From positions 2,249,001 to 2,313,000 of the forward strand of contig NZ_CP104002.1 in the NCBI RefSeq assembly GCF_029201565.1: a stretch of 64,000 nt of DNA, given 5' to 3'. Shown here in pieces: positions 1 through 64,000 of this stretch. The first letter of the stretch is position 1. Each line of letters opens with the position of its first letter. The notes below the pieces were generated by a model. That model was not told where the DNA came from. It did not search any database and was given only the letters and a program-made list of their open reading frames with translations. The translations under genes and the position numbers were made by a program. The DNA is from Devosia sp. SD17-2. GTDB taxonomy: Bacteria > Pseudomonadota > Alphaproteobacteria > Rhizobiales > Devosiaceae.

Positions 1-123
1 AGTGTTGCTGCCCAGATCCGTGATCACGTTGTTGATGCCGAACCCGGCCACGCCGACCAGGAGGAAGGCCCCCATGATCTTGCCGGGCCAAGATTTTGCA
101 AACGAACGCAAACCATCGAGCAT
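1..123 (-). CDS. N-terminus of SurA/PpiD-like peptidylprolyl isomerase (partial)
   Basis: Reading leftward from an ATG at 121-123 there are 41 codons without a stop before the window edge. The peptide begins MLDGLRSFAKSWPGK and continues into one hydrophobic helix (about residues 16-33), the usual start of membrane-anchored PpiD-type periplasmic folding factors, whose SurA-N and parvulin domains would lie outside the window. Such a gene commonly sits divergent from tpiA in alphaproteobacteria, and that context supports the call. Only the anchor is visible, so no catalytic residue can be checked. Confidence 0.7.
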   Translation of the reverse strand, partial: MLDGLRSFAKSWPGKIMGAFLLVGVAGFGINNVITDLGSNT

Positions 124-244
124 TTCACACGTTCCAGTTTATGGGGGCGTGGGCTTTACCCACAAGACCACCCGGACTAGTAAGACTTTTCGATAGCCGG
201 GGTTAGGGCAAAGCCTATCCCGGCGCAAGGCAGGAGTAGCAAGA

Positions 245-997
245 TTGACGACCATCTCACCGCTAATCGCCGGAAATTGGAAGATGAACGGGCTTACGAG
301 CTCGCTGGAAGAACTTTCCACGCTCGCGCAGCTGCTCACCACCGGCGAGGCCCCGCGTGCGGTTGTGGTCGTTTGTCCGCCGGCCACTCTGCTGGCAGCC
401 GTCGCCGCACAGGGCGCCTCTAGCGGTATCATGGCCGGGGGGCAGAATTGCCATGTGGAAGCCTCTGGCGCCCACACAGGTGAAGTTTCCGCCGGCATGC
501 TGGCCGATGTCGGGGCTCAGTATGTGATTGTCGGCCATTCCGAGCGTCGCGCCGATAACCACGAAACCGATGATCTCGTTCGCGCCAAGGCCGAAGCCGC
601 CATCGGCGCCGGCCTCAAGCCGATCATCTGCGTTGGGGAAACCGAGGCAGAACGCGATGCCGGGCAGGCCGAAAGCGTGGTTGCAGCGCAGCTGGCGTCT
701 TCGGTTCCGGACGCTGCCGGCCAGCATGAAGTCATTGTTGCCTATGAGCCGATCTGGGCCATTGGCACCGGGCGCACGCCGAGCAATGACGATATCCGCC
801 AGATGCACGCCAATATCCGCGATCGCCTCATCGAACGGTTCGGTGAGAAGGGCGTGCAGATTCGCATTCTTTATGGCGGTTCGCTCAAACCTGTGAATGC
901 GCGCGAGATTTTGGCCATTGAAAACGTCAATGGTGGCCTTGTCGGGGGCGCGAGCCTCTTGGCAAAGGACTTCTACACCATTATCTCATCGGTATGA
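245..997 (+). CDS. tpiA: Triosephosphate isomerase
   Basis: Interconverts dihydroxyacetone phosphate and glyceraldehyde 3-phosphate in cytosolic glycolysis and gluconeogenesis. The 250-residue length is typical. Substrate-binding Lys13 lies in GNWKMN, the catalytic His98 in VGHSERR and the catalytic Glu168 in [10 protein letters not shown]; the phosphate-binding GGS motif follows near the C-terminus. The start is TTG at 245, chosen because AGGAG at 232-236 stands 8 bases upstream and the protein begins at the family's usual position. It is divergent from the ppiD-like gene and followed by secG; eno, another glycolytic gene, lies about 6 kb downstream. Confidence 0.97.
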
Positions 998-1106
998 GGT
1001 GACTGCAGGGCGCGGTTGCGGCGAATTTCGCCGCAACGGTCTGGCATTTGCCGTTTGAGGCGTGTATGACGCCGCCAACTCTTGACTGACGCGAAGACGA
1101 AAACCT

Positions 1107-1574
1107 ATGGCGAACGTACTGATTGTTGCCTATCTGCTGATCGTTTTGGCGCTGATTGCCGTGATCCTGATCCAGCGTTCCGAAGGCGGAGCCCTTGGCA
1201 TTGGTGGTGGCGGCGGCGGCGGCCTGGTGACAGCCCGTGGATCGGCTAACCTTCTCACCCGCACGACCGCTATTCTGGCGACGCTGTTCTTCGCTACGGC
1301 CATTGGCCTGACCATTCTGAGCGAGCTTGATCGCAGCACGTCGTCCATTCTGGATCGTGCAGCGACCACCGATGGTGGCGAGGCTCCGGGCAATGTTCTG
1401 GATGCACTGAACGCACTGCAGGGCGATTCGACTTCTGACCTGCCGCTGCCGACCGCTCCAGTGACGCCCGCTGCTCCTGCTGCTACCGGCACCGGTGACC
1501 TTCCGGTCCCCGAAGCTCCAGCGGCCGCAGTGCCGGAAACGACCCAGACGCCGGCTCCGACGCCCGGCAACTGA
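1107..1574 (+). CDS. secG: Preprotein translocase subunit SecG
   Basis: Small inner-membrane subunit of the SecYEG channel that assists SecA-driven protein export. Two transmembrane helices are visible (about residues 3-22 and 52-72), separated by a glycine-rich cytoplasmic loop with seven consecutive glycines after the QRSEGGALG signature. The family core ends near residue 75. The remaining roughly 80 residues are a low-complexity Ala/Pro/Thr tail ending at TPGN, as in several alphaproteobacterial SecG proteins. A strong hairpin terminator follows at 1597. It lies between tpiA and pyrG, a common alphaproteobacterial order. Confidence 0.94.
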   Translation: MANVLIVAYLLIVLALIAVILIQRSEGGALGIGGGGGGGLVTARGSANLLTRTTAILATLFFATAIGLTILSELDRSTSSILDRAATTDGGEAPGNVLDALNALQGDSTSDLPLPTAPVTPAAPAATGTGDLPVPEAPAAAVPETTQTPAPTPGN

Positions 1575-1596
1575 CCCGCCGAAAGGCGAAGCCGAA

Positions 1597-1626
1597 AAGG
1601 GGATGGAAACATCCCCTTCTTCTTTT
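1597..1626 (+). terminator. Rho-independent terminator after secG
   Basis: AAGGGGATG at 1597-1605 pairs perfectly with CATCCCCTT at 1610-1618 across a GAAA tetraloop, followed by the T-rich run CTTCTTTT. It sits 23 bases after the secG stop and separates secG from pyrG. Confidence 0.88.
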
Positions 1627-1678
1627 GTGTAGTGCGCAATCGCGCCCTGCGAATCGTGACTGTTTTGATTTATGGTGA

Positions 1679-3313
<1,635 letters not shown>

Positions 3314-3342
3314 TACCGAATATGAAACGGGCAGGGTAGCGC

Positions 3343-3867
3343 ATGAAAAGTGCCCAGCTATCCCGCCCGCTTCACACTTCTGTCTCAAGCCTTTGTCTGA
3401 GACTGCTGGAACCCGGCGATGCGCTGGGGCTCCACAATCTGATCTCCCGAAACATTGCCCATCTGACGCGCCACGGTGACTACGCCGCGCTCACGTCCAT
3501 GTCTGTCGCTGCACTGGAAGAGAAACTCTCCAGGGCGGACAACACACTGCGCTTTGCCATTGTGCTGGATGGGGCGCTGATCGGTCGGATCGATCTCGTC
3601 GGCGTGGAGCCACCCCGCTACAGCGTCGGTTACTGGCTGTGCGAGAGTGCGACGGGGCGGGGGTACGGCTCGGCCGCCCTTTCCACGCTGATCGCCTTCG
3701 CTCGCTCTAGCCTCGAGGCCGCTGATCTCTATGCCGGTGTTACCCATGGCAATGGGCCGAGCGAGCGCCTGCTCCTGCGGACCGGCTTTGCGCCTGCGGC
3801 CCGATTTGAAACCTATACGCGATTTCATCTCGGCCTCGGTTGCGATAGACTCGGGCCAACCGCGTAA
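3343..3867 (+). CDS. GNAT family N-acetyltransferase
   Basis: A 174-residue protein resembling RimJ/RimL-type acetyltransferases, which move an acetyl group from acetyl-CoA to a protein N-terminus or small amine. The middle shows the GNAT core: a strand with VGYWLCESATGRGYGSAAL, where RGYGSA matches the acetyl-CoA pyrophosphate-binding motif A (Q/RxxGxG/A), and the late NGPSERLLLRTGF segment typical of motif B. It follows pyrG by 29 bases in the same direction and precedes the DUF4169 gene by 18 bases. The substrate cannot be told from sequence. Confidence 0.85.
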   Translation: MKSAQLSRPLHTSVSSLCLRLLEPGDALGLHNLISRNIAHLTRHGDYAALTSMSVAALEEKLSRADNTLRFAIVLDGALIGRIDLVGVEPPRYSVGYWLCESATGRGYGSAALSTLIAFARSSLEAADLYAGVTHGNGPSERLLLRTGFAPAARFETYTRFHLGLGCDRLGPTA

Positions 3868-3885
3868 ACGGCAGAAACGAAGACC

Positions 3886-4062
3886 ATGGCCGAGATTTTC
3901 TCCCTCTCCAAAGCCCGGAAAGCCAAGGCGCGCGTCGAGAAGGACGCGACGGCCGGGGCCAATCGCATTAAATTTGGGCGCACCAAAGCTGAGCGGCAAA
4001 AGGCCGAGGCGGAAAAATCCAAGGCTGACAAACATATCGACGGCCACAAGCGCGAAGACTGA
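3886..4062 (+). CDS. DUF4169 family small protein
   Basis: A 58-residue, very charged, alanine-rich protein starting MAEIFSLSKARKAKARVEK and ending DGHKRED, with the central NRIKFGRTKAER stretch. The ArsR-like run of K/R/A/E residues predicts one long helix. This matches the DUF4169 family, a short uncharacterised protein found in alphaproteobacteria. The ORF is complete, 18 bases after the GNAT stop, and may be cotranscribed with it. No function is known. Confidence 0.82.
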   Translation: MAEIFSLSKARKAKARVEKDATAGANRIKFGRTKAERQKAEAEKSKADKHIDGHKRED

Positions 4063-4211
4063 ACAATCCGTTTGGTTTCCGGGCCAGTCGGGGGGGCAAA
4101 TAGGCTTGCATGGGGGCGTACCCTGCGGTACTCCCGGCGGCTTAACGGTCCGGCGCGGTATTTCGGGATGGGGGCGCGCCAGCCAGCCCATAAATAATAT
4201 CCCGGATCCCA

Positions 4212-5501
4212 ATGAGTACCGCACCTCTCTCGCCCGATACGGCACTGCCACGCAATTCTGCACGTCGGGTGCTCGCCGCTAGCATGATCGGCACCACGAT
4301 CGAGTTCTTCGATTTCTACATCTACGCGACCGCGGCGGTCATTGTTTTTCCTCAGCTTTTCTTTCCGGCGACCGATGAAAATTCGGCGCTGCTGAGCTCT
4401 CTGGCGACCTTCGCCATCGCCTTCCTGGCCCGTCCGATCGGCGCCGCCTTCTTCGGCCATTTCGGTGACAAGGTCGGTCGCAAGGCAACGCTGGTAGCGG
4501 CTCTCCTCACCATGGGCATCTCCACCGTTCTCATCGGCGTCCTCCCGACCTATGCACAGATCGGCATTTTCGCGCCGCTGCTGCTGGCGCTGTGCCGTCT
4601 GGGGCAGGGGCTTGGCCTTGGCGGTGAATGGGGCGGGGCGGTTCTGCTCGCCACCGAAAACGCGCCCGAGGACAAGAAGGCCTGGTACGGCATGTTCCCG
4701 CAGCTGGGTGCGCCGGTCGGCTTCTTCCTCGCCACCACGATCTTCCTCGTGCTGGCCCATTTCCTCGGCGATGAAGCCTTCATGAGCTGGGGCTGGCGCG
4801 TGCCATTCCTCGCCAGCGCGCTGCTGGTGATCGTCGGCCTCTTCATCCGCCTCAAGATCACCGAGACGCCGGAATTCGCCCAAGCGATCGAAAAGTCCGA
4901 GCGCGTGGAAGTGCCGTTTTTGGACGTGTTCCGGTCGCACAAGATGAGCCTCCTGCTCGGCACCATGGCGGCGCTGGCGACCTTCGTCTTGTTCTACATC
5001 ATGACCGTGTTCTCGCTGAGCTATGGCACGGGAGCGCTCGGCTATGGTCGCGAGGAATTCCTCGTGCTGCAGATGGTGGGCGTCGTGTTCTTCGGCATTT
5101 TCATTCCGCTTGCCGCGGTTCTGGCTGACAAATTCGGCATGCGCCGGGTGATGGTCGGCGTCTCGATCAGCATTGCCATCTTCGGCCTGATCCTCTCGCC
5201 GCTGCTCGGGTCAGGCAATGTCTGGGGCGTGCTGGGCTTCCTCTGCATCGGCTTTGCGCTGATGGGCATGACTTATGGGCCCCTCGGCACCGCCCTTGCC
5301 GCGCCGTTCCCGACGGCTGTGCGCTATACCGGCGCTTCGCTGACCTTCAATCTCGGCGGCATTTTTGGCGCGTCCTTCGCGCCCTATATCGCTACCTGGC
5401 TGGCCTCCACCTATGGTCTGCACACGGTGGGCTACTACATGATCATCGCCGCCGTGATCACGCTCGTCGCCTTCGGCTTCATCCGCCAGACGTCCGAATA
5501 A
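4212..5501 (+). CDS. MFS transporter, metabolite:H+ symporter (MHS/ShiA-like) family
   Basis: A 429-residue inner-membrane protein with about twelve hydrophobic helices. The start IGTTIEFFDFYIYATAA and the loop 2-3 motif GHFGDKVGRKATL are the signature of the MHS subfamily (ProP, KgtP, ShiA, YhjE), which imports small organic acids or compatible solutes with protons. GRLGQGLGLGGEWGGA, the helix 4 hallmark, appears as CRLGQGLGLGGEWGG. The substrate is not predictable. It stands alone between the DUF4169 gene and an 11-bp hairpin at 5518-5556. The 149 bases upstream hold GC-rich, REP-like sequence but no clear promoter. Confidence 0.9.
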   Translation: MSTAPLSPDTALPRNSARRVLAASMIGTTIEFFDFYIYATAAVIVFPQLFFPATDENSALLSSLATFAIAFLARPIGAAFFGHFGDKVGRKATLVAALLTMGISTVLIGVLPTYAQIGIFAPLLLALCRLGQGLGLGGEWGGAVLLATENAPEDKKAWYGMFPQLGAPVGFFLATTIFLVLAHFLGDEAFMSWGWRVPFLASALLVIVGLFIRLKITETPEFAQAIEKSERVEVPFLDVFRSHKMSLLLGTMAALATFVLFYIMTVFSLSYGTGALGYGREEFLVLQMVGVVFFGIFIPLAAVLADKFGMRRVMVGVSISIAIFGLILSPLLGSGNVWGVLGFLCIGFALMGMTYGPLGTALAAPFPTAVRYTGASLTFNLGGIFGASFAPYIATWLASTYGLHTVGYYMIIAAVITLVAFGFIRQTSE

Positions 5502-5517
5502 CTCCGACCAAGGTTTT

Positions 5518-5556
5518 TCCGGGTCCGGACGTCTCATCAGCAGACCCGGACCCGGA
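5518..5556. terminator. Hairpin terminator or REP after the MHS transporter gene
   Basis: TCCGGGTCCGG at 5518-5528 pairs perfectly with CCGGACCCGGA at 5546-5556, with a 17-base loop. The upstream side carries a T run (TTTTT at 5514-5518) and the stem can be extended by outer AAGGT/ACCTT pairs. It lies 16 bases after the transporter stop. Confidence 0.65.
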
Positions 5557-5565
5557 GACCTTGCC

Positions 5566-6153
5566 ATGCGATTGCCCCTTATCCTCGCCGCTGCTCTTCT
5601 TGCAGGCCCTGCTTCAGCCAGCGAGGACATCGCCGTAGTCCTCGACAGTATCGCCCCGCTGCTGCAGGCGGAGGATTTCGAGAAGCTGGGTGGACCGGAT
5701 ACCCCTGCCGAAATCGCCAGGATGATCGAGGGGCGCTGGTTCACCCTCGACAACACAGCCCGCAACTGGTCCGGCGATGCCGAAGCGGACCGCAGGCGGC
5801 TCGCCCAGACGATTGCACGGACCTGCGCCGATGATTGGGAGGTGCGCGTCACCATGGAGACGACCGGACCCGAGAGCTTTCGGGTCGTCCAGGTGAGCCC
5901 GGATGGTGTCGATCAGGGAACCATGGAGATGACGGCCACCCCGGGCACGGAGCGGCATTTCACGTCTGAATTTGATGAAGATTATATCGTCGCGCTGTTC
6001 GAGCTCGATGAAAATCCGCGAGAGCGCGGCGCTGTGCTGGCCGAGATGCGGGAGCGGCTCGAGGGCGGGCTCGATCTCTGGCTGCCGTCGCCCGACGTCT
6101 CGGTCAATGTCTCCCCATTTGAAACCGAGGTCTGGGGCCGCTGTCCGGAGTAG
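5566..6153 (+). CDS. Secreted hypothetical protein
   Basis: A 195-residue protein with a clear Sec signal peptide (MRLPLILAAALLAGPASAS, cleavage after ASA) and a mature, acidic alpha/beta domain. It contains two widely spaced cysteines (in TCADDW and at the very end GRCPE) that could form a disulphide in the periplasm. I recognise no domain. It begins 10 bases after the hairpin at 5518-5556, so it is probably transcribed from a promoter of its own or by readthrough. The next gene is convergent. Confidence 0.75.
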   Translation: MRLPLILAAALLAGPASASEDIAVVLDSIAPLLQAEDFEKLGGPDTPAEIARMIEGRWFTLDNTARNWSGDAEADRRRLAQTIARTCADDWEVRVTMETTGPESFRVVQVSPDGVDQGTMEMTATPGTERHFTSEFDEDYIVALFELDENPRERGAVLAEMRERLEGGLDLWLPSPDVSVNVSPFETEVWGRCPE

Positions 6154-6217
6154 GATGCCCCCGAAGCGGTTGACGGCCGCGCGCGGCGCGACCGTCCTAT
6201 CTGGATTTAGGCTCGGT

Positions 6218-6643
6218 CTACCAGTTTACCTGGCAATCGCCGCCCGTCGACGCGAACTGCAGGCTGTCTGCGGTGTATTGGAAGATCTCGAGTTTTACCC
6301 CGCTCGGATCGGCCAGCCAGGCCTGCCAGGTGTGGTCGACGCCGAGCTTCTTGTCGGTGATGTCTACGCCCTTGCTCTTTACGTGGGCGATGAAGCCGTC
6401 GAGGTCGTCCGTCTCAAAGCAGATGTGGTTGATCTGGTTGGTTTCCTCGAAGCGGCTTTCGCCCTTGAGGAAGACCTCGACGAAGGTCCGATTGCCGAAA
6501 TCGAGATAGAACCCGATACGGTTCTCGCCGCGTTTGAAGTTGAACTTCGGCGCCACGCCGATGACGTCCCGATAAAACGCCTCCACGGCGTCGAGATCGC
6601 GCGCAAAGATGCAGGTGTGGGCGACTTGTTTGACAAGCGACAT
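6218..6643 (-). CDS. VOC family protein (glyoxalase/dioxygenase superfamily)
   Basis: A 141-residue single-module vicinal oxygen chelate protein. It begins MSLVKQVAHTCIFARDLDAVEAFY, the usual first beta-alpha unit with metal-ligand His near residue 9, has a second His in INHICFETDDLDGF, and ends with the Glu-bearing strand DPSGVKLEIFQY. These are the His/His/Glu positions expected for a metal site. Substrates of VOC proteins vary (methylglyoxal adducts, antibiotics, aromatic diols) and cannot be assigned here. The start has a strong GGAGGA site. A LacI-type palindrome lies 22-33 bases upstream and probably represses the gene. It is divergent from eno. Confidence 0.85.
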   Translation of the reverse strand: MSLVKQVAHTCIFARDLDAVEAFYRDVIGVAPKFNFKRGENRIGFYLDFGNRTFVEVFLKGESRFEETNQINHICFETDDLDGFIAHVKSKGVDITDKKLGVDHTWQAWLADPSGVKLEIFQYTADSLQFASTGGDCQVNW

Positions 6644-6664
6644 TCTGATTCCTCCGTTATTTTT

Positions 6665-6676
6665 TGTAACGTTACA
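6665..6676. promoter_or_regulatory. LacI-type operator palindrome upstream of the VOC gene
   Basis: TGTAACGTTACA is a perfect 12-bp palindrome with a central CG, the form bound by many LacI/GalR-family repressors. It sits 22 bases upstream of the VOC start codon, between the likely promoter and the ribosome-binding site. No LacI-family gene is in this window. Confidence 0.55.
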
Positions 6677-6756
6677 GGTGCCGAACTTGGCGGGAAACAG
6701 GCAGGACCAGAGAAAATTTCGCGCGCCCTCTTTTCCTCGTCATACTCTCCGTCTAG

Positions 6757-8079
<1,323 letters not shown>

Positions 8080-8103
8080 TCCGGCCGATAATACGAATAA
8101 AGG

Positions 8104-8129
8104 GCCCGGTGGAGACACCGGGCTTTTTT
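8104..8129 (+). terminator. Rho-independent terminator after eno
   Basis: GCCCGGTG at 8104-8111 pairs with CACCGGGC at 8116-8123 over a GAGA loop and is followed by six T residues. It begins 25 bases after the eno stop. Confidence 0.93.
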
Positions 8130-8175
8130 GTGCCGAATCCTGCTAGCCATGATGGCAAAGAGGAGGAGGAATTCC

Positions 8176-9135
8176 ATGTCCAGGATCGTAGTGATTGGCG
8201 GCAGTGGGCACGTCGGCAGCTATCTCGTGCCGCGCCTGGTTGCGCTGGGCCATGAGGTCGTCAATGTCAGCCGCGGCGCAGCAAAGCCATACCGGCCGCA
8301 TTATGTCTGGGACCAGATAGAGCAGGTCGCGCTCGATCGGATCGCCGAGGAGAGGGCCGGGCAGTTTGGCCGGAAGATCGCCGAGCTCCGTCCCGACATT
8401 GTCGTCGACATGATCGCCTTTGATCTCGACAGCACGCGCCATCTCGTCGAGGCTTTGCGGGGCAGGGTGGAGCACTATCTGTTCTGCAGCTCGATCTGGG
8501 TCTATGGCCGGCTGACGACCATTCCCTCGAGTGAAGTGGAGCCGCCCAATCCCATCGACAGCTATGGTCGCGGCAAGGCCGAGAGCGAGGCTTTCCTCGT
8601 GCGCGAGGCGCGCGTGAGCGGCTTTCCGGCCACTTGTTTCCGCCCCGGTCATATCGTGGGCGAGTGCTGGAACCCGATCACCCCGCAGGGCAATGGCGAC
8701 CCGGAAACTTTTTCGCGGATTGCGCGCGGCGAGCAACTGGTGCTGCCCAACAACGGGCTTGAGACCGTCCATCACGTGCATGCGGACGATATTGCGCAGT
8801 GGATCATCTGTGCCGTCGAGAATCGGGCGGCATCTATCGGCGAGGTTTTCAACACCGTGTCCGAACAGGCGGTGACCCTGCGCGGCTATGCGGAGGCTGT
8901 CTATCGCTGGTTCGGTCGTGAGCCCGACATCGCCTACGCGCCGCTCGAGGCCTGGCTGGAAACCCTGCCGGAGGACCAGCGCGACATCACCCGCGGGCAC
9001 GTCATCAGAAGTTCCTGCCACTCGATCGAAAAAAGCCGGCAGCGACTCGGCTATGCGCCCCGCTACTCCAGCCTTGAGGCGGTTGAGGAGTCCGTACGGG
9101 CCCTGATTGCCTCGGGCCGCGTCACAGTGGCCTAA
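8176..9135 (+). CDS. NAD(P)-dependent epimerase/dehydratase family protein
   Basis: A 319-residue extended short-chain dehydrogenase. The nucleotide-binding glycine motif is VIGGSGHVGSYL near the start, and the catalytic YxxxK is SYGRGKAES (about residues 133-141). FRPGHIVGE and VHHVHADDIAQWI are typical of substrate-domain segments in this family, which acts on nucleotide sugars or related small molecules. The ATG at 8176 is chosen over upstream in-frame starts because AGGAGGAGG stands directly before it and earlier starts fall in the eno terminator. It is a single gene between eno and aqpZ, so the substrate remains unknown. Confidence 0.87.
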   Translation: MSRIVVIGGSGHVGSYLVPRLVALGHEVVNVSRGAAKPYRPHYVWDQIEQVALDRIAEERAGQFGRKIAELRPDIVVDMIAFDLDSTRHLVEALRGRVEHYLFCSSIWVYGRLTTIPSSEVEPPNPIDSYGRGKAESEAFLVREARVSGFPATCFRPGHIVGECWNPITPQGNGDPETFSRIARGEQLVLPNNGLETVHHVHADDIAQWIICAVENRAASIGEVFNTVSEQAVTLRGYAEAVYRWFGREPDIAYAPLEAWLETLPEDQRDITRGHVIRSSCHSIEKSRQRLGYAPRYSSLEAVEESVRALIASGRVTVA

Positions 9136-9228
9136 TCCTATGGATTGAGGGCTGGAGCTCTGTACTCGGCTTCAATAATTGGTGATAGCTGGCGCAGGTT
9201 AACAAGCACCCTAAGGAGTCTTCGGGGT

Positions 9229-9912
9229 ATGAAGCGTCTATCTGCAGAAGCTTTTGGTACATTCTGGCTGGTTTTCGGCGGCTGCGGTTCTGCAGTGCTC
9301 GCCGCCGGCATTCCTGAACTGGGCATCGGCTATGCCGGCGTCTCGCTGGCGTTCGGCCTTACCGTCCTCACCATGGCCTATGCCGTGGGCCACATCTCCG
9401 GCGGCCATTTCAACCCGGCTGTCTCGCTGGGCATGGCCATTGCCGGCCGCTTTGATTTCAAGGACCTCATCCCCTATTGGGCGGCCCAGATCATCGGCGG
9501 TTCTGCCGGTGGCCTCGTGCTGTTCCTGATTGCTTCGGGCGTGGCCGATTTTGCCCCGGGCGGCTTTGCCTCCAACGGCTTTGGCGAGCTGTCGCCGCAT
9601 GGCTTCAACCTGACCTCGGTCATCGTTGCCGAAGTCGTGCTGACCGCCTTCTTCCTCATCATCATCCTCGGCTCTACCCATGGCAATGCGCCTGTGGGCT
9701 TTGCGCCGATCGCCATCGGCCTCGGCCTGACGCTGATTCACCTGATCTCGATCCCGGTCAGCAACACCTCGGTCAATCCGGCTCGCTCGATCGCTGCAGC
9801 AATCTTTGCTGACAACGGCGCCATGGGTCAGGTCTGGGTGTTCATCCTCGCCCCGCTCGCCGGTGCAGCGCTGGGTGCGATCATCTGGAAGGCCCTGCTC
9901 GGCCGCGACTAA
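9229..9912 (+). CDS. aqpZ: Aquaporin Z
   Basis: Inner-membrane water channel of 227 residues with six helices and two half-helices. The first NPA is seen in [12 protein letters not shown], the second in [11 protein letters not shown], and the aromatic/arginine filter Arg follows the second NPA, all matching AqpZ and not a glycerol facilitator (no GlpF-type Asp after the second NPA). ATG 9229 is chosen over an upstream in-frame ATG because AAGGAG at 9213-9218 is well spaced and the protein starts [12 protein letters not shown] like the family. It is monocistronic, with a strong terminator after it. Confidence 0.96.
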
Positions 9913-9918
9913 TATCTT

Positions 9919-9951
9919 GAGGTGCCGCGACCCCGCGGCACCTCGCTTTCT
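9919..9951. terminator. Terminator between aqpZ and arr
   Basis: GAGGTGCCGCG at 9919-9929 pairs perfectly with CGCGGCACCTC at 9934-9944 over ACCC, followed by GCTTTCT. It lies between two convergent genes and may serve both. Confidence 0.85.
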
Positions 9952-9966
9952 CCGGATTTGCCGCGC

Positions 9967-10380
9967 CTAGTCGATGGCTTCAATCCCCTGCAGGCGAAGG
10001 CGCTCCACGCTGTCCTTCATGGCCTGCAACTGCTCGGGCGGATGCCCCTGCCAAGTCTCCACTTCGCCAACAATCTCCAGCGGCATCTGGCTGCGGTAGG
10101 ATTGCGTCGGGTTTCCGGGAAACTTCGTGTCGGTCAGATTTGGATCGTCGACGAAGGGGCCAGTGGGACGCACGATGTAGATGCGCTCCCGGCCATCGCC
10201 TTGTGCCAGTTCGGCGCCCCAGATTGCCGCTTCCAGCGTGGCTGCGAAATAGATCCACGACCCCGGCTTGCCGCTGCCGAAATTGGATTTCTGGCCCGGA
10301 ATCATCTTGTCGCCGATTTTCAGGTCGGCGCGCGTGCCGTGATAAAACACGGCATCTTCTGGCTGTTCGGATGCATACAT
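9967..10380 (-). CDS. arr: NAD(+)--rifampin ADP-ribosyltransferase (Arr)
   Basis: A 137-residue enzyme that inactivates rifamycin antibiotics by adding ADP-ribose from NAD to the ansa-chain hydroxyl. The whole protein follows the Arr pattern: FYHGTRADLKIGD (NAD-binding His), SNFGSGKPGSWIYFAATLEA with the Tyr of the active site, WGAELA, IYIVRPTGPFVDDPNLTD with the key Asp, KFPGNPTQSYR and the C-terminal LQGIEAID. ATG 10380 is chosen because AGGGAG lies 6 bases upstream. It follows amn in the same direction after a 97-base gap holding a hairpin. Chromosomal arr genes are common in environmental bacteria; activity here is inferred. Confidence 0.92.
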   Translation of the reverse strand: MYASEQPEDAVFYHGTRADLKIGDKMIPGQKSNFGSGKPGSWIYFAATLEAAIWGAELAQGDGRERIYIVRPTGPFVDDPNLTDTKFPGNPTQSYRSQMPLEIVGEVETWQGHPPEQLQAMKDSVERLRLQGIEAID

Positions 10381-10425
10381 CGACGGCTCCCTTCTGCAAT
10401 GGAGCACTCGTTTTACAGCCGACCG

Positions 10426-10446
10426 ACGGGCTTGAAGCAAGCCCGT
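10426..10446. repeat. Hairpin between amn and arr
   Basis: ACGGGCTTG at 10426-10434 pairs with CAAGCCCGT at 10438-10446 around AAG. There is no T run on the arr side, so it may weaken rather than end transcription coming from amn. Confidence 0.55.
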
Positions 10447-10477
10447 ACCGCTCCATATCTATGAGTGGCAGCCAGGC

Positions 10478-11953
10478 CTACTGGAACGCCGTCTCCGCAA
10501 AGCTCCGCAGTTTTCGTGAATGCAGCCGCTCAGCCGGCTGATCGCGCAGGATTTCCATGGCGCGCAGGCCGATCTGCAGATGCCGGTTGACCTGGGTGCG
10601 ATAGAAGTCCGAGGCCATGCCCGGCAGTTTGAGCTCGCCATGCAGCGGCTTGTCGGAAACGCAGAGCAGGGTGCCGTAGGGCACGCGGAAGCGGAAGCCG
10701 TTCGCCGCAATGGTCGCGCTTTCCATGTCCAGCGCCACGGCGCGGGACTGGCTGAGCTGACGCACAATCTCCGTCTGATCGCGCAGTTCCCAATTGCGGT
10801 TGTCGAAAGTTGCGACCGTGCCGGTGCGCATGATCTTCTTGGTCTCGATCCCCTCGGTCTGGGTGATTTCCTCCACCGCCTGTTCAAGCGCGACCTGCAC
10901 TTCGGCCAGCGCCGGAACGGGCACGGTCAGCGGCAGGTCAGCGTCGAGCACGTGGTCCTCGCGCACATAGGCGTGGGCCAGCACATAGTCGCCGAGCTCC
11001 TGGCTGTTCCGCAGGCCGGCACAGTGACCGAGCATGATCCAGGCGTGCGGGCGCAGTACGGCGATATGGTCGGTGATGGTCTTGGCGTTGGCCGGGCCGA
11101 CGCCGATATTGACCATGGTGATGCCGCGGCCCTTGTCGGCGACGAGATGGTAGGCGGGCATCTGCGGGCTGCGCGGGGGCGGCTCGCCGGTGATGGCGCC
11201 ACCGTTCAGCATATTGTCGGTCGAGACATTGCCCGGCTCGATGAAGCGCTGGTAGTGCGGGTGGCCGTCGGTCATCCACTGCTTGGCGACGCGACAGAAC
11301 TCGTCGATGTAGAACTGGTAGTTCGTGAAGATCACGAAATTCTGGAAGTGCTCGGCGCCGGTGCCGGTGTAGTGGGCCAGGCGGAACAGCGAATAGTCGA
11401 CCCGCGGTGCGGTGAAGGCGGAAAGCGGGTAAGGTCCGCCACGCGGCGGCACATAGGTGCCATTAGCGATTTCGTCGTCGGTGTGGGCGAGGTCGGGCGC
11501 GTCAAACACGTCGCGCAGCGGAATATGCAGCGCATTGAGCGCGGCGCCATCAACATGCTCATGCGGTGGCAGGGCGAAATGCAGAGGGATCGGGGTTTCC
11601 GACTCGCCGATGTCGATCGTGCCGCCATGATTGTGCAGCAGCACGGCGAACTGTTCCTGGAAATAGGTGCGGAACAGGTCGGGCGCCGTCACCGTGGTGC
11701 GGTAGATGCCGGGGGTATGGAGATACCCATAGGGCAGGGTGCTCTCGTGGCGCGAATAGCTGGTCGAGCGCACTTCCACCTGCGGGTAATAGGCCCGCAC
11801 CCGGCCCTCGGGGATGACGCCTTGCGCCAGAGCCTTGAGATGGCTGCGGATGAACTCGCAATTGCGGTGATAGATATGAGCGATATGGGCCCAGGCGGCC
11901 TCGGGGTCAGTGAAAGACTGGGTCTCGAGTCGCGGCGGGCTGATGATCGTCAT
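10478..11953 (-). CDS. amn: AMP nucleosidase
   Basis: Cleaves AMP to adenine and ribose 5-phosphate in purine salvage and adenylate-level control. The 491-residue size fits the bacterial Amn family (E. coli about 484), which has an N-terminal regulatory domain followed by a nucleoside-phosphorylase fold. The N-terminal part includes YYPQVEVRSTSYSRHESTLP and LPYGYLHTPGIYRTTV, and the C-terminal fold includes MVNIGVGPANAKTITDH, MLGHCAGLR and ALDMESATIAANG, the last being the purine/ribose-binding Met-Glu-Ser motif. ATG 11953 is preferred over a longer in-frame start because GAGGA precedes it and the sequence upstream is not conserved in character. Confidence 0.95.
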   Translation of the reverse strand: MTIISPPRLETQSFTDPEAAWAHIAHIYHRNCEFIRSHLKALAQGVIPEGRVRAYYPQVEVRSTSYSRHESTLPYGYLHTPGIYRTTVTAPDLFRTYFQEQFAVLLHNHGGTIDIGESETPIPLHFALPPHEHVDGAALNALHIPLRDVFDAPDLAHTDDEIANGTYVPPRGGPYPLSAFTAPRVDYSLFRLAHYTGTGAEHFQNFVIFTNYQFYIDEFCRVAKQWMTDGHPHYQRFIEPGNVSTDNMLNGGAITGEPPPRSPQMPAYHLVADKGRGITMVNIGVGPANAKTITDHIAVLRPHAWIMLGHCAGLRNSQELGDYVLAHAYVREDHVLDADLPLTVPVPALAEVQVALEQAVEEITQTEGIETKKIMRTGTVATFDNRNWELRDQTEIVRQLSQSRAVALDMESATIAANGFRFRVPYGTLLCVSDKPLHGELKLPGMASDFYRTQVNRHLQIGLRAMEILRDQPAERLHSRKLRSFAETAFQ

Positions 11954-12227
11954 GCTTGTCCTCGTCTGCCGGCTGCACCGCCGGGCCTGCCGCTGGAATC
12001 GCGGCATCCGCCTACTATAGGGGCCATATGACGCCTTCTCAACGCGCCGCTCACGGCCCCCTTTATTGCTTCACACTTCGGTGAGCCGTACTTTTATTGC
12101 CGCAATTACGCGCCATCTTCATCATCAGTTCATCGGCAACGCAAACGACCCATGCACCGGTGAGCGGGAAACGGTCCGCCGCTTGTCCCCCAAGCCCTCA
12201 ACAGCGCGGCGGGCCGAATCCCATCAG
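11954..12227. other. Intergenic region upstream of amn
   Basis: About 270 bases upstream of amn and downstream of the 12276-12881 gene. It should hold the amn promoter (leftward), but no motif stands out. A 64-codon rightward reading frame from 12097 has no recognisable protein character and no good ribosome site, so I leave it uncalled. Confidence 0.5.
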
Positions 12228-12259
12228 AAGGCCGTCTGACAGAGATGTCGGACGGCCTT
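12228..12259. terminator. Long hairpin terminator downstream of the DUF1176-like gene
   Basis: A 14-base arm AAGGCCGTCTGACA at 12228-12241 pairs, with one G-U, with TGTCGGACGGCCTT at 12246-12259 over GAGA. It lies 17 bases past the stop of the leftward gene at 12276. The T-rich side faces right (ATGTATTTTTA), so it may also block rightward transcription. Confidence 0.75.
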
Positions 12260-12275
12260 ATGTATTTTTAGCGCT

Positions 12276-12881
12276 TCAGGGCTTGGTGTAGTCGACGATG
12301 GTCTCCGGGTTCACCTCGTTGTCGTAAGAGGCGTCGACTTCGAACTTCACGAGCACGAAACGGCCGTCGTCGAATGTCCAGGAGCCGGACGAGCTGGCAT
12401 CGCCGAGGCCGCGCCACTTCGAATAGGACGTCAGCGTCAGTGTGTCCGGATCGAAGTGGGAGTTGACCAGTGTCGTCGTGGCGACCATGCCGGTGACCTC
12501 GAGGCTTTCCACATCGCCTTCATAGTCGTCGTTGACATAGATGAGGTCGTAATCCGGCTCAGCCAGTGCCAGCGGGCGAAGCCCGTCAAACTCGGTCTTG
12601 ATGTAGTAATTGTGGCTGATGTTGTAGGCGCCGGCAAAGCAGAAGAGGCGCACCAGCGTGACCACTTCCTTGGGCGCATCATCGCTGTAGCTGGGCTGAT
12701 ATTTCAGCTCCCAGCTGGCGAAATCTTCGTCTTCCCAGCCGCTGACGTCCTCGTTGCACATCGCGCCGCCGGCCAGGGCATGCAGTGCGCGCGCCTCTTC
12801 CTCCAGCCCGACATCCTGCGCCATCGCCGACCCAGAAAGCAAAACAGCCGCCAGCGGCAGCCAAAGCAATGGACGGATCAT
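12276..12881 (-). CDS. Secreted DUF1176-like protein
   Basis: A 201-residue periplasmic protein with a Sec signal peptide ([22 protein letters not shown]). The mature part has two cysteines, in [10 protein letters not shown] and [10 protein letters not shown], probably disulphide-linked. The pattern of a CxxGAYN segment, then [15 protein letters not shown], then a [18 protein letters not shown] strand resembles DUF1176 proteins, except that the usual cysteine after GLGD is replaced by ASSS. It is shorter than most members (about 320 residues). It is divergent from folD with 73 bases between starts. The function is unknown. Confidence 0.72.
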
Positions 12882-12954
12882 CCTTCATCCCTTATGTCGA
12901 AAACCGAAAACGCCGGATGTTCCCCGCGCTTCCCCCAGCTTTTACGAGGCCGAT

Positions 12955-13857
12955 ATGACCGCAAAAATCATCGATGGCAAAGCCTTCGCGGAAAATCTTC
13001 GCACGGCGATCGCCGGTCACGTCGAGCGCCTGAAGCGCGAGCACAACATCACTCCGGGCCTGGCCGTGGTGATCGTCGGCCACGACCCGGCCAGCCAGGT
13101 CTATGTGACCAACAAGGCCAAGCAGACTGCCGAAGTGGGCATGAATTCGTTCAAGCACGAACTGCCCGAGGATGTGTCCGAGGCCGAGCTGCTGGCGCTG
13201 GTGCACAAGCTCAATGCGGACCCGGCCGTTCACGGCATTCTGGTGCAGATGCCTGTGCCCAAGCATATCGATCCCAACAAGGTCATCGAAGCGATCGACC
13301 CGGCCAAGGACGTCGACAGCTTTACCCCGGCCAATGTCGGCAAGGTGCAGATCGGCCTGCCCGGCCCGGTGTCCTGCACGCCGCTCGGGTGCCTGATGCT
13401 TCTTCGCGACCAGCTCGGCTCGCTTGAGGGCAAGAACGCCGTCATCATCGGCCGCTCCAATCTCGTCGGCAAGCCGATGATGCAGCTGCTGCTGCGCGAC
13501 AACTGCACCGTCACCGTCGCCCATTCGCGCACGCAGAACCTGCCCGATGTCGTCCGTCAGGCCGATATCGTCGTGGCTGCCGTCGGCCGTCCGGAAATGA
13601 TCAAGGGTGACTGGATCAAGCCGGGCGCCGTCGTCATCGACGTCGGCATCAACCGGGTTCCCGCGCCGGAGAAGGGCGAAGGCAAGACCCGTCTCGTCGG
13701 TGACGTCGAATTTTCGACTGCTGTCGCGGTCGCCGGCGCGATCACCCCTGTTCCCGGCGGCGTTGGTCCGATGACCATTGCGTGCCTCCTCGCCAACACC
13801 ATCACCACGGCAAGCCTCATCAACGGCCTCACCCCGCCGAGCGATCTCACGGCATGA
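12955..13857 (+). CDS. folD: Bifunctional methylenetetrahydrofolate dehydrogenase/cyclohydrolase
   Basis: Interconverts 5,10-methylene-THF, 5,10-methenyl-THF and 10-formyl-THF with NADP, supplying one-carbon units. The 300-residue length is standard. The catalytic lysine lies in YVTNKAKQT, and [13 protein letters not shown], the NADP-binding GRSNLVGKP and the closing [11 protein letters not shown] are diagnostic. ATG 12955 is chosen because it follows GAGG at a good distance and gives the family start [12 protein letters not shown]; longer in-frame starts would run into the divergent gene. The next gene overlaps its stop by four bases. metH and a 5-formyl-THF cycloligase-like gene elsewhere in the window use the same cofactor pool. 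Confidence 0.97.
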
Positions 13858-14396
13858 GTTCAGATCGGCACGATCCCGGCGGCAAAGTGCGCCTCCGCCT
13901 CGGCGAAGGCGTGCGCGGCGACGCCGTGATGAGTGCAGATGGTCGGTATCGCCAGATCATGCGGCGCTGGCTTGGGGAAATTTTCCCGGAAAACTACATC
14001 CTCTTCGTCGGGATGAACCCGTCCACCGCCGACGCGCGCGTGGACGATCCGACCTGTGCGCGCGAGTGGACATTTGCCCGTCGCGAGGGGTTTTCGGCGA
14101 TGGTCAAATGCAATGTCGGTGACTACCGCGCCACCGACCCGAAAATGCTGGTGCAGCCGGGCGTGGTCGCCGTGTCGCCGGCCAATCTTCCGGCCATCCG
14201 GGCAGCGGCGAAAAATGCGGGCAGGGTGGTCCTCTGCCACGGCAAGCTCAACAAGGCGCTGGCACCAGCCGGTCGCGAACTGGTCGAGGCCCTTCGCAGC
14301 GATGGCGCCGAACTCTGGTGTTTTGGTACCAATGCCGATGGCTCCCCAAAACATCCGCTCTATCTGCGGGCCGACACCCCGCTGGTGCGGTTCTAG
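13854..14396 (+). CDS. DUF1643 domain protein
   Basis: A 180-residue protein with the DUF1643 hallmarks: [19 protein letters not shown], a CxxxW-type segment [14 protein letters not shown], then [14 protein letters not shown] and a C-terminal [20 protein letters not shown]1643 proteins have an alpha/beta fold seen in phage and bacterial proteins and have no settled function. The ATGA overlap with folD (13854-13857) fixes the start and implies translational coupling, although no functional link is known. The IS110 element and its REP target begin within 100 bases of the stop. Confidence 0.86.
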
Positions 14397-14429
14397 CCCG
14401 CCCACGACACAAATCATCGTGCCATCGTC

Positions 14430-14452
14430 ATTGCCCGGCTTGTCCGGGCAAT
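14430..14452. repeat. REP-like palindrome, intact copy beside the IS110 insertion
   Basis: ATTGCCCGG at 14430-14438 pairs with CCGGGCAAT at 14444-14452 over CTTGT. It is the intact neighbour of a second palindrome of the same design, 25 bases away, which the IS110 element has split. Paired short palindromes of this kind are frequent between genes in Hyphomicrobiales. Confidence 0.72.
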
Positions 14453-14477
14453 CCATTTCATTTGGAGCCGAAGATGG

Positions 14478-14491
14478 ACCACCCGGACAAG
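14478..14491. repeat. Left half of the REP-like palindrome split by IS110
   Basis: ACCACCCGG at 14478-14486 followed by ACAAG. The matching arm CCGGGTGGT lies at 15633-15641, on the far side of the IS element. Joining the two gives ACCACCCGG-ACAAG-CCGGGTGGT, a perfect 9-bp stem with a 5-base loop. Confidence 0.78.
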
Positions 14492-14503
14492 CAACCGTGG
14501 ACA

Positions 14504-15445
14504 TCACTGTTGGAATGCCGGTTCCTGTCGGGCGATGGCGTTGAGGATTGTGATGAGTTTTCTCACCGTTGCGATCATGGCGAGTTTGAAGGGTTTTCCG
14601 CGCAGGCGCAGTCTTTGATAGAAGTCGCCGAGAACGGGGTCTTTCACCTTGATGGCGCTGAGCACGGCCATGTAGGCGATATCGCGCAGATGTTTTCGTC
14701 CGCCAAGACAGCGGCCGTTGCGATCCGATGCGCCCGATTGGCGGGCATAAGGGGCAACGCCGATGAGTGCTGCGGCCACCTTGGCGGAGACCTTGCCGAG
14801 CTCGGGCATGTCGGCCAGTAAGGCGATCGCCAGAACCGGACCGACGCCGGTCACCTGCCGCAGCCGCGCCTGGCGCTGCTGGAGCTGGCGATTGTCGGCG
14901 AGAAGGGCAGTGATGGCCGCTTCGATGCGTTTGATCTCCAGGGCGATGGCCGCCAGACGCTCCTCGATCAGGCTGCGCACAAGCGGCTCGTCGATGGTAT
15001 CGAGCTGACTGACAAGGCCGCTCTTTTCCGCAACGATCCGCCGCCGATGGGCTGTGAACGCGCTCAGCCTTTGTCGGATCGGATCAGACACATAAGGGGT
15101 CAAGCTGGCGCGCACGGCCTGCAGATAACGCGCGATCAGAGCGGCATCGATCTTGTCGGTTTTGGCCAATTGGCCGATACCCCGCGCGTAACTGCGGATC
15201 CGCGCCGGGGCTAGAACATGCACTTCAAGGCCAGCGGCATGCAGGCTCTCGGCCACGCGGGCTTCATAGCCTCCCGAGGCTTCGAGCCCGATGGCCAACG
15301 GCCCCAGTCTGGCCAGGCGCTGCGTCAGCTCGGCGAGCGCCTCCGGTCCAGTGCTGCAACGCCAGGATTTGCCAGCGGGATGGGTATGAACGTCCAGATG
15401 CGTCTTGGAAACGTCGATGCCAACGAAGAGGGTGTCGTGTATCAT
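14504..15445 (-). CDS. IS110-family transposase (bridge-RNA recombinase)
   Basis: A 313-residue DEDD recombinase. The RuvC-like domain shows Asp11 in VGIDVSKTHLDV, Glu55 in LEASGGYE and Asp97/Asp100 in KTDKIDAAL, close to the positions known for IS621. The C-terminal Transposase_20 domain has the helix-hairpin-helix VTGVGPVLAIALLADMPELG and the nucleophile Ser237 in YARQSGAS. A coiled region (about residues 140-195) links the two. In IS110 elements this enzyme cuts and rejoins a circular element and target using a non-coding bridge RNA made from the left end, found here directly upstream. The frame is complete and there is no sign of decay. Confidence 0.96.
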   Translation of the reverse strand: MIHDTLFVGIDVSKTHLDVHTHPAGKSWRCSTGPEALAELTQRLARLGPLAIGLEASGGYEARVAESLHAAGLEVHVLAPARIRSYARGIGQLAKTDKIDAALIARYLQAVRASLTPYVSDPIRQRLSAFTAHRRRIVAEKSGLVSQLDTIDEPLVRSLIEERLAAIALEIKRIEAAITALLADNRQLQQRQARLRQVTGVGPVLAIALLADMPELGKVSAKVAAALIGVAPYARQSGASDRNGRCLGGRKHLRDIAYMAVLSAIKVKDPVLGDFYQRLRLRGKPFKLAMIATVRKLITILNAIARQEPAFQQ

Positions 15446-15610
15446 GACCTTGCTCCCAGGCTTGTGGTGCGGGCAACAGCCCGATCAACCGTTCGGGGTC
15501 AAAGGGAGCAGACAGGGCCTTGCTCGTCCTCGGCTGTGACAAACCAGCCGGACAAAACGGCCTCCTGACTGCATCAGCCGGGATGCGCAACCCGGCTGAT
15601 GCCACCACTA
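15446..15610 (-). ncRNA. Candidate IS110 bridge RNA
   Basis: Read leftward, the non-coding left end begins with a perfect 11-bp stem-loop (CATCAGCCGGG at 15572-15582 with CCCGGCTGATG at 15591-15601). It then gives a target loop and a donor loop. Target guides: CCGGCT (complement of 15546-15551) equals the left target plus core CT, and GGACGAG (complement of 15523-15529) pairs with the right target CTTGTCC with one G-T. Donor guides: ACGGTTG (complement of 15486-15492) equals the element's right end, and CACAAGC (complement of 15460-15466) pairs with its left end GCTTGTG. The donor loop is closed by TGCTCCC/GGGAGCA (15504-15510, 15451-15457). Exact RNA ends are inferred. Confidence 0.78.
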
Positions 15611-15705
15611 AAGCACAGATCCTCCACACAAGCCGGGTGGTGACGGCAGACTGTCGTCGGATGGCATACCCGCAGTGCCGGTTGTGGGCCACCGCACCTT
15701 CCCCA

Positions 15706-15755
15706 TACTCGATATGTCCCCTCGTCCCTCAGGGGAGAGGGTTAGGGTGAGGGGG
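15706..15755. repeat. GC-rich REP-like element
   Basis: Contains CCCCTCGTCCCTCAGGGGAG followed by AGGGTTAGGGTGAGGGGG, a form common as dispersed intergenic repeats in Rhizobiales. The short stem TCCCC/GGGGA is visible. It lies just past the stop of the leftward CobW-like gene and may act as a transcript end. Confidence 0.55.
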
Positions 15756-15762
15756 CCCAGAC

Positions 15763-16110
15763 TTAGCCTTCCACCAGCACGAACCGCCGCGCGACTTCAT
15801 GGTCCCGCAGGGCTGTCGCCGGGAGCTTTCCGGCCAGTGCGGCCCGGACGCGTTCGATATCGGTTACCAGGCTGGCATCGACCACGACCTTCGAAAATAC
15901 AGGCAAAAAACCGAGTTTGTGCATTTCGAGCAGGTTGAAAAGCTGAGTGCGCACATCGGTCTGGCCCGCACAGGCAACACAGTTCTCACCATCCGCGTGA
16001 TTGTGCCCGGTGCTGGCCGGCAGCTGGACGACAGCGACGTCGTCGGCCAGCGAGCCGGGCGCAGGAGATATTCCCACGACGGATACGGGAATGGGGGCGG
16101 GTCTGGTCAT
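15763..16110 (-). CDS. Small protein resembling an internal segment of CobW/G3E GTPases
   Basis: A 115-residue protein reading MTRPAPIPVSVVGISPA at the start. The order of its parts resembles the middle of CobW-type metal chaperones: an acidic strand, a Cys-x-x-Cys (CVACAGQTDVRTQL, compare GCICCTxRGDL in CobW), a helix LFNLLEMHKLGF, then a strand FSKVVVDASLVTD in the place of FDRVVIETSGLAD, and ARRFVLVEG at the end. It lacks the P-loop and the NKxD motif, so it should not bind GTP like the parent family. ATG 16110 has AGGAA 6 bases upstream. It follows metH by 94 bases in the same direction and may share its transcript. The relationship is my reading, not a proven homology. Confidence 0.6.
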   Translation of the reverse strand: MTRPAPIPVSVVGISPAPGSLADDVAVVQLPASTGHNHADGENCVACAGQTDVRTQLFNLLEMHKLGFLPVFSKVVVDASLVTDIERVRAALAGKLPATALRDHEVARRFVLVEG

Positions 16111-16204
16111 TTCTGTTCCTGAAGTGTCACCGTGCTGAACGTCACTCTCCCCGTGATCGGGAAGAGATGGGATAGGGCGACACGCGCTGCAACCACACTC
16201 CATA

Positions 16205-19972
<3,768 letters not shown>

Positions 19973-20024
19973 GCCGTCCTCTCTTTCAGTTTTGGGCCTG
20001 CGTGAACAACGCTGCAGGCATCAC

Positions 20025-20040
20025 ATAAAGATATCTTTAT
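20025..20040. promoter_or_regulatory. SahR-type operator upstream of metH
   Basis: ATAAAGATATCTTTAT is a perfect 16-bp palindrome, 53 bases before the metH start codon and AT-rich against a GC-rich background. Palindromes of this form upstream of methionine-cycle genes are the known sites of SahR, an ArsR-family regulator that responds to S-adenosylhomocysteine. The regulator gene is not in this window, so the assignment is by motif and target gene. Confidence 0.68.
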
Positions 20041-20226
20041 ATCAGTCAAGCGCCAAGGCGTCTCTGCTGCGATTCGTCACCAGTTGCGGAAAACCCGGCG
20101 CATCCGGCGAATGATGGGAAGGCGTTAAGGCCTCCTAAACCAGCAAAGTGACAATTTGCAGCAAATTCCCCGTATCGGATTATGATGCGGCGCCGATAGT
20201 CCCAAGCGAGTTGAGTATAGAGTACC

Positions 20227-21273
20227 GTGACGACAACTTGGCGCAAAGCCGTCCGCACAATAACACTTGCCGCCCTTATCACCCCGATGATCGCCGCCTG
20301 CATGGGTGGTGCCGGGGGTCTTGGTGCCACGGTCAAGCGCGGCGCCTTCACCTCCAAGGAATATGGCGTCGCTGTTTCGCCGCGCGTGACCTCGAATCCC
20401 CATCCGCCTCGTGGCGGCGGGCGCTATCAGGTCGGCAAGCCTTATACCGTGCGCGGCAAGACCTATGTCCCGCAGCATGATCCCAATTATGTCGCGGCCG
20501 GTACGGCGTCCTGGTATGGCTCGGACTTCCACGGTCGCCGCACGGCCAATGGCGAAATCTTCTCCGCCAATGCCATCACCGCCGCGCATCCGACCCTGCC
20601 GCTGCCGTCCTATGTCCGCGTGACCAACAAGGACAATGGCCGCTCACTCGTCGTGCGCGTCAATGATCGTGGACCCTATGTGGCCGGCCGCATCATCGAT
20701 CTGTCGCATCAGGCGGCGTCCATGCTTGGCTATGTCAATAATGGCTCGGCCAGCGTGCAGGTCGAATATGTCGGCGAAGCCCCGCTCGAGGGCGATGATA
20801 CCCGCATGCTGGTGGCCAGCTACAATGGCCCCTCCGATTTCGGCGGCAGCCGCGGCAATGTTCAGGTCGCTTCGGCCGAGAGTAATCGCAGCCTTGTCGG
20901 CATGACCACCAATTTTATCGGCGGGCTGTTCTCCTATGCCGACGCCGAACAGGCTGATGCCGGCATCGGCACGGCCCATGCCGCGGTCAACGCCATGGCC
21001 AGCCAGGCGCCGGACCTCCAGGCCTGGGCGGCCAGTGTCGACGCAGACACCCGTGCCTTCAAGCTCGGGCTCGGCATCTACGGCAATCAGGACAATGCGA
21101 TTGCGCTGGCCGAGCGGTTCGCCGTGTTGGGCGCCGTGGCCGAAGATCCCGTCACCGTCGGCGGCAAGCCGGCGACCCGCCTGACGCTGACCCATCTCAA
21201 GCCCGGTGTTGAGCGTCAGGACGCTCTCGATCTGGCGCGTGAACTTGGCCTTGGCGATATAATTCTTTATTAG
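20227..21273 (+). CDS. rlpA: RlpA-like septal ring lipoprotein (lytic transglycosylase)
   Basis: A 348-residue outer-membrane lipoprotein: the N-terminal hydrophobic stretch ends in a lipobox-like LITPMIAAC. The double-psi beta-barrel domain carries GTASWYGSDFHGRRTANGE with the catalytic Asp/His region, LPSYVRVTNKDNGRSLVVRVNDRGPY and RIIDLSHQAA, all hallmarks of RlpA. The last roughly 70 residues (from AFKLGLGIYGNQ) look like a SPOR domain, which binds denuded septal peptidoglycan. It starts at GTG 20227 with only a weak ribosome site. It is followed by a D,D-carboxypeptidase gene, so the two form a cell-wall pair. Confidence 0.92.
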   Translation: MTTTWRKAVRTITLAALITPMIAACMGGAGGLGATVKRGAFTSKEYGVAVSPRVTSNPHPPRGGGRYQVGKPYTVRGKTYVPQHDPNYVAAGTASWYGSDFHGRRTANGEIFSANAITAAHPTLPLPSYVRVTNKDNGRSLVVRVNDRGPYVAGRIIDLSHQAASMLGYVNNGSASVQVEYVGEAPLEGDDTRMLVASYNGPSDFGGSRGNVQVASAESNRSLVGMTTNFIGGLFSYADAEQADAGIGTAHAAVNAMASQAPDLQAWAASVDADTRAFKLGLGIYGNQDNAIALAERFAVLGAVAEDPVTVGGKPATRLTLTHLKPGVERQDALDLARELGLGDIILY

Positions 21274-21334
21274 TCGGAGCTGTTCGCGACTGTTCCGAAT
21301 TCGGCCCTTTGGTCGGGAAAGCAAGGGATTGCCC

Positions 21335-22477
21335 GTGAGACTGCTCCTCGCCATCGCTGTTGCCGCCTTCAGCGTTTCGTCGGCCTTCGCCCAGGCGCAG
21401 TTCGAGACCAAGGCGAAATTCGCCGTGCTGACGGATTACGAGTCTGGCACCGTCATCTTCCAGAAGGATGCGGATGCAAGGCTCGAGCCGGCCAGCATGA
21501 CCAAGCTGATGACGCTGGCCGTTGTGTTCAACGAGCTGCGCGCCGGCCGCTTGAGCAAGGACGATCTGTTCTTCGTCTCCGAAAACGCCTGGCGGACAGG
21601 CGGCGCGTCTTCGGGCGGCTCGACCATGTTCGCCGAGCTCAATTCCCAGATCCGCGTCGAAGACCTCATTCGTTCCGTCATCATCCAGTCGGGCAATGAC
21701 GCCGCCATCGTGCTGGCCGAAGGCATTGCCGGCAGCGAAGCCAGCTTTGCGGCGATGATGAACGAGCTGGCCCGCCAGATCGGGCTCAACGATTCCAACT
21801 TCACCAATTCCACGGGCCTGCCGGACCCGGATGAATTTTCGACGGCGCGGGACCTGGCCGACCTCGGCCGTTACCTCATTCGCGAATTCCCCGAATATTA
21901 CCACTATTTCTCCGAACCGGAGATGGAGTGGAACGGCATAAAACAGGCCAATCGCAATTCGCTGATCGACGTCGGCATCGGCGTCGATGGCCTCAAGACG
22001 GGCCATACCCAGGCTGCCGGCTATGGCGTCGTGCTCTCGACGGCCCAGGGCGATCGCCGCCTCGTCGCTGTTGTGCACGGTCTCGGCTCGATGCGCGAGC
22101 GCGCTGAAGAGGGGCGAAAGCTGCTCACATGGGGCATGCGCGCCTTCGAACGTTTCTCGGCCTATCCGGAAGGCAAGGTCGTTGCCTATGCCGATGTCTA
22201 TGGCGGCGAGAAGGGCAATGTGGGCCTCATCGGTAACGGCGAGATTGCGCTTTATCTGCCGCGCGGCTCGCGCCAGTGCCTTTCCGCCACGGTCACTTTC
22301 GTCAGCCCGCTGATGCCGCCGATTCAGCAGGGCGCGCAGATCGCCGAATTGCAGGTGTTCTGCAACGACCAGCTGGTGCAGACGGCACCGCTCTACGCCG
22401 CCGAAACAGTCGGGCAGGGCGACCTCGTCCGCCGCGCCACCGATGCCCTCAAGCAACTGGCATTGGGTTGGCTCTGA
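21335..22477 (+). CDS. D-alanyl-D-alanine carboxypeptidase (PBP5/6 type)
   Basis: A 380-residue periplasmic S11 peptidase that trims the terminal D-Ala of peptidoglycan stem peptides. A signal peptide ends at AFAQA. The SxxK motif is Ser54-Met-Thr-Lys57 (PASMTKLM), SxN is in QSGNDAAIVLAEG and KTG in GLKTGHTQAAG. The C-terminal region beyond about residue 265 is the membrane-proximal beta domain of DacA/DacC enzymes. GTG 21335 is preferred to the in-frame TTG at 21329, because AAGGGA at 21323-21328 abuts the TTG but is 6 bases from the GTG. It comes 61 bases after rlpA in the same direction. Confidence 0.94.
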   Translation: MRLLLAIAVAAFSVSSAFAQAQFETKAKFAVLTDYESGTVIFQKDADARLEPASMTKLMTLAVVFNELRAGRLSKDDLFFVSENAWRTGGASSGGSTMFAELNSQIRVEDLIRSVIIQSGNDAAIVLAEGIAGSEASFAAMMNELARQIGLNDSNFTNSTGLPDPDEFSTARDLADLGRYLIREFPEYYHYFSEPEMEWNGIKQANRNSLIDVGIGVDGLKTGHTQAAGYGVVLSTAQGDRRLVAVVHGLGSMRERAEEGRKLLTWGMRAFERFSAYPEGKVVAYADVYGGEKGNVGLIGNGEIALYLPRGSRQCLSATVTFVSPLMPPIQQGAQIAELQVFCNDQLVQTAPLYAAETVGQGDLVRRATDALKQLALGWL

Positions 22478-22524
22478 ACCATGCCGCAGGCAAATTCGCT
22501 CCAGTGGAGCGAATTTAGGTTCAG
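22474..22524. repeat. Nested palindrome at the end of the carboxypeptidase gene
   Basis: AAATTCGCTCCA at 22492-22503 and TGGAGCGAATTT at 22505-22516 form a perfect 12-bp inverted repeat with one central base. An outer pair, CTGAACC at 22474-22480 and GGTTCAG at 22518-22524, encloses it and includes the stop codon TGA. The rest of the gap to 22683 is GC-rich and repeat-like, with no credible gene. Confidence 0.62.
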
Positions 22525-22683
22525 AGGCCATTCGAGCTGCGCTCGGATGGCGGGCAGGGAGCCCCAATCGAACTCGCCCCAGTGGCAAACTCTCGGGGCA
22601 CGCTCCCACACCCCCGCGCCCAAACCCTTCCCCCCCGCGGTCGCTTGCCCTAAAAGAAACCAAACCAACCAATCAGGCGGCAT

Positions 22684-23370
22684 ATGCTCGACGCGCCGAA
22701 CCACAGCACGGCCCGCTTCATCACCTTCGAAGGCGGTGAGGGCGTAGGCAAGTCCACTCAGGTCAAGCGCCTGCTCGAACGCCTGGGCGCGCGTGATGTC
22801 AGCGCCGTGCGCACGCGCGAACCCGGCGGTACGCCCAAGGCCGAGGCCATCCGCTCCTATATTCTGCAGGGTCGTTCGGAAAGCTGGGGCCCCGGCGCCG
22901 AGGCGGTGCTGTTCGCCTCGGCCCGGCATGATCACGTCACCCAGCTCATCGCGCCCAATCTGGCGCGCGGCACCTGGGTCATCTCCGACCGCTTCTGCGA
23001 TTCCACCCGCGCCTATCAGGGGCTGACCGGTGGCGTTGATGAAAAGCTCATCGACGCGCTCGAAGATCTGGCGCTCGACGGCCATGTCCCCGATCTCACC
23101 ATCGTACTCGACATGGACCCGGAAACCGCCTTCAAGCGGGTCGAGATGCGCGCCGTCGAGGACGGGCTGGCGCTCACCGGCGACCGGTTTGAAAAGGAAG
23201 AGCTCGACTGGCATCGCCGCCTGCGCGACGGCTTCCTCAATATCGCCCGCAATAATCCCGATCGATGCGTGGTCCTCTCGGCCGAACAGCCCGAGGAACA
23301 CCTTGCCGAGGATATCTGGCGGGTGGTCTCCGAGCGTTTCCCTGAGCTCGGGGCGGGAGCCGGCGCATGA
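22684..23370 (+). CDS. tmk: Thymidylate kinase
   Basis: Phosphorylates dTMP to dTDP for DNA synthesis. The P-loop is FEGGEGVGKSTQ, the DR motif is VISDRFCDSTRAYQG and the LID region lies around DPETAFKRVEMRAVEDG. Its 228 residues are typical for alphaproteobacterial Tmk. The ATG at 22684 gives the family start, with a P-loop about 14 residues in. It opens a tight operon: its stop overlaps the holB start by four bases, and metG, tatD and an MBL gene follow. This order is common in Hyphomicrobiales. Confidence 0.96.
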   Translation: MLDAPNHSTARFITFEGGEGVGKSTQVKRLLERLGARDVSAVRTREPGGTPKAEAIRSYILQGRSESWGPGAEAVLFASARHDHVTQLIAPNLARGTWVISDRFCDSTRAYQGLTGGVDEKLIDALEDLALDGHVPDLTIVLDMDPETAFKRVEMRAVEDGLALTGDRFEKEELDWHRRLRDGFLNIARNNPDRCVVLSAEQPEEHLAEDIWRVVSERFPELGAGAGA

Positions 23371-24392
23371 GTGATCCATCCGCACTGGAGGGCCTGCCGC
23401 TTCCCGAAGCGCGCCAGGCGGCCATTGGCCATGACCTCGCCCGTTCCGCCATTCTTGAGCAGCTGCATCACCGCCGTCTGCCCGGCGCAATCATGCTCCA
23501 TGGTCCGCAGGGTGTGGGGAAGGCGACCTTTGCCTTCGAGATGGCCCTCGCCATTCTCACCGCCACCGGAGACGAAGCGCCGGAGCGCGTGCGTGAGCAG
23601 GTTGCGGCGCTGTCCTATCCGAACCTTTTTGTGCTGCGCCGGCGTCTCAAGGATGCCAAGGGCTACTACACCGCCATTCGCGTCGAAGACGTACGCGAGC
23701 TGCGCGATGCGCTCCACCATACGCGCGGCCGCTCCGGCCACCGCATCGCAATCCTCGACAGTATCGACGACTGCAATCCCTCGGCCGCCAACGCGCTTCT
23801 CAAGACGCTGGAAGAGCCGCCGGCCGACACGACCTTCCTGCTCGTTTCCCATCGCCCGGGGCAATTGCTGCCAACGATCAAGTCGCGCTGCCACAACATC
23901 GCCCTGCGTCCCCTCGCAGATGGGCTGGTCGAGCAGGTGGTGCGCTCCAGCCTGCCCGATATCGACGCCGAAACGCTGAACCGCGCCGTGCAGCTGGCCG
24001 GTGGCCGACCGCGCCGCGCCTTCGAGACGCTGGCGCTGGGCGAAACCTCCCCGGTCGGCGCGCTGATCTCCTGGCTTCAGGCCCCGGAAAACATGCCGAC
24101 AGGCGCCACCTTGCAGCTGGCTGAAGCGCTTGGCGCCGACCCCCATGGGCCCGACATGTCCTTCGGCCGCGAAATCCTATCCGACTGGCTGGCCGACGAG
24201 GCGCGCAATGCGGCCTTTGATCGTCAGAGCCGTATGCGTCTTGCCTCCGCCACAGAGCTATGGGACAAGGCACACGCGCTTCTTTTGGAAGCCGATAGCG
24301 TCAATCTCGACATGAAACAGACGCTTGTCGTGCTGTTTGACGCCATTCGGAAGCACCGTGCAACGACTGCAATCCCCATCGAGCAAGAATGA
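23367..24392 (+). CDS. holB: DNA polymerase III subunit delta'
   Basis: A 341-residue clamp-loader subunit, part of the complex that loads the beta sliding clamp onto DNA. The AAA+ module includes the P-loop [13 protein letters not shown], a Walker B-like stretch around [12 protein letters not shown], and the sensor region [14 protein letters not shown] ahead of [10 protein letters not shown], with the SRC motif that acts in trans on the neighbouring subunit. The start overlaps the tmk stop (23367-23370) and its own stop overlaps metG (24389-24392), both as ATGA, so translation is probably coupled along the operon. Confidence 0.95.
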
Positions 24393-25939
24393 CCGCCAAG
24401 CCCTTTTACGTCACGACCGCGATTTCCTATCCCAATGGCGCCCCGCACATCGGGCACGCCTATGAGATGATCGCCACCGACGCCATCGCCCGCTGGAAGC
24501 GTCTCGAGGGCCGTGAGGTCTATTTCCTCACCGGCACCGACGAGCACGGCATCAAGATGGTGCAGACGGCGGCCAAGGAAGGCATTCCGGTCAAGGAGCT
24601 GGCGGATCGCAACGCGGCCGAGTTCCAGAAGCTCGCGGCTGCGCTGAACCTGTCCAACGACGATTTCATCCGCACCACCGAACAGCGCCACCACGAGGCG
24701 TCGCAGGCCATCTGGAAGAAGATGGCCGAAAACTCGGATGGCGACATTTTCCAGTCCACCTATGCCGGCTGGTATTCGGTGCGCGACGAGGCCTATTTCG
24801 ACGAGGACGAGCTGACGGAGAAGGACGGCAAGAAATTTGCTCCCTCCGGCGCCGAAGTCGAATGGGTCGAAGAGCCGACCTACTTCTTCCGCCTTTCCGC
24901 CTATCAGCAAAAGCTGCTCGCCCTCTACGAAGCCAATCCAGATTTCATTGCTCCCAAGGAGCGCCGCAACGAGATCATTTCCTTCGTCAAGAGTGGTCTG
25001 CAAGACCTCTCCATTTCCCGCACCACCTTCGACTGGGGCATTCCCGTACCGGGCGCTGAAGGCCATGTGATGTATGTCTGGGTCGACGCCCTGACCAATT
25101 ACATCACCGGTCTTGGCTACCCTAACGAGCAGAGCGAGCTGTTCAAGAAGTTCTGGCCGGCGGACCTGCATGTCATCGGCAAGGACATCATCCGCTTCCA
25201 CACCGTCTATTGGCCCGCATTCCTGATGAGCGCTGGTCTTGAGGTGCAGCACCGCGTCTTCGCCCACGGTTTCCTCACCGTTGACGGCCAAAAGATGAGC
25301 AAGTCGCTCGGCAATGTCATCGAGCCGTTCCACCTGGTGGACACCTTTGGTCAGGACGCTGTCCGCTACTTCTTCCTGCGCGAAGTCTCCTTCGGCAACG
25401 ACGGTGACTATGCCAACGAAAAGCTGGTCAATCGCGTCAACGCGGACCTTGCCAATAATCTCGGCAATCTGGCGCAGCGTTCGCTATCGATGATCAACAA
25501 GAACTGTGATGCCAAGGTGCCGGCTCTCGGCGAGCTGACCGAGGCCGACAACGCCATGATCGCCGAGGTCACCGCGGCACTCGAGACGGCACAGAAGGCG
25601 ATGGACCAGCAGCTGGTCCACGAAGCCACCGGCGCCATCATTTCCGCGCTGAGCTCGGCCAACAACTACTTCGCCGCGCAGGAGCCGTGGGCGCTCAAGA
25701 AGACCGATCCGGTTCGCATGGCCACGGTCCTCTATGTGACCGCCGACACGGTTCGTCGCCTCTCCATTCCGATGCAGGCCTTCGTTCCCGCATCGGCTGC
25801 ACGGCTGCTTGACCAATTGGCTGTCCCTGACAACCAGAGGACGCTGTCTGACGCTCTCAATGCTAACAGTCTGCTAACGAACTCCGACCTGCCGGCACCG
25901 CAAGGCGTCTTCGCGCGGCTGGAAAAGCCGGCCGAATAA
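24389..25939 (+). CDS. metG: Methionyl-tRNA synthetase
   Basis: Charges tRNA-Met. The class I catalytic domain has the HIGH motif as PHIGHAYEM near residue 17 and KMSKS as [11 protein letters not shown] near residue 300. The 516-residue length fits the short form without the C-terminal dimerisation domain. In the connective peptide (around residues 125-160) I see no zinc-binding Cys clusters, as in the zinc-free alphaproteobacterial type. The anticodon-binding helical domain follows. It overlaps holB by four bases and tatD begins immediately after its stop. Confidence 0.97.
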
Positions 25940-26716
25940 ATGCTGATCGATAGTCACTGCCACCTCGATTTCGAGTCCCTCTCCGCCGATCTGGCGGGGG
26001 TTTTTGCCCGCGCCCAGGCAGCCGGGGTCACCGGCATGGTCACTATTTCGACCCGTGTCGAAAATTTTGCGACCTATGCCGCGCTGGCTGAGAAATACCC
26101 GAATGTCTGGTGCTCGGTCGGCACCCATCCGCATAATGCCGGCCAAGAATTGCACATCGAAACCAATGACTTGGTTCGGCTGAGTGCGCATCCGCGCTGC
26201 GTCGCCATCGGCGAGGCTGGGCTGGACTATTTCTACGACAACGCACCGCGCGAGGCCCAGGAAACCGGGCTTCGCCGCCATATCGCAGCGGCCCGGATCA
26301 CCGGTCTGCCGCTGGTCATCCATAGCCGCCAGGCCGACGATGACATGGCGCGTATCCTCGAAGAGGAAACCGGGCAGGGCGCATTTCCCTTTGTGCTCCA
26401 TTGCTTTACCGCCGGACGCGAGCTGGCCGAGCGGTCTCTGGCCCTGGGCGGCTACATCTCCTTTTCCGGCATCATTACCTTCCGGAATGCCAAGGAAATC
26501 CAAGAGGTTGCGCAGATCGTCCCGGCGGATCGCTACCTCGTCGAGACCGACTCTCCCTACCTCGCTCCGATCCCGCATCGCGGCCAGCCCAATGAACCGT
26601 CCTATGTCCGCCACACGGCGGAAAAAGTCGCGGAAATTCGCGGGGTTAGCCTCGAACAGGTGGGCAGGGAAAGCACCGAGAATTTCTACCGGCTGTTCTC
26701 CAAGGCTGCAGTTTGA
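25940..26716 (+). CDS. tatD: TatD family hydrolase (DNase)
   Basis: A 258-residue metal-dependent hydrolase of the amidohydrolase fold; TatD proteins act as 3'-5' deoxyribonucleases in DNA repair. The metal ligands are visible in order: HxH in DSHCHLDF, Glu in AIGEAGLDYFY, His in LVIHSRQADDD, His in LHCFTAG and Asp in VETDSPYLAP. It starts directly after the metG stop codon, with no gap, and the next gene begins within or just after its own stop. The conserved operon placement after metG supports the call. Confidence 0.95.
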   Translation: MLIDSHCHLDFESLSADLAGVFARAQAAGVTGMVTISTRVENFATYAALAEKYPNVWCSVGTHPHNAGQELHIETNDLVRLSAHPRCVAIGEAGLDYFYDNAPREAQETGLRRHIAAARITGLPLVIHSRQADDDMARILEEETGQGAFPFVLHCFTAGRELAERSLALGGYISFSGIITFRNAKEIQEVAQIVPADRYLVETDSPYLAPIPHRGQPNEPSYVRHTAEKVAEIRGVSLEQVGRESTENFYRLFSKAAV

Positions 26717-26718
26717 CC

Positions 26719-27555
26719 ATGGTTGAGCCGGACCGGATCGTCGCCACCATTCTGGGCTGCGGTTCATCCGGTGGCGTGCCGCGTATCGGCAATGTCTGGG
26801 GCGCGTGCAACCCGCACGAACCCCGCAACCGCCGCCGCCGCTGCGCTCTCCTCATCGAGGGCTGGCGGAACGGAATTGATGAGCCTACACGGATACTTAT
26901 CGACACTGGCGCCGATCTGCGCGAGCAGCTGCTCGGTGCCAATGTCGACCGTGTCGATGCGGTCCTCTACACCCATGAGCATGCCGACCATTCCCACGGG
27001 ATCGACGATCTGCGCGTTCTGGCGCTGCACAATCGTCGTCGGGTCGAAGTCTATTTCACTGCAGGATGTGGCGCTAAGCTACGGAATGCATTCAGCTATT
27101 GCTTCACTACCCCGCCGGGCAGCAGCTATCCCCCCATCCTCAATGCGCATGAGATTTCGGCTGGCGACACCATTGCAGTCGAAGGACCCGGCGGCACCAT
27201 CGAGGTCTCGAGCTTCACCCAGATCCACGGCGACATCGAATCTTTGGGTTATCGGGTTAAGGGCCTCGCCTATAGCTGCGACCTCTCGGAGCTGCCAGAA
27301 GTCTCGGCCGAGGCGGTGCGCGACCTCGATTTCTGGATCGTTGACGCCCTGCGTCCGACGCCGCATCCCAGCCATCTGAGCCTGCCGGAAACCCTTGATC
27401 TGGTTGAGCGTTTCGAGCCGCGGATGGCGATCCTCACCAATATGCACATCGATCTCGATTATGATCGCACCGATGCGGAAACGCCGGCGCATGTCACGCC
27501 GGCCTTCGATGGGATGCAGATCGACGTTCTCAACCGCGTCCTGCTCAACCGCTAG
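26719..27555 (+). CDS. MBL-fold metallohydrolase (PhnP-like)
   Basis: A 278-residue beta-lactamase-fold hydrolase close to phosphoribosyl cyclic phosphodiesterase PhnP and related enzymes. The start shows LGCGSSGGVPRIGNVWGACNP, typical of this subfamily with Cys residues near the N-terminus. The metal site is YTHEHADHSHGIDDLR (HxHxDH), with a later Asp in YSCDLSELP and a His in LTNMHIDLDYD. ATG 26719 is chosen over the TTG that overlaps the tatD stop. The gene ends the tmk operon and its stop shares CTAG with the stop of the convergent SDR gene. In alphaproteobacteria this gene regularly follows tatD; its true substrate is not established. Confidence 0.9.
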   Translation: MVEPDRIVATILGCGSSGGVPRIGNVWGACNPHEPRNRRRRCALLIEGWRNGIDEPTRILIDTGADLREQLLGANVDRVDAVLYTHEHADHSHGIDDLRVLALHNRRRVEVYFTAGCGAKLRNAFSYCFTTPPGSSYPPILNAHEISAGDTIAVEGPGGTIEVSSFTQIHGDIESLGYRVKGLAYSCDLSELPEVSAEAVRDLDFWIVDALRPTPHPSHLSLPETLDLVERFEPRMAILTNMHIDLDYDRTDAETPAHVTPAFDGMQIDVLNRVLLNR

Positions 27556-28307
27556 GCGCGGCCGCCGTCGACGCTCAGGATCTGCCCCGAAATCCAGCCT
27601 GCCTGTTCCGAGGCCAGGAAAAGAACAGCATTGGCAATGTCTTCTGGCGTGCCAAGCCGGCGCATATGAATGCCGTCGACCAGCCGCTTCTGGCCTTCTT
27701 CGCCATAGCTCTCCCACTGGCGCTGGGTCGCCGGATTGGACAGCACGAAGCCCGGAGCCACGCTGTTGACCGTGATGCCGTGCGGCCCCAGTTCCAGCGC
27801 CAACTGCTTGGTCAGGCCGACCAGGGCATGCTTGGCGGCGCTATAGGCCTGAATGCCGGTAAGGCTGGGTCGCAGACCTGCCCCTGAGGCAATGGTGACG
27901 ATCCGCCCGCTGCCGTTTGCCTTCATCAGCGGCGCCACCGCCTGGGCACAATAGAATGCCCCATCCACATTGGCGGCGAACAATTGGTGCCAGGCGGTTT
28001 CTGACACGTTTTCAAGGCTTGCGGCCGTCTGTCCACGCACGCCACCCGCGGCGGTGATGAGGATATCCACGCCCCCCAGGCGCTGCGCTATAGTCTCCAC
28101 GGCGTCGAGCACGCTCTGCCGCTCGGAAAGGTCGAGCGTCAGGGTCAGTTCAGCGCCCGCCGCTTCGGCCAGTTTGAGGCCATCGGCGTCCATGTCGAGC
28201 GCGACCACACGCGCACCAGCTGCGCTCATCGCCGATACGATGGCGCGGCCAATACCCTGCGCAGCGCCGGTAACGATGACCGTTTTGTTATGGAAATTCA
28301 AATGCAT
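27552..28307 (-). CDS. Short-chain dehydrogenase/reductase
   Basis: A 251-residue classical SDR. The NAD(P)-binding motif is VTGAAQGIGRAI (TGxxxGIG), followed by Asp in VALDMDADG, which favours NAD over NADP. The catalytic serine is in IVTIASGAGLRPS and the YxxxK is AYSAAKHAL; the C-terminal IHMRRLGTPEDIANAVLFLAS and SVDGGRA are typical. It lies 57 bases downstream of a creatininase-like gene and a GntR regulator in the same direction, and probably belongs to that catabolic operon. It converges on the MBL gene with a four-base overlap. Substrate unknown. Confidence 0.92.
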   Translation of the reverse strand: MHLNFHNKTVIVTGAAQGIGRAIVSAMSAAGARVVALDMDADGLKLAEAAGAELTLTLDLSERQSVLDAVETIAQRLGGVDILITAAGGVRGQTAASLENVSETAWHQLFAANVDGAFYCAQAVAPLMKANGSGRIVTIASGAGLRPSLTGIQAYSAAKHALVGLTKQLALELGPHGITVNSVAPGFVLSNPATQRQWESYGEEGQKRLVDGIHMRRLGTPEDIANAVLFLASEQAGWISGQILSVDGGRA

Positions 28308-28364
28308 AGAGATGTTCTCTAAACTGATTGTGCGGTTAAATTGAGTGGATTCTGCGACAAACTG

Positions 28365-29066
28365 CTAAGCCCAGCCGTCCTCGATCAGCTCCCGGGTCTC
28401 GGCAATGGCGACATCCCAGATGGCCTGCATCTCGTCGTCTGGACGCTGGTAGAAACCGCCGAAATTGCCGTCGCCGAGCATCTCCTTCACACCCGCCGCA
28501 CCAATGGTTTTGAGCTTGTCGAGATCGGCCATCGGCTTCTGATGGTCCGGCATTCGGATGTTGGGCAGCCGCGTCCAGGGAAAGTTCTCCATCCACGACG
28601 CGTGGGAAGCGACTGGGTCGATCTCCTGGACCTTGGCGAAGGTCTTTGGAGCGTTCCACCAATTGTGCCAGCGCACCCGGCTGTCGGCATGACTGTTGAG
28701 CCATTCCAGCGCCGCGGTCTGGCCCGGATTGTTGCCGCCGTGGCCGTTGACGAAGAGAAACCGCCGGAACCCGGTGTTGTGGAGGCTATCCAGAATGTCG
28801 GTGATGATGCGCGAATAAGTCTCCATCCGCAGCGAGATCGTTCCGGGATAATTGGCGAAATATGGGGTGATGCCGAAGGCGAGGGGCGGGAACACCGGGA
28901 CATTGAGGGGCGCTGCAGCCTCAACGGCGATCCGCTCGGAGAGGATCGTATCCACCGCATTGCTGAGGTAGGCATGCTGCTCGGTCGAGCCGAGCGGGAC
29001 GATCGCCCGATCATCGATCTTCAGATAATCCTCGACCTGAAACCAGTTCATCTCGGCGATCTTCAT
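28365..29066 (-). CDS. Creatininase family protein
   Basis: A 233-residue metal-dependent amidohydrolase-like protein. The creatininase metal motif is seen as IVPLGSTEQHAYLSNAVDT (Glu, His, Asp ligands), followed by VNGHGGNN and, where most members have HAGExET, a HASWMENFPW segment keeping His and Glu. The family includes creatininase, formamide hydrolases of riboflavin/F420 synthesis and mycofactocin MftE, so the reaction is uncertain; cleavage of a cyclic or linear amide is likely. Its start overlaps the stop of the GntR gene by four bases (29063-29066), which suggests that the regulator and enzyme are cotranscribed. Confidence 0.88.
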   Translation of the reverse strand: MKIAEMNWFQVEDYLKIDDRAIVPLGSTEQHAYLSNAVDTILSERIAVEAAAPLNVPVFPPLAFGITPYFANYPGTISLRMETYSRIITDILDSLHNTGFRRFLFVNGHGGNNPGQTAALEWLNSHADSRVRWHNWWNAPKTFAKVQEIDPVASHASWMENFPWTRLPNIRMPDHQKPMADLDKLKTIGAAGVKEMLGDGNFGGFYQRPDDEMQAIWDVAIAETRELIEDGWA

Positions 29067-30100
29067 TGATTTTCCTTGGTAATTTCGGCCTGGCGCAGGG
29101 CATCGAGCCGCGGCAGGACATGCTGCTTGATGAAGGTGACATCAGGTGCGTAGCGATATTCGAATGCCTGCTGATCAGGGCGGATCTTTTCCGTCAACCG
29201 GTCGAGGCCGGTCGCATAGACGATGACATCCGCACGAGAGAGGACGCCATCAAGGCCTGGATCATCGGCCATGACCACTTCGATCCCGGCTATCTGGGGA
29301 GCGAAGCGGACGACGCCGGGTTTCATCAGCGCCATGAACTCGGGGAAGACCGAGACGATGCCGACATGGGCTTCGGCGGCAAGACCGGCCAACCGGGCTG
29401 CGGTCTCCCCGGATGGGACGAAATTGATCCCGAGTACCGGTATTTGGGCGCCGAAGATGGCTTCAACCTCGATCCGGCGATTTTGCAGCGTGAGGACGAT
29501 ATCAGCGTCCGGCGGGCTCTCGCTCTCGGCGAGATCAGCGATGGTGGTCCAGCTCAGGAGGTCATTTGGCGGCAGGTGCGGGCGGATGTGATCGGCATAG
29601 GCAGCGGTTGCCTGCGCGAAATGGCCCACGAGAACAATCCTGAGGCCCTTTGCTGTCGGCTGACGCCGGTGATTTGCGCGAGCATTGAGGAGGGTCGCCA
29701 GTTCGGTGGGGCCGAGACCGGCCTCCAGGCCCAGATCGAGCAATGTGTCGATTGCGGGCTGAAGCCTGTCGAAGTCAGCTTTGGCCGGCAGATGATCCGT
29801 TTCGGCAACGAAGGTTCCGGCGCTGCCACGCGTCTCGATCAGGCGCTGGCGCTTGAGCTCATTATAGACGCCAACCACGGTCATCGGGGCGATGCCGGCT
29901 CGCTCGGCCAGGTCACGCACTGGCGGGAGGCGCGTTCCGGCCGTGAAATCGCCTAGGGCAATGCCATACTGGATGAGGCCGGAAAGCTGGATGCCGAGCG
30001 GGACGGGCAAGGCGCGATCGAGGCCAGCCGCCAGCATGGCGACGACGCTCGGCCTGTCTTCGTTTTGCGCCCCAGAGCCTGCTCGTACCCTACTTGACAT
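29063..30100 (-). CDS. GntR-family regulator with an unusual C-terminal domain
   Basis: A 345-residue transcription factor. The N-terminal winged helix-turn-helix (about residues 30-100) has IQYGIALGDFTAGTRLPPVRDLAERAGIAPMTVVGVYNEL, that is, the GntR signature (split here by me only in description: LPPVRDLAERAGIA then TVVGVYNELKRQ). The remaining 230 residues do not match FCD, UTRA or the MocR aminotransferase domain; strands such as LRIVLVGHFAQAT and VPVLGINF-like repeats suggest a periplasmic-binding-protein-like ligand domain. ATG 30100 is chosen as the last start before the helix-turn-helix. An inverted repeat at 30130-30153 lies directly upstream. Confidence 0.85.
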   Translation of the reverse strand: MSSRVRAGSGAQNEDRPSVVAMLAAGLDRALPVPLGIQLSGLIQYGIALGDFTAGTRLPPVRDLAERAGIAPMTVVGVYNELKRQRLIETRGSAGTFVAETDHLPAKADFDRLQPAIDTLLDLGLEAGLGPTELATLLNARANHRRQPTAKGLRIVLVGHFAQATAAYADHIRPHLPPNDLLSWTTIADLAESESPPDADIVLTLQNRRIEVEAIFGAQIPVLGINFVPSGETAARLAGLAAEAHVGIVSVFPEFMALMKPGVVRFAPQIAGIEVVMADDPGLDGVLSRADVIVYATGLDRLTEKIRPDQQAFEYRYAPDVTFIKQHVLPRLDALRQAEITKENQ

Positions 30101-30129
30101 GTTTGGCCAATCTGGCTCCCTTGAGAGGC

Positions 30130-30153
30130 TTTGTTCTAGAACGTTAGAACAAA
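30130..30153. promoter_or_regulatory. Operator between divergent GntR and isoaspartyl peptidase genes
   Basis: TTTGTTCTA at 30130-30138 and TAGAACAAA at 30145-30153 form a perfect 9-bp inverted repeat with a 6-base spacer (GAACGT). It lies 30 bases before the GntR start and 63 bases before the isoaspartyl peptidase start, so one site could control both directions. The match with the adjacent GntR protein is by position only. Confidence 0.72.
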
Positions 30154-30216
30154 ATTGATCGCAGTTTTCGGTGCTTTGCAAGGCCGATCTGCGCGCGTTT
30201 GAGCAAGGGAGCCAAA

Positions 30217-31161
30217 ATGGCAAGTCTGGTCATTCATGGGGGCGCAGGCACGATCCCGCGCGCCAGTTTTACCCCGGAGAACTATCAGGCTGCCCGACAG
30301 GGGCTGGCTGATGCGCTCAAGGCCGGATGGGAAATCCTCTCCGCCGGGGGGCTGGCGCTGGATGCCGTGGAAGCCGCTGTTATCGCGCTTGAAAACCATC
30401 CCAGCTTTAATGCCGGACACGGTGCGGTGCTCAACGCGGCGGGGGACCATGAGCTTGACGCAGCGATCATGGATGGGCGGGAACGGGCTGCGGGCGCGGT
30501 CGCTTCAGCGCGGACCATCCGCAATCCCATCCGGGCGGCGCGACGGGTGATGGAGGCCAGCGATTGCGTATTGCTGGCTGGAGCCGGGGCCGATGCGTTT
30601 GCGCGGGAGCAGGGGCTCGACATCGTCGACCAAGCCTATTTCACCACCGACCTCCGCCGCGAGCACTGGAAGCGTGCCGACGAGGAACGACGCGGGCTGC
30701 TCAATCGCGAGCGCAGCGAAGCCGAAAAGCACGGAACAGTGGGCGCGGTCGCCTGTGATGATTTCGGCAATCTGGCGGCAGCCACCTCAACAGGCGGCTA
30801 TACCTACAAGCGCGCGGGACGGGTCGGCGACACGCCTGTCATCGGCGCGGGTACATATGCCGCCAATGGCGTGGTCGCCGTGTCTTGCACCGGTCTGGGC
30901 GAATATTTCATCCGCCGCGGCACGGCGCACGATATAGCGGCGCGGATCCGCTATCGCGGTGAAACGCTGGACGCGGCAACCGCTGCGGCCATCGCCGAAC
31001 TCAGCGCGGATAAATGTGGCGCTGGTCTCATCGCCGTCGATGCTCGGGGCGCGATCGCCATGCCGCACAATACCGAGGGCATGTATCGCGGCGCGGTGAC
31101 CGCTGACGGGCAGATGTCCGTTGGGATCTACGCCGACGATTTCTCGCCTTTCGACGCTTGA
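30217..31161 (+). CDS. Isoaspartyl peptidase/L-asparaginase (Ntn hydrolase, EcAIII type)
   Basis: A 314-residue proenzyme that cleaves itself before a threonine and then hydrolyses beta-aspartyl dipeptides or asparagine. The N-terminal SLVIHGGAGTIPR, the internal FNAGHGAVLN, the cleavage site KHGTVGAVACD (Thr nucleophile near residue 175), TSTGGYTYKRAGRVGDTP and the GAGTYA loop are all present. ATG 30217 is chosen because AAGGGAG is placed 6 bases before it. It is divergent from the GntR gene across the operator and precedes the NicX/M29-like gene by 19 bases; the pair probably degrades an imported amide or beta-aspartyl compound. Confidence 0.94.
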   Translation: MASLVIHGGAGTIPRASFTPENYQAARQGLADALKAGWEILSAGGLALDAVEAAVIALENHPSFNAGHGAVLNAAGDHELDAAIMDGRERAAGAVASARTIRNPIRAARRVMEASDCVLLAGAGADAFAREQGLDIVDQAYFTTDLRREHWKRADEERRGLLNRERSEAEKHGTVGAVACDDFGNLAAATSTGGYTYKRAGRVGDTPVIGAGTYAANGVVAVSCTGLGEYFIRRGTAHDIAARIRYRGETLDAATAAAIAELSADKCGAGLIAVDARGAIAMPHNTEGMYRGAVTADGQMSVGIYADDFSPFDA

Positions 31162-31180
31162 CGGAAAGTGGCTTCTGACA

Positions 31181-32212
31181 ATGGCTTATGCAGTCTCTTT
31201 TTCCGGCCCCGGCTTCAGCGCGGATCTCGCCGGTCTGTTTACTCACCAGCTGCGGGCGAGTGCCCTCAAGCCGGGTGAAACCTGCCTCTGTATTACCGAC
31301 ACCGCCTGGGATCCCGCTTACGGCGCGGCTTGCATGGCAGCGGCCCGGGGGCTCGGCGCAGAGGCCTTTCTCACGACTTTCCCCTGGAACGAGGAGGCGT
31401 CTCCAAAGGCGCTGTCGGCCCTGTGCGGCGTCGCTGACCTCATCGTCTACATGACTTCACAGCGGCTTCATTATCGCCAGGAAATCGCGGAAGCGCTGGA
31501 TAGAGGCGCGCGGGTTTTGTGCTGCATGGAGGAGCCGCATGTGCTGCACCGCATGCGCGCCGACCCGGAGGTGCGTCGGCGGGCTCTGGCCGGTGCCAAA
31601 TTGCTCGATAGCGCGCGACAGATCCGGATCACTTCTGCCGCGGGAACGGATCTTGTCATGGACAAGAGCGGGCGCGGCGCGCTGGCCAATTATGGCGTGG
31701 CGGATACGCCGGGACATCTCGACTTCTGGGGGCTGGGGGCAGTCCAGTCGGCACAGCGCGAAGACTCGACCAATGGCCGGTTGGTGCTCGATGTCGGCGA
31801 TGCGTGTTTTCACATCGGGCGCTTTATCGAGCACCCGGTCGTGATGGACTTCGAGGACGGGCGGATGGTGTCCATCGAGGGTGGGCTGGATGCGCGGCTG
31901 ATCCAGGCTGAGCTGGAAGCGGCCGGAGACGACAGAGCGATGGTTGCTGGGCATATGGCCTGGGGTGTCGACCGGCGCGCCCGCTGGACACAGATGATCA
32001 CGCAGACGCCCAACACCGGCGGCGGCGGGGCGGACAGCGAGAGCACCTATGGCACAATCCAGATTGAGATCGGCAGCAATGACGATGTGGGCTTCAAGGG
32101 CAGCAATCGCAGCCGGGCCCATCTGGGGCTGTGCCTGCGAAACGCCAATTTGGCGCTGGATGGGGTTCCGATCATCCAGGGCGGCGCTTTTATACCGACG
32201 GAATTGATCTAG
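31181..32212 (+). CDS. NicX/peptidase M29-like protein
   Basis: A 343-residue protein related to 2,5-dihydroxypyridine 5,6-dioxygenase (NicX) and, more distantly, to M29 aminopeptidases. Matching parts are RVLCCMEEPHVLHRM followed by ALAGAKLLDSARQIRI, ANYGVADTPGHLDFW, RLVLDVGDACFHIGRFI, GHMAWGVDRRARWTQ and the ending HLGLCLRNANLALDGVPII. Metal-ligand candidates are His in GHMAW and HLGL and the Asp/Glu of the GGG-ADSEST stretch. Known members open a pyridine ring or cleave N-terminal residues; which applies here is open. ATG 31181 follows the isoaspartyl peptidase stop by 19 bases. A convergent terminator separates it from katE. Confidence 0.8.
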   Translation: MAYAVSFSGPGFSADLAGLFTHQLRASALKPGETCLCITDTAWDPAYGAACMAAARGLGAEAFLTTFPWNEEASPKALSALCGVADLIVYMTSQRLHYRQEIAEALDRGARVLCCMEEPHVLHRMRADPEVRRRALAGAKLLDSARQIRITSAAGTDLVMDKSGRGALANYGVADTPGHLDFWGLGAVQSAQREDSTNGRLVLDVGDACFHIGRFIEHPVVMDFEDGRMVSIEGGLDARLIQAELEAAGDDRAMVAGHMAWGVDRRARWTQMITQTPNTGGGGADSESTYGTIQIEIGSNDDVGFKGSNRSRAHLGLCLRNANLALDGVPIIQGGAFIPTELI

Positions 32213-32224
32213 CAGCGTTTGGTG

Positions 32225-32254
32225 GGCCGGGCAGGGTGCTCACCCCGTCCGGCC
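32225..32254. terminator. Terminator between the NicX-like gene and katE
   Basis: GGCCGG at 32225-32230 pairs with CCGGCC at 32249-32254; the stem continues inward with a one-base bulge to GGG/CCC, and AGCCTCTTTG follows. It lies in the 62-base gap between two convergent genes. Confidence 0.7.
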
Positions 32255-32274
32255 AGCCTCTTTGTCAGATAAGA

Positions 32275-34416
32275 TCAGGCGAGATCGCGAACCTTGGGTT
32301 CGCGGGCCCAATGCCTGACGGCGCCGACTTTCATGAAGTCCTCGATCGGAACGACGCCTTCGTCCTTCTCGACGTTGGCGGCCTCAAGGAGGGGCTTTGT
32401 GCCGTTGCAATGGGCGATGGTCTTGCAATGGCCGAAGGCATCCATGAACCACTGAATGGCAGCGCCGTCCTTGAGGAGCTTTTCGACGGCTTCTGGCATG
32501 AGGATCGAGGCGACAGCGTCAAAGATCACCGAAGGTGACCCCGCCAGCTGGCCGTCGGCCTTGAGCGTGCCACCCTTGACCGGGATGCCGCCGACCTTGG
32601 GCGCCACGAGGAATGCGGTGCCACCGGCCGCTTCGATCTCGCTCTTGAGCTTGTCGATACTGGCTTTGTCCGAGCCCTCGGCGAACAGAATGCCGATCTT
32701 GCGCCCTTTGAGGATCTTCTTGGCCTGCTTCTGGATGGAGAGTTTGTCGGACGGATCAAGGTCAATCGGCTCGCGGGCGGCCTTGGCTTTTTTGGGAAGA
32801 TCCATTGCCAATCCGGTGGCAACCCGTTGGGCGAGATCCTCGTCGATGTTGCGCAGCCGCGAGATGACCCGCAGACGGACATGCTCGAGGGTCACCTTGG
32901 ACAGCTCGAAGACAATGGCGCTTGCGATATGAGCCTGTTCGCTGGCGGTCTGGCTCTTGAAGAAGAGGCGGGCCTGGCTGAAGTGATCGGCAAACAGCTC
33001 CGCCCGCACGCGGACCTTTTCGGTCGGGTCGTTCCGCTCGGCGTTTTCACGGAAGGAGGTGAAGCCGGTGTCGAGGCTGGCACGCGGACCGGTGTCTTCA
33101 CCGGCTTCGAACAGGCTGTTCGGCTCGTAGTTTGCCCGACCCGTGGGAACAAGCGTCTGCACCATCCCGTCCCGCTGGAAATTATGGAACGGGCATTTTG
33201 GCGCATTGATCGGGATCTGATGGAAATTGGTCGTCCCAAGCCGCGACTTCTGGGTGTCGAGATAGGAGAAGAGGCGCCCCTGCAGCAGCGGATCGTTCGA
33301 GAAATCAATGCCGGGAATGATGTTGGTCGGCAGGAAGGCCACCTGTTCGGTTTCGGCAAAGAAATTGTCGACGTTGCGGTTGAGGGTCATGCGGCCGATG
33401 ATCTCGACCGGGATAAGCTCCTCGGGGATGAGCTTGGTGGCGTCGAGCACGTCATAGGGCAGGGAGGCGGCGAAGGCCTCGTCAAACACCTGCACGCCCA
33501 GTTCCCACTGGGGGAAGTCGCCCTTGTCGATGGCTTCGAAGAGATCGCGGCGATGGAAATCGGGATCTGCGCCGGCAATTTTCACCGCCTCGTCCCAGGT
33601 TGTCGACTCGATGCCTAGGACGGGCTTCCAGTGGAATTTCACGAACTTGCCTTCACCCTTCGCATTGACGAAGTGGAAGGTGTGAACTCCAAAGCCCTCG
33701 ATCATGCGAAATGAGCGCGGGATGGCACGATCCGACATGGCCCACATGATCATGTGCATTGTCTCGGGCATCAGGCCGACAAAATCCCAGAACGTGTCGT
33801 GGGCAGATGCGGCTTGCGGATAACCGCGATCGGCCTCCATCTTGACGCTGTGCACGAGGTCCGGAAACTTCATCGCATCCTGGATAAAGAACACCGGGAT
33901 GTTGTTGCCAACAAGATCCCAGTTGCCGTCCTCGGTGTAAAATTTGGTGGCAAAGCCGCGCACGTCACGGGGTGTGTCCACCGAACCGGCACCCCCGGCA
34001 ACGGTCGAAAAGCGGACGAAGACGGGACAATTATTGCCTTCCTTCTGGAAGATCGTCGCCTTGGTCAGCTCCGGGATAGCCTTGGTGCATTCGAAGACGC
34101 CGTGAGCGCCTGAGCCGCGGGCGTGCACGATCCGTTCGGGAATGCGCTCGTGGTCGAAGTGGAAAATCTTTTCGCGCAGCACGAAATCTTCAAGCAGGGC
34201 CGGGCCGCGCTCGCCGGCTTTGAGGCTGTTTTGGTTATCCGATATGCGGTGGCCGAAATTATCGGTCAGATAGGCCGACGCGTCCGCATCGCCCGGAGCC
34301 TGCTGCTGCAGTTCACCGGCATTGCCGAGTTTGGGATCCGGCGGGTTCTGCCCGCTTCCGGGGGTATGGTGATGAAGGGCGTTATTCGTCGACGGTGACT
34401 TTGTCACGTCTGCCAT
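32275..34416 (-). CDS. katE: Large-subunit catalase HPII
   Basis: Breaks down hydrogen peroxide to water and oxygen with haem. The 713-residue length and a C-terminal DJ-1/class I amidotransferase-like domain (from about residue 560, [15 protein letters not shown] onward) mark it as a clade II large catalase. The active site His/Val region is [20 protein letters not shown] (first part) with the distal Asn further on, and the proximal Tyr motif [14 protein letters not shown]. The start has GGAG 6 bases upstream. An EcfG-type promoter motif 63-88 bases before the start codon points to general stress control. Confidence 0.96.
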
Positions 34417-34478
34417 GGTTATCTCCGCAGGGACGCTTGCCGTTTGGTGTGCGAATGGGCTCGCAACCTTGCGCTCTC

Positions 34479-34504
34479 AACGCAGTAACGTGAGTTAGCG
34501 TTCC
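34479..34504 (-). promoter_or_regulatory. EcfG-type (general stress) promoter of katE
   Basis: Reading leftward, GGAAC (complement of 34500-34504) is followed after 17 bases by CGTT (complement of 34479-34482). GGAAC-N16/17-CGTT is the consensus for the alphaproteobacterial general stress sigma factor EcfG. The expected transcript would have about 55 bases before the katE start codon. Confidence 0.68.
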
Positions 34505-34726
34505 TAAGGCTCTATTCGAGTGTCCTGGCGCTATACCGATGATACTTGCCAAGGCGCGATGCATTTGTCAGACATATGGCATTAGGCGGATTTGAGGGGA
34601 AGTTGGATCCGTCTCCGCGCCGGGTGAGGGAGCCTGGTGCCAGTAGAGAGTGACCGTTTCAACGGGCATGGTCCCGCACTGAACGGCGCATGAGGGAACG
34701 TCCATCTTGCTCAAGGAGGGAGCTCT

Positions 34727-36331
34727 ATGAATGCACTTGTGAGACTGGCCGGCATCATGGTGGCTACAACGGCGCTGTCCGCGCCGGTGCTGGCGCAGAC
34801 GACCGTGGTGGCACCGAGCGGGAACAGCGCCGGCACCTACATGGACTATATGAAGACCGTCTATGATCGCGGCACCGGCTCGGAGCTGCTGCAGATCCCG
34901 ATCGCGACCTTCGACAAGGAATTCGAGCTGACGCCGATGGCGGCCGAAAGCTGGAGCCAGTCTGAAGATGGTCTCACCTGGACGTTCAATCTGCGTCCCG
35001 GTCTCGTCTGGTCCGATGGGGAACCGCTCACTGCGGAAGACTTTGTCTTCGCGCTGCAGCGTGCAGCCACCTCGGGCTATGACTTCGCCTGGTACTGGGA
35101 CTTTGCCGGCGGCATCAAGGGTTGGAAGGAAGTCACCGAAGGCACGGCCGAAGTGTCGACGCTTGGCCTCAAGGCTGTCGACGATCTGACCATCGAAGTC
35201 ACCACCGTCGCGCCAAAACCGTACCTGCCGTCGGTCACCAGCCTCTGGTACCCGGTGCCCAAGCACAAGGTCGACGAGCTCGGCGATGACTGGTCGCTCG
35301 ATGTCTCTACCATCGTCTCATCCGGTCCGTTCGAGATCGAGAGCTGGGAGAAATCCAACAATTCGGTGGTGCTGACCAAGTCCGATACTTATACGGGCCC
35401 ATGGTCTCCGATGATCGATCGACTTGAACTCGATCCGACGCTCAATGCCCCGGAAGTCGGGTTGCCGGCGTTCCTTGCTGGTGATGCGGACTATTCCTTC
35501 CTCAATACCGGGCAGGTTCCGGTTGCTACCCAGCGCTACCCCGATGGAATCCGCAAGAATGCTGTTTTTGCGACGTCCTATATTTCCTATGATCTGGATG
35601 CTGCCCCGTTCAACGACGTCAACGTGCGCCGGGCGTTCTACTATGCCGTCGATCGCGATGAGCTGACCTCGACCGTTCTCAAGGACATTGCCATTCCGGC
35701 AGGGTCGCTTCTGCCGCCCGGCTATCCTGGATATAATCCGGATATCGCCGCCGAGGCGGTGTTCGATCCCGAAAAGGCAAAGCAGTTCCTTGCAGAGGCC
35801 GGCTTCCCCAATGGGGAAGGTTTCCCCGAAGTCGAGATCTGGTATCGCGAAGAGGGTGGCTACAACGGCGCCATCGTTCCGGCCATGGCGCAATATCTGC
35901 AGGCCGAGTTCAAGGAAGCCCTTGGCATCTCGCTCAATATTCGTGCGCTTCCGGGTCCGGAGTGGATGGATGGGTTGCGCGGCAAGAAGAACAACATCTT
36001 CATCGCCCCATATGAATACGACTATCTCGATCCGTCGAATTTTTATGGCATTTTCTTCAACGGTGGCCGCCACGGCTATTTCGTTCCAGAATATGACGCG
36101 ATTGTAGCCAAGGCGGACTCCGAAAGCGATTGGGATACGCGCTACGGCCTCTATGCCGAAGCCGAGCAGCTGATGATCGACCAGGGGCTGATCGTTCCGC
36201 TCGTCCATCCGGTGACCATCGCCGTTGTTTCCGACCAGATGGGCGGTGATGGGGTCGCGCCAAACTCGCTGGGCTTCACCCAGCTGGACCGGCTCGGCCA
36301 CTACTTCTTCACCCACATCACCAAGCAGTAG
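34727..36331 (+). CDS. Oligopeptide-type ABC transporter substrate-binding protein
   Basis: A 534-residue periplasmic SBP_bac_5 (DppA/OppA class) protein with a signal peptide ending VLAQ (MNALVRLAGIMVATTALSAP). The family signature is seen in MAAESWSQSEDGLTWTFNLRPGLVWSDG. Later the hallmark YAVDRDEL and PAGSLLPPGYPGYNP appear. It has a very strong ribosome site (AGGAGGGAGCT). It is the first of six genes in one direction: binding protein, dual ATPase, two permeases, class V aminotransferase and GntR regulator. The ligand is probably a peptide or amino-acid conjugate, inferred from class and neighbours. The 310 bases upstream hold its promoter but no clear operator. Confidence 0.93.
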   Translation: MNALVRLAGIMVATTALSAPVLAQTTVVAPSGNSAGTYMDYMKTVYDRGTGSELLQIPIATFDKEFELTPMAAESWSQSEDGLTWTFNLRPGLVWSDGEPLTAEDFVFALQRAATSGYDFAWYWDFAGGIKGWKEVTEGTAEVSTLGLKAVDDLTIEVTTVAPKPYLPSVTSLWYPVPKHKVDELGDDWSLDVSTIVSSGPFEIESWEKSNNSVVLTKSDTYTGPWSPMIDRLELDPTLNAPEVGLPAFLAGDADYSFLNTGQVPVATQRYPDGIRKNAVFATSYISYDLDAAPFNDVNVRRAFYYAVDRDELTSTVLKDIAIPAGSLLPPGYPGYNPDIAAEAVFDPEKAKQFLAEAGFPNGEGFPEVEIWYREEGGYNGAIVPAMAQYLQAEFKEALGISLNIRALPGPEWMDGLRGKKNNIFIAPYEYDYLDPSNFYGIFFNGGRHGYFVPEYDAIVAKADSESDWDTRYGLYAEAEQLMIDQGLIVPLVHPVTIAVVSDQMGGDGVAPNSLGFTQLDRLGHYFFTHITKQ

Positions 36332-36396
36332 ACGCTTTTCGCATTGCGCGCTTCCCGGCTCCGGTCGGGAGGCGCCCCTCTGCCAAGGGTCCATCC

Positions 36397-38154
<1,758 letters not shown>

Positions 38155-38164
38155 GGAGATCGCG

Positions 38165-39094
38165 ATGTTTGCCCATATCATCCGTCGCGTTCTCTCGGTC
38201 GCCTTCACGTTCATCGTCGTGTCGGTCATCATCTTCCTGATGATGCATTCGGTTCCCGGTGGGCCGTTCGATGCCAATGACATGCCGGTTTCCGCCGCCG
38301 TGCGCGAAAAAATGATGGCGCAATGGGGTCTCGATCAGCCCCTCCATATCCAGTATTTCAACTACATGTGGGGTGTGCTGCATTTCGATTTCGGCGTGCC
38401 GTTCCAGAGCCCGGGCGAAACTGTGGTCCAGCTGATCTCGCGGGCCTGGATCCCGAGCCTTGTTCTGGGTGGGACCGGTGTCCTCATCGGCGCGCCATTG
38501 GGGATTCTGCTCGGCATGGCTGCCGCCCTCAACCGCAACACCTGGATCGACTATCTGGCTTCGACTGTGGCGACGCTGGGGCTCACCATTCCGGTTTTCG
38601 TAACCTCCATGTTGCTGATCCTGATCTTTGCGGTGTGGCTCAACTGGCTTCCAGCCAGCGGCTGGCCGCAACCCAATCGCTGGATCCTGCCGATTGCATG
38701 CTATGCGGCGATCCCTCTCGCCACCTACGCCCGCTACACGCGATCTGCCGTTCTCGACACGCTCAACCGGCCGTTCGTCAATGTGTTGCGCGCCAAGGGC
38801 CTCAGTGAGCGCCGGATTGTCTTCCAGCATGTCATGCGCAATTCGGCGATCCCGCTCGTGACCGTCTTCCTGCCCATGTTCATCGGCACAGCGACGGGGT
38901 CGATCTTTGTCGAAGCCATGTTCCGCGTACCGGGGCTCGGCGCCTACTTCGTCTCCTCCATCGAGGTGCGCGACTACACCTTGCAAATGGCGCTGATGCT
39001 GTTGATTACCTTCATGTATTGCCTCGCCTATCTCCTTTCCGACATCGCCTATGCGCTGCTCAATCCGCGCATCCGCCTGGGAGACAGCGAATGA
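38165..39094 (+). CDS. ABC transporter permease, DppB type
   Basis: A 309-residue inner-membrane protein with six helices. The first helix and the large periplasmic loop (SVPGGPFDANDM, QWGLDQPLHIQYF) are typical of DppB/OppB. The EAA loop that contacts the ATPase is seen around FVNVLRAKGLSERRIVFQHVMRNSAIPLVT. It overlaps the next permease gene by four bases, which suggests equal production of the two halves of the channel. Confidence 0.94.
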   Translation: MFAHIIRRVLSVAFTFIVVSVIIFLMMHSVPGGPFDANDMPVSAAVREKMMAQWGLDQPLHIQYFNYMWGVLHFDFGVPFQSPGETVVQLISRAWIPSLVLGGTGVLIGAPLGILLGMAAALNRNTWIDYLASTVATLGLTIPVFVTSMLLILIFAVWLNWLPASGWPQPNRWILPIACYAAIPLATYARYTRSAVLDTLNRPFVNVLRAKGLSERRIVFQHVMRNSAIPLVTVFLPMFIGTATGSIFVEAMFRVPGLGAYFVSSIEVRDYTLQMALMLLITFMYCLAYLLSDIAYALLNPRIRLGDSE

Positions 39095-39975
39095 CCATTT
39101 CGTCCTCAGCCGGCGTTCCCGCTCGACAGCGCAGTCCGCTCTGGTTCGCATGGCGCCGGTTCCTGTCCAACAAGGCGGCCGTTGCCGGTGGCGGCGTTCT
39201 CGGCATCCTGATCCTGATGGCGATCTTTGCGCCCCTGATCACTCCGGTTGATCCGGAGGCGCAGGGCTTTCTGACCCAGGCGCTTGCGTTTCCATCGGCA
39301 GAGCACTGGTTCGGCGTGGACAATCTCGGACGCGATTTCTATTCCCGCATTGTCTATGGCGCGCGCGTGTCGCTCACGATCGGGTTCACCGCGGCGCTGT
39401 TCAGCGTCCTCCTCGGCATCCCGCTGGGAGCGCTGGCGGGCTATTTCGGCGGTCGGACCGACTGGGTCGTCATGCGGATCATCGAGGTCTTTTCCGTCGT
39501 TCCCCCGCTGCTCGCGGCGCTTCTGCTCGGTGCGCTGACGCGGGGCGGCTTCGCTACCATCGTCTTCATCGCCGCGCTCTTCGGCTGGGTGCAGGTCTGT
39601 CTGCTGGTCCGCGCGCAGATCAAGGCCTCGCGCGAGAAGGAATTCGTTCGCGCGGCGCAGGCGCTCGGCGCGTCGCCCTGGTATATCATCCGTCGCCATC
39701 TCATTCCCAATTCGATCGGCCCGATCATCATTGGCTTCGTCCTCGCCATACCGCTGGCGATGATGCTGGAAGCCAGTCTCAGTTTTCTGGGTGTCGGCGT
39801 ACCGCCGCCCACCCCGACATGGGGGCAGATGATCAATGAGGGCATCGATTTCATGTTCTTCTACTGGCATATGGCAGTGTTTCCGACTGCCGCCCTTGCC
39901 ATCACCGTTCTCGCAACCTCGCTGTTTGGCGACGGCCTGCGCGATGCGCTTGACCCGACCCTGAAAGGCCGCTGA
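39091..39975 (+). CDS. ABC transporter permease, DppC type
   Basis: A 294-residue inner-membrane protein: N-terminal OppC_N segment with one helix (GGGVLGILILMAIFAP), then HWFGVDNLGRDFYSRIVYGAR, the DppC hallmark, five further helices and the EAA loop FVRAAQALGASPWYIIRRHLIPN. The ATG in the ATGA overlap with the previous gene is chosen over a longer in-frame start at 39019. The aminotransferase gene starts one base after its stop. Confidence 0.94.
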   Translation: MTISSSAGVPARQRSPLWFAWRRFLSNKAAVAGGGVLGILILMAIFAPLITPVDPEAQGFLTQALAFPSAEHWFGVDNLGRDFYSRIVYGARVSLTIGFTAALFSVLLGIPLGALAGYFGGRTDWVVMRIIEVFSVVPPLLAALLLGALTRGGFATIVFIAALFGWVQVCLLVRAQIKASREKEFVRAAQALGASPWYIIRRHLIPNSIGPIIIGFVLAIPLAMMLEASLSFLGVGVPPPTPTWGQMINEGIDFMFFYWHMAVFPTAALAITVLATSLFGDGLRDALDPTLKGR

Positions 39976-39976
39976 A

Positions 39977-41149
39977 GTGTCCGAAAATCTTGCCCGTCAG
40001 TTCCTCCTGCGTGAGGACGTGACATTTCTCAACCACGGGTCATTCGGCGCCTGTCCCCGGCCGGTTTTTGAAACCTATCAGGCCTTTCAGCTCGAGCTCG
40101 AGGGCGAGCCGGTCGAATTCCTCGGGCGCCGGCTCAACGAGATGATGCGGGTGCCGCGGGAGGCCGTCGCCGCCGAACTTGGATCGGCTCCAGCGAATCT
40201 GGCGGCGGTGATCAATGCCACGAGCGGTCTCAACATCGTGGCCCAATCGCTGCAGCTCCAGCCCGGCGACCAGATCCTGACCACGGATCACGAATATTCG
40301 GCGCTCGAAAAGACCTGGGCCTATGTTTGCCGGAAGACCGGCGCGGAGATCGTGGTGGTCAAGGTGCCGATGCCGTTCGTCTCGGAGGAAGCCTTCACCG
40401 AGGCGATCATCGCCGGCATGACCGATCGGACGCGGGTGCTGTTTCTCAGCCACATCACATCGCCGACGGCGCTGGTGTTTCCGATTGAGCGGTCGATAGT
40501 CGAGGCACGGAAGCGGGGCATATGGTCGGTCATCGATGGGGCGCATACGCCAGGTCACATTCCGCTGTCTCTCGATGCCCTCGGCGCCGATTTTTATGCG
40601 GGCAATTGCCACAAATGGATGATGTCGCCCAAGGGTTCGGCCTTTCTCCATGCGCGGCCGGAAGCGCAGGGACTGCTCGATCCGCTGGTCATCAGCCATG
40701 GTTGGACCGCGGATAGCAAAGAACCCGGCGCGCTCGGCGCATTTGGCAATTCTCCATTCATTGATGGGATCGAGATGCAGGGAACGCGCGACCCCTCCGC
40801 ATGGCTCGCCGTGCCGTCGGCCATTGCGTTTCGCAGGGAGAATGACTGGACATCAATTGCGGATCATTGCCGGCTTCTGGCTCAGGATACAGCGCGCGAG
40901 CTCGCTGCACTGACGGGTCTTGCGCCGCTCAGCAGTCCGGAGTTTTCGGCGCCACAAATGGTGGCCATGCCTATTCCCGAGTGCGATACGGCCGAAATTC
41001 ACAAGCAGCTTTTCGAGCGCTACCGCATCGAGATGCCGGTGTTCAAATGGCAGGACCACTGCATCGCCCGACTCTCCGTCCAAGGGTATAATTCGCGTCC
41101 TCAGATGGACAGGTTGATCGCTGCCTTGTCCGATCTGCTCGGGCTCTAG
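39977..41149 (+). CDS. Class V aminotransferase, isopenicillin-N epimerase-like
   Basis: A 390-residue PLP enzyme. NHGSFGACPRPV at the start is the usual substrate-side loop of isopenicillin-N epimerase-like proteins. PLP contacts include NATSGLNIVAQSL, DHEYSALEKTW, the Asp of VIDGAHTPGHI and the Schiff-base lysine in GNCHKWMMSPKGSAFL. Members act as cysteine desulphurases, epimerases or lyases on amino-acid derivatives. It starts at GTG 39977, one base after the permease stop, so it should process what the transporter brings in. That coupling is inferred from the operon. Confidence 0.9.
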   Translation: MSENLARQFLLREDVTFLNHGSFGACPRPVFETYQAFQLELEGEPVEFLGRRLNEMMRVPREAVAAELGSAPANLAAVINATSGLNIVAQSLQLQPGDQILTTDHEYSALEKTWAYVCRKTGAEIVVVKVPMPFVSEEAFTEAIIAGMTDRTRVLFLSHITSPTALVFPIERSIVEARKRGIWSVIDGAHTPGHIPLSLDALGADFYAGNCHKWMMSPKGSAFLHARPEAQGLLDPLVISHGWTADSKEPGALGAFGNSPFIDGIEMQGTRDPSAWLAVPSAIAFRRENDWTSIADHCRLLAQDTARELAALTGLAPLSSPEFSAPQMVAMPIPECDTAEIHKQLFERYRIEMPVFKWQDHCIARLSVQGYNSRPQMDRLIAALSDLLGL

Positions 41150-41239
41150 AGCGCCGCGGTCGGGGACTGGCGGGGCCGGGCTGACAAAGGGCGCAAACTG
41201 TGGTGAAAGGGGCCCGCGCCGATGTGAAGGAATAACGCC

Positions 41240-41965
41240 GTGAGCCAGGCTCCCCTGGATTATCTCGAGCCGCTGGAGACACGTACGCGGGGCACCGCTG
41301 TCCTCGACGCGCTTGCCGATATGGTCGAGCGCTCCGGTCTCGGAATCGGCGATCGCCTGCCGCCGGAAGTGTCGCTGGCGGCGTCACTCGGTGTTGGTCG
41401 TTCGACGATCCGGGAGGCGCTCAATCGCTGGGAGGGGCTCGGCATCATTCGTCGCCGCCGGGGCGATGGCACCTATCTCACGGCCCGGGTGCAGACCTCG
41501 CGTGGTCTCGTGCCCACCATGGTCCGGCTCGAAGGCGAGGCTTTGCTGCGCCTCCTCGAAATTCGACGGACTCTCGAAAACGACGTGGTGCGAAAGGCGA
41601 CGATCAAGGCGACGCGAACCCAGCGCGCGGAAATTTCCCGTCTTTGCGAATTGCTCCTCGAGGACGTCGAGGCCGGTCGCCCCTGGCGCAAGGCGGATCA
41701 TGCGTTCCATGGGGCCATTTATGACGCCTCAGGCAATCCGATGTATGGCCAGTTGCTGGTCAATCTCGACCATGCGCTTGAGCGCGGCGGGACTTCGCCC
41801 TTTTCCGCTGATGCCTTTGGTCTCGAGTCCTTTCCGATCCATCGGGATCTTGCCGACGCCATCGTCGCAGAAAGTCCCGATGGAGCAGTGGATGCCATCG
41901 GTCGGATCATCGATGTCGTCGAACGGGAGGTGCAGGCTATCATCGATGGCGACAGACGCGGCTAG
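41240..41965 (+). CDS. GntR/FadR-type transcriptional regulator
   Basis: A 241-residue regulator with an N-terminal winged helix (IGDRLPPEVSLAASLGVGRSTIREALNRWEGLGIIRRRRGDGTYL) described by its core LPPEVSLAASLGVGRST, and a C-terminal all-helical FCD ligand domain (metal ligands likely in DHAFHGAIYD and the later HRDLADAI). The start is GTG 41240 with AAGGA upstream. It is separated from the aminotransferase by 90 bases and is probably the regulator of the 34.7-41.1 kb importer operon. Its operator was not identified. Confidence 0.9.
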   Translation: MSQAPLDYLEPLETRTRGTAVLDALADMVERSGLGIGDRLPPEVSLAASLGVGRSTIREALNRWEGLGIIRRRRGDGTYLTARVQTSRGLVPTMVRLEGEALLRLLEIRRTLENDVVRKATIKATRTQRAEISRLCELLLEDVEAGRPWRKADHAFHGAIYDASGNPMYGQLLVNLDHALERGGTSPFSADAFGLESFPIHRDLADAIVAESPDGAVDAIGRIIDVVEREVQAIIDGDRRG

Positions 41966-42144
41966 AGCCCGCAGTTTTCGGGGGGTCGTCCTCACTAGCC
42001 GGCTCTGATGTTCTGGCTGACGTGGTCGACGCCACCCTGGCCGACAACAGACTGGCGGCAGGCCGGCACCGGAACATGACAATCTATATGTCTGTGGCGT
42101 CCCACCAACTGGGTAGTCCCGTGGGCCCAGGTGTGCGGATCTGG
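41966..42144. other. Intergenic gap between convergent regulator genes
   Basis: About 180 bases between two convergent regulator genes. I see no gene, RNA or clear terminator here. Confidence 0.5.
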
Positions 42145-42951
42145 TCAGCTGACGCGGCGCTTTCGGGGGCTGGGTGGTGCCTCGTCGGTGAGGAAGCGGT
42201 CCATCAGCCTGGCCTGTAGGCCGAGCATGTGTTGTTCGGCTTCGCGCATGTGCTCGGCGAGAATATCGGCGGCGGCGCTCGCGTCACGGCGGCGCATGGC
42301 GGCAATGAGGTCGCGCTGGTGGCGGATTCCGCTGGCGCGCGACACTGGTTCGGGCTGAACATAGATGTCCTGCGCGACCGTGAGGTCCTTGAGGAGGCGC
42401 TGCAGGAACCGACAGGTGAAGGCGAGGATCGGATTGTCGGAGTATTCGGCGACCACGCCGTGGAAATCGAGTTCGGCCATGCGCTGTGTCCAGCGCTCGG
42501 CCTGGTCGGCGGGCTCGTGATCATAAATGGTGATGATTGCCTCAAGGCGCTTGAGGCCGGCCTCGTCGATATTCGGTGTGGCGCTTGCGGCCAGCTGCGG
42601 CTCGAGCACTTTGCGCATCTCGTAGATATGGGCAATCGAGAGATTCTTGGCGAAGAGAAAGTTCGAAAGGAGGCTCATTGCCCGGCCTTCGGACATGCGC
42701 TCGATAAAGGCGCCGCCGCCGGGGCCGGTGCGGACAGAGATGAGCCCCTGTACCTCGAGCGCCTTCAGGGCTTCGCGGACGGTGCCTTTGCTGGCGCTGA
42801 ACTGGGCCATGAGATCGGGTTCTTGCGGAAGTCGGTCACCGGGGCCGAGGCCGTGCTCGACGATCATGCGTTTGATCGCGTCGACGATCTCGTCAGTCCG
42901 CTTGCGCCGGGGCTTGATGGCGAAGGAAGCGGTATCTTCGGCTTTGCTCAT
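42145..42951 (-). CDS. FadR-type GntR regulator (FCD domain)
   Basis: A 268-residue regulator. The winged helix-turn-helix has LGPGDRLPQEPDLMAQF, then SASKGTVREALKALEVQGL and the wing RTGPGGGAFIE. The C-terminal FCD domain has the metal-ligand pattern ELDFHGVVAEYSDN and later HQRDLIAAM and AEHMREAEQH. It is the last gene of the 42.1-48.2 kb importer operon, overlapping the upstream ATPase gene by four bases, so it is made together with the transporter. The two AT-rich palindromes at 48276-48322 are its likely operators. Confidence 0.92.
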   Translation of the reverse strand: MSKAEDTASFAIKPRRKRTDEIVDAIKRMIVEHGLGPGDRLPQEPDLMAQFSASKGTVREALKALEVQGLISVRTGPGGGAFIERMSEGRAMSLLSNFLFAKNLSIAHIYEMRKVLEPQLAASATPNIDEAGLKRLEAIITIYDHEPADQAERWTQRMAELDFHGVVAEYSDNPILAFTCRFLQRLLKDLTVAQDIYVQPEPVSRASGIRHQRDLIAAMRRRDASAAADILAEHMREAEQHMLGLQARLMDRFLTDEAPPSPRKRRVS

Positions 42952-43757
42952 GCGGCGTTATCCGATGCGGTCAGGCGCGGGGCGCTGGCGATGAGCGACC
43001 GCGTATAATCATGCTGCGGGGCGGCGAAGAGCTGGGCCGCGGGACCGACTTCCACCACCTCACCGAGATACATGACTGCAACACGATCGGATACGGATTC
43101 GACAACAGCCAGGTCGTGGCTGATGAAAAGGTAGGAGAGGCCAAGGTCATCGCGCAGCTGCTGGAGGAGAAGCAGGACCTGGGCCTGGACGGAGACGTCG
43201 AGGGCGCTGACCGGTTCATCGAGGACAAGGATGGATGCCTCGGCCGCCAGGGCGCGGGCTATGGCGATGCGCTGGGCCTGACCGCCCGAGAATTCATGCG
43301 GGTAACGGTCGAGCGTGTCGACGGGCATCTGGACGGCGTCGATCAGCTGACGTTTGCGCAAGGTGCGCTTCGTGGCGTCGTAGCCACAGAGGAGGCGCAG
43401 AGGCACGTCGAGGATTTCCCCGATGGTCTTGCGGGGATTGAGCGAGGCCACAGGGTCCTGAAAGACATATTGAATGGTGCGCCCGAAGGCCTTCGAGCCA
43501 GCGGCGGCCAGATCGCCCCATGGCTTGCCATCGATCAGCATGGAGCCCGAGGTTGGCTTCTCAAGCCCGACGAGCATGCGCGCCAGGGTCGATTTGCCTG
43601 AACCGCTTTCCCCGACAATGCCGAGGGTTTCGCCGCGCTGGAGATCGAGGGAAATGCCTTTGACGGCCTGGACCTCACTGGCCTTGCGACCGAACAGCGA
43701 TGTGCCGCCGCCAAAGGTTTTGACGAGATCTCGGATCTGAATGGCCGGGCCGGTCAT
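42948..43757 (-). CDS. ABC transporter ATP-binding protein, DppF/OppF type
   Basis: A 269-residue ATPase: Walker A GESGSGKSTLA, Q-loop FQDPVASLNP, signature FSGGQAQR, Walker B ILVLDEP and the switch His in FISHDLAVV, ending PQHDYTRSLI. It is the second nucleotide-binding subunit for the neighbouring permease-ATPase fusion. Its start overlaps the fusion gene stop by four bases and its stop overlaps the FadR gene start likewise. Confidence 0.94.
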   Translation of the reverse strand: MTGPAIQIRDLVKTFGGGTSLFGRKASEVQAVKGISLDLQRGETLGIVGESGSGKSTLARMLVGLEKPTSGSMLIDGKPWGDLAAAGSKAFGRTIQYVFQDPVASLNPRKTIGEILDVPLRLLCGYDATKRTLRKRQLIDAVQMPVDTLDRYPHEFSGGQAQRIAIARALAAEASILVLDEPVSALDVSVQAQVLLLLQQLRDDLGLSYLFISHDLAVVESVSDRVAVMYLGEVVEVGPAAQLFAAPQHDYTRSLIASAPRLTASDNAA

Positions 43758-45544
43758 GATTGGGCCTCCGCAAAGAGCGGGCGGACCCGGTCGAGGAAGC
43801 CGTGCCCTTCGCCAAGCTCGGGCACGCAGGCAATGAGGCGCTTGGTATAGTTGTGCTGGGGATTTTTCAGCACAGCCTGGGCATCACCCTGTTCGACGAT
43901 CTCGCCATTTTTCATCACCGCGACCCGGTCGCAGATCTGGGCGACAACGCCAAAATCATGGGTGATGAGGAGGAGGGCAAGGCCACGCTCGCGGCGCAGA
44001 TCCTGCAGGAGTTCGAGGATGCGGGCCTGTACGGTGACGTCGAGCGCGGTGGTCGGCTCGTCGGCAATGATGATGTCGGGGTCATTGGCAAGGGCCATGG
44101 CAATGCCGATGCGCTGGCGCTGGCCGCCGGAGAGTTCATGGGGGTAGGCGTTGACGCGGGTCGCCGCGTCGCGAATGCCGACCGTTTCCATGAGCTCGAC
44201 TGCGCGGGCCCGGGCGGCGGCCTTGCCGATGGGCTTGTGGGCGAGGATGGATTCGGCGATCTGGTCGCCGACCACGAAAAGGGGATGGAGCGTGGTCAGC
44301 GGGTCCTGGAAGACATAGGTGACACGGGCGCCGCGCATGCCGATGAGCTCCTGCGCCTTGAGGGAGAGAACATCCTTGCCCTCGATATAGACCGCACCAT
44401 TGGTGATGACACCAGGTGGAGAGGCGACCAGACCCATGAGCGAGAGCGCGGTGACAGACTTGCCCGACCCGCTTTCCCCGATCAGGCCCAGGCATTCACC
44501 CTTGTCGAGCCGGAAGCTGATATCGCGCACCGCGGGGGTGATCGTGTCGCCGGTGTCAAAGCCGGTCGAGAGGTTATCGACGACGAGGGCAGGGGCATTG
44601 GCGAGCGTTGCGGGCGGCGTGGCCGCGCGCGCGATTTTCGTGACCGCCATGGGCCGGTCCAGCGCGCCGGAGCGCAGGCGGGGATCAAGCACGTCCCGGA
44701 TGCCGTCGCCGAGCAGATTGATGCTCATGACAAGAACAAAGATCATGATGCCCGGAATGATCGAGGCATGAGGGGCGGTGAAGAGCTGGGCGCGCGCCTG
44801 GCCGAGCATGGACCCCAGATCTGACGTGGGTGGCTGGGCGCCAAGGCCGAGGAAGGAGAGGCCCGCTGTCTCAAGGATCATCCAGCCGACGGTGGTGGAC
44901 ATGGTGATGACAATCACCGGAAGGACATTGGGCAGGACTTCGGTGAAGAGAATGGCAGCGTGGCTCTTGCCCGAGAGGCGCGCGGCGTCAACGAATTCGC
45001 GATTGCGGATGGAGACGGTGACGCCGCGTATGTTGCGGGCAAAGAAGGGGATATTGACCAGAGCAATGGCGTAGAGCGCGTTGAGAAGGCCCGGGCCCAA
45101 GGCTGCAACGATGGCAATCGCCAAGAGGATATAGGGGAAGGCCATCAGCATATCGACAAAGCGCATCAGAATACTGTCGGTGGCGCCGCGCGTATAGCCG
45201 GCGACGAGGCCGATGAGCGAGCCGAAGAGGGCGGCAAGCGCGGTGGCGCTGATGCCGACAAGCAGGGAAACCTGCGTACCCCAGAGAAGGCGCGAAAGGA
45301 TATCCCGGCCCAGATGATCGGTGCCCAGGAGGTGGCCTTCGCTGAGCGGGGGCAGCAGACGATTGGGCTGGTCGGTGACGTCCGGATTGGGGATCGGCAG
45401 GACGGGAGCTAGCAGGGCCAGGATGACGACAAATCCGAAGATGAAGAGGCCGGCCGCGGCGAGGCGATTGGCCATGAGCAATTGCCAATTGCTGCGGCGC
45501 TTGCGGGGTGGCGGCGGGGCGGTGGGCGCGGTGATCACGGTCAT
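43754..45544 (-). CDS. Fused ABC permease (DppC) and ATPase (DppD)
   Basis: A 596-residue single protein. Residues 1 to about 295 are a DppC-type permease: helix near residue 35, LLGTDHLGRDILSRLLWGTQ, and EAA loop FVDAARLSGKSHAAILFTEVLPN. After a linker of about 35 residues (around TKIARAATPPATLANAP) comes a DppD-type ATPase: Walker A GESGSGKSVTA, Q-loop FQDPLTTLHP, signature LSGGQRQR, Walker B IIADEP and C-terminal PQHNYTKRLI. Two genes have been joined in frame, so one channel half carries its own motor domain. Overlaps of four bases bind it to both neighbours. Confidence 0.95.
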   Translation of the reverse strand: MTVITAPTAPPPPRKRRSNWQLLMANRLAAAGLFIFGFVVILALLAPVLPIPNPDVTDQPNRLLPPLSEGHLLGTDHLGRDILSRLLWGTQVSLLVGISATALAALFGSLIGLVAGYTRGATDSILMRFVDMLMAFPYILLAIAIVAALGPGLLNALYAIALVNIPFFARNIRGVTVSIRNREFVDAARLSGKSHAAILFTEVLPNVLPVIVITMSTTVGWMILETAGLSFLGLGAQPPTSDLGSMLGQARAQLFTAPHASIIPGIMIFVLVMSINLLGDGIRDVLDPRLRSGALDRPMAVTKIARAATPPATLANAPALVVDNLSTGFDTGDTITPAVRDISFRLDKGECLGLIGESGSGKSVTALSLMGLVASPPGVITNGAVYIEGKDVLSLKAQELIGMRGARVTYVFQDPLTTLHPLFVVGDQIAESILAHKPIGKAAARARAVELMETVGIRDAATRVNAYPHELSGGQRQRIGIAMALANDPDIIIADEPTTALDVTVQARILELLQDLRRERGLALLLITHDFGVVAQICDRVAVMKNGEIVEQGDAQAVLKNPQHNYTKRLIACVPELGEGHGFLDRVRPLFAEAQS

Positions 45545-46488
45545 GCCTTGAGCCTCGGATCGATCATGGCCTGGGCAACATCGGCCAGAAGATTGACGAG
45601 CACATAGACGGTGGCGGCAATGAGAACGCCGCCCTGGACCAGCAGCAGGTCACGGGTGGAGACGGCCTTGACCAGCATCTGTCCGAGGCCCGGCCACTGG
45701 AACACGGTTTCGATATAGACGGCGCCGCCAAGAACGAAGCCGGCCTGGATGCCCAGAACCGGAATGATGGAGACAAGGGCCGCCCGGAAGGCATGGCGAT
45801 ATATGACCTTGTTTTCGGAGACGCCCTTGGCGCGCGCGGTGCGGATGAAATCCTGGCGCAGGACTTCGAGCATGGCGGCGCGGGTGAGGCGGGCGACCAC
45901 GCCGGTGGCGACAATGGCTAGGGTGGAGGCGGGCAGGATCAGATGGCGGAGCAGATCGGGCAGATCGCCGCCGCCATAGACCGCATACATGCCAGAGGCC
46001 GGCAGCAGCTTCCATTGCACGGCAAAGAAGAGAATGAATACGAGGCCGAGGAAGAAGGCCGGCATGGAAATGCCGATGAGGACGAAAAAGGTGATGATGC
46101 GATCAGTCCAGCCGAACTGGCGCACGGCCGAGACGATGCCCGCCAGAATGCCGAGCACCGAGCAGATGATGAGCGAGGCACCGGCGAGGATAAGGGTTGC
46201 CGAAAAGCGTTCGAGCACTTCATCGAGGACGGGGCGATTGAGGATATAGGAGCGCCCGAAATCGCCCTGGAGGAGATTGCCGATCCAGATGACATATTGC
46301 TCGGGCCAGGAGCGATCGAGGCCAAGGGCGCGATTGATGCGCGCGACATTGTCCGGCGTGGCATAGGAGCCGAGCAGCGCCTGGGCCGGATCGCCTGGGA
46401 TCAGCTTCATCACCAAGAAGACGATGATGGAGAGGCCCAAAATGACGGGAATGGCGGCCAGCAGACGCTTGCCGATATAGGCGGTCAT
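45541..46488 (-). CDS. ABC transporter permease, DppB type
   Basis: A 315-residue six-helix inner-membrane protein: LSIIVFLVMKLIPGDPAQALLG at the start (core LVMKLIPGDPAQ), then EQYVIWIGNLLQGDFG, and EAA loop FIRTARAKGVSENKVIYRHAFRAAL. ATG 46488 is chosen as it has an AGGA site and gives the family N-terminus MTAYIGKRLLAAIP; longer starts fall in repeat sequence. It overlaps the fused permease-ATPase gene by four bases and is separated from the binding-protein gene upstream by hairpins. Confidence 0.94.
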   Translation of the reverse strand: MTAYIGKRLLAAIPVILGLSIIVFLVMKLIPGDPAQALLGSYATPDNVARINRALGLDRSWPEQYVIWIGNLLQGDFGRSYILNRPVLDEVLERFSATLILAGASLIICSVLGILAGIVSAVRQFGWTDRIITFFVLIGISMPAFFLGLVFILFFAVQWKLLPASGMYAVYGGGDLPDLLRHLILPASTLAIVATGVVARLTRAAMLEVLRQDFIRTARAKGVSENKVIYRHAFRAALVSIIPVLGIQAGFVLGGAVYIETVFQWPGLGQMLVKAVSTRDLLLVQGGVLIAATVYVLVNLLADVAQAMIDPRLKA

Positions 46489-46510
46489 GGTCGGGTCCTC
46501 CTTGTGCGGC

Positions 46511-46563
46511 GGTGGGGGTGGGAAAGAGTACCCCCACCTAGCCTCCCCCTGGGAAGGGGGAGG
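46511..46563. repeat. Two REP-like hairpins between binding-protein and permease genes
   Basis: GGTGGGGGT at 46511-46519 pairs with ACCCCCACC at 46530-46538, and CCTCCCCCT at 46542-46550 pairs with AGGGGGAGG at 46555-46563 over GGGA. A further weaker CCCC/GGGG pair lies near 46610-46625. The cluster lies inside the operon transcribed leftward and may lower expression of the permease and ATPase genes relative to the binding protein. Confidence 0.68.
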
Positions 46564-46643
46564 GACGGATCGCGTTTGCCGAAGTGCTGGTGAGCCACTG
46601 CCGGGCTCCTCCCCCTTCACAGGGGAAGTTGGGTGGCGGTGCC

Positions 46644-48212
46644 CTACTGCTTGGTCACATCCCGCAGGACGAGGCTGAAGTCGGGCTGGAGTTCGAAATC
46701 GCCGACGGCGCTGGTGACGACGGCGTTCTGCTTCCAGTTGGCGACGAAGAGCCAGGGGGCATCCTCGTGGGTGATGGCCTGGACCTGCTTATAGAGTTCG
46801 CCGCGTTCGGCCGGATCGGTAGCGAGACGGGCCTGATCGAGCAGGGCGTCCACTTCCGGATTGGAGTAGTAGGAGGAATTAAAGCCCCCTTCAGCCGGGA
46901 AGGCAGCGGTGCGCAAAGTGAGGAAGGGCAGGGTGTCCGGGTCGGAGGTCATCCAGGCCATTTCTGCCATGTCGCCCTTGCCTTCGAGGCCGGGGTTCAC
47001 TTCCGAAAGGAAGGTGTTCCACTCATAGGTCTTGATCTCGACATTGAGCCCGACGGCGGCAAGATCGGCCTGAATGGCGGTGCCCATGGGGACCGGGTCC
47101 AGCATGCCCGAGCCGCCCTCGGTGACGAGGAAGGTGAGCGAAGCGCCTTCGGCCCCGGCTTCGGCAAGCAGCGCCTTGGCCTTTTCCGGGTCATAGGGAT
47201 AGGGCGCGACATCCTCATTATAGGCCCAGTTGAAGGCGGGCGGGATGGGGCCGGCGGAAACTTCGGCGGTGCCCTGGAGCACGTCGGTGACGAGGCTTTC
47301 CTTGTTGACCGCGTAGTTCACCGCCTGGCGCACGCGGACATCGGCAAACGGGCCTTCCTTGGCATTGAGCATGACGTACCAGACATGCGGGCCGACGGCC
47401 TCAACGACCTGGTAATTGGCGTCGTTCCGGAACTGGGCGACATTGTCGGGCGGCGTTTCGAGCAGCACATCAATGCCGCCCGAGAGCATTTCGGCAACGC
47501 GGGTATTGGCGTCGGTGATGGGGCGGAAGATGACGGCCTCAAGCGCCGGCGCACCATCCCAATAGGCGTCATTGCGCGAGGCGACGACGCGGGTATTGGA
47601 CTGCCATTCCTCGAATTTGAAGGGGCCGGTGCCCACGGGATTGCGGCCATAGTCAGCGCCGGAGGCTTCGACGGCGGCGGGGGAGACGATGAGGCCGGTG
47701 GGCGAGGCGAGGTTCGACATGAACGGCGCGAACGGCTCGTTGAGGGTGAATTTCACCGTCAGATCATCGACCACCTCGACTGTCTCGACTGCCGAAAAGA
47801 AGAAGGCGAGGGGGAAGGGGCCGGTCGAGGCAAAGGCGTGGTTTTCGTCCAGCATGCGGTCGAAGTTGAACTTCACCGCCTCGGCGTTGAACGGGGTGCC
47901 ATCGTGGAAGGTGACGCCGTCGCGCAGGTTGAATGTGTATTCGAGGCCGTCCTCGGAAATGGTCCAGTCGGTCGCCAGTGCCGGTTCGATCTCGAGCGTA
48001 CCCGGCGCATTGCGCACAAGGCCGTCGTAAATGTTAACCGCGATGCGGAAGTCGTTTGATGCCGTCGACACATGCGGGTCGAGCGAGGCGGGCTCGGCGA
48101 TCTGGCCGACGACGAGAATGTTGGGGGGAGTCTGGGCCATGGCCGGAGCGGCCAGGGTGAGAGCAGTTGCGGCGAGCAGCGCGGACGCCATGCCTTTCCA
48201 GTGACGGATCAT
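46644..48212 (-). CDS. Oligopeptide-type ABC transporter substrate-binding protein
   Basis: A 522-residue periplasmic SBP_bac_5 protein. A signal peptide ends at APAMAQ. The family pattern is LATDWTISEDGLEYTFNLRDGVTFHDG (core TFNLRDGVTFHDG), AVNYAVNKESL and a C-terminal half typical of Dpp/Nik/Gsi-like proteins. It is the first gene of the leftward importer operon, followed after 155 bases of hairpin-rich sequence by the permease gene. It is divergent from the DUF1028 gene across a pair of AT-rich operators. Ligand unknown. Confidence 0.93.
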   Translation of the reverse strand: MIRHWKGMASALLAATALTLAAPAMAQTPPNILVVGQIAEPASLDPHVSTASNDFRIAVNIYDGLVRNAPGTLEIEPALATDWTISEDGLEYTFNLRDGVTFHDGTPFNAEAVKFNFDRMLDENHAFASTGPFPLAFFFSAVETVEVVDDLTVKFTLNEPFAPFMSNLASPTGLIVSPAAVEASGADYGRNPVGTGPFKFEEWQSNTRVVASRNDAYWDGAPALEAVIFRPITDANTRVAEMLSGGIDVLLETPPDNVAQFRNDANYQVVEAVGPHVWYVMLNAKEGPFADVRVRQAVNYAVNKESLVTDVLQGTAEVSAGPIPPAFNWAYNEDVAPYPYDPEKAKALLAEAGAEGASLTFLVTEGGSGMLDPVPMGTAIQADLAAVGLNVEIKTYEWNTFLSEVNPGLEGKGDMAEMAWMTSDPDTLPFLTLRTAAFPAEGGFNSSYYSNPEVDALLDQARLATDPAERGELYKQVQAITHEDAPWLFVANWKQNAVVTSAVGDFELQPDFSLVLRDVTKQ

Positions 48213-48275
48213 CGTTTCCTCCTTGCGTTCCCTCGCCCTTGTCTTGCGGTGCGGACCGTGGAAGACGGGCTTGAT

Positions 48276-48322
48276 AATTTATCATCATAAATTTGCCGAC
48301 TGTCAATTTATGATGATAAATA
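48276..48322. promoter_or_regulatory. Pair of AT-rich operators between binding-protein and DUF1028 genes
   Basis: AATTTATCATCATAAATT at 48276-48293 and AATTTATGATGATAAATA at 48305-48322 are each near-palindromic (arms AATTTAT/ATAAATT) and are inverted copies of one another, with centres 29 bases apart. They lie between divergent genes, about 64 bases from the binding-protein start and 22 from the DUF1028 start. They are strikingly AT-rich for this genome. The FadR-type protein from 42145 is the natural candidate ligand. Confidence 0.76.
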
Positions 48323-48344
48323 GAAGTTCCATGAGGATGACCGC

Positions 48345-48983
48345 ATGACTTTTTCCATCGTTGCCCGCGACCCCGAGACCGGTGCATTCGGCGTGGCTAC
48401 GGCAACGGGCGGTCCGGCCGTGGGCGCGCTGGTGCCCCATACGCGTCAGGGATTTGGGGCGGCAGCAACGCAGGCCATGACCAATCCCTATCTGGCGATC
48501 GATGCCCTTGAGAGGCTTGGCGACCAGTCGGCCGACAGGGCGCTGGAGGGGGCGCTGGCGCGTGATGATGGGCGGCAGCGCCGGCAGGTCGTTGTGGTCG
48601 ACAAGACCGGCGGTGTCGTGGGCTGGACGGGGCACGAGTGCACGGGCTTTGCCGGGCATGTTCTCGATGCGGGCGTCGGTGTGGCCGGCAATATGCTCGT
48701 TGGGCCAGCGGTTCTCGAGGCAATGATCGGGGCTTATCGGTCGGCACTGGGTAGCGGATTTGCGCGGGCGCTGGTGGCCGCCATGCAGGCCGGCGAGGCG
48801 GCCGGGGGTGACAGCCGCGGCATCAGTTCGGCGGCGTTGCGCGTGCAGGGAGATCAGGCGTATGCCGATATCGATCTTCGGGTAGATTTTTCGGACAACC
48901 CGCTGGCGGCGCTGGAAGATTTGCTCGAGAGAACCGTCGCCGGCCCCTATGCTGCGTTTTTCGCCGAGGTGCCGCGGCGCTGA
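48345..48983 (+). CDS. DUF1028 family protein (Ntn-hydrolase-like)
   Basis: A 212-residue protein starting MTFSIVARDPETGAFGVATATGGPAVGALVPH, summarised by its core GVATATGGPAVG, then GAAATQAMTNP, a TGHECTGFAGH segment and VAGNMLVG. These are standard DUF1028 features, and the fold is that of Ntn hydrolases. Unlike true Ntn enzymes the catalytic residue is not certain; Ser4 or a threonine in the TATGG stretch are candidates. It is divergent from an oligopeptide-type importer and shares its operators, which fits a role in cleaving the imported compound. This role is inferred. Confidence 0.9.
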   Translation: MTFSIVARDPETGAFGVATATGGPAVGALVPHTRQGFGAAATQAMTNPYLAIDALERLGDQSADRALEGALARDDGRQRRQVVVVDKTGGVVGWTGHECTGFAGHVLDAGVGVAGNMLVGPAVLEAMIGAYRSALGSGFARALVAAMQAGEAAGGDSRGISSAALRVQGDQAYADIDLRVDFSDNPLAALEDLLERTVAGPYAAFFAEVPRR

Positions 48984-49011
48984 CCACTTCTTTGAGCCGG
49001 GCCGCGCCATA

Positions 49012-49043
49012 GAAAAAGCATCGGGCCGATTGGTCCGATGCTT
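49012..49043 (-). terminator. Terminator of the PotABCD-like operon
   Basis: AAGCATCGG at 49016-49024 pairs with CCGATGCTT at 49035-49043 over ten bases. Read leftward the stem is followed by TTTTTC (complement of 49012-49017). It lies 35 bases past the stop of the COG0212 gene, and could also stop rightward transcripts from DUF1028. Confidence 0.82.
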
Positions 49044-49077
49044 GTGGCATGCGCAGGTCGCGGGCAGAAAACCGGCG

Positions 49078-49836
49078 CTATTGGGCGGAATTGGCCTGCA
49101 ATTCGCGCAGGAAGGGGATGGATTCGAACTGATCGGGCTGCACATTTTCCCAGGAGATTCCCTTGGGGCGGGTGTGCTGGCTATTTGTGGTGATCAACTC
49201 TTTCTCGGTGGCGACATAGTCCATCCAGCAGTCGAAGTGCATCATGACGATATCGCCATCGGGCACGACCTGGGTGGAGTGGACGCTGGTGACCAGCGGG
49301 GTATCGGGACGGATGCGGCCGAGCTCGTTGAGCACGCCGGCCTCGAGATCAGCAAAGCCGCCGCCCTTGCCGGTGCGGGCGCCCTGGCGCGTGACCGCGA
49401 CGGAACCGAAGACGCAGAAATCGAGCTCGGGAATGTCGGTGAATTCGATGCGCTCGCCATGGTGCATATAGCCCTGGTGGCTGGCGGCGAGTTCAAAGGT
49501 GATGCCCTTTTCCTGCAGCACGGCCGGATCGATGCGGACATAGGGTGCACTCTGGACCAGCTCGGGCACCGGGCAATAGAGCGTCTTGCCTTCATAGAGG
49601 GCGCGCAGGCGCAGGGAATATTGCGCGGAGTCCGGGTTGACCTTGACTGCCTTGGCCGTCTTCCAGGCGGGAATCTGGGTCATGTGCCAGGCGGCATTGT
49701 CGGCGCCGGTGAAATTGGGGATATGGCTGCGGGCAGGGCCGATGGCCACGCCGTCCGCAACCAACTGATCCCAGATGGCATTGCGCAACTCGTCTTTGGC
49801 AGGGTTGCGACCCGCCCAGCGACCACGATCGGTCAT
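49078..49836 (-). CDS. COG0212 5-formyltetrahydrofolate cycloligase-like protein
   Basis: A 252-residue protein of the 5-FCL-like subgroup, larger than classical cycloligase (about 190 residues). The nucleotide/folate loop reads RQGARTGKGGGFADLEAGVL, matching the GKGxGFADLE form of the paralogue and not the RLGxGxGYYDR of true cycloligase. N-terminal NPAKDELRNAIWDQL and WHMTQIPAWKTAKAVKVNPD support the call. ATG 49836 has GGAG 6 bases upstream; ATGs at 49848-49851 overlapping the ATPase stop lack one. It is the last gene of an ABC importer operon. COG0212 genes have been linked by comparative genomics to thiamin metabolism, so a thiamin-related ligand is plausible. Confidence 0.84.
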   Translation of the reverse strand: MTDRGRWAGRNPAKDELRNAIWDQLVADGVAIGPARSHIPNFTGADNAAWHMTQIPAWKTAKAVKVNPDSAQYSLRLRALYEGKTLYCPVPELVQSAPYVRIDPAVLQEKGITFELAASHQGYMHHGERIEFTDIPELDFCVFGSVAVTRQGARTGKGGGFADLEAGVLNELGRIRPDTPLVTSVHSTQVVPDGDIVMMHFDCWMDYVATEKELITTNSQHTRPKGISWENVQPDQFESIPFLRELQANSAQ

Positions 49837-49850
49837 CACAATCTCCATCA

Positions 49851-50951
49851 TTAGGTAGCAGTGTTCCCAAGCCGCAGACCACTGCTCGCATCGAACAGGA
49901 GTGGCGGCTGCTGCGGCGGGAAAAGCAGAATTTCTGGCCCGGCAATGGCCTGGTCGGTGGTCGTGCGCACGGTTAGGCGCGTGCTGCCGGCCTCGACGTG
50001 GACGAGGCGATCACCGCCGACGAACTCGATGGCAGAGACGCGGGCCGGCAGGCCGCCCTCGCCAGTGGCGGCAATGGCAAGCGCTTCGGGGCGCAGCGCC
50101 ATGAGGCACGGCTTGCCTGGCTTCAGGCCGGACGCCTGCGGGGTGAGTTCGATCGCGGGGCGCCAGATCTGGCCATTGGCCATGGTCCAGCTGTCTTCCG
50201 TGCGGGCGGTCAGCGGCAAAAGATTGGCCGGCGGGCTGCCGATAAAGCCGGCGATATAGGATGTCGCCGGGGCACGGTAGAGAGTCTCGGGCGCCTCATA
50301 CTGGAGCACGCGACCTGCATTCATCACCGCGATCTTGTCGGAGGTGGCGAGAGCCTCGGCCTGATCGTGGGTGACCATGATCGTGGTGATGCCGGTGCGG
50401 TCGTGCAGTTCGCGCAGTTCAAGGCGCACCTTGTGGCGCAGCACGGCATCGAGGTTTGACAGCGGCTCATCAAGCAGAAGCAGGCGTGGGCGGATGGCAA
50501 TGGCGCGGGCGATTGCCACGCGCTGCTGCTGGCCCCCGGACAGCTCGCCCGGCTTGCGGCTCAGGGCAGGATCAAGGCCGACCATGGCAAGGGATTCATC
50601 TACGCGCTTTTCCGCCTCGGCGCGGTCCATGCCCAGCATGTCGAGGCCGAAGCGGACATTCTGGCGAATGGAGAGATGGGGAAAGAGAGCGTAGTTCTGG
50701 AAGACGAGCCCAATATTGCGCTTCCAGGGGGGAAGCGTCGTGATGTCTTCGCCGCCGAGCTCGATGGCGCCGTTATCAGGTTCGAGCAGGCCGGCCATGA
50801 TCTGCAGCAGGGTGGACTTGCCGCAACCGCTGGGGCCGAGCAGGGAGACGAAGGCACCCTGTTCGACGTCGAGGTCGATCCCATGCAGGGCCATAGTGCC
50901 TTTGTAGCTCTTCTTGACCGAGCGGATGCGAAGATAGGGAGATCCGGTCAT
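49851..50951 (-). CDS. ABC transporter ATP-binding protein (PotA/FbpC-like)
   Basis: A 366-residue ATPase of the polyamine/iron/thiamin importer class: Walker A GPSGCGKSTLL, Q-loop FQNYALFPHLS, signature LSGGQQQRVAIARA, Walker B LLLLDEPLSNLDA, switch His in VTHDQAEAL, and a C-terminal TOBE domain from about residue 280 (CLMALRPEALAIA). It overlaps the permease gene before it by one base (TGATG) and is followed by the COG0212 gene, whose first ATGs overlap its stop. Confidence 0.94.
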   Translation of the reverse strand: MTGSPYLRIRSVKKSYKGTMALHGIDLDVEQGAFVSLLGPSGCGKSTLLQIMAGLLEPDNGAIELGGEDITTLPPWKRNIGLVFQNYALFPHLSIRQNVRFGLDMLGMDRAEAEKRVDESLAMVGLDPALSRKPGELSGGQQQRVAIARAIAIRPRLLLLDEPLSNLDAVLRHKVRLELRELHDRTGITTIMVTHDQAEALATSDKIAVMNAGRVLQYEAPETLYRAPATSYIAGFIGSPPANLLPLTARTEDSWTMANGQIWRPAIELTPQASGLKPGKPCLMALRPEALAIAATGEGGLPARVSAIEFVGGDRLVHVEAGSTRLTVRTTTDQAIAGPEILLFPPQQPPLLFDASSGLRLGNTAT

Positions 50952-51742
50952 CAGAACCGCCTTGAAAGCTGGAAGAGGCGCTGGCCGAGCACGATCACGA
51001 TAACGGTGAAGGCGACGATCATCGCCGCAATGGCTATGGTCGTCGGGTCAATGCCCTCGGTGCGCAGCCGCGAGAAGGTGCGGACAGGGAAAGTGATCCA
51101 GCCGGCTCCGGCGATGAGAGTGGTCACCACGACGTCGTTGAACGAGACGAGGAAGGCAATGGCTGTACTGGAGAGGAGGCCCGGCATGGCTAGCGGCAGG
51201 GTGACACGGCGCACGACATGCCAGGGAGAGGCGCCGAGGCTCTTGGCCGCCGCTTCGAGGCGCGGGTCGATCTCGTCGAAGGTGGCGATCATGATGCGCG
51301 CGGCAAAGGGCATGGTGATGGTCACATGCGCCAGGATCAAGCCGGGCAGGGTGCCGTTGATGCCCAGCTGTGCATAGATCGAGAGCAGGGCGATCGCCCA
51401 GACGACGAGCGGCAGGGTGAGCGGAGCGAGCAGCAGCACTTCGAGCGCCAGGCGATAGCTCGGCTTGCCGCGTACAAGGCCAAAGGCGGCGAGGCTGGAA
51501 AGCCCCACGGCAATGGCTGTCGAGATGACGCCGAGGATCGTGCTGATCCAGAGACTGCTCTTGTATTCGTTGTGGTTGAAGGCTTCCTCGAACCAGCGCA
51601 GCGAATAGGAGCGCGGCGGGAAGCGGAAGATATTGCCGCCATCAAAGGCCGAAAAGATCAGCACGATGATCGGGGCGAGCAGGAAGAGCAGGATGGCAAG
51701 GACGCCAGCGAGCAACAGGGCCTTGCTGAAGCGGGATGTCAT
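50951..51742 (-). CDS. ABC transporter permease (PotC-like)
   Basis: A 263-residue six-helix inner-membrane protein. AFDGGNIFRFPPRSYSLRWF after the first helix (core FPPRSYSLRWF) is the typical PotC start, and the EAA loop is LEAAAKSLGASPWHVVRRVTLPLAMPGLL (core AAKSLGASPWHV). It overlaps both neighbouring genes, by one and four bases. Confidence 0.94.
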   Translation of the reverse strand: MTSRFSKALLLAGVLAILLFLLAPIIVLIFSAFDGGNIFRFPPRSYSLRWFEEAFNHNEYKSSLWISTILGVISTAIAVGLSSLAAFGLVRGKPSYRLALEVLLLAPLTLPLVVWAIALLSIYAQLGINGTLPGLILAHVTITMPFAARIMIATFDEIDPRLEAAAKSLGASPWHVVRRVTLPLAMPGLLSSTAIAFLVSFNDVVVTTLIAGAGWITFPVRTFSRLRTEGIDPTTIAIAAMIVAFTVIVIVLGQRLFQLSRRF

Positions 51743-52605
51743 GAGGCCCTCGCAAGGCGGCGGGAGATCAGCGCGCCGAGAACGCCGGCGAGGGCGAGGA
51801 ACATCAGCATGACAATGCCGAGTGCCGAGGCGAAAGGCCAGTCGAGCACCATGGCGGCCTGCTGGTAGGCGAGTGAGGCGAAGGTGATGACCTTACCCTG
51901 GCCCAGGATCTGCGGCGTGACGAAGGCGGTCAGCGCAGCGCAGAAAACGAGGAGGCTGCCGGCCACGATGCCCGGAAGCATCAGTGGCAGCAGCACTCGC
52001 CGCCAGACGACGAGTGGCGAAGCGCCAAGGGACATGGCGGCCATCTCATAGTCGTGCGGAATGCGTTCAATGGTGTTGATCAGCGGGAGGACCATCAGCG
52101 GCAGGAAGGCCTGGACGAGGCCGATGGTGACGCCGGTGATATTTCCGAGCAGCGGCAGGCTCGACTGGATAAGCCCCATGGATTTGAGCGCGCCATTGAT
52201 GAAGCCGAGCGGGCTCAAGAGATTGACGAGGCCCAAGGTCGGCAGCAGTGCGCCGCAGATCAGCGGCAGGATGGAAATGCCGATGAGAAGGCCCTTGGCT
52301 CGGCCGGCATGCAGCACGATCCAGCGCGCAAGTGGCAGGGCAAGAAGCAGGCAGACGAGGGTGACGAAGCCGCTCAGCCAAAGTGTCGTCCACAGACCGC
52401 CGAGATAATAGCTGTCGGTGAAGATGCGGACGTAATTGGCGAGGGTGAATGAGGTGTCGAGGCTGAGCGAGCCGGGAACCTGGCTCCAGAAGCTCAGCAC
52501 CACCAGAAACAGAAATGGCAGAACAAAGACACCGAACATCAGCACGGCCGCAGGCGCGACGAGAAGCGCCGTGGTGGTCGGGGAGATGTCCGGTGTCTGG
52601 TTCAA
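51739..52605 (-). CDS. ABC transporter permease (PotB-like)
   Basis: A 288-residue inner-membrane protein of the PotB type, with the first helix near residue 20, a long periplasmic stretch (FWSQVPGSLSLDTSFTLANYVRIF, core SFTLANYVRIF) and the EAA loop YEMAAMSLGASPLVVWRRVLLPLMLPGI (core AAMSLGASPLVV). It lies 23 bases after the binding-protein gene. Together with the PotC-like protein it forms the channel. Confidence 0.93.
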   Translation of the reverse strand: MNQTPDISPTTTALLVAPAAVLMFGVFVLPFLFLVVLSFWSQVPGSLSLDTSFTLANYVRIFTDSYYLGGLWTTLWLSGFVTLVCLLLALPLARWIVLHAGRAKGLLIGISILPLICGALLPTLGLVNLLSPLGFINGALKSMGLIQSSLPLLGNITGVTIGLVQAFLPLMVLPLINTIERIPHDYEMAAMSLGASPLVVWRRVLLPLMLPGIVAGSLLVFCAALTAFVTPQILGQGKVITFASLAYQQAAMVLDWPFASALGIVMLMFLALAGVLGALISRRLARAS

Positions 52606-52628
52606 TGCACTGTCCTAATTACGGTCGA

Positions 52629-53660
52629 TTACTGACCAAGGATCTGCTTGTTCCAGCGGTCGGTCCAATCGGAACGCTGGGTGATGACATATTCCCAGTC
52701 GAGCTGGAGCAGGCTGTCGACTTCTTCGGGCGTATTGATCACGCGAGCCGCTTCTTCATCGGACAGGACGACCTTGGAATTGGTCGGGCCGAAGTTCACC
52801 TGCTGTGCATATGCAGTCTGGGTATCAACGCCGAGCGCCAGATCGATGAACATCTGGGCCAGTTCAGGCTCTGGGCTGTTGGCAACCTGGCAGACCATGT
52901 CGCGCACGAGCACGGGACCCGGATCCTTCGGGAACACGAAACCGATACCTTCGTAATTCTCGAGGTTCGAAATCACATAGCCCGAAATCATCGGCGCGGC
53001 GGCGATTTCGCCGGCATCCATCAGGGTGAGAACTTCATCGAGGCTGTTGTAGGTCAGCATCGGGGCGCCGAGTTCTGCTAGCTTTGCGAAGGCTGCATCA
53101 GGGTTGGACTCGTCCACACCGGCAATACGTGCGGCCACGGCGAGCATGCCGTCGCCTTCCGAACTCGGGTAGGGGGCATAAGCCATCTTGCCCTTGAGCT
53201 CAGGGTTCCAGAGGTCTGCCCATTCGGGAGCCTCGGGGAAAACTGCCTTGCTGTAAGCAATGCCAAGGCCAACGAGGCTCATGGCATAGCAGCCATCGTT
53301 CATGCCGGCCCAGACATCGGCCGCGGCGGGAACGAGAGCGGCGTCAGGCGCAACGACGAGCCCTTCCTTGAGCGCGTTTGGCGCTTCATAGATGTTCTGG
53401 AAGGTCACATCCATGGTGGGGTTATTGCGCTCAGCGACCATCTTGGAGAGACGATCACCGCTGCCGCCGAGCAGAAATTCCACCTTGGCGCCTGTCTTGG
53501 CTTCGAGCGGGCCGGCAACATGTTCCTTGAGGAGGCGTTCGATATCGCCGCCCCAGGTGCCGACGACGAGAGTGCGGCCCGAGTAGTCCTGCGCGAAAGC
53601 CGGCAGGCACGGGAAAAGGCTCACTGCGGTCACTGCCGCGTAACAAGCGATGCGTTTCAT
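52629..53660 (-). CDS. ABC transporter substrate-binding protein (PotD/SBP_bac_8-like)
   Basis: A 343-residue periplasmic binding protein. Signal peptide MKRIACYAAVTAVSLFPCLPAFAQ; mature part begins DYSGRTLVVGTWGGDIERLL, as in PotD, FutA and ThiB relatives. Further family marks are MDVTFQNIYEAP, YSKAVFPEAPEWADLWNPELKG and the conserved late FGPTNSKVVL. ATG 53660 is chosen over 53687 because AGGGA precedes it and the signal peptide then starts at residue 1. Two cysteines in the mature part could form a disulphide. The ligand is not set by sequence; the COG0212 neighbour points toward thiamin-related molecules. Confidence 0.9.
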   Translation of the reverse strand: MKRIACYAAVTAVSLFPCLPAFAQDYSGRTLVVGTWGGDIERLLKEHVAGPLEAKTGAKVEFLLGGSGDRLSKMVAERNNPTMDVTFQNIYEAPNALKEGLVVAPDAALVPAAADVWAGMNDGCYAMSLVGLGIAYSKAVFPEAPEWADLWNPELKGKMAYAPYPSSEGDGMLAVAARIAGVDESNPDAAFAKLAELGAPMLTYNSLDEVLTLMDAGEIAAAPMISGYVISNLENYEGIGFVFPKDPGPVLVRDMVCQVANSPEPELAQMFIDLALGVDTQTAYAQQVNFGPTNSKVVLSDEEAARVINTPEEVDSLLQLDWEYVITQRSDWTDRWNKQILGQ

Positions 53661-53779
53661 AATTCCCTGCTGTGTTGATTTGGTCATAACGCTGATCCCG
53701 CGCCCACTCGCAAAGGCACGTTGGGCTCAGACTAGGCAGGGCACCCAGACAGGAAAAGTTGCCCATCCAATATAGGAGT

Positions 53780-53797
53780 CATAACTGATTGCTTATG
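53780..53797. promoter_or_regulatory. Possible LysR-type site at the end of the LysR gene
   Basis: CATAA at 53780-53784 and TTATG at 53793-53797 are inverted repeats separated by eight bases, overlapping the stop codon of the LysR gene and about 120 bases upstream of the binding-protein start. The form (short dyad with AT-rich arms) fits LysR-type sites. No TPP riboswitch sequence is recognisable in the rest of this gap. Confidence 0.42.
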
Positions 53798-54755
53798 GCC
53801 TATCGACGGGAACTGCCAAGACATCGCGCTCGCGGACCAGGCGTCGGATGGTGTCGCGTAGCCAGCGATGGTAGCGGCTGGACTGCGATCGCTCGTGCCA
53901 GAGGAGGTAGAAGGCCATAACCCCAAGCTCCTCAGGCATCAGAAGAATTTTGAGTTTTCCACCCTCGCTGACGTGCTCGGCATAGCGGCGACCGACCGTG
54001 AAGGCATGCTGTGTGCCAGCGAGCAATTGGGGGATGATGGCGTAATCGGGCACGGAGATGACGACACGCCGCTCATGGCCCAGCCGGGCCAGCATGCCGT
54101 CGATCGGGCTGATGGAGAGATCCTGCGGAGACGAGGGCGAGATGTGGCCAAGCCGGAGATAGTCTTCCAGCGTCAATTGCGTTCCGGCGGGGAAGGGATG
54201 GGACGCGCAGACAAGACAGGCGAGCTCGGCGGTCGCCAGGGGCATGTGCTTGAGATGGGGCGGCGGAACCGGCCAATTGCCAACAATGGCGTCTAGGCCC
54301 CCAGATTCGCGCTCGGTTTCGAGACCGCTCTGCAAGGTTGGAACGAAGAGCTCCAGTCGGCAGCGCGGTGCGATCCGGCTCAATTCGGTGATGAGATGGG
54401 GCACGAGGAAGAATTCGAAGGAGGTCGCTGCGGCGATGCGAATGGTGCGCTCTGAGGTGGCGGGGTCGAAGGTTTCGTCCGACTCCAGCAGCTCGACAAA
54501 ACCATTCATCAGCGCTTCGACCTGGGCCGAAACCAGCATTCCCTTCTCGGTGAGGACCATTTTCTGGCCGGACCGAACGAGGAGGGGGTCGCCGAAAATA
54601 TCGCGCAGTCTCCGCAGGATGGCGCTGATCGAGGGCTGGCTTTGTCCCAGTTGGGTGGCAACGCCGGAAACGCTTCGCACCGTCAGCAAGCGGCGCAGGA
54701 TATCGAGATCGTGCAAGCTGAGGCCGAAGAAGTTAGATCTGCCATTCATCGTCAT
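53793..54755 (-). CDS. LysR-family transcriptional regulator
   Basis: A 320-residue regulator. The N-terminal helix-turn-helix is LDILRRLLTVRSVSGVATQLGQSQPSISAILRRLRDIFGDPLLVR (core VATQLGQSQPSISAIL), with a linker helix, then a periplasmic-binding-like ligand domain from about residue 100 (RIAAATSFEFFLVPHL). It stands upstream of the PotABCD-like operon in the same direction, unlike the usual divergent placement, and is probably its activator. The start could also be the ATG two codons later. Confidence 0.92.
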   Translation of the reverse strand: MTMNGRSNFFGLSLHDLDILRRLLTVRSVSGVATQLGQSQPSISAILRRLRDIFGDPLLVRSGQKMVLTEKGMLVSAQVEALMNGFVELLESDETFDPATSERTIRIAAATSFEFFLVPHLITELSRIAPRCRLELFVPTLQSGLETERESGGLDAIVGNWPVPPPHLKHMPLATAELACLVCASHPFPAGTQLTLEDYLRLGHISPSSPQDLSISPIDGMLARLGHERRVVISVPDYAIIPQLLAGTQHAFTVGRRYAEHVSEGGKLKILLMPEELGVMAFYLLWHERSQSSRYHRWLRDTIRRLVRERDVLAVPVDRP

Positions 54756-55060
54756 ACCAGCTCACCAATGCTGCCTGATCGCCCCAACCGATCGGGGCCG
54801 GGGAGCGCCCTGTCTGCCACACAGCAGCGTCACCTAACCATGGTGTTATACGCTCTCGATTATGGCCTGGGTGTTGTTTCCACAGCCGCAATGGGCGCTT
54901 GGCTGAGAGTGCTCGTGCAGTTGGCAGGAGCATCATGCCTCTCCGACCTTGACCGGTCTCAGGGCGTCGACGGCGAGGGAGGTCGCTGCGGTTGAACGAC
55001 TTCCCTGACCATAACTCGGTTGCCGCGCCAGTCGGCCACAACGTTTCCTCGTTTCCCCTG
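54756..55060. other. Non-coding stretch upstream of the LysR gene
   Basis: About 305 bases between the LysR and MarR genes, both transcribed leftward. Reading frames here look like shadows, with no recognisable protein. A short stem CCCC/GGGG lies near 54783-54798. The LysR promoter should be here. Confidence 0.5.
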
Positions 55061-55507
55061 CTAGCGGCCGGTTCTGCTGACGTTGCCCATCGAGTCGACA
55101 ACTTTCCCCAGAAGTGCGTTCAACTGATCAACCTCCGACGGCGCCAGGCATTGCACCAAGCGCTCCTGTGACCGCTGCACCACCGGATCGGCCACCGCAA
55201 GCACGCTGGAACCCTCGTCCAACAGGGTCAGGAGCTTCGCTCTTCTATCGATGCTGCTTGCGACACGGGTGATCAGACCCTTTTCGGCAAGCCTGTCGAT
55301 GACGCCGCTGATTGTCGTGCGATCATAGGCGATCAGACCGGCCAGGGTCACCTGATCAATTTCCGGGTTGTCCCGTATCGCGACCAGCGCCGCATACTGG
55401 ATCGGGGTCAGCGGCAATCCGGCCTCCCGCATTTCCTGATCAAAAAGCGCATTCGAAATCTGATGGAAACGCCGGGCCAAGTGCCCTGGCAGGGCTTTCA
55501 AGTTCAC
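55061..55507 (-). CDS. MarR-family transcriptional regulator
   Basis: A 148-residue winged-helix repressor: NALFDQEMREAGLPLTPIQYAALVAI (core LTPIQYAALVAI) in helices 1-2, then LAGLIAYDRTTISGVIDRLAEKGLI as the DNA-reading helix and the wing ASSIDRRAKLLTL with the conserved DRR. GTG 55507 is chosen because GAGGAAG is 5 bases upstream; a TTG nine codons earlier overlaps the operator. A 23-bp palindrome directly upstream, in the gap to the divergent PBP gene, suggests it represses itself and the PBP-Ldt pair. The inducer is unknown. Confidence 0.92.
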   Translation of the reverse strand: MNLKALPGHLARRFHQISNALFDQEMREAGLPLTPIQYAALVAIRDNPEIDQVTLAGLIAYDRTTISGVIDRLAEKGLITRVASSIDRRAKLLTLLDEGSSVLAVADPVVQRSQERLVQCLAPSEVDQLNALLGKVVDSMGNVSRTGR

Positions 55508-55533
55508 GTGTTCTTCCTCGGCGCAATTTGACA

Positions 55534-55556
55534 AGCATGCTGATAATCAGCATGCT
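55534..55556. promoter_or_regulatory. MarR operator between MarR and PBP genes
   Basis: AGCATGCTGAT at 55534-55544 and ATCAGCATGCT at 55546-55556 form a perfect 11-bp inverted repeat around one A. It lies 26 bases upstream of the MarR start codon and about 70 upstream of the PBP start, the normal place for a shared MarR site. Confidence 0.83.
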
Positions 55557-55624
55557 AACTTTATTTCATGCATGAGCGCACATCGCGTTGTGCGGGCTGT
55601 CGACGGTCGGGGCCAGAGTAGTCA

Positions 55625-57406
55625 ATGCGTTTAACAAAAGCCTATTCCGCTGCCGTTCATAGCAGTGACGAAACAGGTATATCGATTACCATTTCCGGCA
55701 AACGCAAGGAAAACCTCGACGTCACCAAAGCTCGCCTCCGCATGGCGGTCTGGGTGATGATCCTGGCTTTCGGCGTTGTCGTCGGCCGCCTTGTCTGGTT
55801 CGGGACGCTGGAAGCGCCGCAACGCGTAGACGGGCGCGTCCTCAACGCGACGCTGGCTTCCCGCCCGACGATCCTGGATCGGAACGGCGTACCCATGGCC
55901 CTCGACATTCGCGCCCCATCGCTCTTTGCCGAGCCCAGGAACATCATCGACGTGGAGGAGGCCGCCCAGGCGATCACCAGGGTGCTGCCTCACCTTGATA
56001 CACGCTGGCTGCGGAAGCGCCTCGACAGCCAGAGCGGCTTCGCCTGGATCGCCAGGGAACTGACACCGCAGGTGGAAAAGGCGATGATGCACCAGGGAAT
56101 TCCGGGCCTGGATTTCCTGGTTGAAACAAGACGGTTTTATCCTGGCTTCCGCCAGGCAGCGCATGTTCTCGGAGGCGTCAACATCGACAATGGCGGCATT
56201 GCCGGCATTGAAGCCTATATCGACAAGGCGTTCGACCTCGACCTGCTCCATTCTATCGGATTGGCACGCGATACGGCAATGGAGCCCGTTCGCCTGTCAA
56301 TCGACATGCGTGTCCAGAACGTTCTTCATGCAGAGCTTGAAGATGCCATGATCCGTTACTCTGCCACTGCATCTGCCGGGGCTCTGGTTGACGTTCATAC
56401 CGGTGAAGTGATTGCGATGGCCTCGCTTCCCGATTTCGATCCCAATCAGCCAGCGACCATGCTGGAGAAGGGACGATTCAATCGGATCACCGCCGGCAAG
56501 TTCGAGCCTGCCTCGATCTTCAAGCCGGTGACAATCGCGGCTGCGCTGGACGCGGGGGCGATTACACTCGGCGACAGCGTCGATGCGCGCACGCCGGTTC
56601 GTTTCGGTCGGTTCGCCATCTCGGACTATTACGGCAAGCATCGGATGCTCACTGTCCCCGAGGTGCTCGTCTATTCCTCCAACATCGGCACCGTGCGCAT
56701 CGCGCAAGCCATGGGCAAGGACAAATTCAGGGCGTCCCTCACCCGAATGGGTTTTGACGCGGCACCGAAAATCGAGTTGCCGGAGGTCACCGCGCCCGTC
56801 GTTCCCAATCCTTTGTCGGAGGTCGCTGCAGCGACTATTTCCTTTGGCCACGGGCTGAGCGTCACGCCCATCCAGATGCTCAGAGCGACCGCAGCCCTCG
56901 TTAACGGCGGTTATCTGTTGCAACCCACACTGCTCAGGCAGGACGGGGACCAGAGCGCAGATCCGTCGAAGCGTGTCCTGAGTGCGAAGACGAGCCTGCA
57001 GATGCGCTACTTGCTTCGCCTCAATGCGTTGGAGGGATCAGCGCGTCGGGCCAATGCGCTCGCCGATGGCTTCCGGCTCGGCGGCAAGACGGGGACCGCG
57101 GAGAAGGTTGTGGCGGGCCGGTACTCCAACGATCTGGTTACGACCTTTTTCTCCTCGGCATTTCCATTGGATGCCCCTCGATTTGCCATGGTGATCATGG
57201 TGGACGAGCCCAAACCGGAAGCCCCAGGCACCGGAAGGACAGCGGCCTATAACGCTGGCGACATGACCGGCAGGATCATCGCGCGCGTCGCGCCGATGCT
57301 GAAAGTGCTGCCGTCGGACTGGGTGAACTTTCCTACCGCTGAGCTAACCGATGGGCCGATCGATGACGGCTTTATTCCACACGAAACGACAAGAGCACAG
57401 ATATGA
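55625..57406 (+). CDS. Class B penicillin-binding protein (FtsI/PBP3-like)
   Basis: A 593-residue D,D-transpeptidase with one N-terminal membrane helix (about residues 40-60), a PBP dimerisation domain with ATLASRPTILDRNGVPMA, and a transpeptidase domain. The active-site SxxK is Ser297-Ile-Phe-Lys300 (EPASIFKP), SxN is YSSNIGTV and KTG is GGKTGTAEK. EPASIFK departs slightly from the EPGSTFK of division FtsI, so it is likely a paralogue and not the essential FtsI, which would lie in the dcw cluster. It is divergent from the MarR gene and overlaps the Ldt gene by four bases. Confidence 0.92.
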   Translation: MRLTKAYSAAVHSSDETGISITISGKRKENLDVTKARLRMAVWVMILAFGVVVGRLVWFGTLEAPQRVDGRVLNATLASRPTILDRNGVPMALDIRAPSLFAEPRNIIDVEEAAQAITRVLPHLDTRWLRKRLDSQSGFAWIARELTPQVEKAMMHQGIPGLDFLVETRRFYPGFRQAAHVLGGVNIDNGGIAGIEAYIDKAFDLDLLHSIGLARDTAMEPVRLSIDMRVQNVLHAELEDAMIRYSATASAGALVDVHTGEVIAMASLPDFDPNQPATMLEKGRFNRITAGKFEPASIFKPVTIAAALDAGAITLGDSVDARTPVRFGRFAISDYYGKHRMLTVPEVLVYSSNIGTVRIAQAMGKDKFRASLTRMGFDAAPKIELPEVTAPVVPNPLSEVAAATISFGHGLSVTPIQMLRATAALVNGGYLLQPTLLRQDGDQSADPSKRVLSAKTSLQMRYLLRLNALEGSARRANALADGFRLGGKTGTAEKVVAGRYSNDLVTTFFSSAFPLDAPRFAMVIMVDEPKPEAPGTGRTAAYNAGDMTGRIIARVAPMLKVLPSDWVNFPTAELTDGPIDDGFIPHETTRAQI

Positions 57407-58077
57407 CACATGTTACGCGCCGGTTCTTCCTGACCGGCTCCGCAGCCATGCTTGCAACTTCGATTGCCGGCTGCACCACGACCGCTGGACCGGCTAAGTC
57501 AACTCAGGCGTCCGCAGGCTCCGGCAGATCCGTACCTCCAGATGTCGCGCTCATGTATGGCGCGGTGCTCGATGACCGCTTCCCCATACGCGCATCCAAC
57601 ATGGCTTTGGTTCCGGAGCGCTTCTGGCGACAGGAGGTCGCGGATCCGACCGGCGAACGACCGGGAACCGTGGTGGTCGATACCACCGACCGTTTTCTCT
57701 ATCATGTCGGAGATAATGGCCGTGCCATGCGCTATGGCGTCGGCATTGGCGCCGCGGGCTTTGCCTGGTCGGGGAGGGCGCACATCGCCTACAAACGCGC
57801 GTGGCCGACCTGGACACCGCCCTCCGACATGATCAAACGGCATCCCGAACTCGAGATCTATCGACATGGCATGGAGCCAGGCCCCGATAATCCGATGGGT
57901 CCGAGGGCGCTCTATATCCACAAGGGCAATCAGGACACTCTCTATCGCATTCATGGCAATTCTGACGAGCGCACGATCGGTCAGGCGATCTCGAGCGGGT
58001 GCGTCCGTCTGTTGCCGCAGGATATCATCCATCTGTACAACAGCGTTCGCAGCGGCTCCCCGCTGCTTGTCGTCTGA
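57403..58077 (+). CDS. L,D-transpeptidase (ErfK/YbiS family)
   Basis: A 224-residue cell-wall enzyme that forms 3-3 peptide cross-links or attaches proteins, insensitive to most penicillins. The N-terminus MTHVTRRFFLTGSAAML-ATSIAGC has a twin-arginine motif and a lipobox, so it should be a lipoprotein. The YkuD domain runs from about residue 85 (VVDTTDRFLYHVGD), with YIHKGNQDTLYRIHGN and the catalytic Cys in ISSGCVRLLPQDI. It overlaps the PBP gene by four bases (57403-57406) and would provide an alternative cross-linking route alongside it. Confidence 0.94.
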   Translation: MTHVTRRFFLTGSAAMLATSIAGCTTTAGPAKSTQASAGSGRSVPPDVALMYGAVLDDRFPIRASNMALVPERFWRQEVADPTGERPGTVVVDTTDRFLYHVGDNGRAMRYGVGIGAAGFAWSGRAHIAYKRAWPTWTPPSDMIKRHPELEIYRHGMEPGPDNPMGPRALYIHKGNQDTLYRIHGNSDERTIGQAISSGCVRLLPQDIIHLYNSVRSGSPLLVV

Positions 58078-58120
58078 GGGAGCAGCAGCCTCTTCTGGTA
58101 CCCGGGAGACTTGCATCCAG

Positions 58121-58143
58121 AATAGTTATGAATAATAACCATT
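58121..58143. promoter_or_regulatory. Possible operator upstream of the DUF3237 gene
   Basis: GTTAT at 58125-58129 and ATAAC at 58135-58139 are inverted, with outer AAT/ATT pairs at 58121-58123 and 58141-58143. It lies 20-43 bases before the DUF3237 start and is AT-rich. No regulator gene is adjacent, so the assignment is weak. Confidence 0.4.
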
Positions 58144-58163
58144 CAGGGTGAGGGGAACTGGCT

Positions 58164-58631
58164 ATGCTCGATCTGAAGGCTCCGAAGTTGCGGCCATTCT
58201 GTACGCTGGAGGTGGAGGCGGGGCCGCCGCGTGTGCTGGGCATGGGGCGGCTGGGGCAGCGGCGGATTATTCCGATTGCCGGGGGGCGTGTCAGCGGACC
58301 GAGGCTTAATGGCGTCATCCTGCCGGGAGGCGCGGACTGGCTGACCGTGAGCCATGACGGCGTGGCGGTGCTCGACGCGCGATATATGCTGCTGGCCGAG
58401 GACGGGGCGCTCATCGAGATTATCGACCAGGGGTTTCGGCACGGGCCGGAGGGGGTGATGAAGAGCCTCCTCGCCGGCGCCGATGTGGCCCCGGAGGATT
58501 ATTACATGCGCTCCTCGATCCGGCTCGAAAGCGGGGACGCGGCCTATGCCCATGTCAATCGGATGGTGTTTGTCGGCACCGGGGCCAAGACGCGCCAGGG
58601 CGTGCAGATCGACATCTATAGCGTCGAATAG
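58164..58631 (+). CDS. DUF3237 family protein
   Basis: A 155-residue beta-barrel-type protein. The segments GRRIIPIAGGRVSGPRLNGVILPGGADWLTV (core GGRVSGPRLNGVILPGGADW), then DARYMLLAEDGALI and YAHVNRMVFVGTG are typical of DUF3237, a family found next to aromatic-degradation genes. GAGGGG lies 8 bases before the start. It is followed by a flavin monooxygenase gene after 47 bases, and the two may form one transcript. No biochemical function is established. Confidence 0.87.
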   Translation: MLDLKAPKLRPFCTLEVEAGPPRVLGMGRLGQRRIIPIAGGRVSGPRLNGVILPGGADWLTVSHDGVAVLDARYMLLAEDGALIEIIDQGFRHGPEGVMKSLLAGADVAPEDYYMRSSIRLESGDAAYAHVNRMVFVGTGAKTRQGVQIDIYSVE

Positions 58632-58678
58632 GCCAAGCGCAGCGGCGACCTGAAAATTTGAGAATCACGCGGGGAAAT

Positions 58679-59962
58679 GTGTCTGAACCACATGTCATTA
58701 TAGCCGGGGGCGGCATTGGGGGGCTGGTGACAGCACTGACCCTGCAGCAGATCGGCGTGAAATTTTCCGTCTATGAGGCCGTGCGCGAGCTGGCGCCGCT
58801 GGGCGTTGGCATCAATATCCAGCCCAATGCGGTGCGCGAGTTGCAGGACCTCGGCATCGGCCCGGAGGCGCTGGACAGTGTCGGCCTGCCGGCGCGCGAA
58901 TGGGCGCTGGTGGGGCTCAAGGGCAATGACGTCTATTCCGAGCCCCGCGGGCTCGAGGCTGGCTATCACTGGCCGCAATATGCGGTGCATCGCGGGCGCT
59001 TCCACATGATGCTCTATCATATTCTGAAAGAGCGAGCCGGCGCTGACGTGGTCCGGACGGGACACAAGGTTACGGGATATGAACACAAGTGCGACGGCAC
59101 CGTTACCGCGCTCATCGAACGGGCCGATGGGACGCAATTGCGGGAAAATGGCACGATCCTGATTGCCGCGGACGGCATTCACTCGGCCGTGCGGGCCCGC
59201 ATGCACCCCCAGCAACCGCCCATCCACTGGGGCGGGGCGATCATGTGGCGCGGCACGACCATGGCCAAGCCGATCCGCACGGGCGCGTCCTTTGTGGGCC
59301 TCGGGACGCACAAGCAGCGCGTGGTGCTCTATCCCATCTCCCATCCCGATCCCGAGACGGGCCTGGCGATGATCAACTGGATCGCCGAGGTGGTGGTGGA
59401 CAAGGATGACGGGCGCTACAGCAATGGCTGGTTCCGCCCGGTCAAGGTGGAAGACTTCGCCCATCATTTTGCCAAATGGACTTATGACTGGCTCGATGTG
59501 CCCGACCTTTTGGCGCGCGCCGACGTGGCCTATGAAAACCCGATGATTGATCGCGACCCGGTGCCCACCTGGCAGGATGGCCCGGTGATCCTGATGGGCG
59601 ACGCGGCCCATGCCATGTATCCAACCGGCTCGAACGGGGCGAGCCAGGCGATCATGGATGCGCGCCATCTTGGGGCGGCGATGCTGGAGCATGGCGTCAC
59701 GCCGGCGGCGCTGCGGGCCTTTGACGCAAAATTCTGCGCGCCGATCTCAGAGCTGGTGCTGCGCAATCGCGGGGCGGGCCCGTTTGGCCTCCTCAATTTG
59801 ATCGACGAGCGCTGTGGCGGGGAGTTCGAGGACATCAACGATGTCGTGCCGGAGGCCGAACGCAATGCGTTCATGGCAAGATATAAAGCCGCAGCTGGCT
59901 TCGCCGTCGAACAACTGAACACCGCACCAGCCACCATTCCCCAAGGCCGAATGCTGCGCTGA
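58679..59962 (+). CDS. FAD-dependent monooxygenase
   Basis: A 427-residue class A flavoprotein hydroxylase similar to salicylate or 3-hydroxybenzoate hydroxylases. The FAD-binding GxGxxG is IIAGGGIGGLVTAL, the middle DG motif appears as LIAADGIHSAVRARM and the second FAD motif as LMGDAAHAMYPTGSNG. The GTG at 58679 is chosen over the TTG at 58658, as GGGGA lies just upstream and it gives the common MSEPHVIIAGGG start. The substrate is probably an aromatic acid, with NAD(P)H as donor. It follows a DUF3237 gene; the convergent neighbour is a broken isomerase gene. Confidence 0.91.
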   Translation: MSEPHVIIAGGGIGGLVTALTLQQIGVKFSVYEAVRELAPLGVGINIQPNAVRELQDLGIGPEALDSVGLPAREWALVGLKGNDVYSEPRGLEAGYHWPQYAVHRGRFHMMLYHILKERAGADVVRTGHKVTGYEHKCDGTVTALIERADGTQLRENGTILIAADGIHSAVRARMHPQQPPIHWGGAIMWRGTTMAKPIRTGASFVGLGTHKQRVVLYPISHPDPETGLAMINWIAEVVVDKDDGRYSNGWFRPVKVEDFAHHFAKWTYDWLDVPDLLARADVAYENPMIDRDPVPTWQDGPVILMGDAAHAMYPTGSNGASQAIMDARHLGAAMLEHGVTPAALRAFDAKFCAPISELVLRNRGAGPFGLLNLIDERCGGEFEDINDVVPEAERNAFMARYKAAAGFAVEQLNTAPATIPQGRMLR

Positions 59963-59992
59963 ACGGTGAGAACTTGAGTGTCGGCGGGATTG

Positions 59993-60751
59993 TTACAGTC
60001 CCAATGCCTTGAGATGATCGATGGAGCGGCGGGCGAAGCGCTGCCAATCACTGGGATTGTCATGTTCGGTCACGATGTGTTCGACTTTGGTTTCGCGGAA
60101 GAGCGGGGCAAGCGTGGCCCAGTCGATGATGCCATCACCGGTCGCGGCCCAGCCATCATCTTCCTTTGTGCCGAGCGGCGCGGTGTCTTTGGTCTGGATG
60201 GCGACGATCCGGCTGGCGAAGCGACGGAGTTCGGCGGCAGGATCGGCGCCGGCCCGAACAATCCAGCCGCAATCGATCTCGAATTTTACCGCATCGCCGC
60301 CGGCTTCAAAGATGTGGTCGATTGGGCGGGTGCCATCGGGCAGGGGGGTGAATTCAAAGTCGTGATTGTGCCAAGCGACGGCAAGGCCGTGGCGGGCGAC
60401 GGCTTCAGCGCCCCTGGCAAGCTTTTCACCGAGGCCGCGCCAGTAGTCAGCGGTCGGCTGGCGCTCATCGGGGGTGACATAGGGCGGGATCAACTAGGTG
60501 GCGCCGAGGGTCTGGGCGATGTCGATGAAGCGCTGCGGCTCGCTGACGAGGCCAGTCAGGGGCATGTGAAAGCCGAAGCATTTTAAACCGGCGTCGTCGA
60601 GGGCGCGGCGAAAGGCATGTGGGTCGGCTTCATATGCAGGGAGCCAAGGTTCGATCGCGTCGTAACCCATGTACTTGAGAATGGGAAACTGATCGAAAAG
60701 CGGCGGGAAGTTGCGAGAGGAATAGAGCTGGTAGGCGATGGGGTAGGGCAT
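59993..60751 (-). pseudogene. Sugar phosphate isomerase/epimerase gene with an in-frame amber codon
   Basis: An AP-endonuclease-2-fold (TIM barrel) protein of about 252 residues read from ATG 60751. Residues 1-85 (MPYPIAYQLYSSRN, MGYDAIEPWLPAYE, LKCFGFHMPL) are followed by TAG at 60494-60496, and the same frame continues LIPPYVTPDERQPTADYW, AWHNHDFEFTPLPDG, KFEIDCGWIVRAGADP and IVTEHDNPSDW to the stop at 59993. The metal ligands (Glu, His, Asp, Glu) fall on both sides, so each half alone should be inactive. The codon before loss was probably CAG or TGG. A sequencing error or suppression is possible. GGAGA precedes the ATG. Confidence 0.85.
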
Positions 60752-60872
60752 GTCTTCTCCAGATCACCCTCAAGAGGGCTCATTTTCGATCTTCCGCCAG
60801 TCGCAGCGCTGCCTTCGGCCTTGATCCGAGGGGCATTCGTTCCAGGCACGCGATTGTCGCCTTCCGGGCGGA

Positions 60873-60893
60873 CCCTCGGATCAATTCCGAGGG
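60873..60893. repeat. Palindromic repeat
   Basis: CCCTCGGA at 60873-60880 pairs with TCCGAGGG at 60886-60893 over TCAAT. A related CGAGGGGC stretch lies at 60827-60834. The surrounding 200 bases (60752-60949) have no gene. Confidence 0.6.
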
Positions 60894-60949
60894 CAATATG
60901 GTGCGTGTAAGAGCTCCGGCATCTGATAGTGCCTACGCCGCAAACCGAA

Positions 60950-61300
60950 TTACGGTTGCGCTTCCTTGTCCTTGTCGAATTCCAGCAGTTCCACCATCAC
61001 GCCCAGGTCCTTGACGGTGTCATAATAAGCGTACCGGCCGTGCGAGCCGTCGAATTCTCCCGCTGCAGAAGCCTGTGGCCTTTGCTTTCGAGATAAGCGC
61101 CGCGGCCGGTGAGGTTGCGGGTGCGGAAAGCGATGTGGTGGCAGCCCGGGCCTTTTTCTTCGAGAAGGTCGCGCCACGCGCTTTTTTCGGGGCCGGGCTC
61201 GAGGAACTCGACGTCGATGTTACCAAACTTGAACATGCGGATCTTGCAGCCGACTCCGCAGCCGAGATGCCAAGCACGGCTACTCATCGTTCCGAGCGGA
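60950..61300 (-). pseudogene. VOC family gene remnant with a frameshift
   Basis: Two leftward frames together give one protein resembling methylmalonyl-CoA-epimerase-like VOC proteins. Frame 1 has IRMFKFGNIDVEFLEPGPEK then GPGCHHIAFRTRNL and YLESKGHRLLQ; near 61060 the reading shifts to frame 2 with GEFDGSHGRYAYYDTVKD and VMVELLEFDKDKEAQP to a stop at 60950. The first module, with its His ligand, is missing or scrambled, so the protein is dead. The left boundary of the remnant near 61300 is approximate. Confidence 0.78.
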
Positions 61301-61588
61301 GTAGTTGGCGCGCACCTGAAGCCCGGGCCTCGCGGCCCATTGTGCGCTGGACGCCCGCCGTTCGCTCTCCACATTATCTGGTCCATCGATCAGTTCATTT
61401 CTGATGGCAGCTTTCGTGCATCGGCGAGAGCCGTCAGACGGGGCGCGTCGCCCACAGACCAAGTGTGAATGCCAGCGGAGCTGCGACCAGTCAGACCCGG
61501 AGAACCGGCACGGATTGAAGGCCCATTGGAACAAGTGTGTCCGTAGTCCGTTCGCTCAAAGCATGTGCTCGCCAACTAAGGACTTGGC
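61301..61588. other. Non-coding stretch before the FAD/NAD(P) gene
   Basis: About 290 bases with no gene I can support. It contains degraded coding-like frames and no clear hairpin; the promoter of the FAD/NAD(P)-binding protein gene should be at its right end. Confidence 0.5.
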
Positions 61589-63211
61589 GTGTGGCTGCAA
61601 GCTTTGAACTATGGTGGTCGTGAGGGAATGGCTCGAAAAAAAAGTGTCGCGATCGTGGGCGGCGGACCAACTGCCGTCTATACGCTTCGGAACCTGCTGC
61701 AAAAGGCAGACCATCTAAACATCACGATCTTCGAGGCCGGGCCCATAGCGGGTTGCGGTATCCCTTATTCGGAAGATTACAACTCGCCAGACATGATGGC
61801 GAATATCACATCCGTAGAAGTTCCGCCGGTCATGACGTCCCTGGCCGATTGGGTGCGCTCGGCCGACAACGCTACGCTCAAGCGGTTCGACATCGTGCGG
61901 GAAAAGGTGGCTGACCGCGACTACTATCCGCGAATACTCCTTGGCCAGTACTATAATGATCAACTTGAGCGGCTGATTGCGGCACGGGCGCCTTGGCATG
62001 ACGTCACGATCGCTACGCGAACGCATGTCCAGGACATCAAACCTGGTCGCAAGGGGTTTTCCGTCACTGCTGAGCACGCCAACACGACAGCGGTGCACGA
62101 GTTCGACGCAGTTGTCATGGCCACGGGTCATTTGACCGGGCAGGTAAAATCAAGGCCGAGGGCAGGCCTCTATCGCTCACCCTATCCGGAGAAGAACCTA
62201 GCTCTCGCCGATGACAGGGCAGGGCTTATTCTGGGGTCTTCGCTCAGTGCCATTGATGCTGTGGTGGCACTCGCGTTGCGCCACGGCGCCTTCAGCGGGT
62301 CCGAACCGGACCTAACTTACAAAACGCATGACGAGAAACCGCTTCGCCTCTTCATGGCGTCCCGCAAGGGCGTTGTTCCTGACGCTGATTTCTTCTACCC
62401 AATTCCGGAAGAGCCGCTTCTGATATTTACTCCTTCCCAGCTCGAACAGGTCAGAGGGAAGGGGCAAGCTGGTTTGCTGTCGAAGGCATTCCGACTCTTC
62501 AAGCAGCAACTGGTCGCAGATGATGCCGACTTCGTCACGAGCCTGTCCCTGCCGCGTTTCACGCTGGAAGGTTTCTCTAATACCTACTTCGAAATGAGGA
62601 AGCAGCGCCAAGGGTTTAAAGCCATGGCGGATGATCTGGCGGAAGCAAAATCTGGCTATCTCAATCGCCGTGTCTTGATGTGGCGCTATACGATGATGCG
62701 CGCACATGAAGTTTTTGGCACCATTGTTCCTTTCCTCAACGACCGTGACCTTAAACGATTTGCGCACTATCTCGCTCCTGTCTTCGCCGACGCCTATGGC
62801 TGCATCCCGCACCTGTCCATCGCGCGCCTGCTTGCTCTTCACCGCGCCGGGTGTCTTGATGTCGTGGCACTCGGTGAGGATGGAACCATCCGATATGGTG
62901 CAGGTCGATTTGTCCTTGACGTCGATGGCCAGACACAGACGTTCAAGACGATGATCGATGCGCGCGGGCAAAACCCGGCAACGATATCGGAATTGGGGTT
63001 CCATAAGCTCCATGAAGCCCTTGCAACCCGAGACCTGCTTAAGCGCTCACATGGCCAGAGCGAGGATCACCAGTTTCGGCTTCGCCTCAACGGCCAGTCG
63101 GCAGCCGACATCTTCTGCATCTCTATCCCAGTCATGATGGAGCGCTATCCATTTGCCCAAGGACTGGTTGCCTGTTCGGAAGCGGCAGAAATAGTTGCTG
63201 CGGCGCTTTGA
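61589..63211 (+). CDS. FAD/NAD(P)-binding protein (PF13454-type)
   Basis: A 540-residue flavoprotein. The N-terminal FAD motif is VAIVGGGPTAVYTLRNL, followed by ITIFEAGPIAGCGIPYSEDYNSPDMMANIT (core AGCGIPYSEDYNSP), which is typical of the NAD_binding_9 group, then AVVMATGHL and the second Rossmann-like LILGSSLSAIDAVVAL. GTG 61589 has AAGGA 6 bases upstream; the ATG at 61628 is an alternative closer to the Rossmann motif. Family members are often annotated as hypothetical oxidoreductases. It is followed after 11 bases by a MOSC gene, probably in one operon. Its base composition looks a little less GC-rich than its neighbours. Confidence 0.84.
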   Translation: MWLQALNYGGREGMARKKSVAIVGGGPTAVYTLRNLLQKADHLNITIFEAGPIAGCGIPYSEDYNSPDMMANITSVEVPPVMTSLADWVRSADNATLKRFDIVREKVADRDYYPRILLGQYYNDQLERLIAARAPWHDVTIATRTHVQDIKPGRKGFSVTAEHANTTAVHEFDAVVMATGHLTGQVKSRPRAGLYRSPYPEKNLALADDRAGLILGSSLSAIDAVVALALRHGAFSGSEPDLTYKTHDEKPLRLFMASRKGVVPDADFFYPIPEEPLLIFTPSQLEQVRGKGQAGLLSKAFRLFKQQLVADDADFVTSLSLPRFTLEGFSNTYFEMRKQRQGFKAMADDLAEAKSGYLNRRVLMWRYTMMRAHEVFGTIVPFLNDRDLKRFAHYLAPVFADAYGCIPHLSIARLLALHRAGCLDVVALGEDGTIRYGAGRFVLDVDGQTQTFKTMIDARGQNPATISELGFHKLHEALATRDLLKRSHGQSEDHQFRLRLNGQSAADIFCISIPVMMERYPFAQGLVACSEAAEIVAAAL

Positions 63212-63222
63212 CAGGATCGGCC

Positions 63223-64000
63223 ATGGCTGAGTTCGTAATCGATCGCATACTGATCTACCCTGTCCGATCTCTCGGGGGGATGTCGATAATCGACGCTGAA
63301 ATTTCTCCGGGCGGCTCATTGCTCGGCGACCGGGAATGGGTGGTCGTGCGGCCTGATGGCAGTGTGCTTTGGCAAGGCGATATCCCACGCACGACGCTGC
63401 TCTCTGCCTTTCTCTCCAACGGTGAGCTTTCAGTGCGAGGGCATGACGGTGGGATTGGGCCAAGGCCCCGGGATGCTCAAGGAGGCGCTACCACGGTCAG
63501 GCAGGATGGTTATTCACTGTCAGGGGTCGATCAGGGTGAGGAAATTGCCCAATGGTTGAGCGACCAATTGAGGACTTCGTGCCGGCTGGTCCGTATCGGC
63601 GCGGAAGCGCATCGATGGGGTGGGCTTAACCCGATACACGCGGTTTCGCTCGTTTCGCTCGCGGCGCTCAATGAACGCCTGGCAGAGCAGGGGGCGGCGC
63701 CTGTCGAAGTGGAGCGCTTTCGACCGAATGTCGTCCTCTCTGGACGCCACAGTGCCTTTGACGAAGAGAGAGCAGAAGAAATACATTTTCCGGACGCTTC
63801 TCTGGTGCTCCGCGAGCCCTGCGTCCGATGCGAACTTCCAAATATCAGCCGCCTTGACGCCAGCCGTGGCAAGCAGCCGCTCAAAATGATCGGCACCATG
63901 AGCCGCACCCGGTCCTCCGCGCGTCCGGCCTCGTTCGGCGTGTATTGCACGGCAGAAGGCAAGAGTCTTCGAACGGGAATGGAAGATATGACCGGACATG
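63223..64000 (+). CDS. MOSC domain protein (partial, cut by the window edge)
   Basis: At least 259 residues, with no stop before the edge. The N-terminal MOSC_N barrel begins MAEFVIDRILIYPVRSLGGMS (core ILIYPVRSLGG), followed by LLGDREWVVVRPDG. The MOSC domain has NPIHAVSLVSLAALNE, RFRPNVVLSG, and the cysteine motif LREPCVRCELPNI with the molybdenum-cofactor Cys expected in mARC/YcbX-like enzymes. Such proteins reduce N-hydroxylated compounds or bind Moco. It starts at the ATG 11 bases after the upstream FAD/NAD(P)-binding gene, which could supply electrons. The C-terminal ferredoxin domain of YcbX type, if present, is beyond the window. Confidence 0.87.
   Translation, partial: MAEFVIDRILIYPVRSLGGMSIIDAEISPGGSLLGDREWVVVRPDGSVLWQGDIPRTTLLSAFLSNGELSVRGHDGGIGPRPRDAQGGATTVRQDGYSLSGVDQGEEIAQWLSDQLRTSCRLVRIGAEAHRWGGLNPIHAVSLVSLAALNERLAEQGAAPVEVERFRPNVVLSGRHSAFDEERAEEIHFPDASLVLREPCVRCELPNISRLDASRGKQPLKMIGTMSRTRSSARPASFGVYCTAEGKSLRTGMEDMTGH

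Follow-up and report, generated by a model that had tools for sequence, protein, structure and literature searches.

A probable bridge RNA-guided IS110-group insertion sequence residing in REP-like palindromes of Devosia sp. SD17-2

The 64,000-nt stretch of the Devosia sp. SD17-2 genome analyzed here (the window) carries an IS110-group insertion sequence (IS) that is very probably active, or was until recently, and that moves by bridge RNA-guided recombination (Table 1). The case is built on the ends of the element, the matches between its guides and DNA, the sites taken by all copies examined, the corresponding sites found empty in a second strain, guides and flanks that vary together among relatives, an RNA fold that is conserved, and the homology of the recombinase. 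By analogy with IS621, from which the circle, promoter, RNA production, RNA-protein complex, and strand chemistry are taken, the element would excise as a circle, and the joining of its ends would form a promoter spanning the CT core, driving an RNA from 15602 to 15446. The 313-aa DEDD/serine recombinase would bind this RNA, the second loop of which would pair with the joined ends (ACGGTTG-CT-TGTG) and the first with a palindrome (TTGCCCGG-CT-YGTCC) resembling repetitive extragenic palindromic (REP) sequences. The recombinase would exchange strands at CT, inserting the element in one orientation. The original prediction had read the locus from its letters as a bridge RNA system with guides, a CT core, and a REP target, and our comparisons support that reading.

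Table 1. Observed and predicted features of the element and its flanks, in window coordinates
Feature	Position	Strand	Basis
IS110-group element, complete, 1141 bp including one CT core	14492..15632	-	Equal-length copies and empty sites
Left CT core	15631..15632	-	In-genome copies and second-strain empty sites
Right CT core	14490..14491	-	In-genome copies and second-strain empty sites
Left half of target palindrome (CACCACCCGG)	15633..15642	-	Sequence, copies; the empty intact site is L207 in the second strain
Right half of target palindrome (TGTCCGGGTG)	14480..14489	-	Sequence, copies, second-strain empty sites
Second target palindrome CCCGGCTTGTCCGGG, unoccupied, inverted relative to the occupied one	14434..14448	+	Intact in second strain
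IS110 transposase/recombinase, 313 aa	14504..15445	-	PF01548, PF02371, NF033542, PDB matches
Bridge RNA gene, predicted; extends to the base before ATG	15446..15602	-	Covariance model, pair counts
5' stem-loop, 12 bp	15571..15602	-	Fold; Novosphingobium copy keeps the stem via an A-U to G-C change
Target-binding loop module	15510..15570	-	Covariance model, pair counts; 15510 may pair here or extend the donor-loop stem
Left target guide (LTG) UUGUCCGGCU, 10 nt, last two pair with core	15546..15555	-	Junction pairing
Right target guide (RTG) GGACGAG	15523..15529	-	Junction pairing
Donor-binding loop module, apical stem CGGGC/GCCCG	15452..15509	-	Fold, pair counts
Left donor guide (LDG) ACGGUUG, equal to right end of element	15486..15492	-	Sequence, shuffles
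Right donor guide (RDG) CACAAGC, pairs with GCTTGTG at left end	15460..15466	-	Sequence, shuffles
GGGAG, 3' strand of donor-loop stem and likely ribosome-binding site, 7 nt before ATG	15453..15457	-	Sequence, fold
Candidate -10 box TTTAGT	15607..15612	-	Resemblance only

The transposase matched PF01548 and PF02371 and scored above the cut-off of NF033542 ("IS110 family RNA-guided transposase"). Searching the PDB returned two distinct sequences at E 0.001, namely ISCro4 (9t56, E 9.3e-24) and IS621 (8wt6, phmmer E 1.2e-21). Residues D11, E55, D97, D100, and S237 aligned with the active-site residues of IS621, the roles of which follow the relevant passages of PMC11208158; by our own count, the PDB chain numbering is offset by 2. 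The protein thus combines a DEDD RuvC-like domain with a Tnp domain bearing a conserved serine.

The ends of the element were fixed by 14 equal-length full copies in differing flanks, together with empty sites in a second strain. The left end (187 nt including CT) and the right end (12 nt) follow the IS110-type arrangement, in which the longer noncoding end lies upstream of the recombinase. The original prediction had given this left end as 188 nt at 15446 to 15633; the element proved to span 14492 to 15632 (1141 bp). Membership of the IS1111 group does not fit. Elements of that group, as sections of PMC11208160 describe them, carry the RNA at the right end and have subterminal inverted repeats 7-17 bp long, whereas the RNA here is in the left end and the inverted repeat measures 5 bp. 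This repeat, TCCAC/GTGGA, was seen by eye at the circle junction (14497-14501 and 15623-15627) and is longer than the 2-3 bp that the same sections report for the IS110 group. Also by eye, the related element of genome G024 has one pair altered at both of its bases (C-G to G-C) and lacks the innermost pair, and one pair is broken in Novosphingobium.

In its own genome (G000, one contig of 4.23 Mb), at least 15 copies were present when 40 of 101 first-look candidates were scored, 14 of them full length and differing at one base only, and one internally deleted. All 15 copies found were inserted in one orientation in the same REP-like palindrome, whose two halves flank them as CCCGGCT (left) and CT[T/C]GTC[C/T]GGG (right). 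The exact palindrome, CCCGGCTYGTCYGGG, was intact at 14 further places; hence, counting the copies found, 15 of 29 exact sites were occupied. At the DNA level, 397 genomes sampled from the order, a sample that may miss some relatives, gave no further close copy, the best match outside the own genome being a 62-base stretch. Two features of the surroundings are recorded here. The occupied palindrome and that at 14434-14448 form an inverted pair approximately 30 bp apart, resembling a BIME unit, and both are intact in the second strain. A second dispersed repeat adjoins the element (15701-15757) and matches many places in that strain.

We scrutinized this second strain (G497, a draft genome labeled as the same species) for empty sites, mapping the 300 bp on either side of every one of the 15 copies onto 28 stretches that contain all 33 of its intact palindromes. 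For copies 01-07, 09, 10, 11, and 14 (11 of 15), both flanks mapped to one intact palindrome with an overlap of 2-3 nt. The other four sites (copies 08, 12, 13, and 15) were occupied in both strains, each with at least one junction at a contig end inside the element, and only the right junction was found for copy 12. With 40 of 194 candidates scored, G497 had at least nine right and at least eight left junctions, and all 17 found lay in the palindrome family. Seventeen of its contig ends break 34-54 bases inside the element, so the lack of any protein match in G497 is an effect of assembly. The empty counterparts of copies 06, 11, and 14 have CTC, whereas the inserted copies show CTT at the left junction and CTC at the right. 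As the C of CTC is kept by the right flank only, the exchange lies to the left of that base. The G preceding CT is likewise common to donor and target, so the exchange is located within GCT, which fits the CT core. The flank overlaps and the CTC sites therefore bear out the prediction of a CT core common to donor and target, and the in-genome copies and empty sites do the same for the REP-like palindrome as target. At shared site 08, G000 (L008) has CTT and G497 (L256) has CTC in the right flank, which may reflect a point change, or an independent insertion or exchange at the same REP. At another inverted pair of REPs, G497 appears to hold the element in the partner REP and in the opposite orientation relative to copy 04 of G000.

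The two-strain comparison bears on two other accounts of these copies. REPs are themselves repeats that could recombine, and the 15 copies might owe their spread to duplicated chromosomal segments or to REPs undergoing homologous recombination; this is already contradicted by flanks that differ beyond the REP at every copy and by the 11 of 15 empty palindromes with contiguous flanks in G497, and its probability is practically nil. It is extremely unlikely that the element is a dead relic with guides kept by common descent only. Although one of the 15 copies is internally deleted, the 14 full ones are identical except at a single base, the reading frame is uninterrupted, the residues of the active site are retained, and two strains of the same species differ in where the element is inserted.

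The four guides were found where the original prediction had placed them on the minus strand (LTG CCGGCT, 15551-15546; RTG, 15529-15523; LDG, 15492-15486; RDG, 15466-15460), and their order and polarity are those described for IS621. The loop guides match both the target and the element's own ends. Two details of the prediction needed adjusting: CCGGCT is a correct match but too short, the LTG pairing over 10 positions including wobbles, and the 5' stem, given as a perfect 11 bp, has 12 (15602-15591 with 15582-15571). The 7-bp stem said to close the donor loop can form (UGCUCCC/GGGAGCA). When the 157-nt RNA was shuffled 20,000 times with its dinucleotides preserved, the LTG, RTG, LDG, and RDG motifs turned up singly 1365, 459, 194, and 332 times, respectively; at least two occurred together in 65 shuffles, and three or more of the four in none. 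The 157-nt RNA folded more stably than its shuffles (z -3.0, 1 of 200 as good), as did the exact 188 nt that the original prediction had proposed for folding (z -2.4, 4 of 200 as good). In the minimum-energy fold of the single sequence, the LTG is paired with the RTG side of the loop and the target loop is closed on itself, and the open-loop form accordingly rests on comparison. In the window, no match to an Rfam family attained the gathering score, and a permissive scan gave three weak unrelated matches. We considered the 5' stem-loop, whose CCGGCT and CAGCCGG are complementary to the LTG, as a possible target mimic. This idea was rejected because those letters are retained in the stem-loops of Shinella and Devosia limi, in which targets and guides read CGGGCT.

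To compare the predicted RNA among relatives, we used a covariance model of the two loop modules, leaving aside the 5' stem-loop, built from four sequences (the window, L061, L062, and L175) with a structure drawn from their folds. It was searched over 92 of 264 loci, those left out being mostly own-genome copies, repeated loci, and stretches retrieved for other purposes. At E <=0.1, 38 of the 92 loci matched, including three of the training sequences, and 54 did not. Inspection by eye placed 37 of the 38 matches in sense orientation just upstream of a transposase gene, with L091 on the other strand. Across 34 distinct rows, pairing holds in 94.9% of cells, and both sides have changed in 24 of 25 pairs; shuffles averaged 66.5% and 18.5, with 0 of 500 as high, and slid controls reached at most 54.3% and 15. 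These pair counts lean toward structure, as the alignment was fitted to the model. The covariance check favors the predicted RNA fold, with compensatory changes in relatives and matches upstream of transposase genes. Together, fold, model, and the pair counts of the two modules point to an RNA with a 5' stem-loop, a target loop, and a donor loop.

Joint variation of guides and flanks was scored in a blind test, in which element ends were called from the donor guides and CT alone and the target guides were then scored against the flanks. From the 38 matches and the window, four rows with incomplete model matches and two with missing ends were dropped, leaving 33, and removal of identical guides left 30. 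The RTG matched its own right flank over a mean run beyond the core of 3.50, compared with 1.28 when permuted (0 of 20,000, n = 30), and the result was similar without the four closest (3.46 vs. 1.21, 0 of 20,000, n = 26). For the LTG, with its register free within five positions, the mean run was 3.28 vs. 1.70 (0 of 20,000, n = 30), rising to 4.36 vs. 1.92 in the 14 rows with a clear left end (0 of 20,000). RTG runs of 1.5 or less occurred in 8 of the 30 rows (0 in L105, L057, and L043; 1 in L114 and L136; 1.5 in L061, L084, and L044), and for Shinella (L061) the right end was plainly miscalled by the rule of the test.

The closest copies allow the same comparison base by base. By protein identity, these are Shinella (L061, 76%), Novosphingobium (L062, 63%), and G024 (46%), together with a D. 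limi copy at 93% over 104 residues (81-82% at the DNA level). At position -3, guide and target both carry C in the window and G in Shinella, Novosphingobium, and D. limi; at -1, both carry A in Novosphingobium; and at +4, the guide A of the window faces T, and the guide U of its relatives faces A. Such joint changes were seen in Shinella, Novosphingobium, D. limi, and a further Devosia. Exceptions were an A in the Shinella RTG facing a target C at +2 and, in the G024 LTG, an A that replaces the G at -1 and another that replaces the second core base. In the three closest (Shinella, Novosphingobium, and D. limi), the donor guides and element ends were unchanged. Related copies with other flanks and unchanged guides, the pattern that the original prediction named as counting against it, were sought, and the target guides of relatives were found to change to match, with a few mismatches. 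Two related copies in G024 (L182 and L186) point the same way, lie approximately 1.8 kb from each other, and show an odd right flank (CTTGACCCGTCACC), which suggests a tandem insertion.

Within the species, we examined guide pairing at 47 junctions, with position 0 as the core C and the LTG counted from -8 to the core; position -9 was mismatched in 22 of 23 and so lies outside the guide. Seven of the 47 come from the four shared sites and are counted in both strains, and the total corresponds to about 20 sites if five left and five right junctions found only in G497 belong together, a pairing-up that mapping supports for L253 and L257 and that fits by palindrome for L250 and L259. Wobbles allowed, the LTG pairs at all 10 positions in 22 of 23 left junctions, the exception being a single mismatch at -3 in the G497 left junction L250, and the RTG pairs at all seven positions in 24 of 24 right junctions. 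At +2, the right junctions are evenly divided between T (12 of 24) and C (12 of 24), and the facing guide base is G. Overall, insertion sites differ from one another at 6 of the 17 paired target positions. The guide base is G or U at five of them (-8, -7, -6, +2, and +6), where both alleles pair, and the sixth (-3) is a true mismatch. A guide matching one allele would give G or U at all five positions approximately 1 time in 32, a post hoc count over positions that are not independent. We tentatively raise the idea, itself rather doubtful, that the target guides are wobble-degenerate, such that one RNA would serve the whole polymorphic REP family under selection for breadth over a dispersed intergenic repeat instead of for one sequence. 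Noncanonical guide pairs are described in part of the IS621 structure paper (PMC11208158), and a literature search found no paper joining "bridge RNA," IS110, guide, and wobble.

Given the guide matches, we also asked where the 11-mer CCGGCTYGTCC stands unoccupied. It does so at 37 places: 14 exact palindromes, 2 REP variants, and 21 elsewhere. By a codon-position score of our own, 20 of the 21 non-REP 11-mers look coding (>3), and 14 REP-type sites examined (12 exact and 2 variants) scored <=2.42. From sequence, intergenic REPs look like tolerated sites. The palindromic structure itself may be required for insertion, as the 21 non-REP 11-mers are all empty, but 20 of them look coding. A related account holds that the REP is recognized by the recombinase protein or through a palindrome hairpin and that the RNA-like matches are by-products, for example of a regulatory 5'-UTR. 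All occupied sites examined are indeed palindromic, the 21 guide-matching non-REP 11-mers are all unoccupied, one G497 site mismatches the guide yet reads as a palindrome, and ISPpu9, which also inserts into REPs, is described in the pertinent text of PMC8450116 as having a structured 5'-UTR that regulates tnp. Selection against gene disruption can, however, explain the emptiness of 11-mers of which 20 of 21 look coding, and guides follow flanks across relatives (0 of 20,000 permutations), including flanks that are nonpalindromic by eye (L069 and L081). Recognition by protein or hairpin is therefore very unlikely, and RNA guidance remains our reading of target choice.

A candidate -35 box, TTGCTT, is composed of the right-end TTG, CT, and the left-end T, with a spacer of 17 to the candidate -10 box TTTAGT, and would exist only on the excised circle; in the inserted element, it becomes CGGCTT. 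Similar boxes at the same spacing were present in five of five elements lined up by eye. Durrant et al. report a promoter across the circle junction in IS621, in a portion of PMC11208160. RNA folding and recombinase translation may exclude each other, since the last donor-loop stem contains GGGAG 7 nt before the ATG, a layout of stem and ATG that is the same in Shinella, Novosphingobium, and D. limi. In ISPpu9, structure in the 5'-UTR likely includes its ribosome-binding site, as stated in part of PMC8450116.

The element offers a compact (313 aa) alphaproteobacterial candidate bridge recombinase with a natural record of about 20 sites, two strains, and 11 empty counterparts. From sequence alone, this record bounds the exchange point and the mismatch tolerance of the guides, and it supplies targets for a functional test. 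It also suggests a safe genomic life for a guided element, which aims at an intergenic repeat while guide-matching 11-mers in apparent genes stay empty. Both IS110 bridge RNAs and REP insertion by IS110-family elements have been published, as portions of PMC11208160, PMC11208158, PMC11187229, and PMC1525189 attest, and no paper title combining Devosia with IS110 or with "repetitive extragenic palindromic" named this element in a title-level search. We regard it as a well-supported new example of the guide RNA mechanism described in 2024, with unusually clean natural evidence. The description "natural programmable recombinase system with an identified target" is ordinary for the family, because IS621 itself targets REPs.

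Comparison with known systems draws on portions of the papers cited. The element resembles IS621 of Escherichia coli in its recombinase family, active-site residues, CT core, and REP target (PMC11208160, PMC11208158), in a left-end RNA ordered as 5' stem-loop, target loop, and donor loop, and in the pairing of the 5' side of each loop with the bottom strand and the 3' side with the top strand (PMC11208160). The circle-junction promoter reported there is only a candidate here (PMC11208160). Unlike IS621, it has a distantly related protein, other guides, and another REP, and its RTG pairs over 7 nt rather than 4. ISEc21, an IS110-type element compared here by its published description, likewise has an RNA (seekRNA) from the region upstream of tnp, with a bottom-strand match before a top-strand match, and a relative naturally redirected to another target, but its abundant RNA is a 74-nt form (PMC11187229). 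In ISPa11, ISPpu9, ISPpu10, ISRm19, and ISRm22, all copies of an IS lie at one REP position (PMC1525189), as they do here. ISPa11 is of the IS1111 type (PMC11187229), and these REP-inserting ISs were described before guide RNAs were known.
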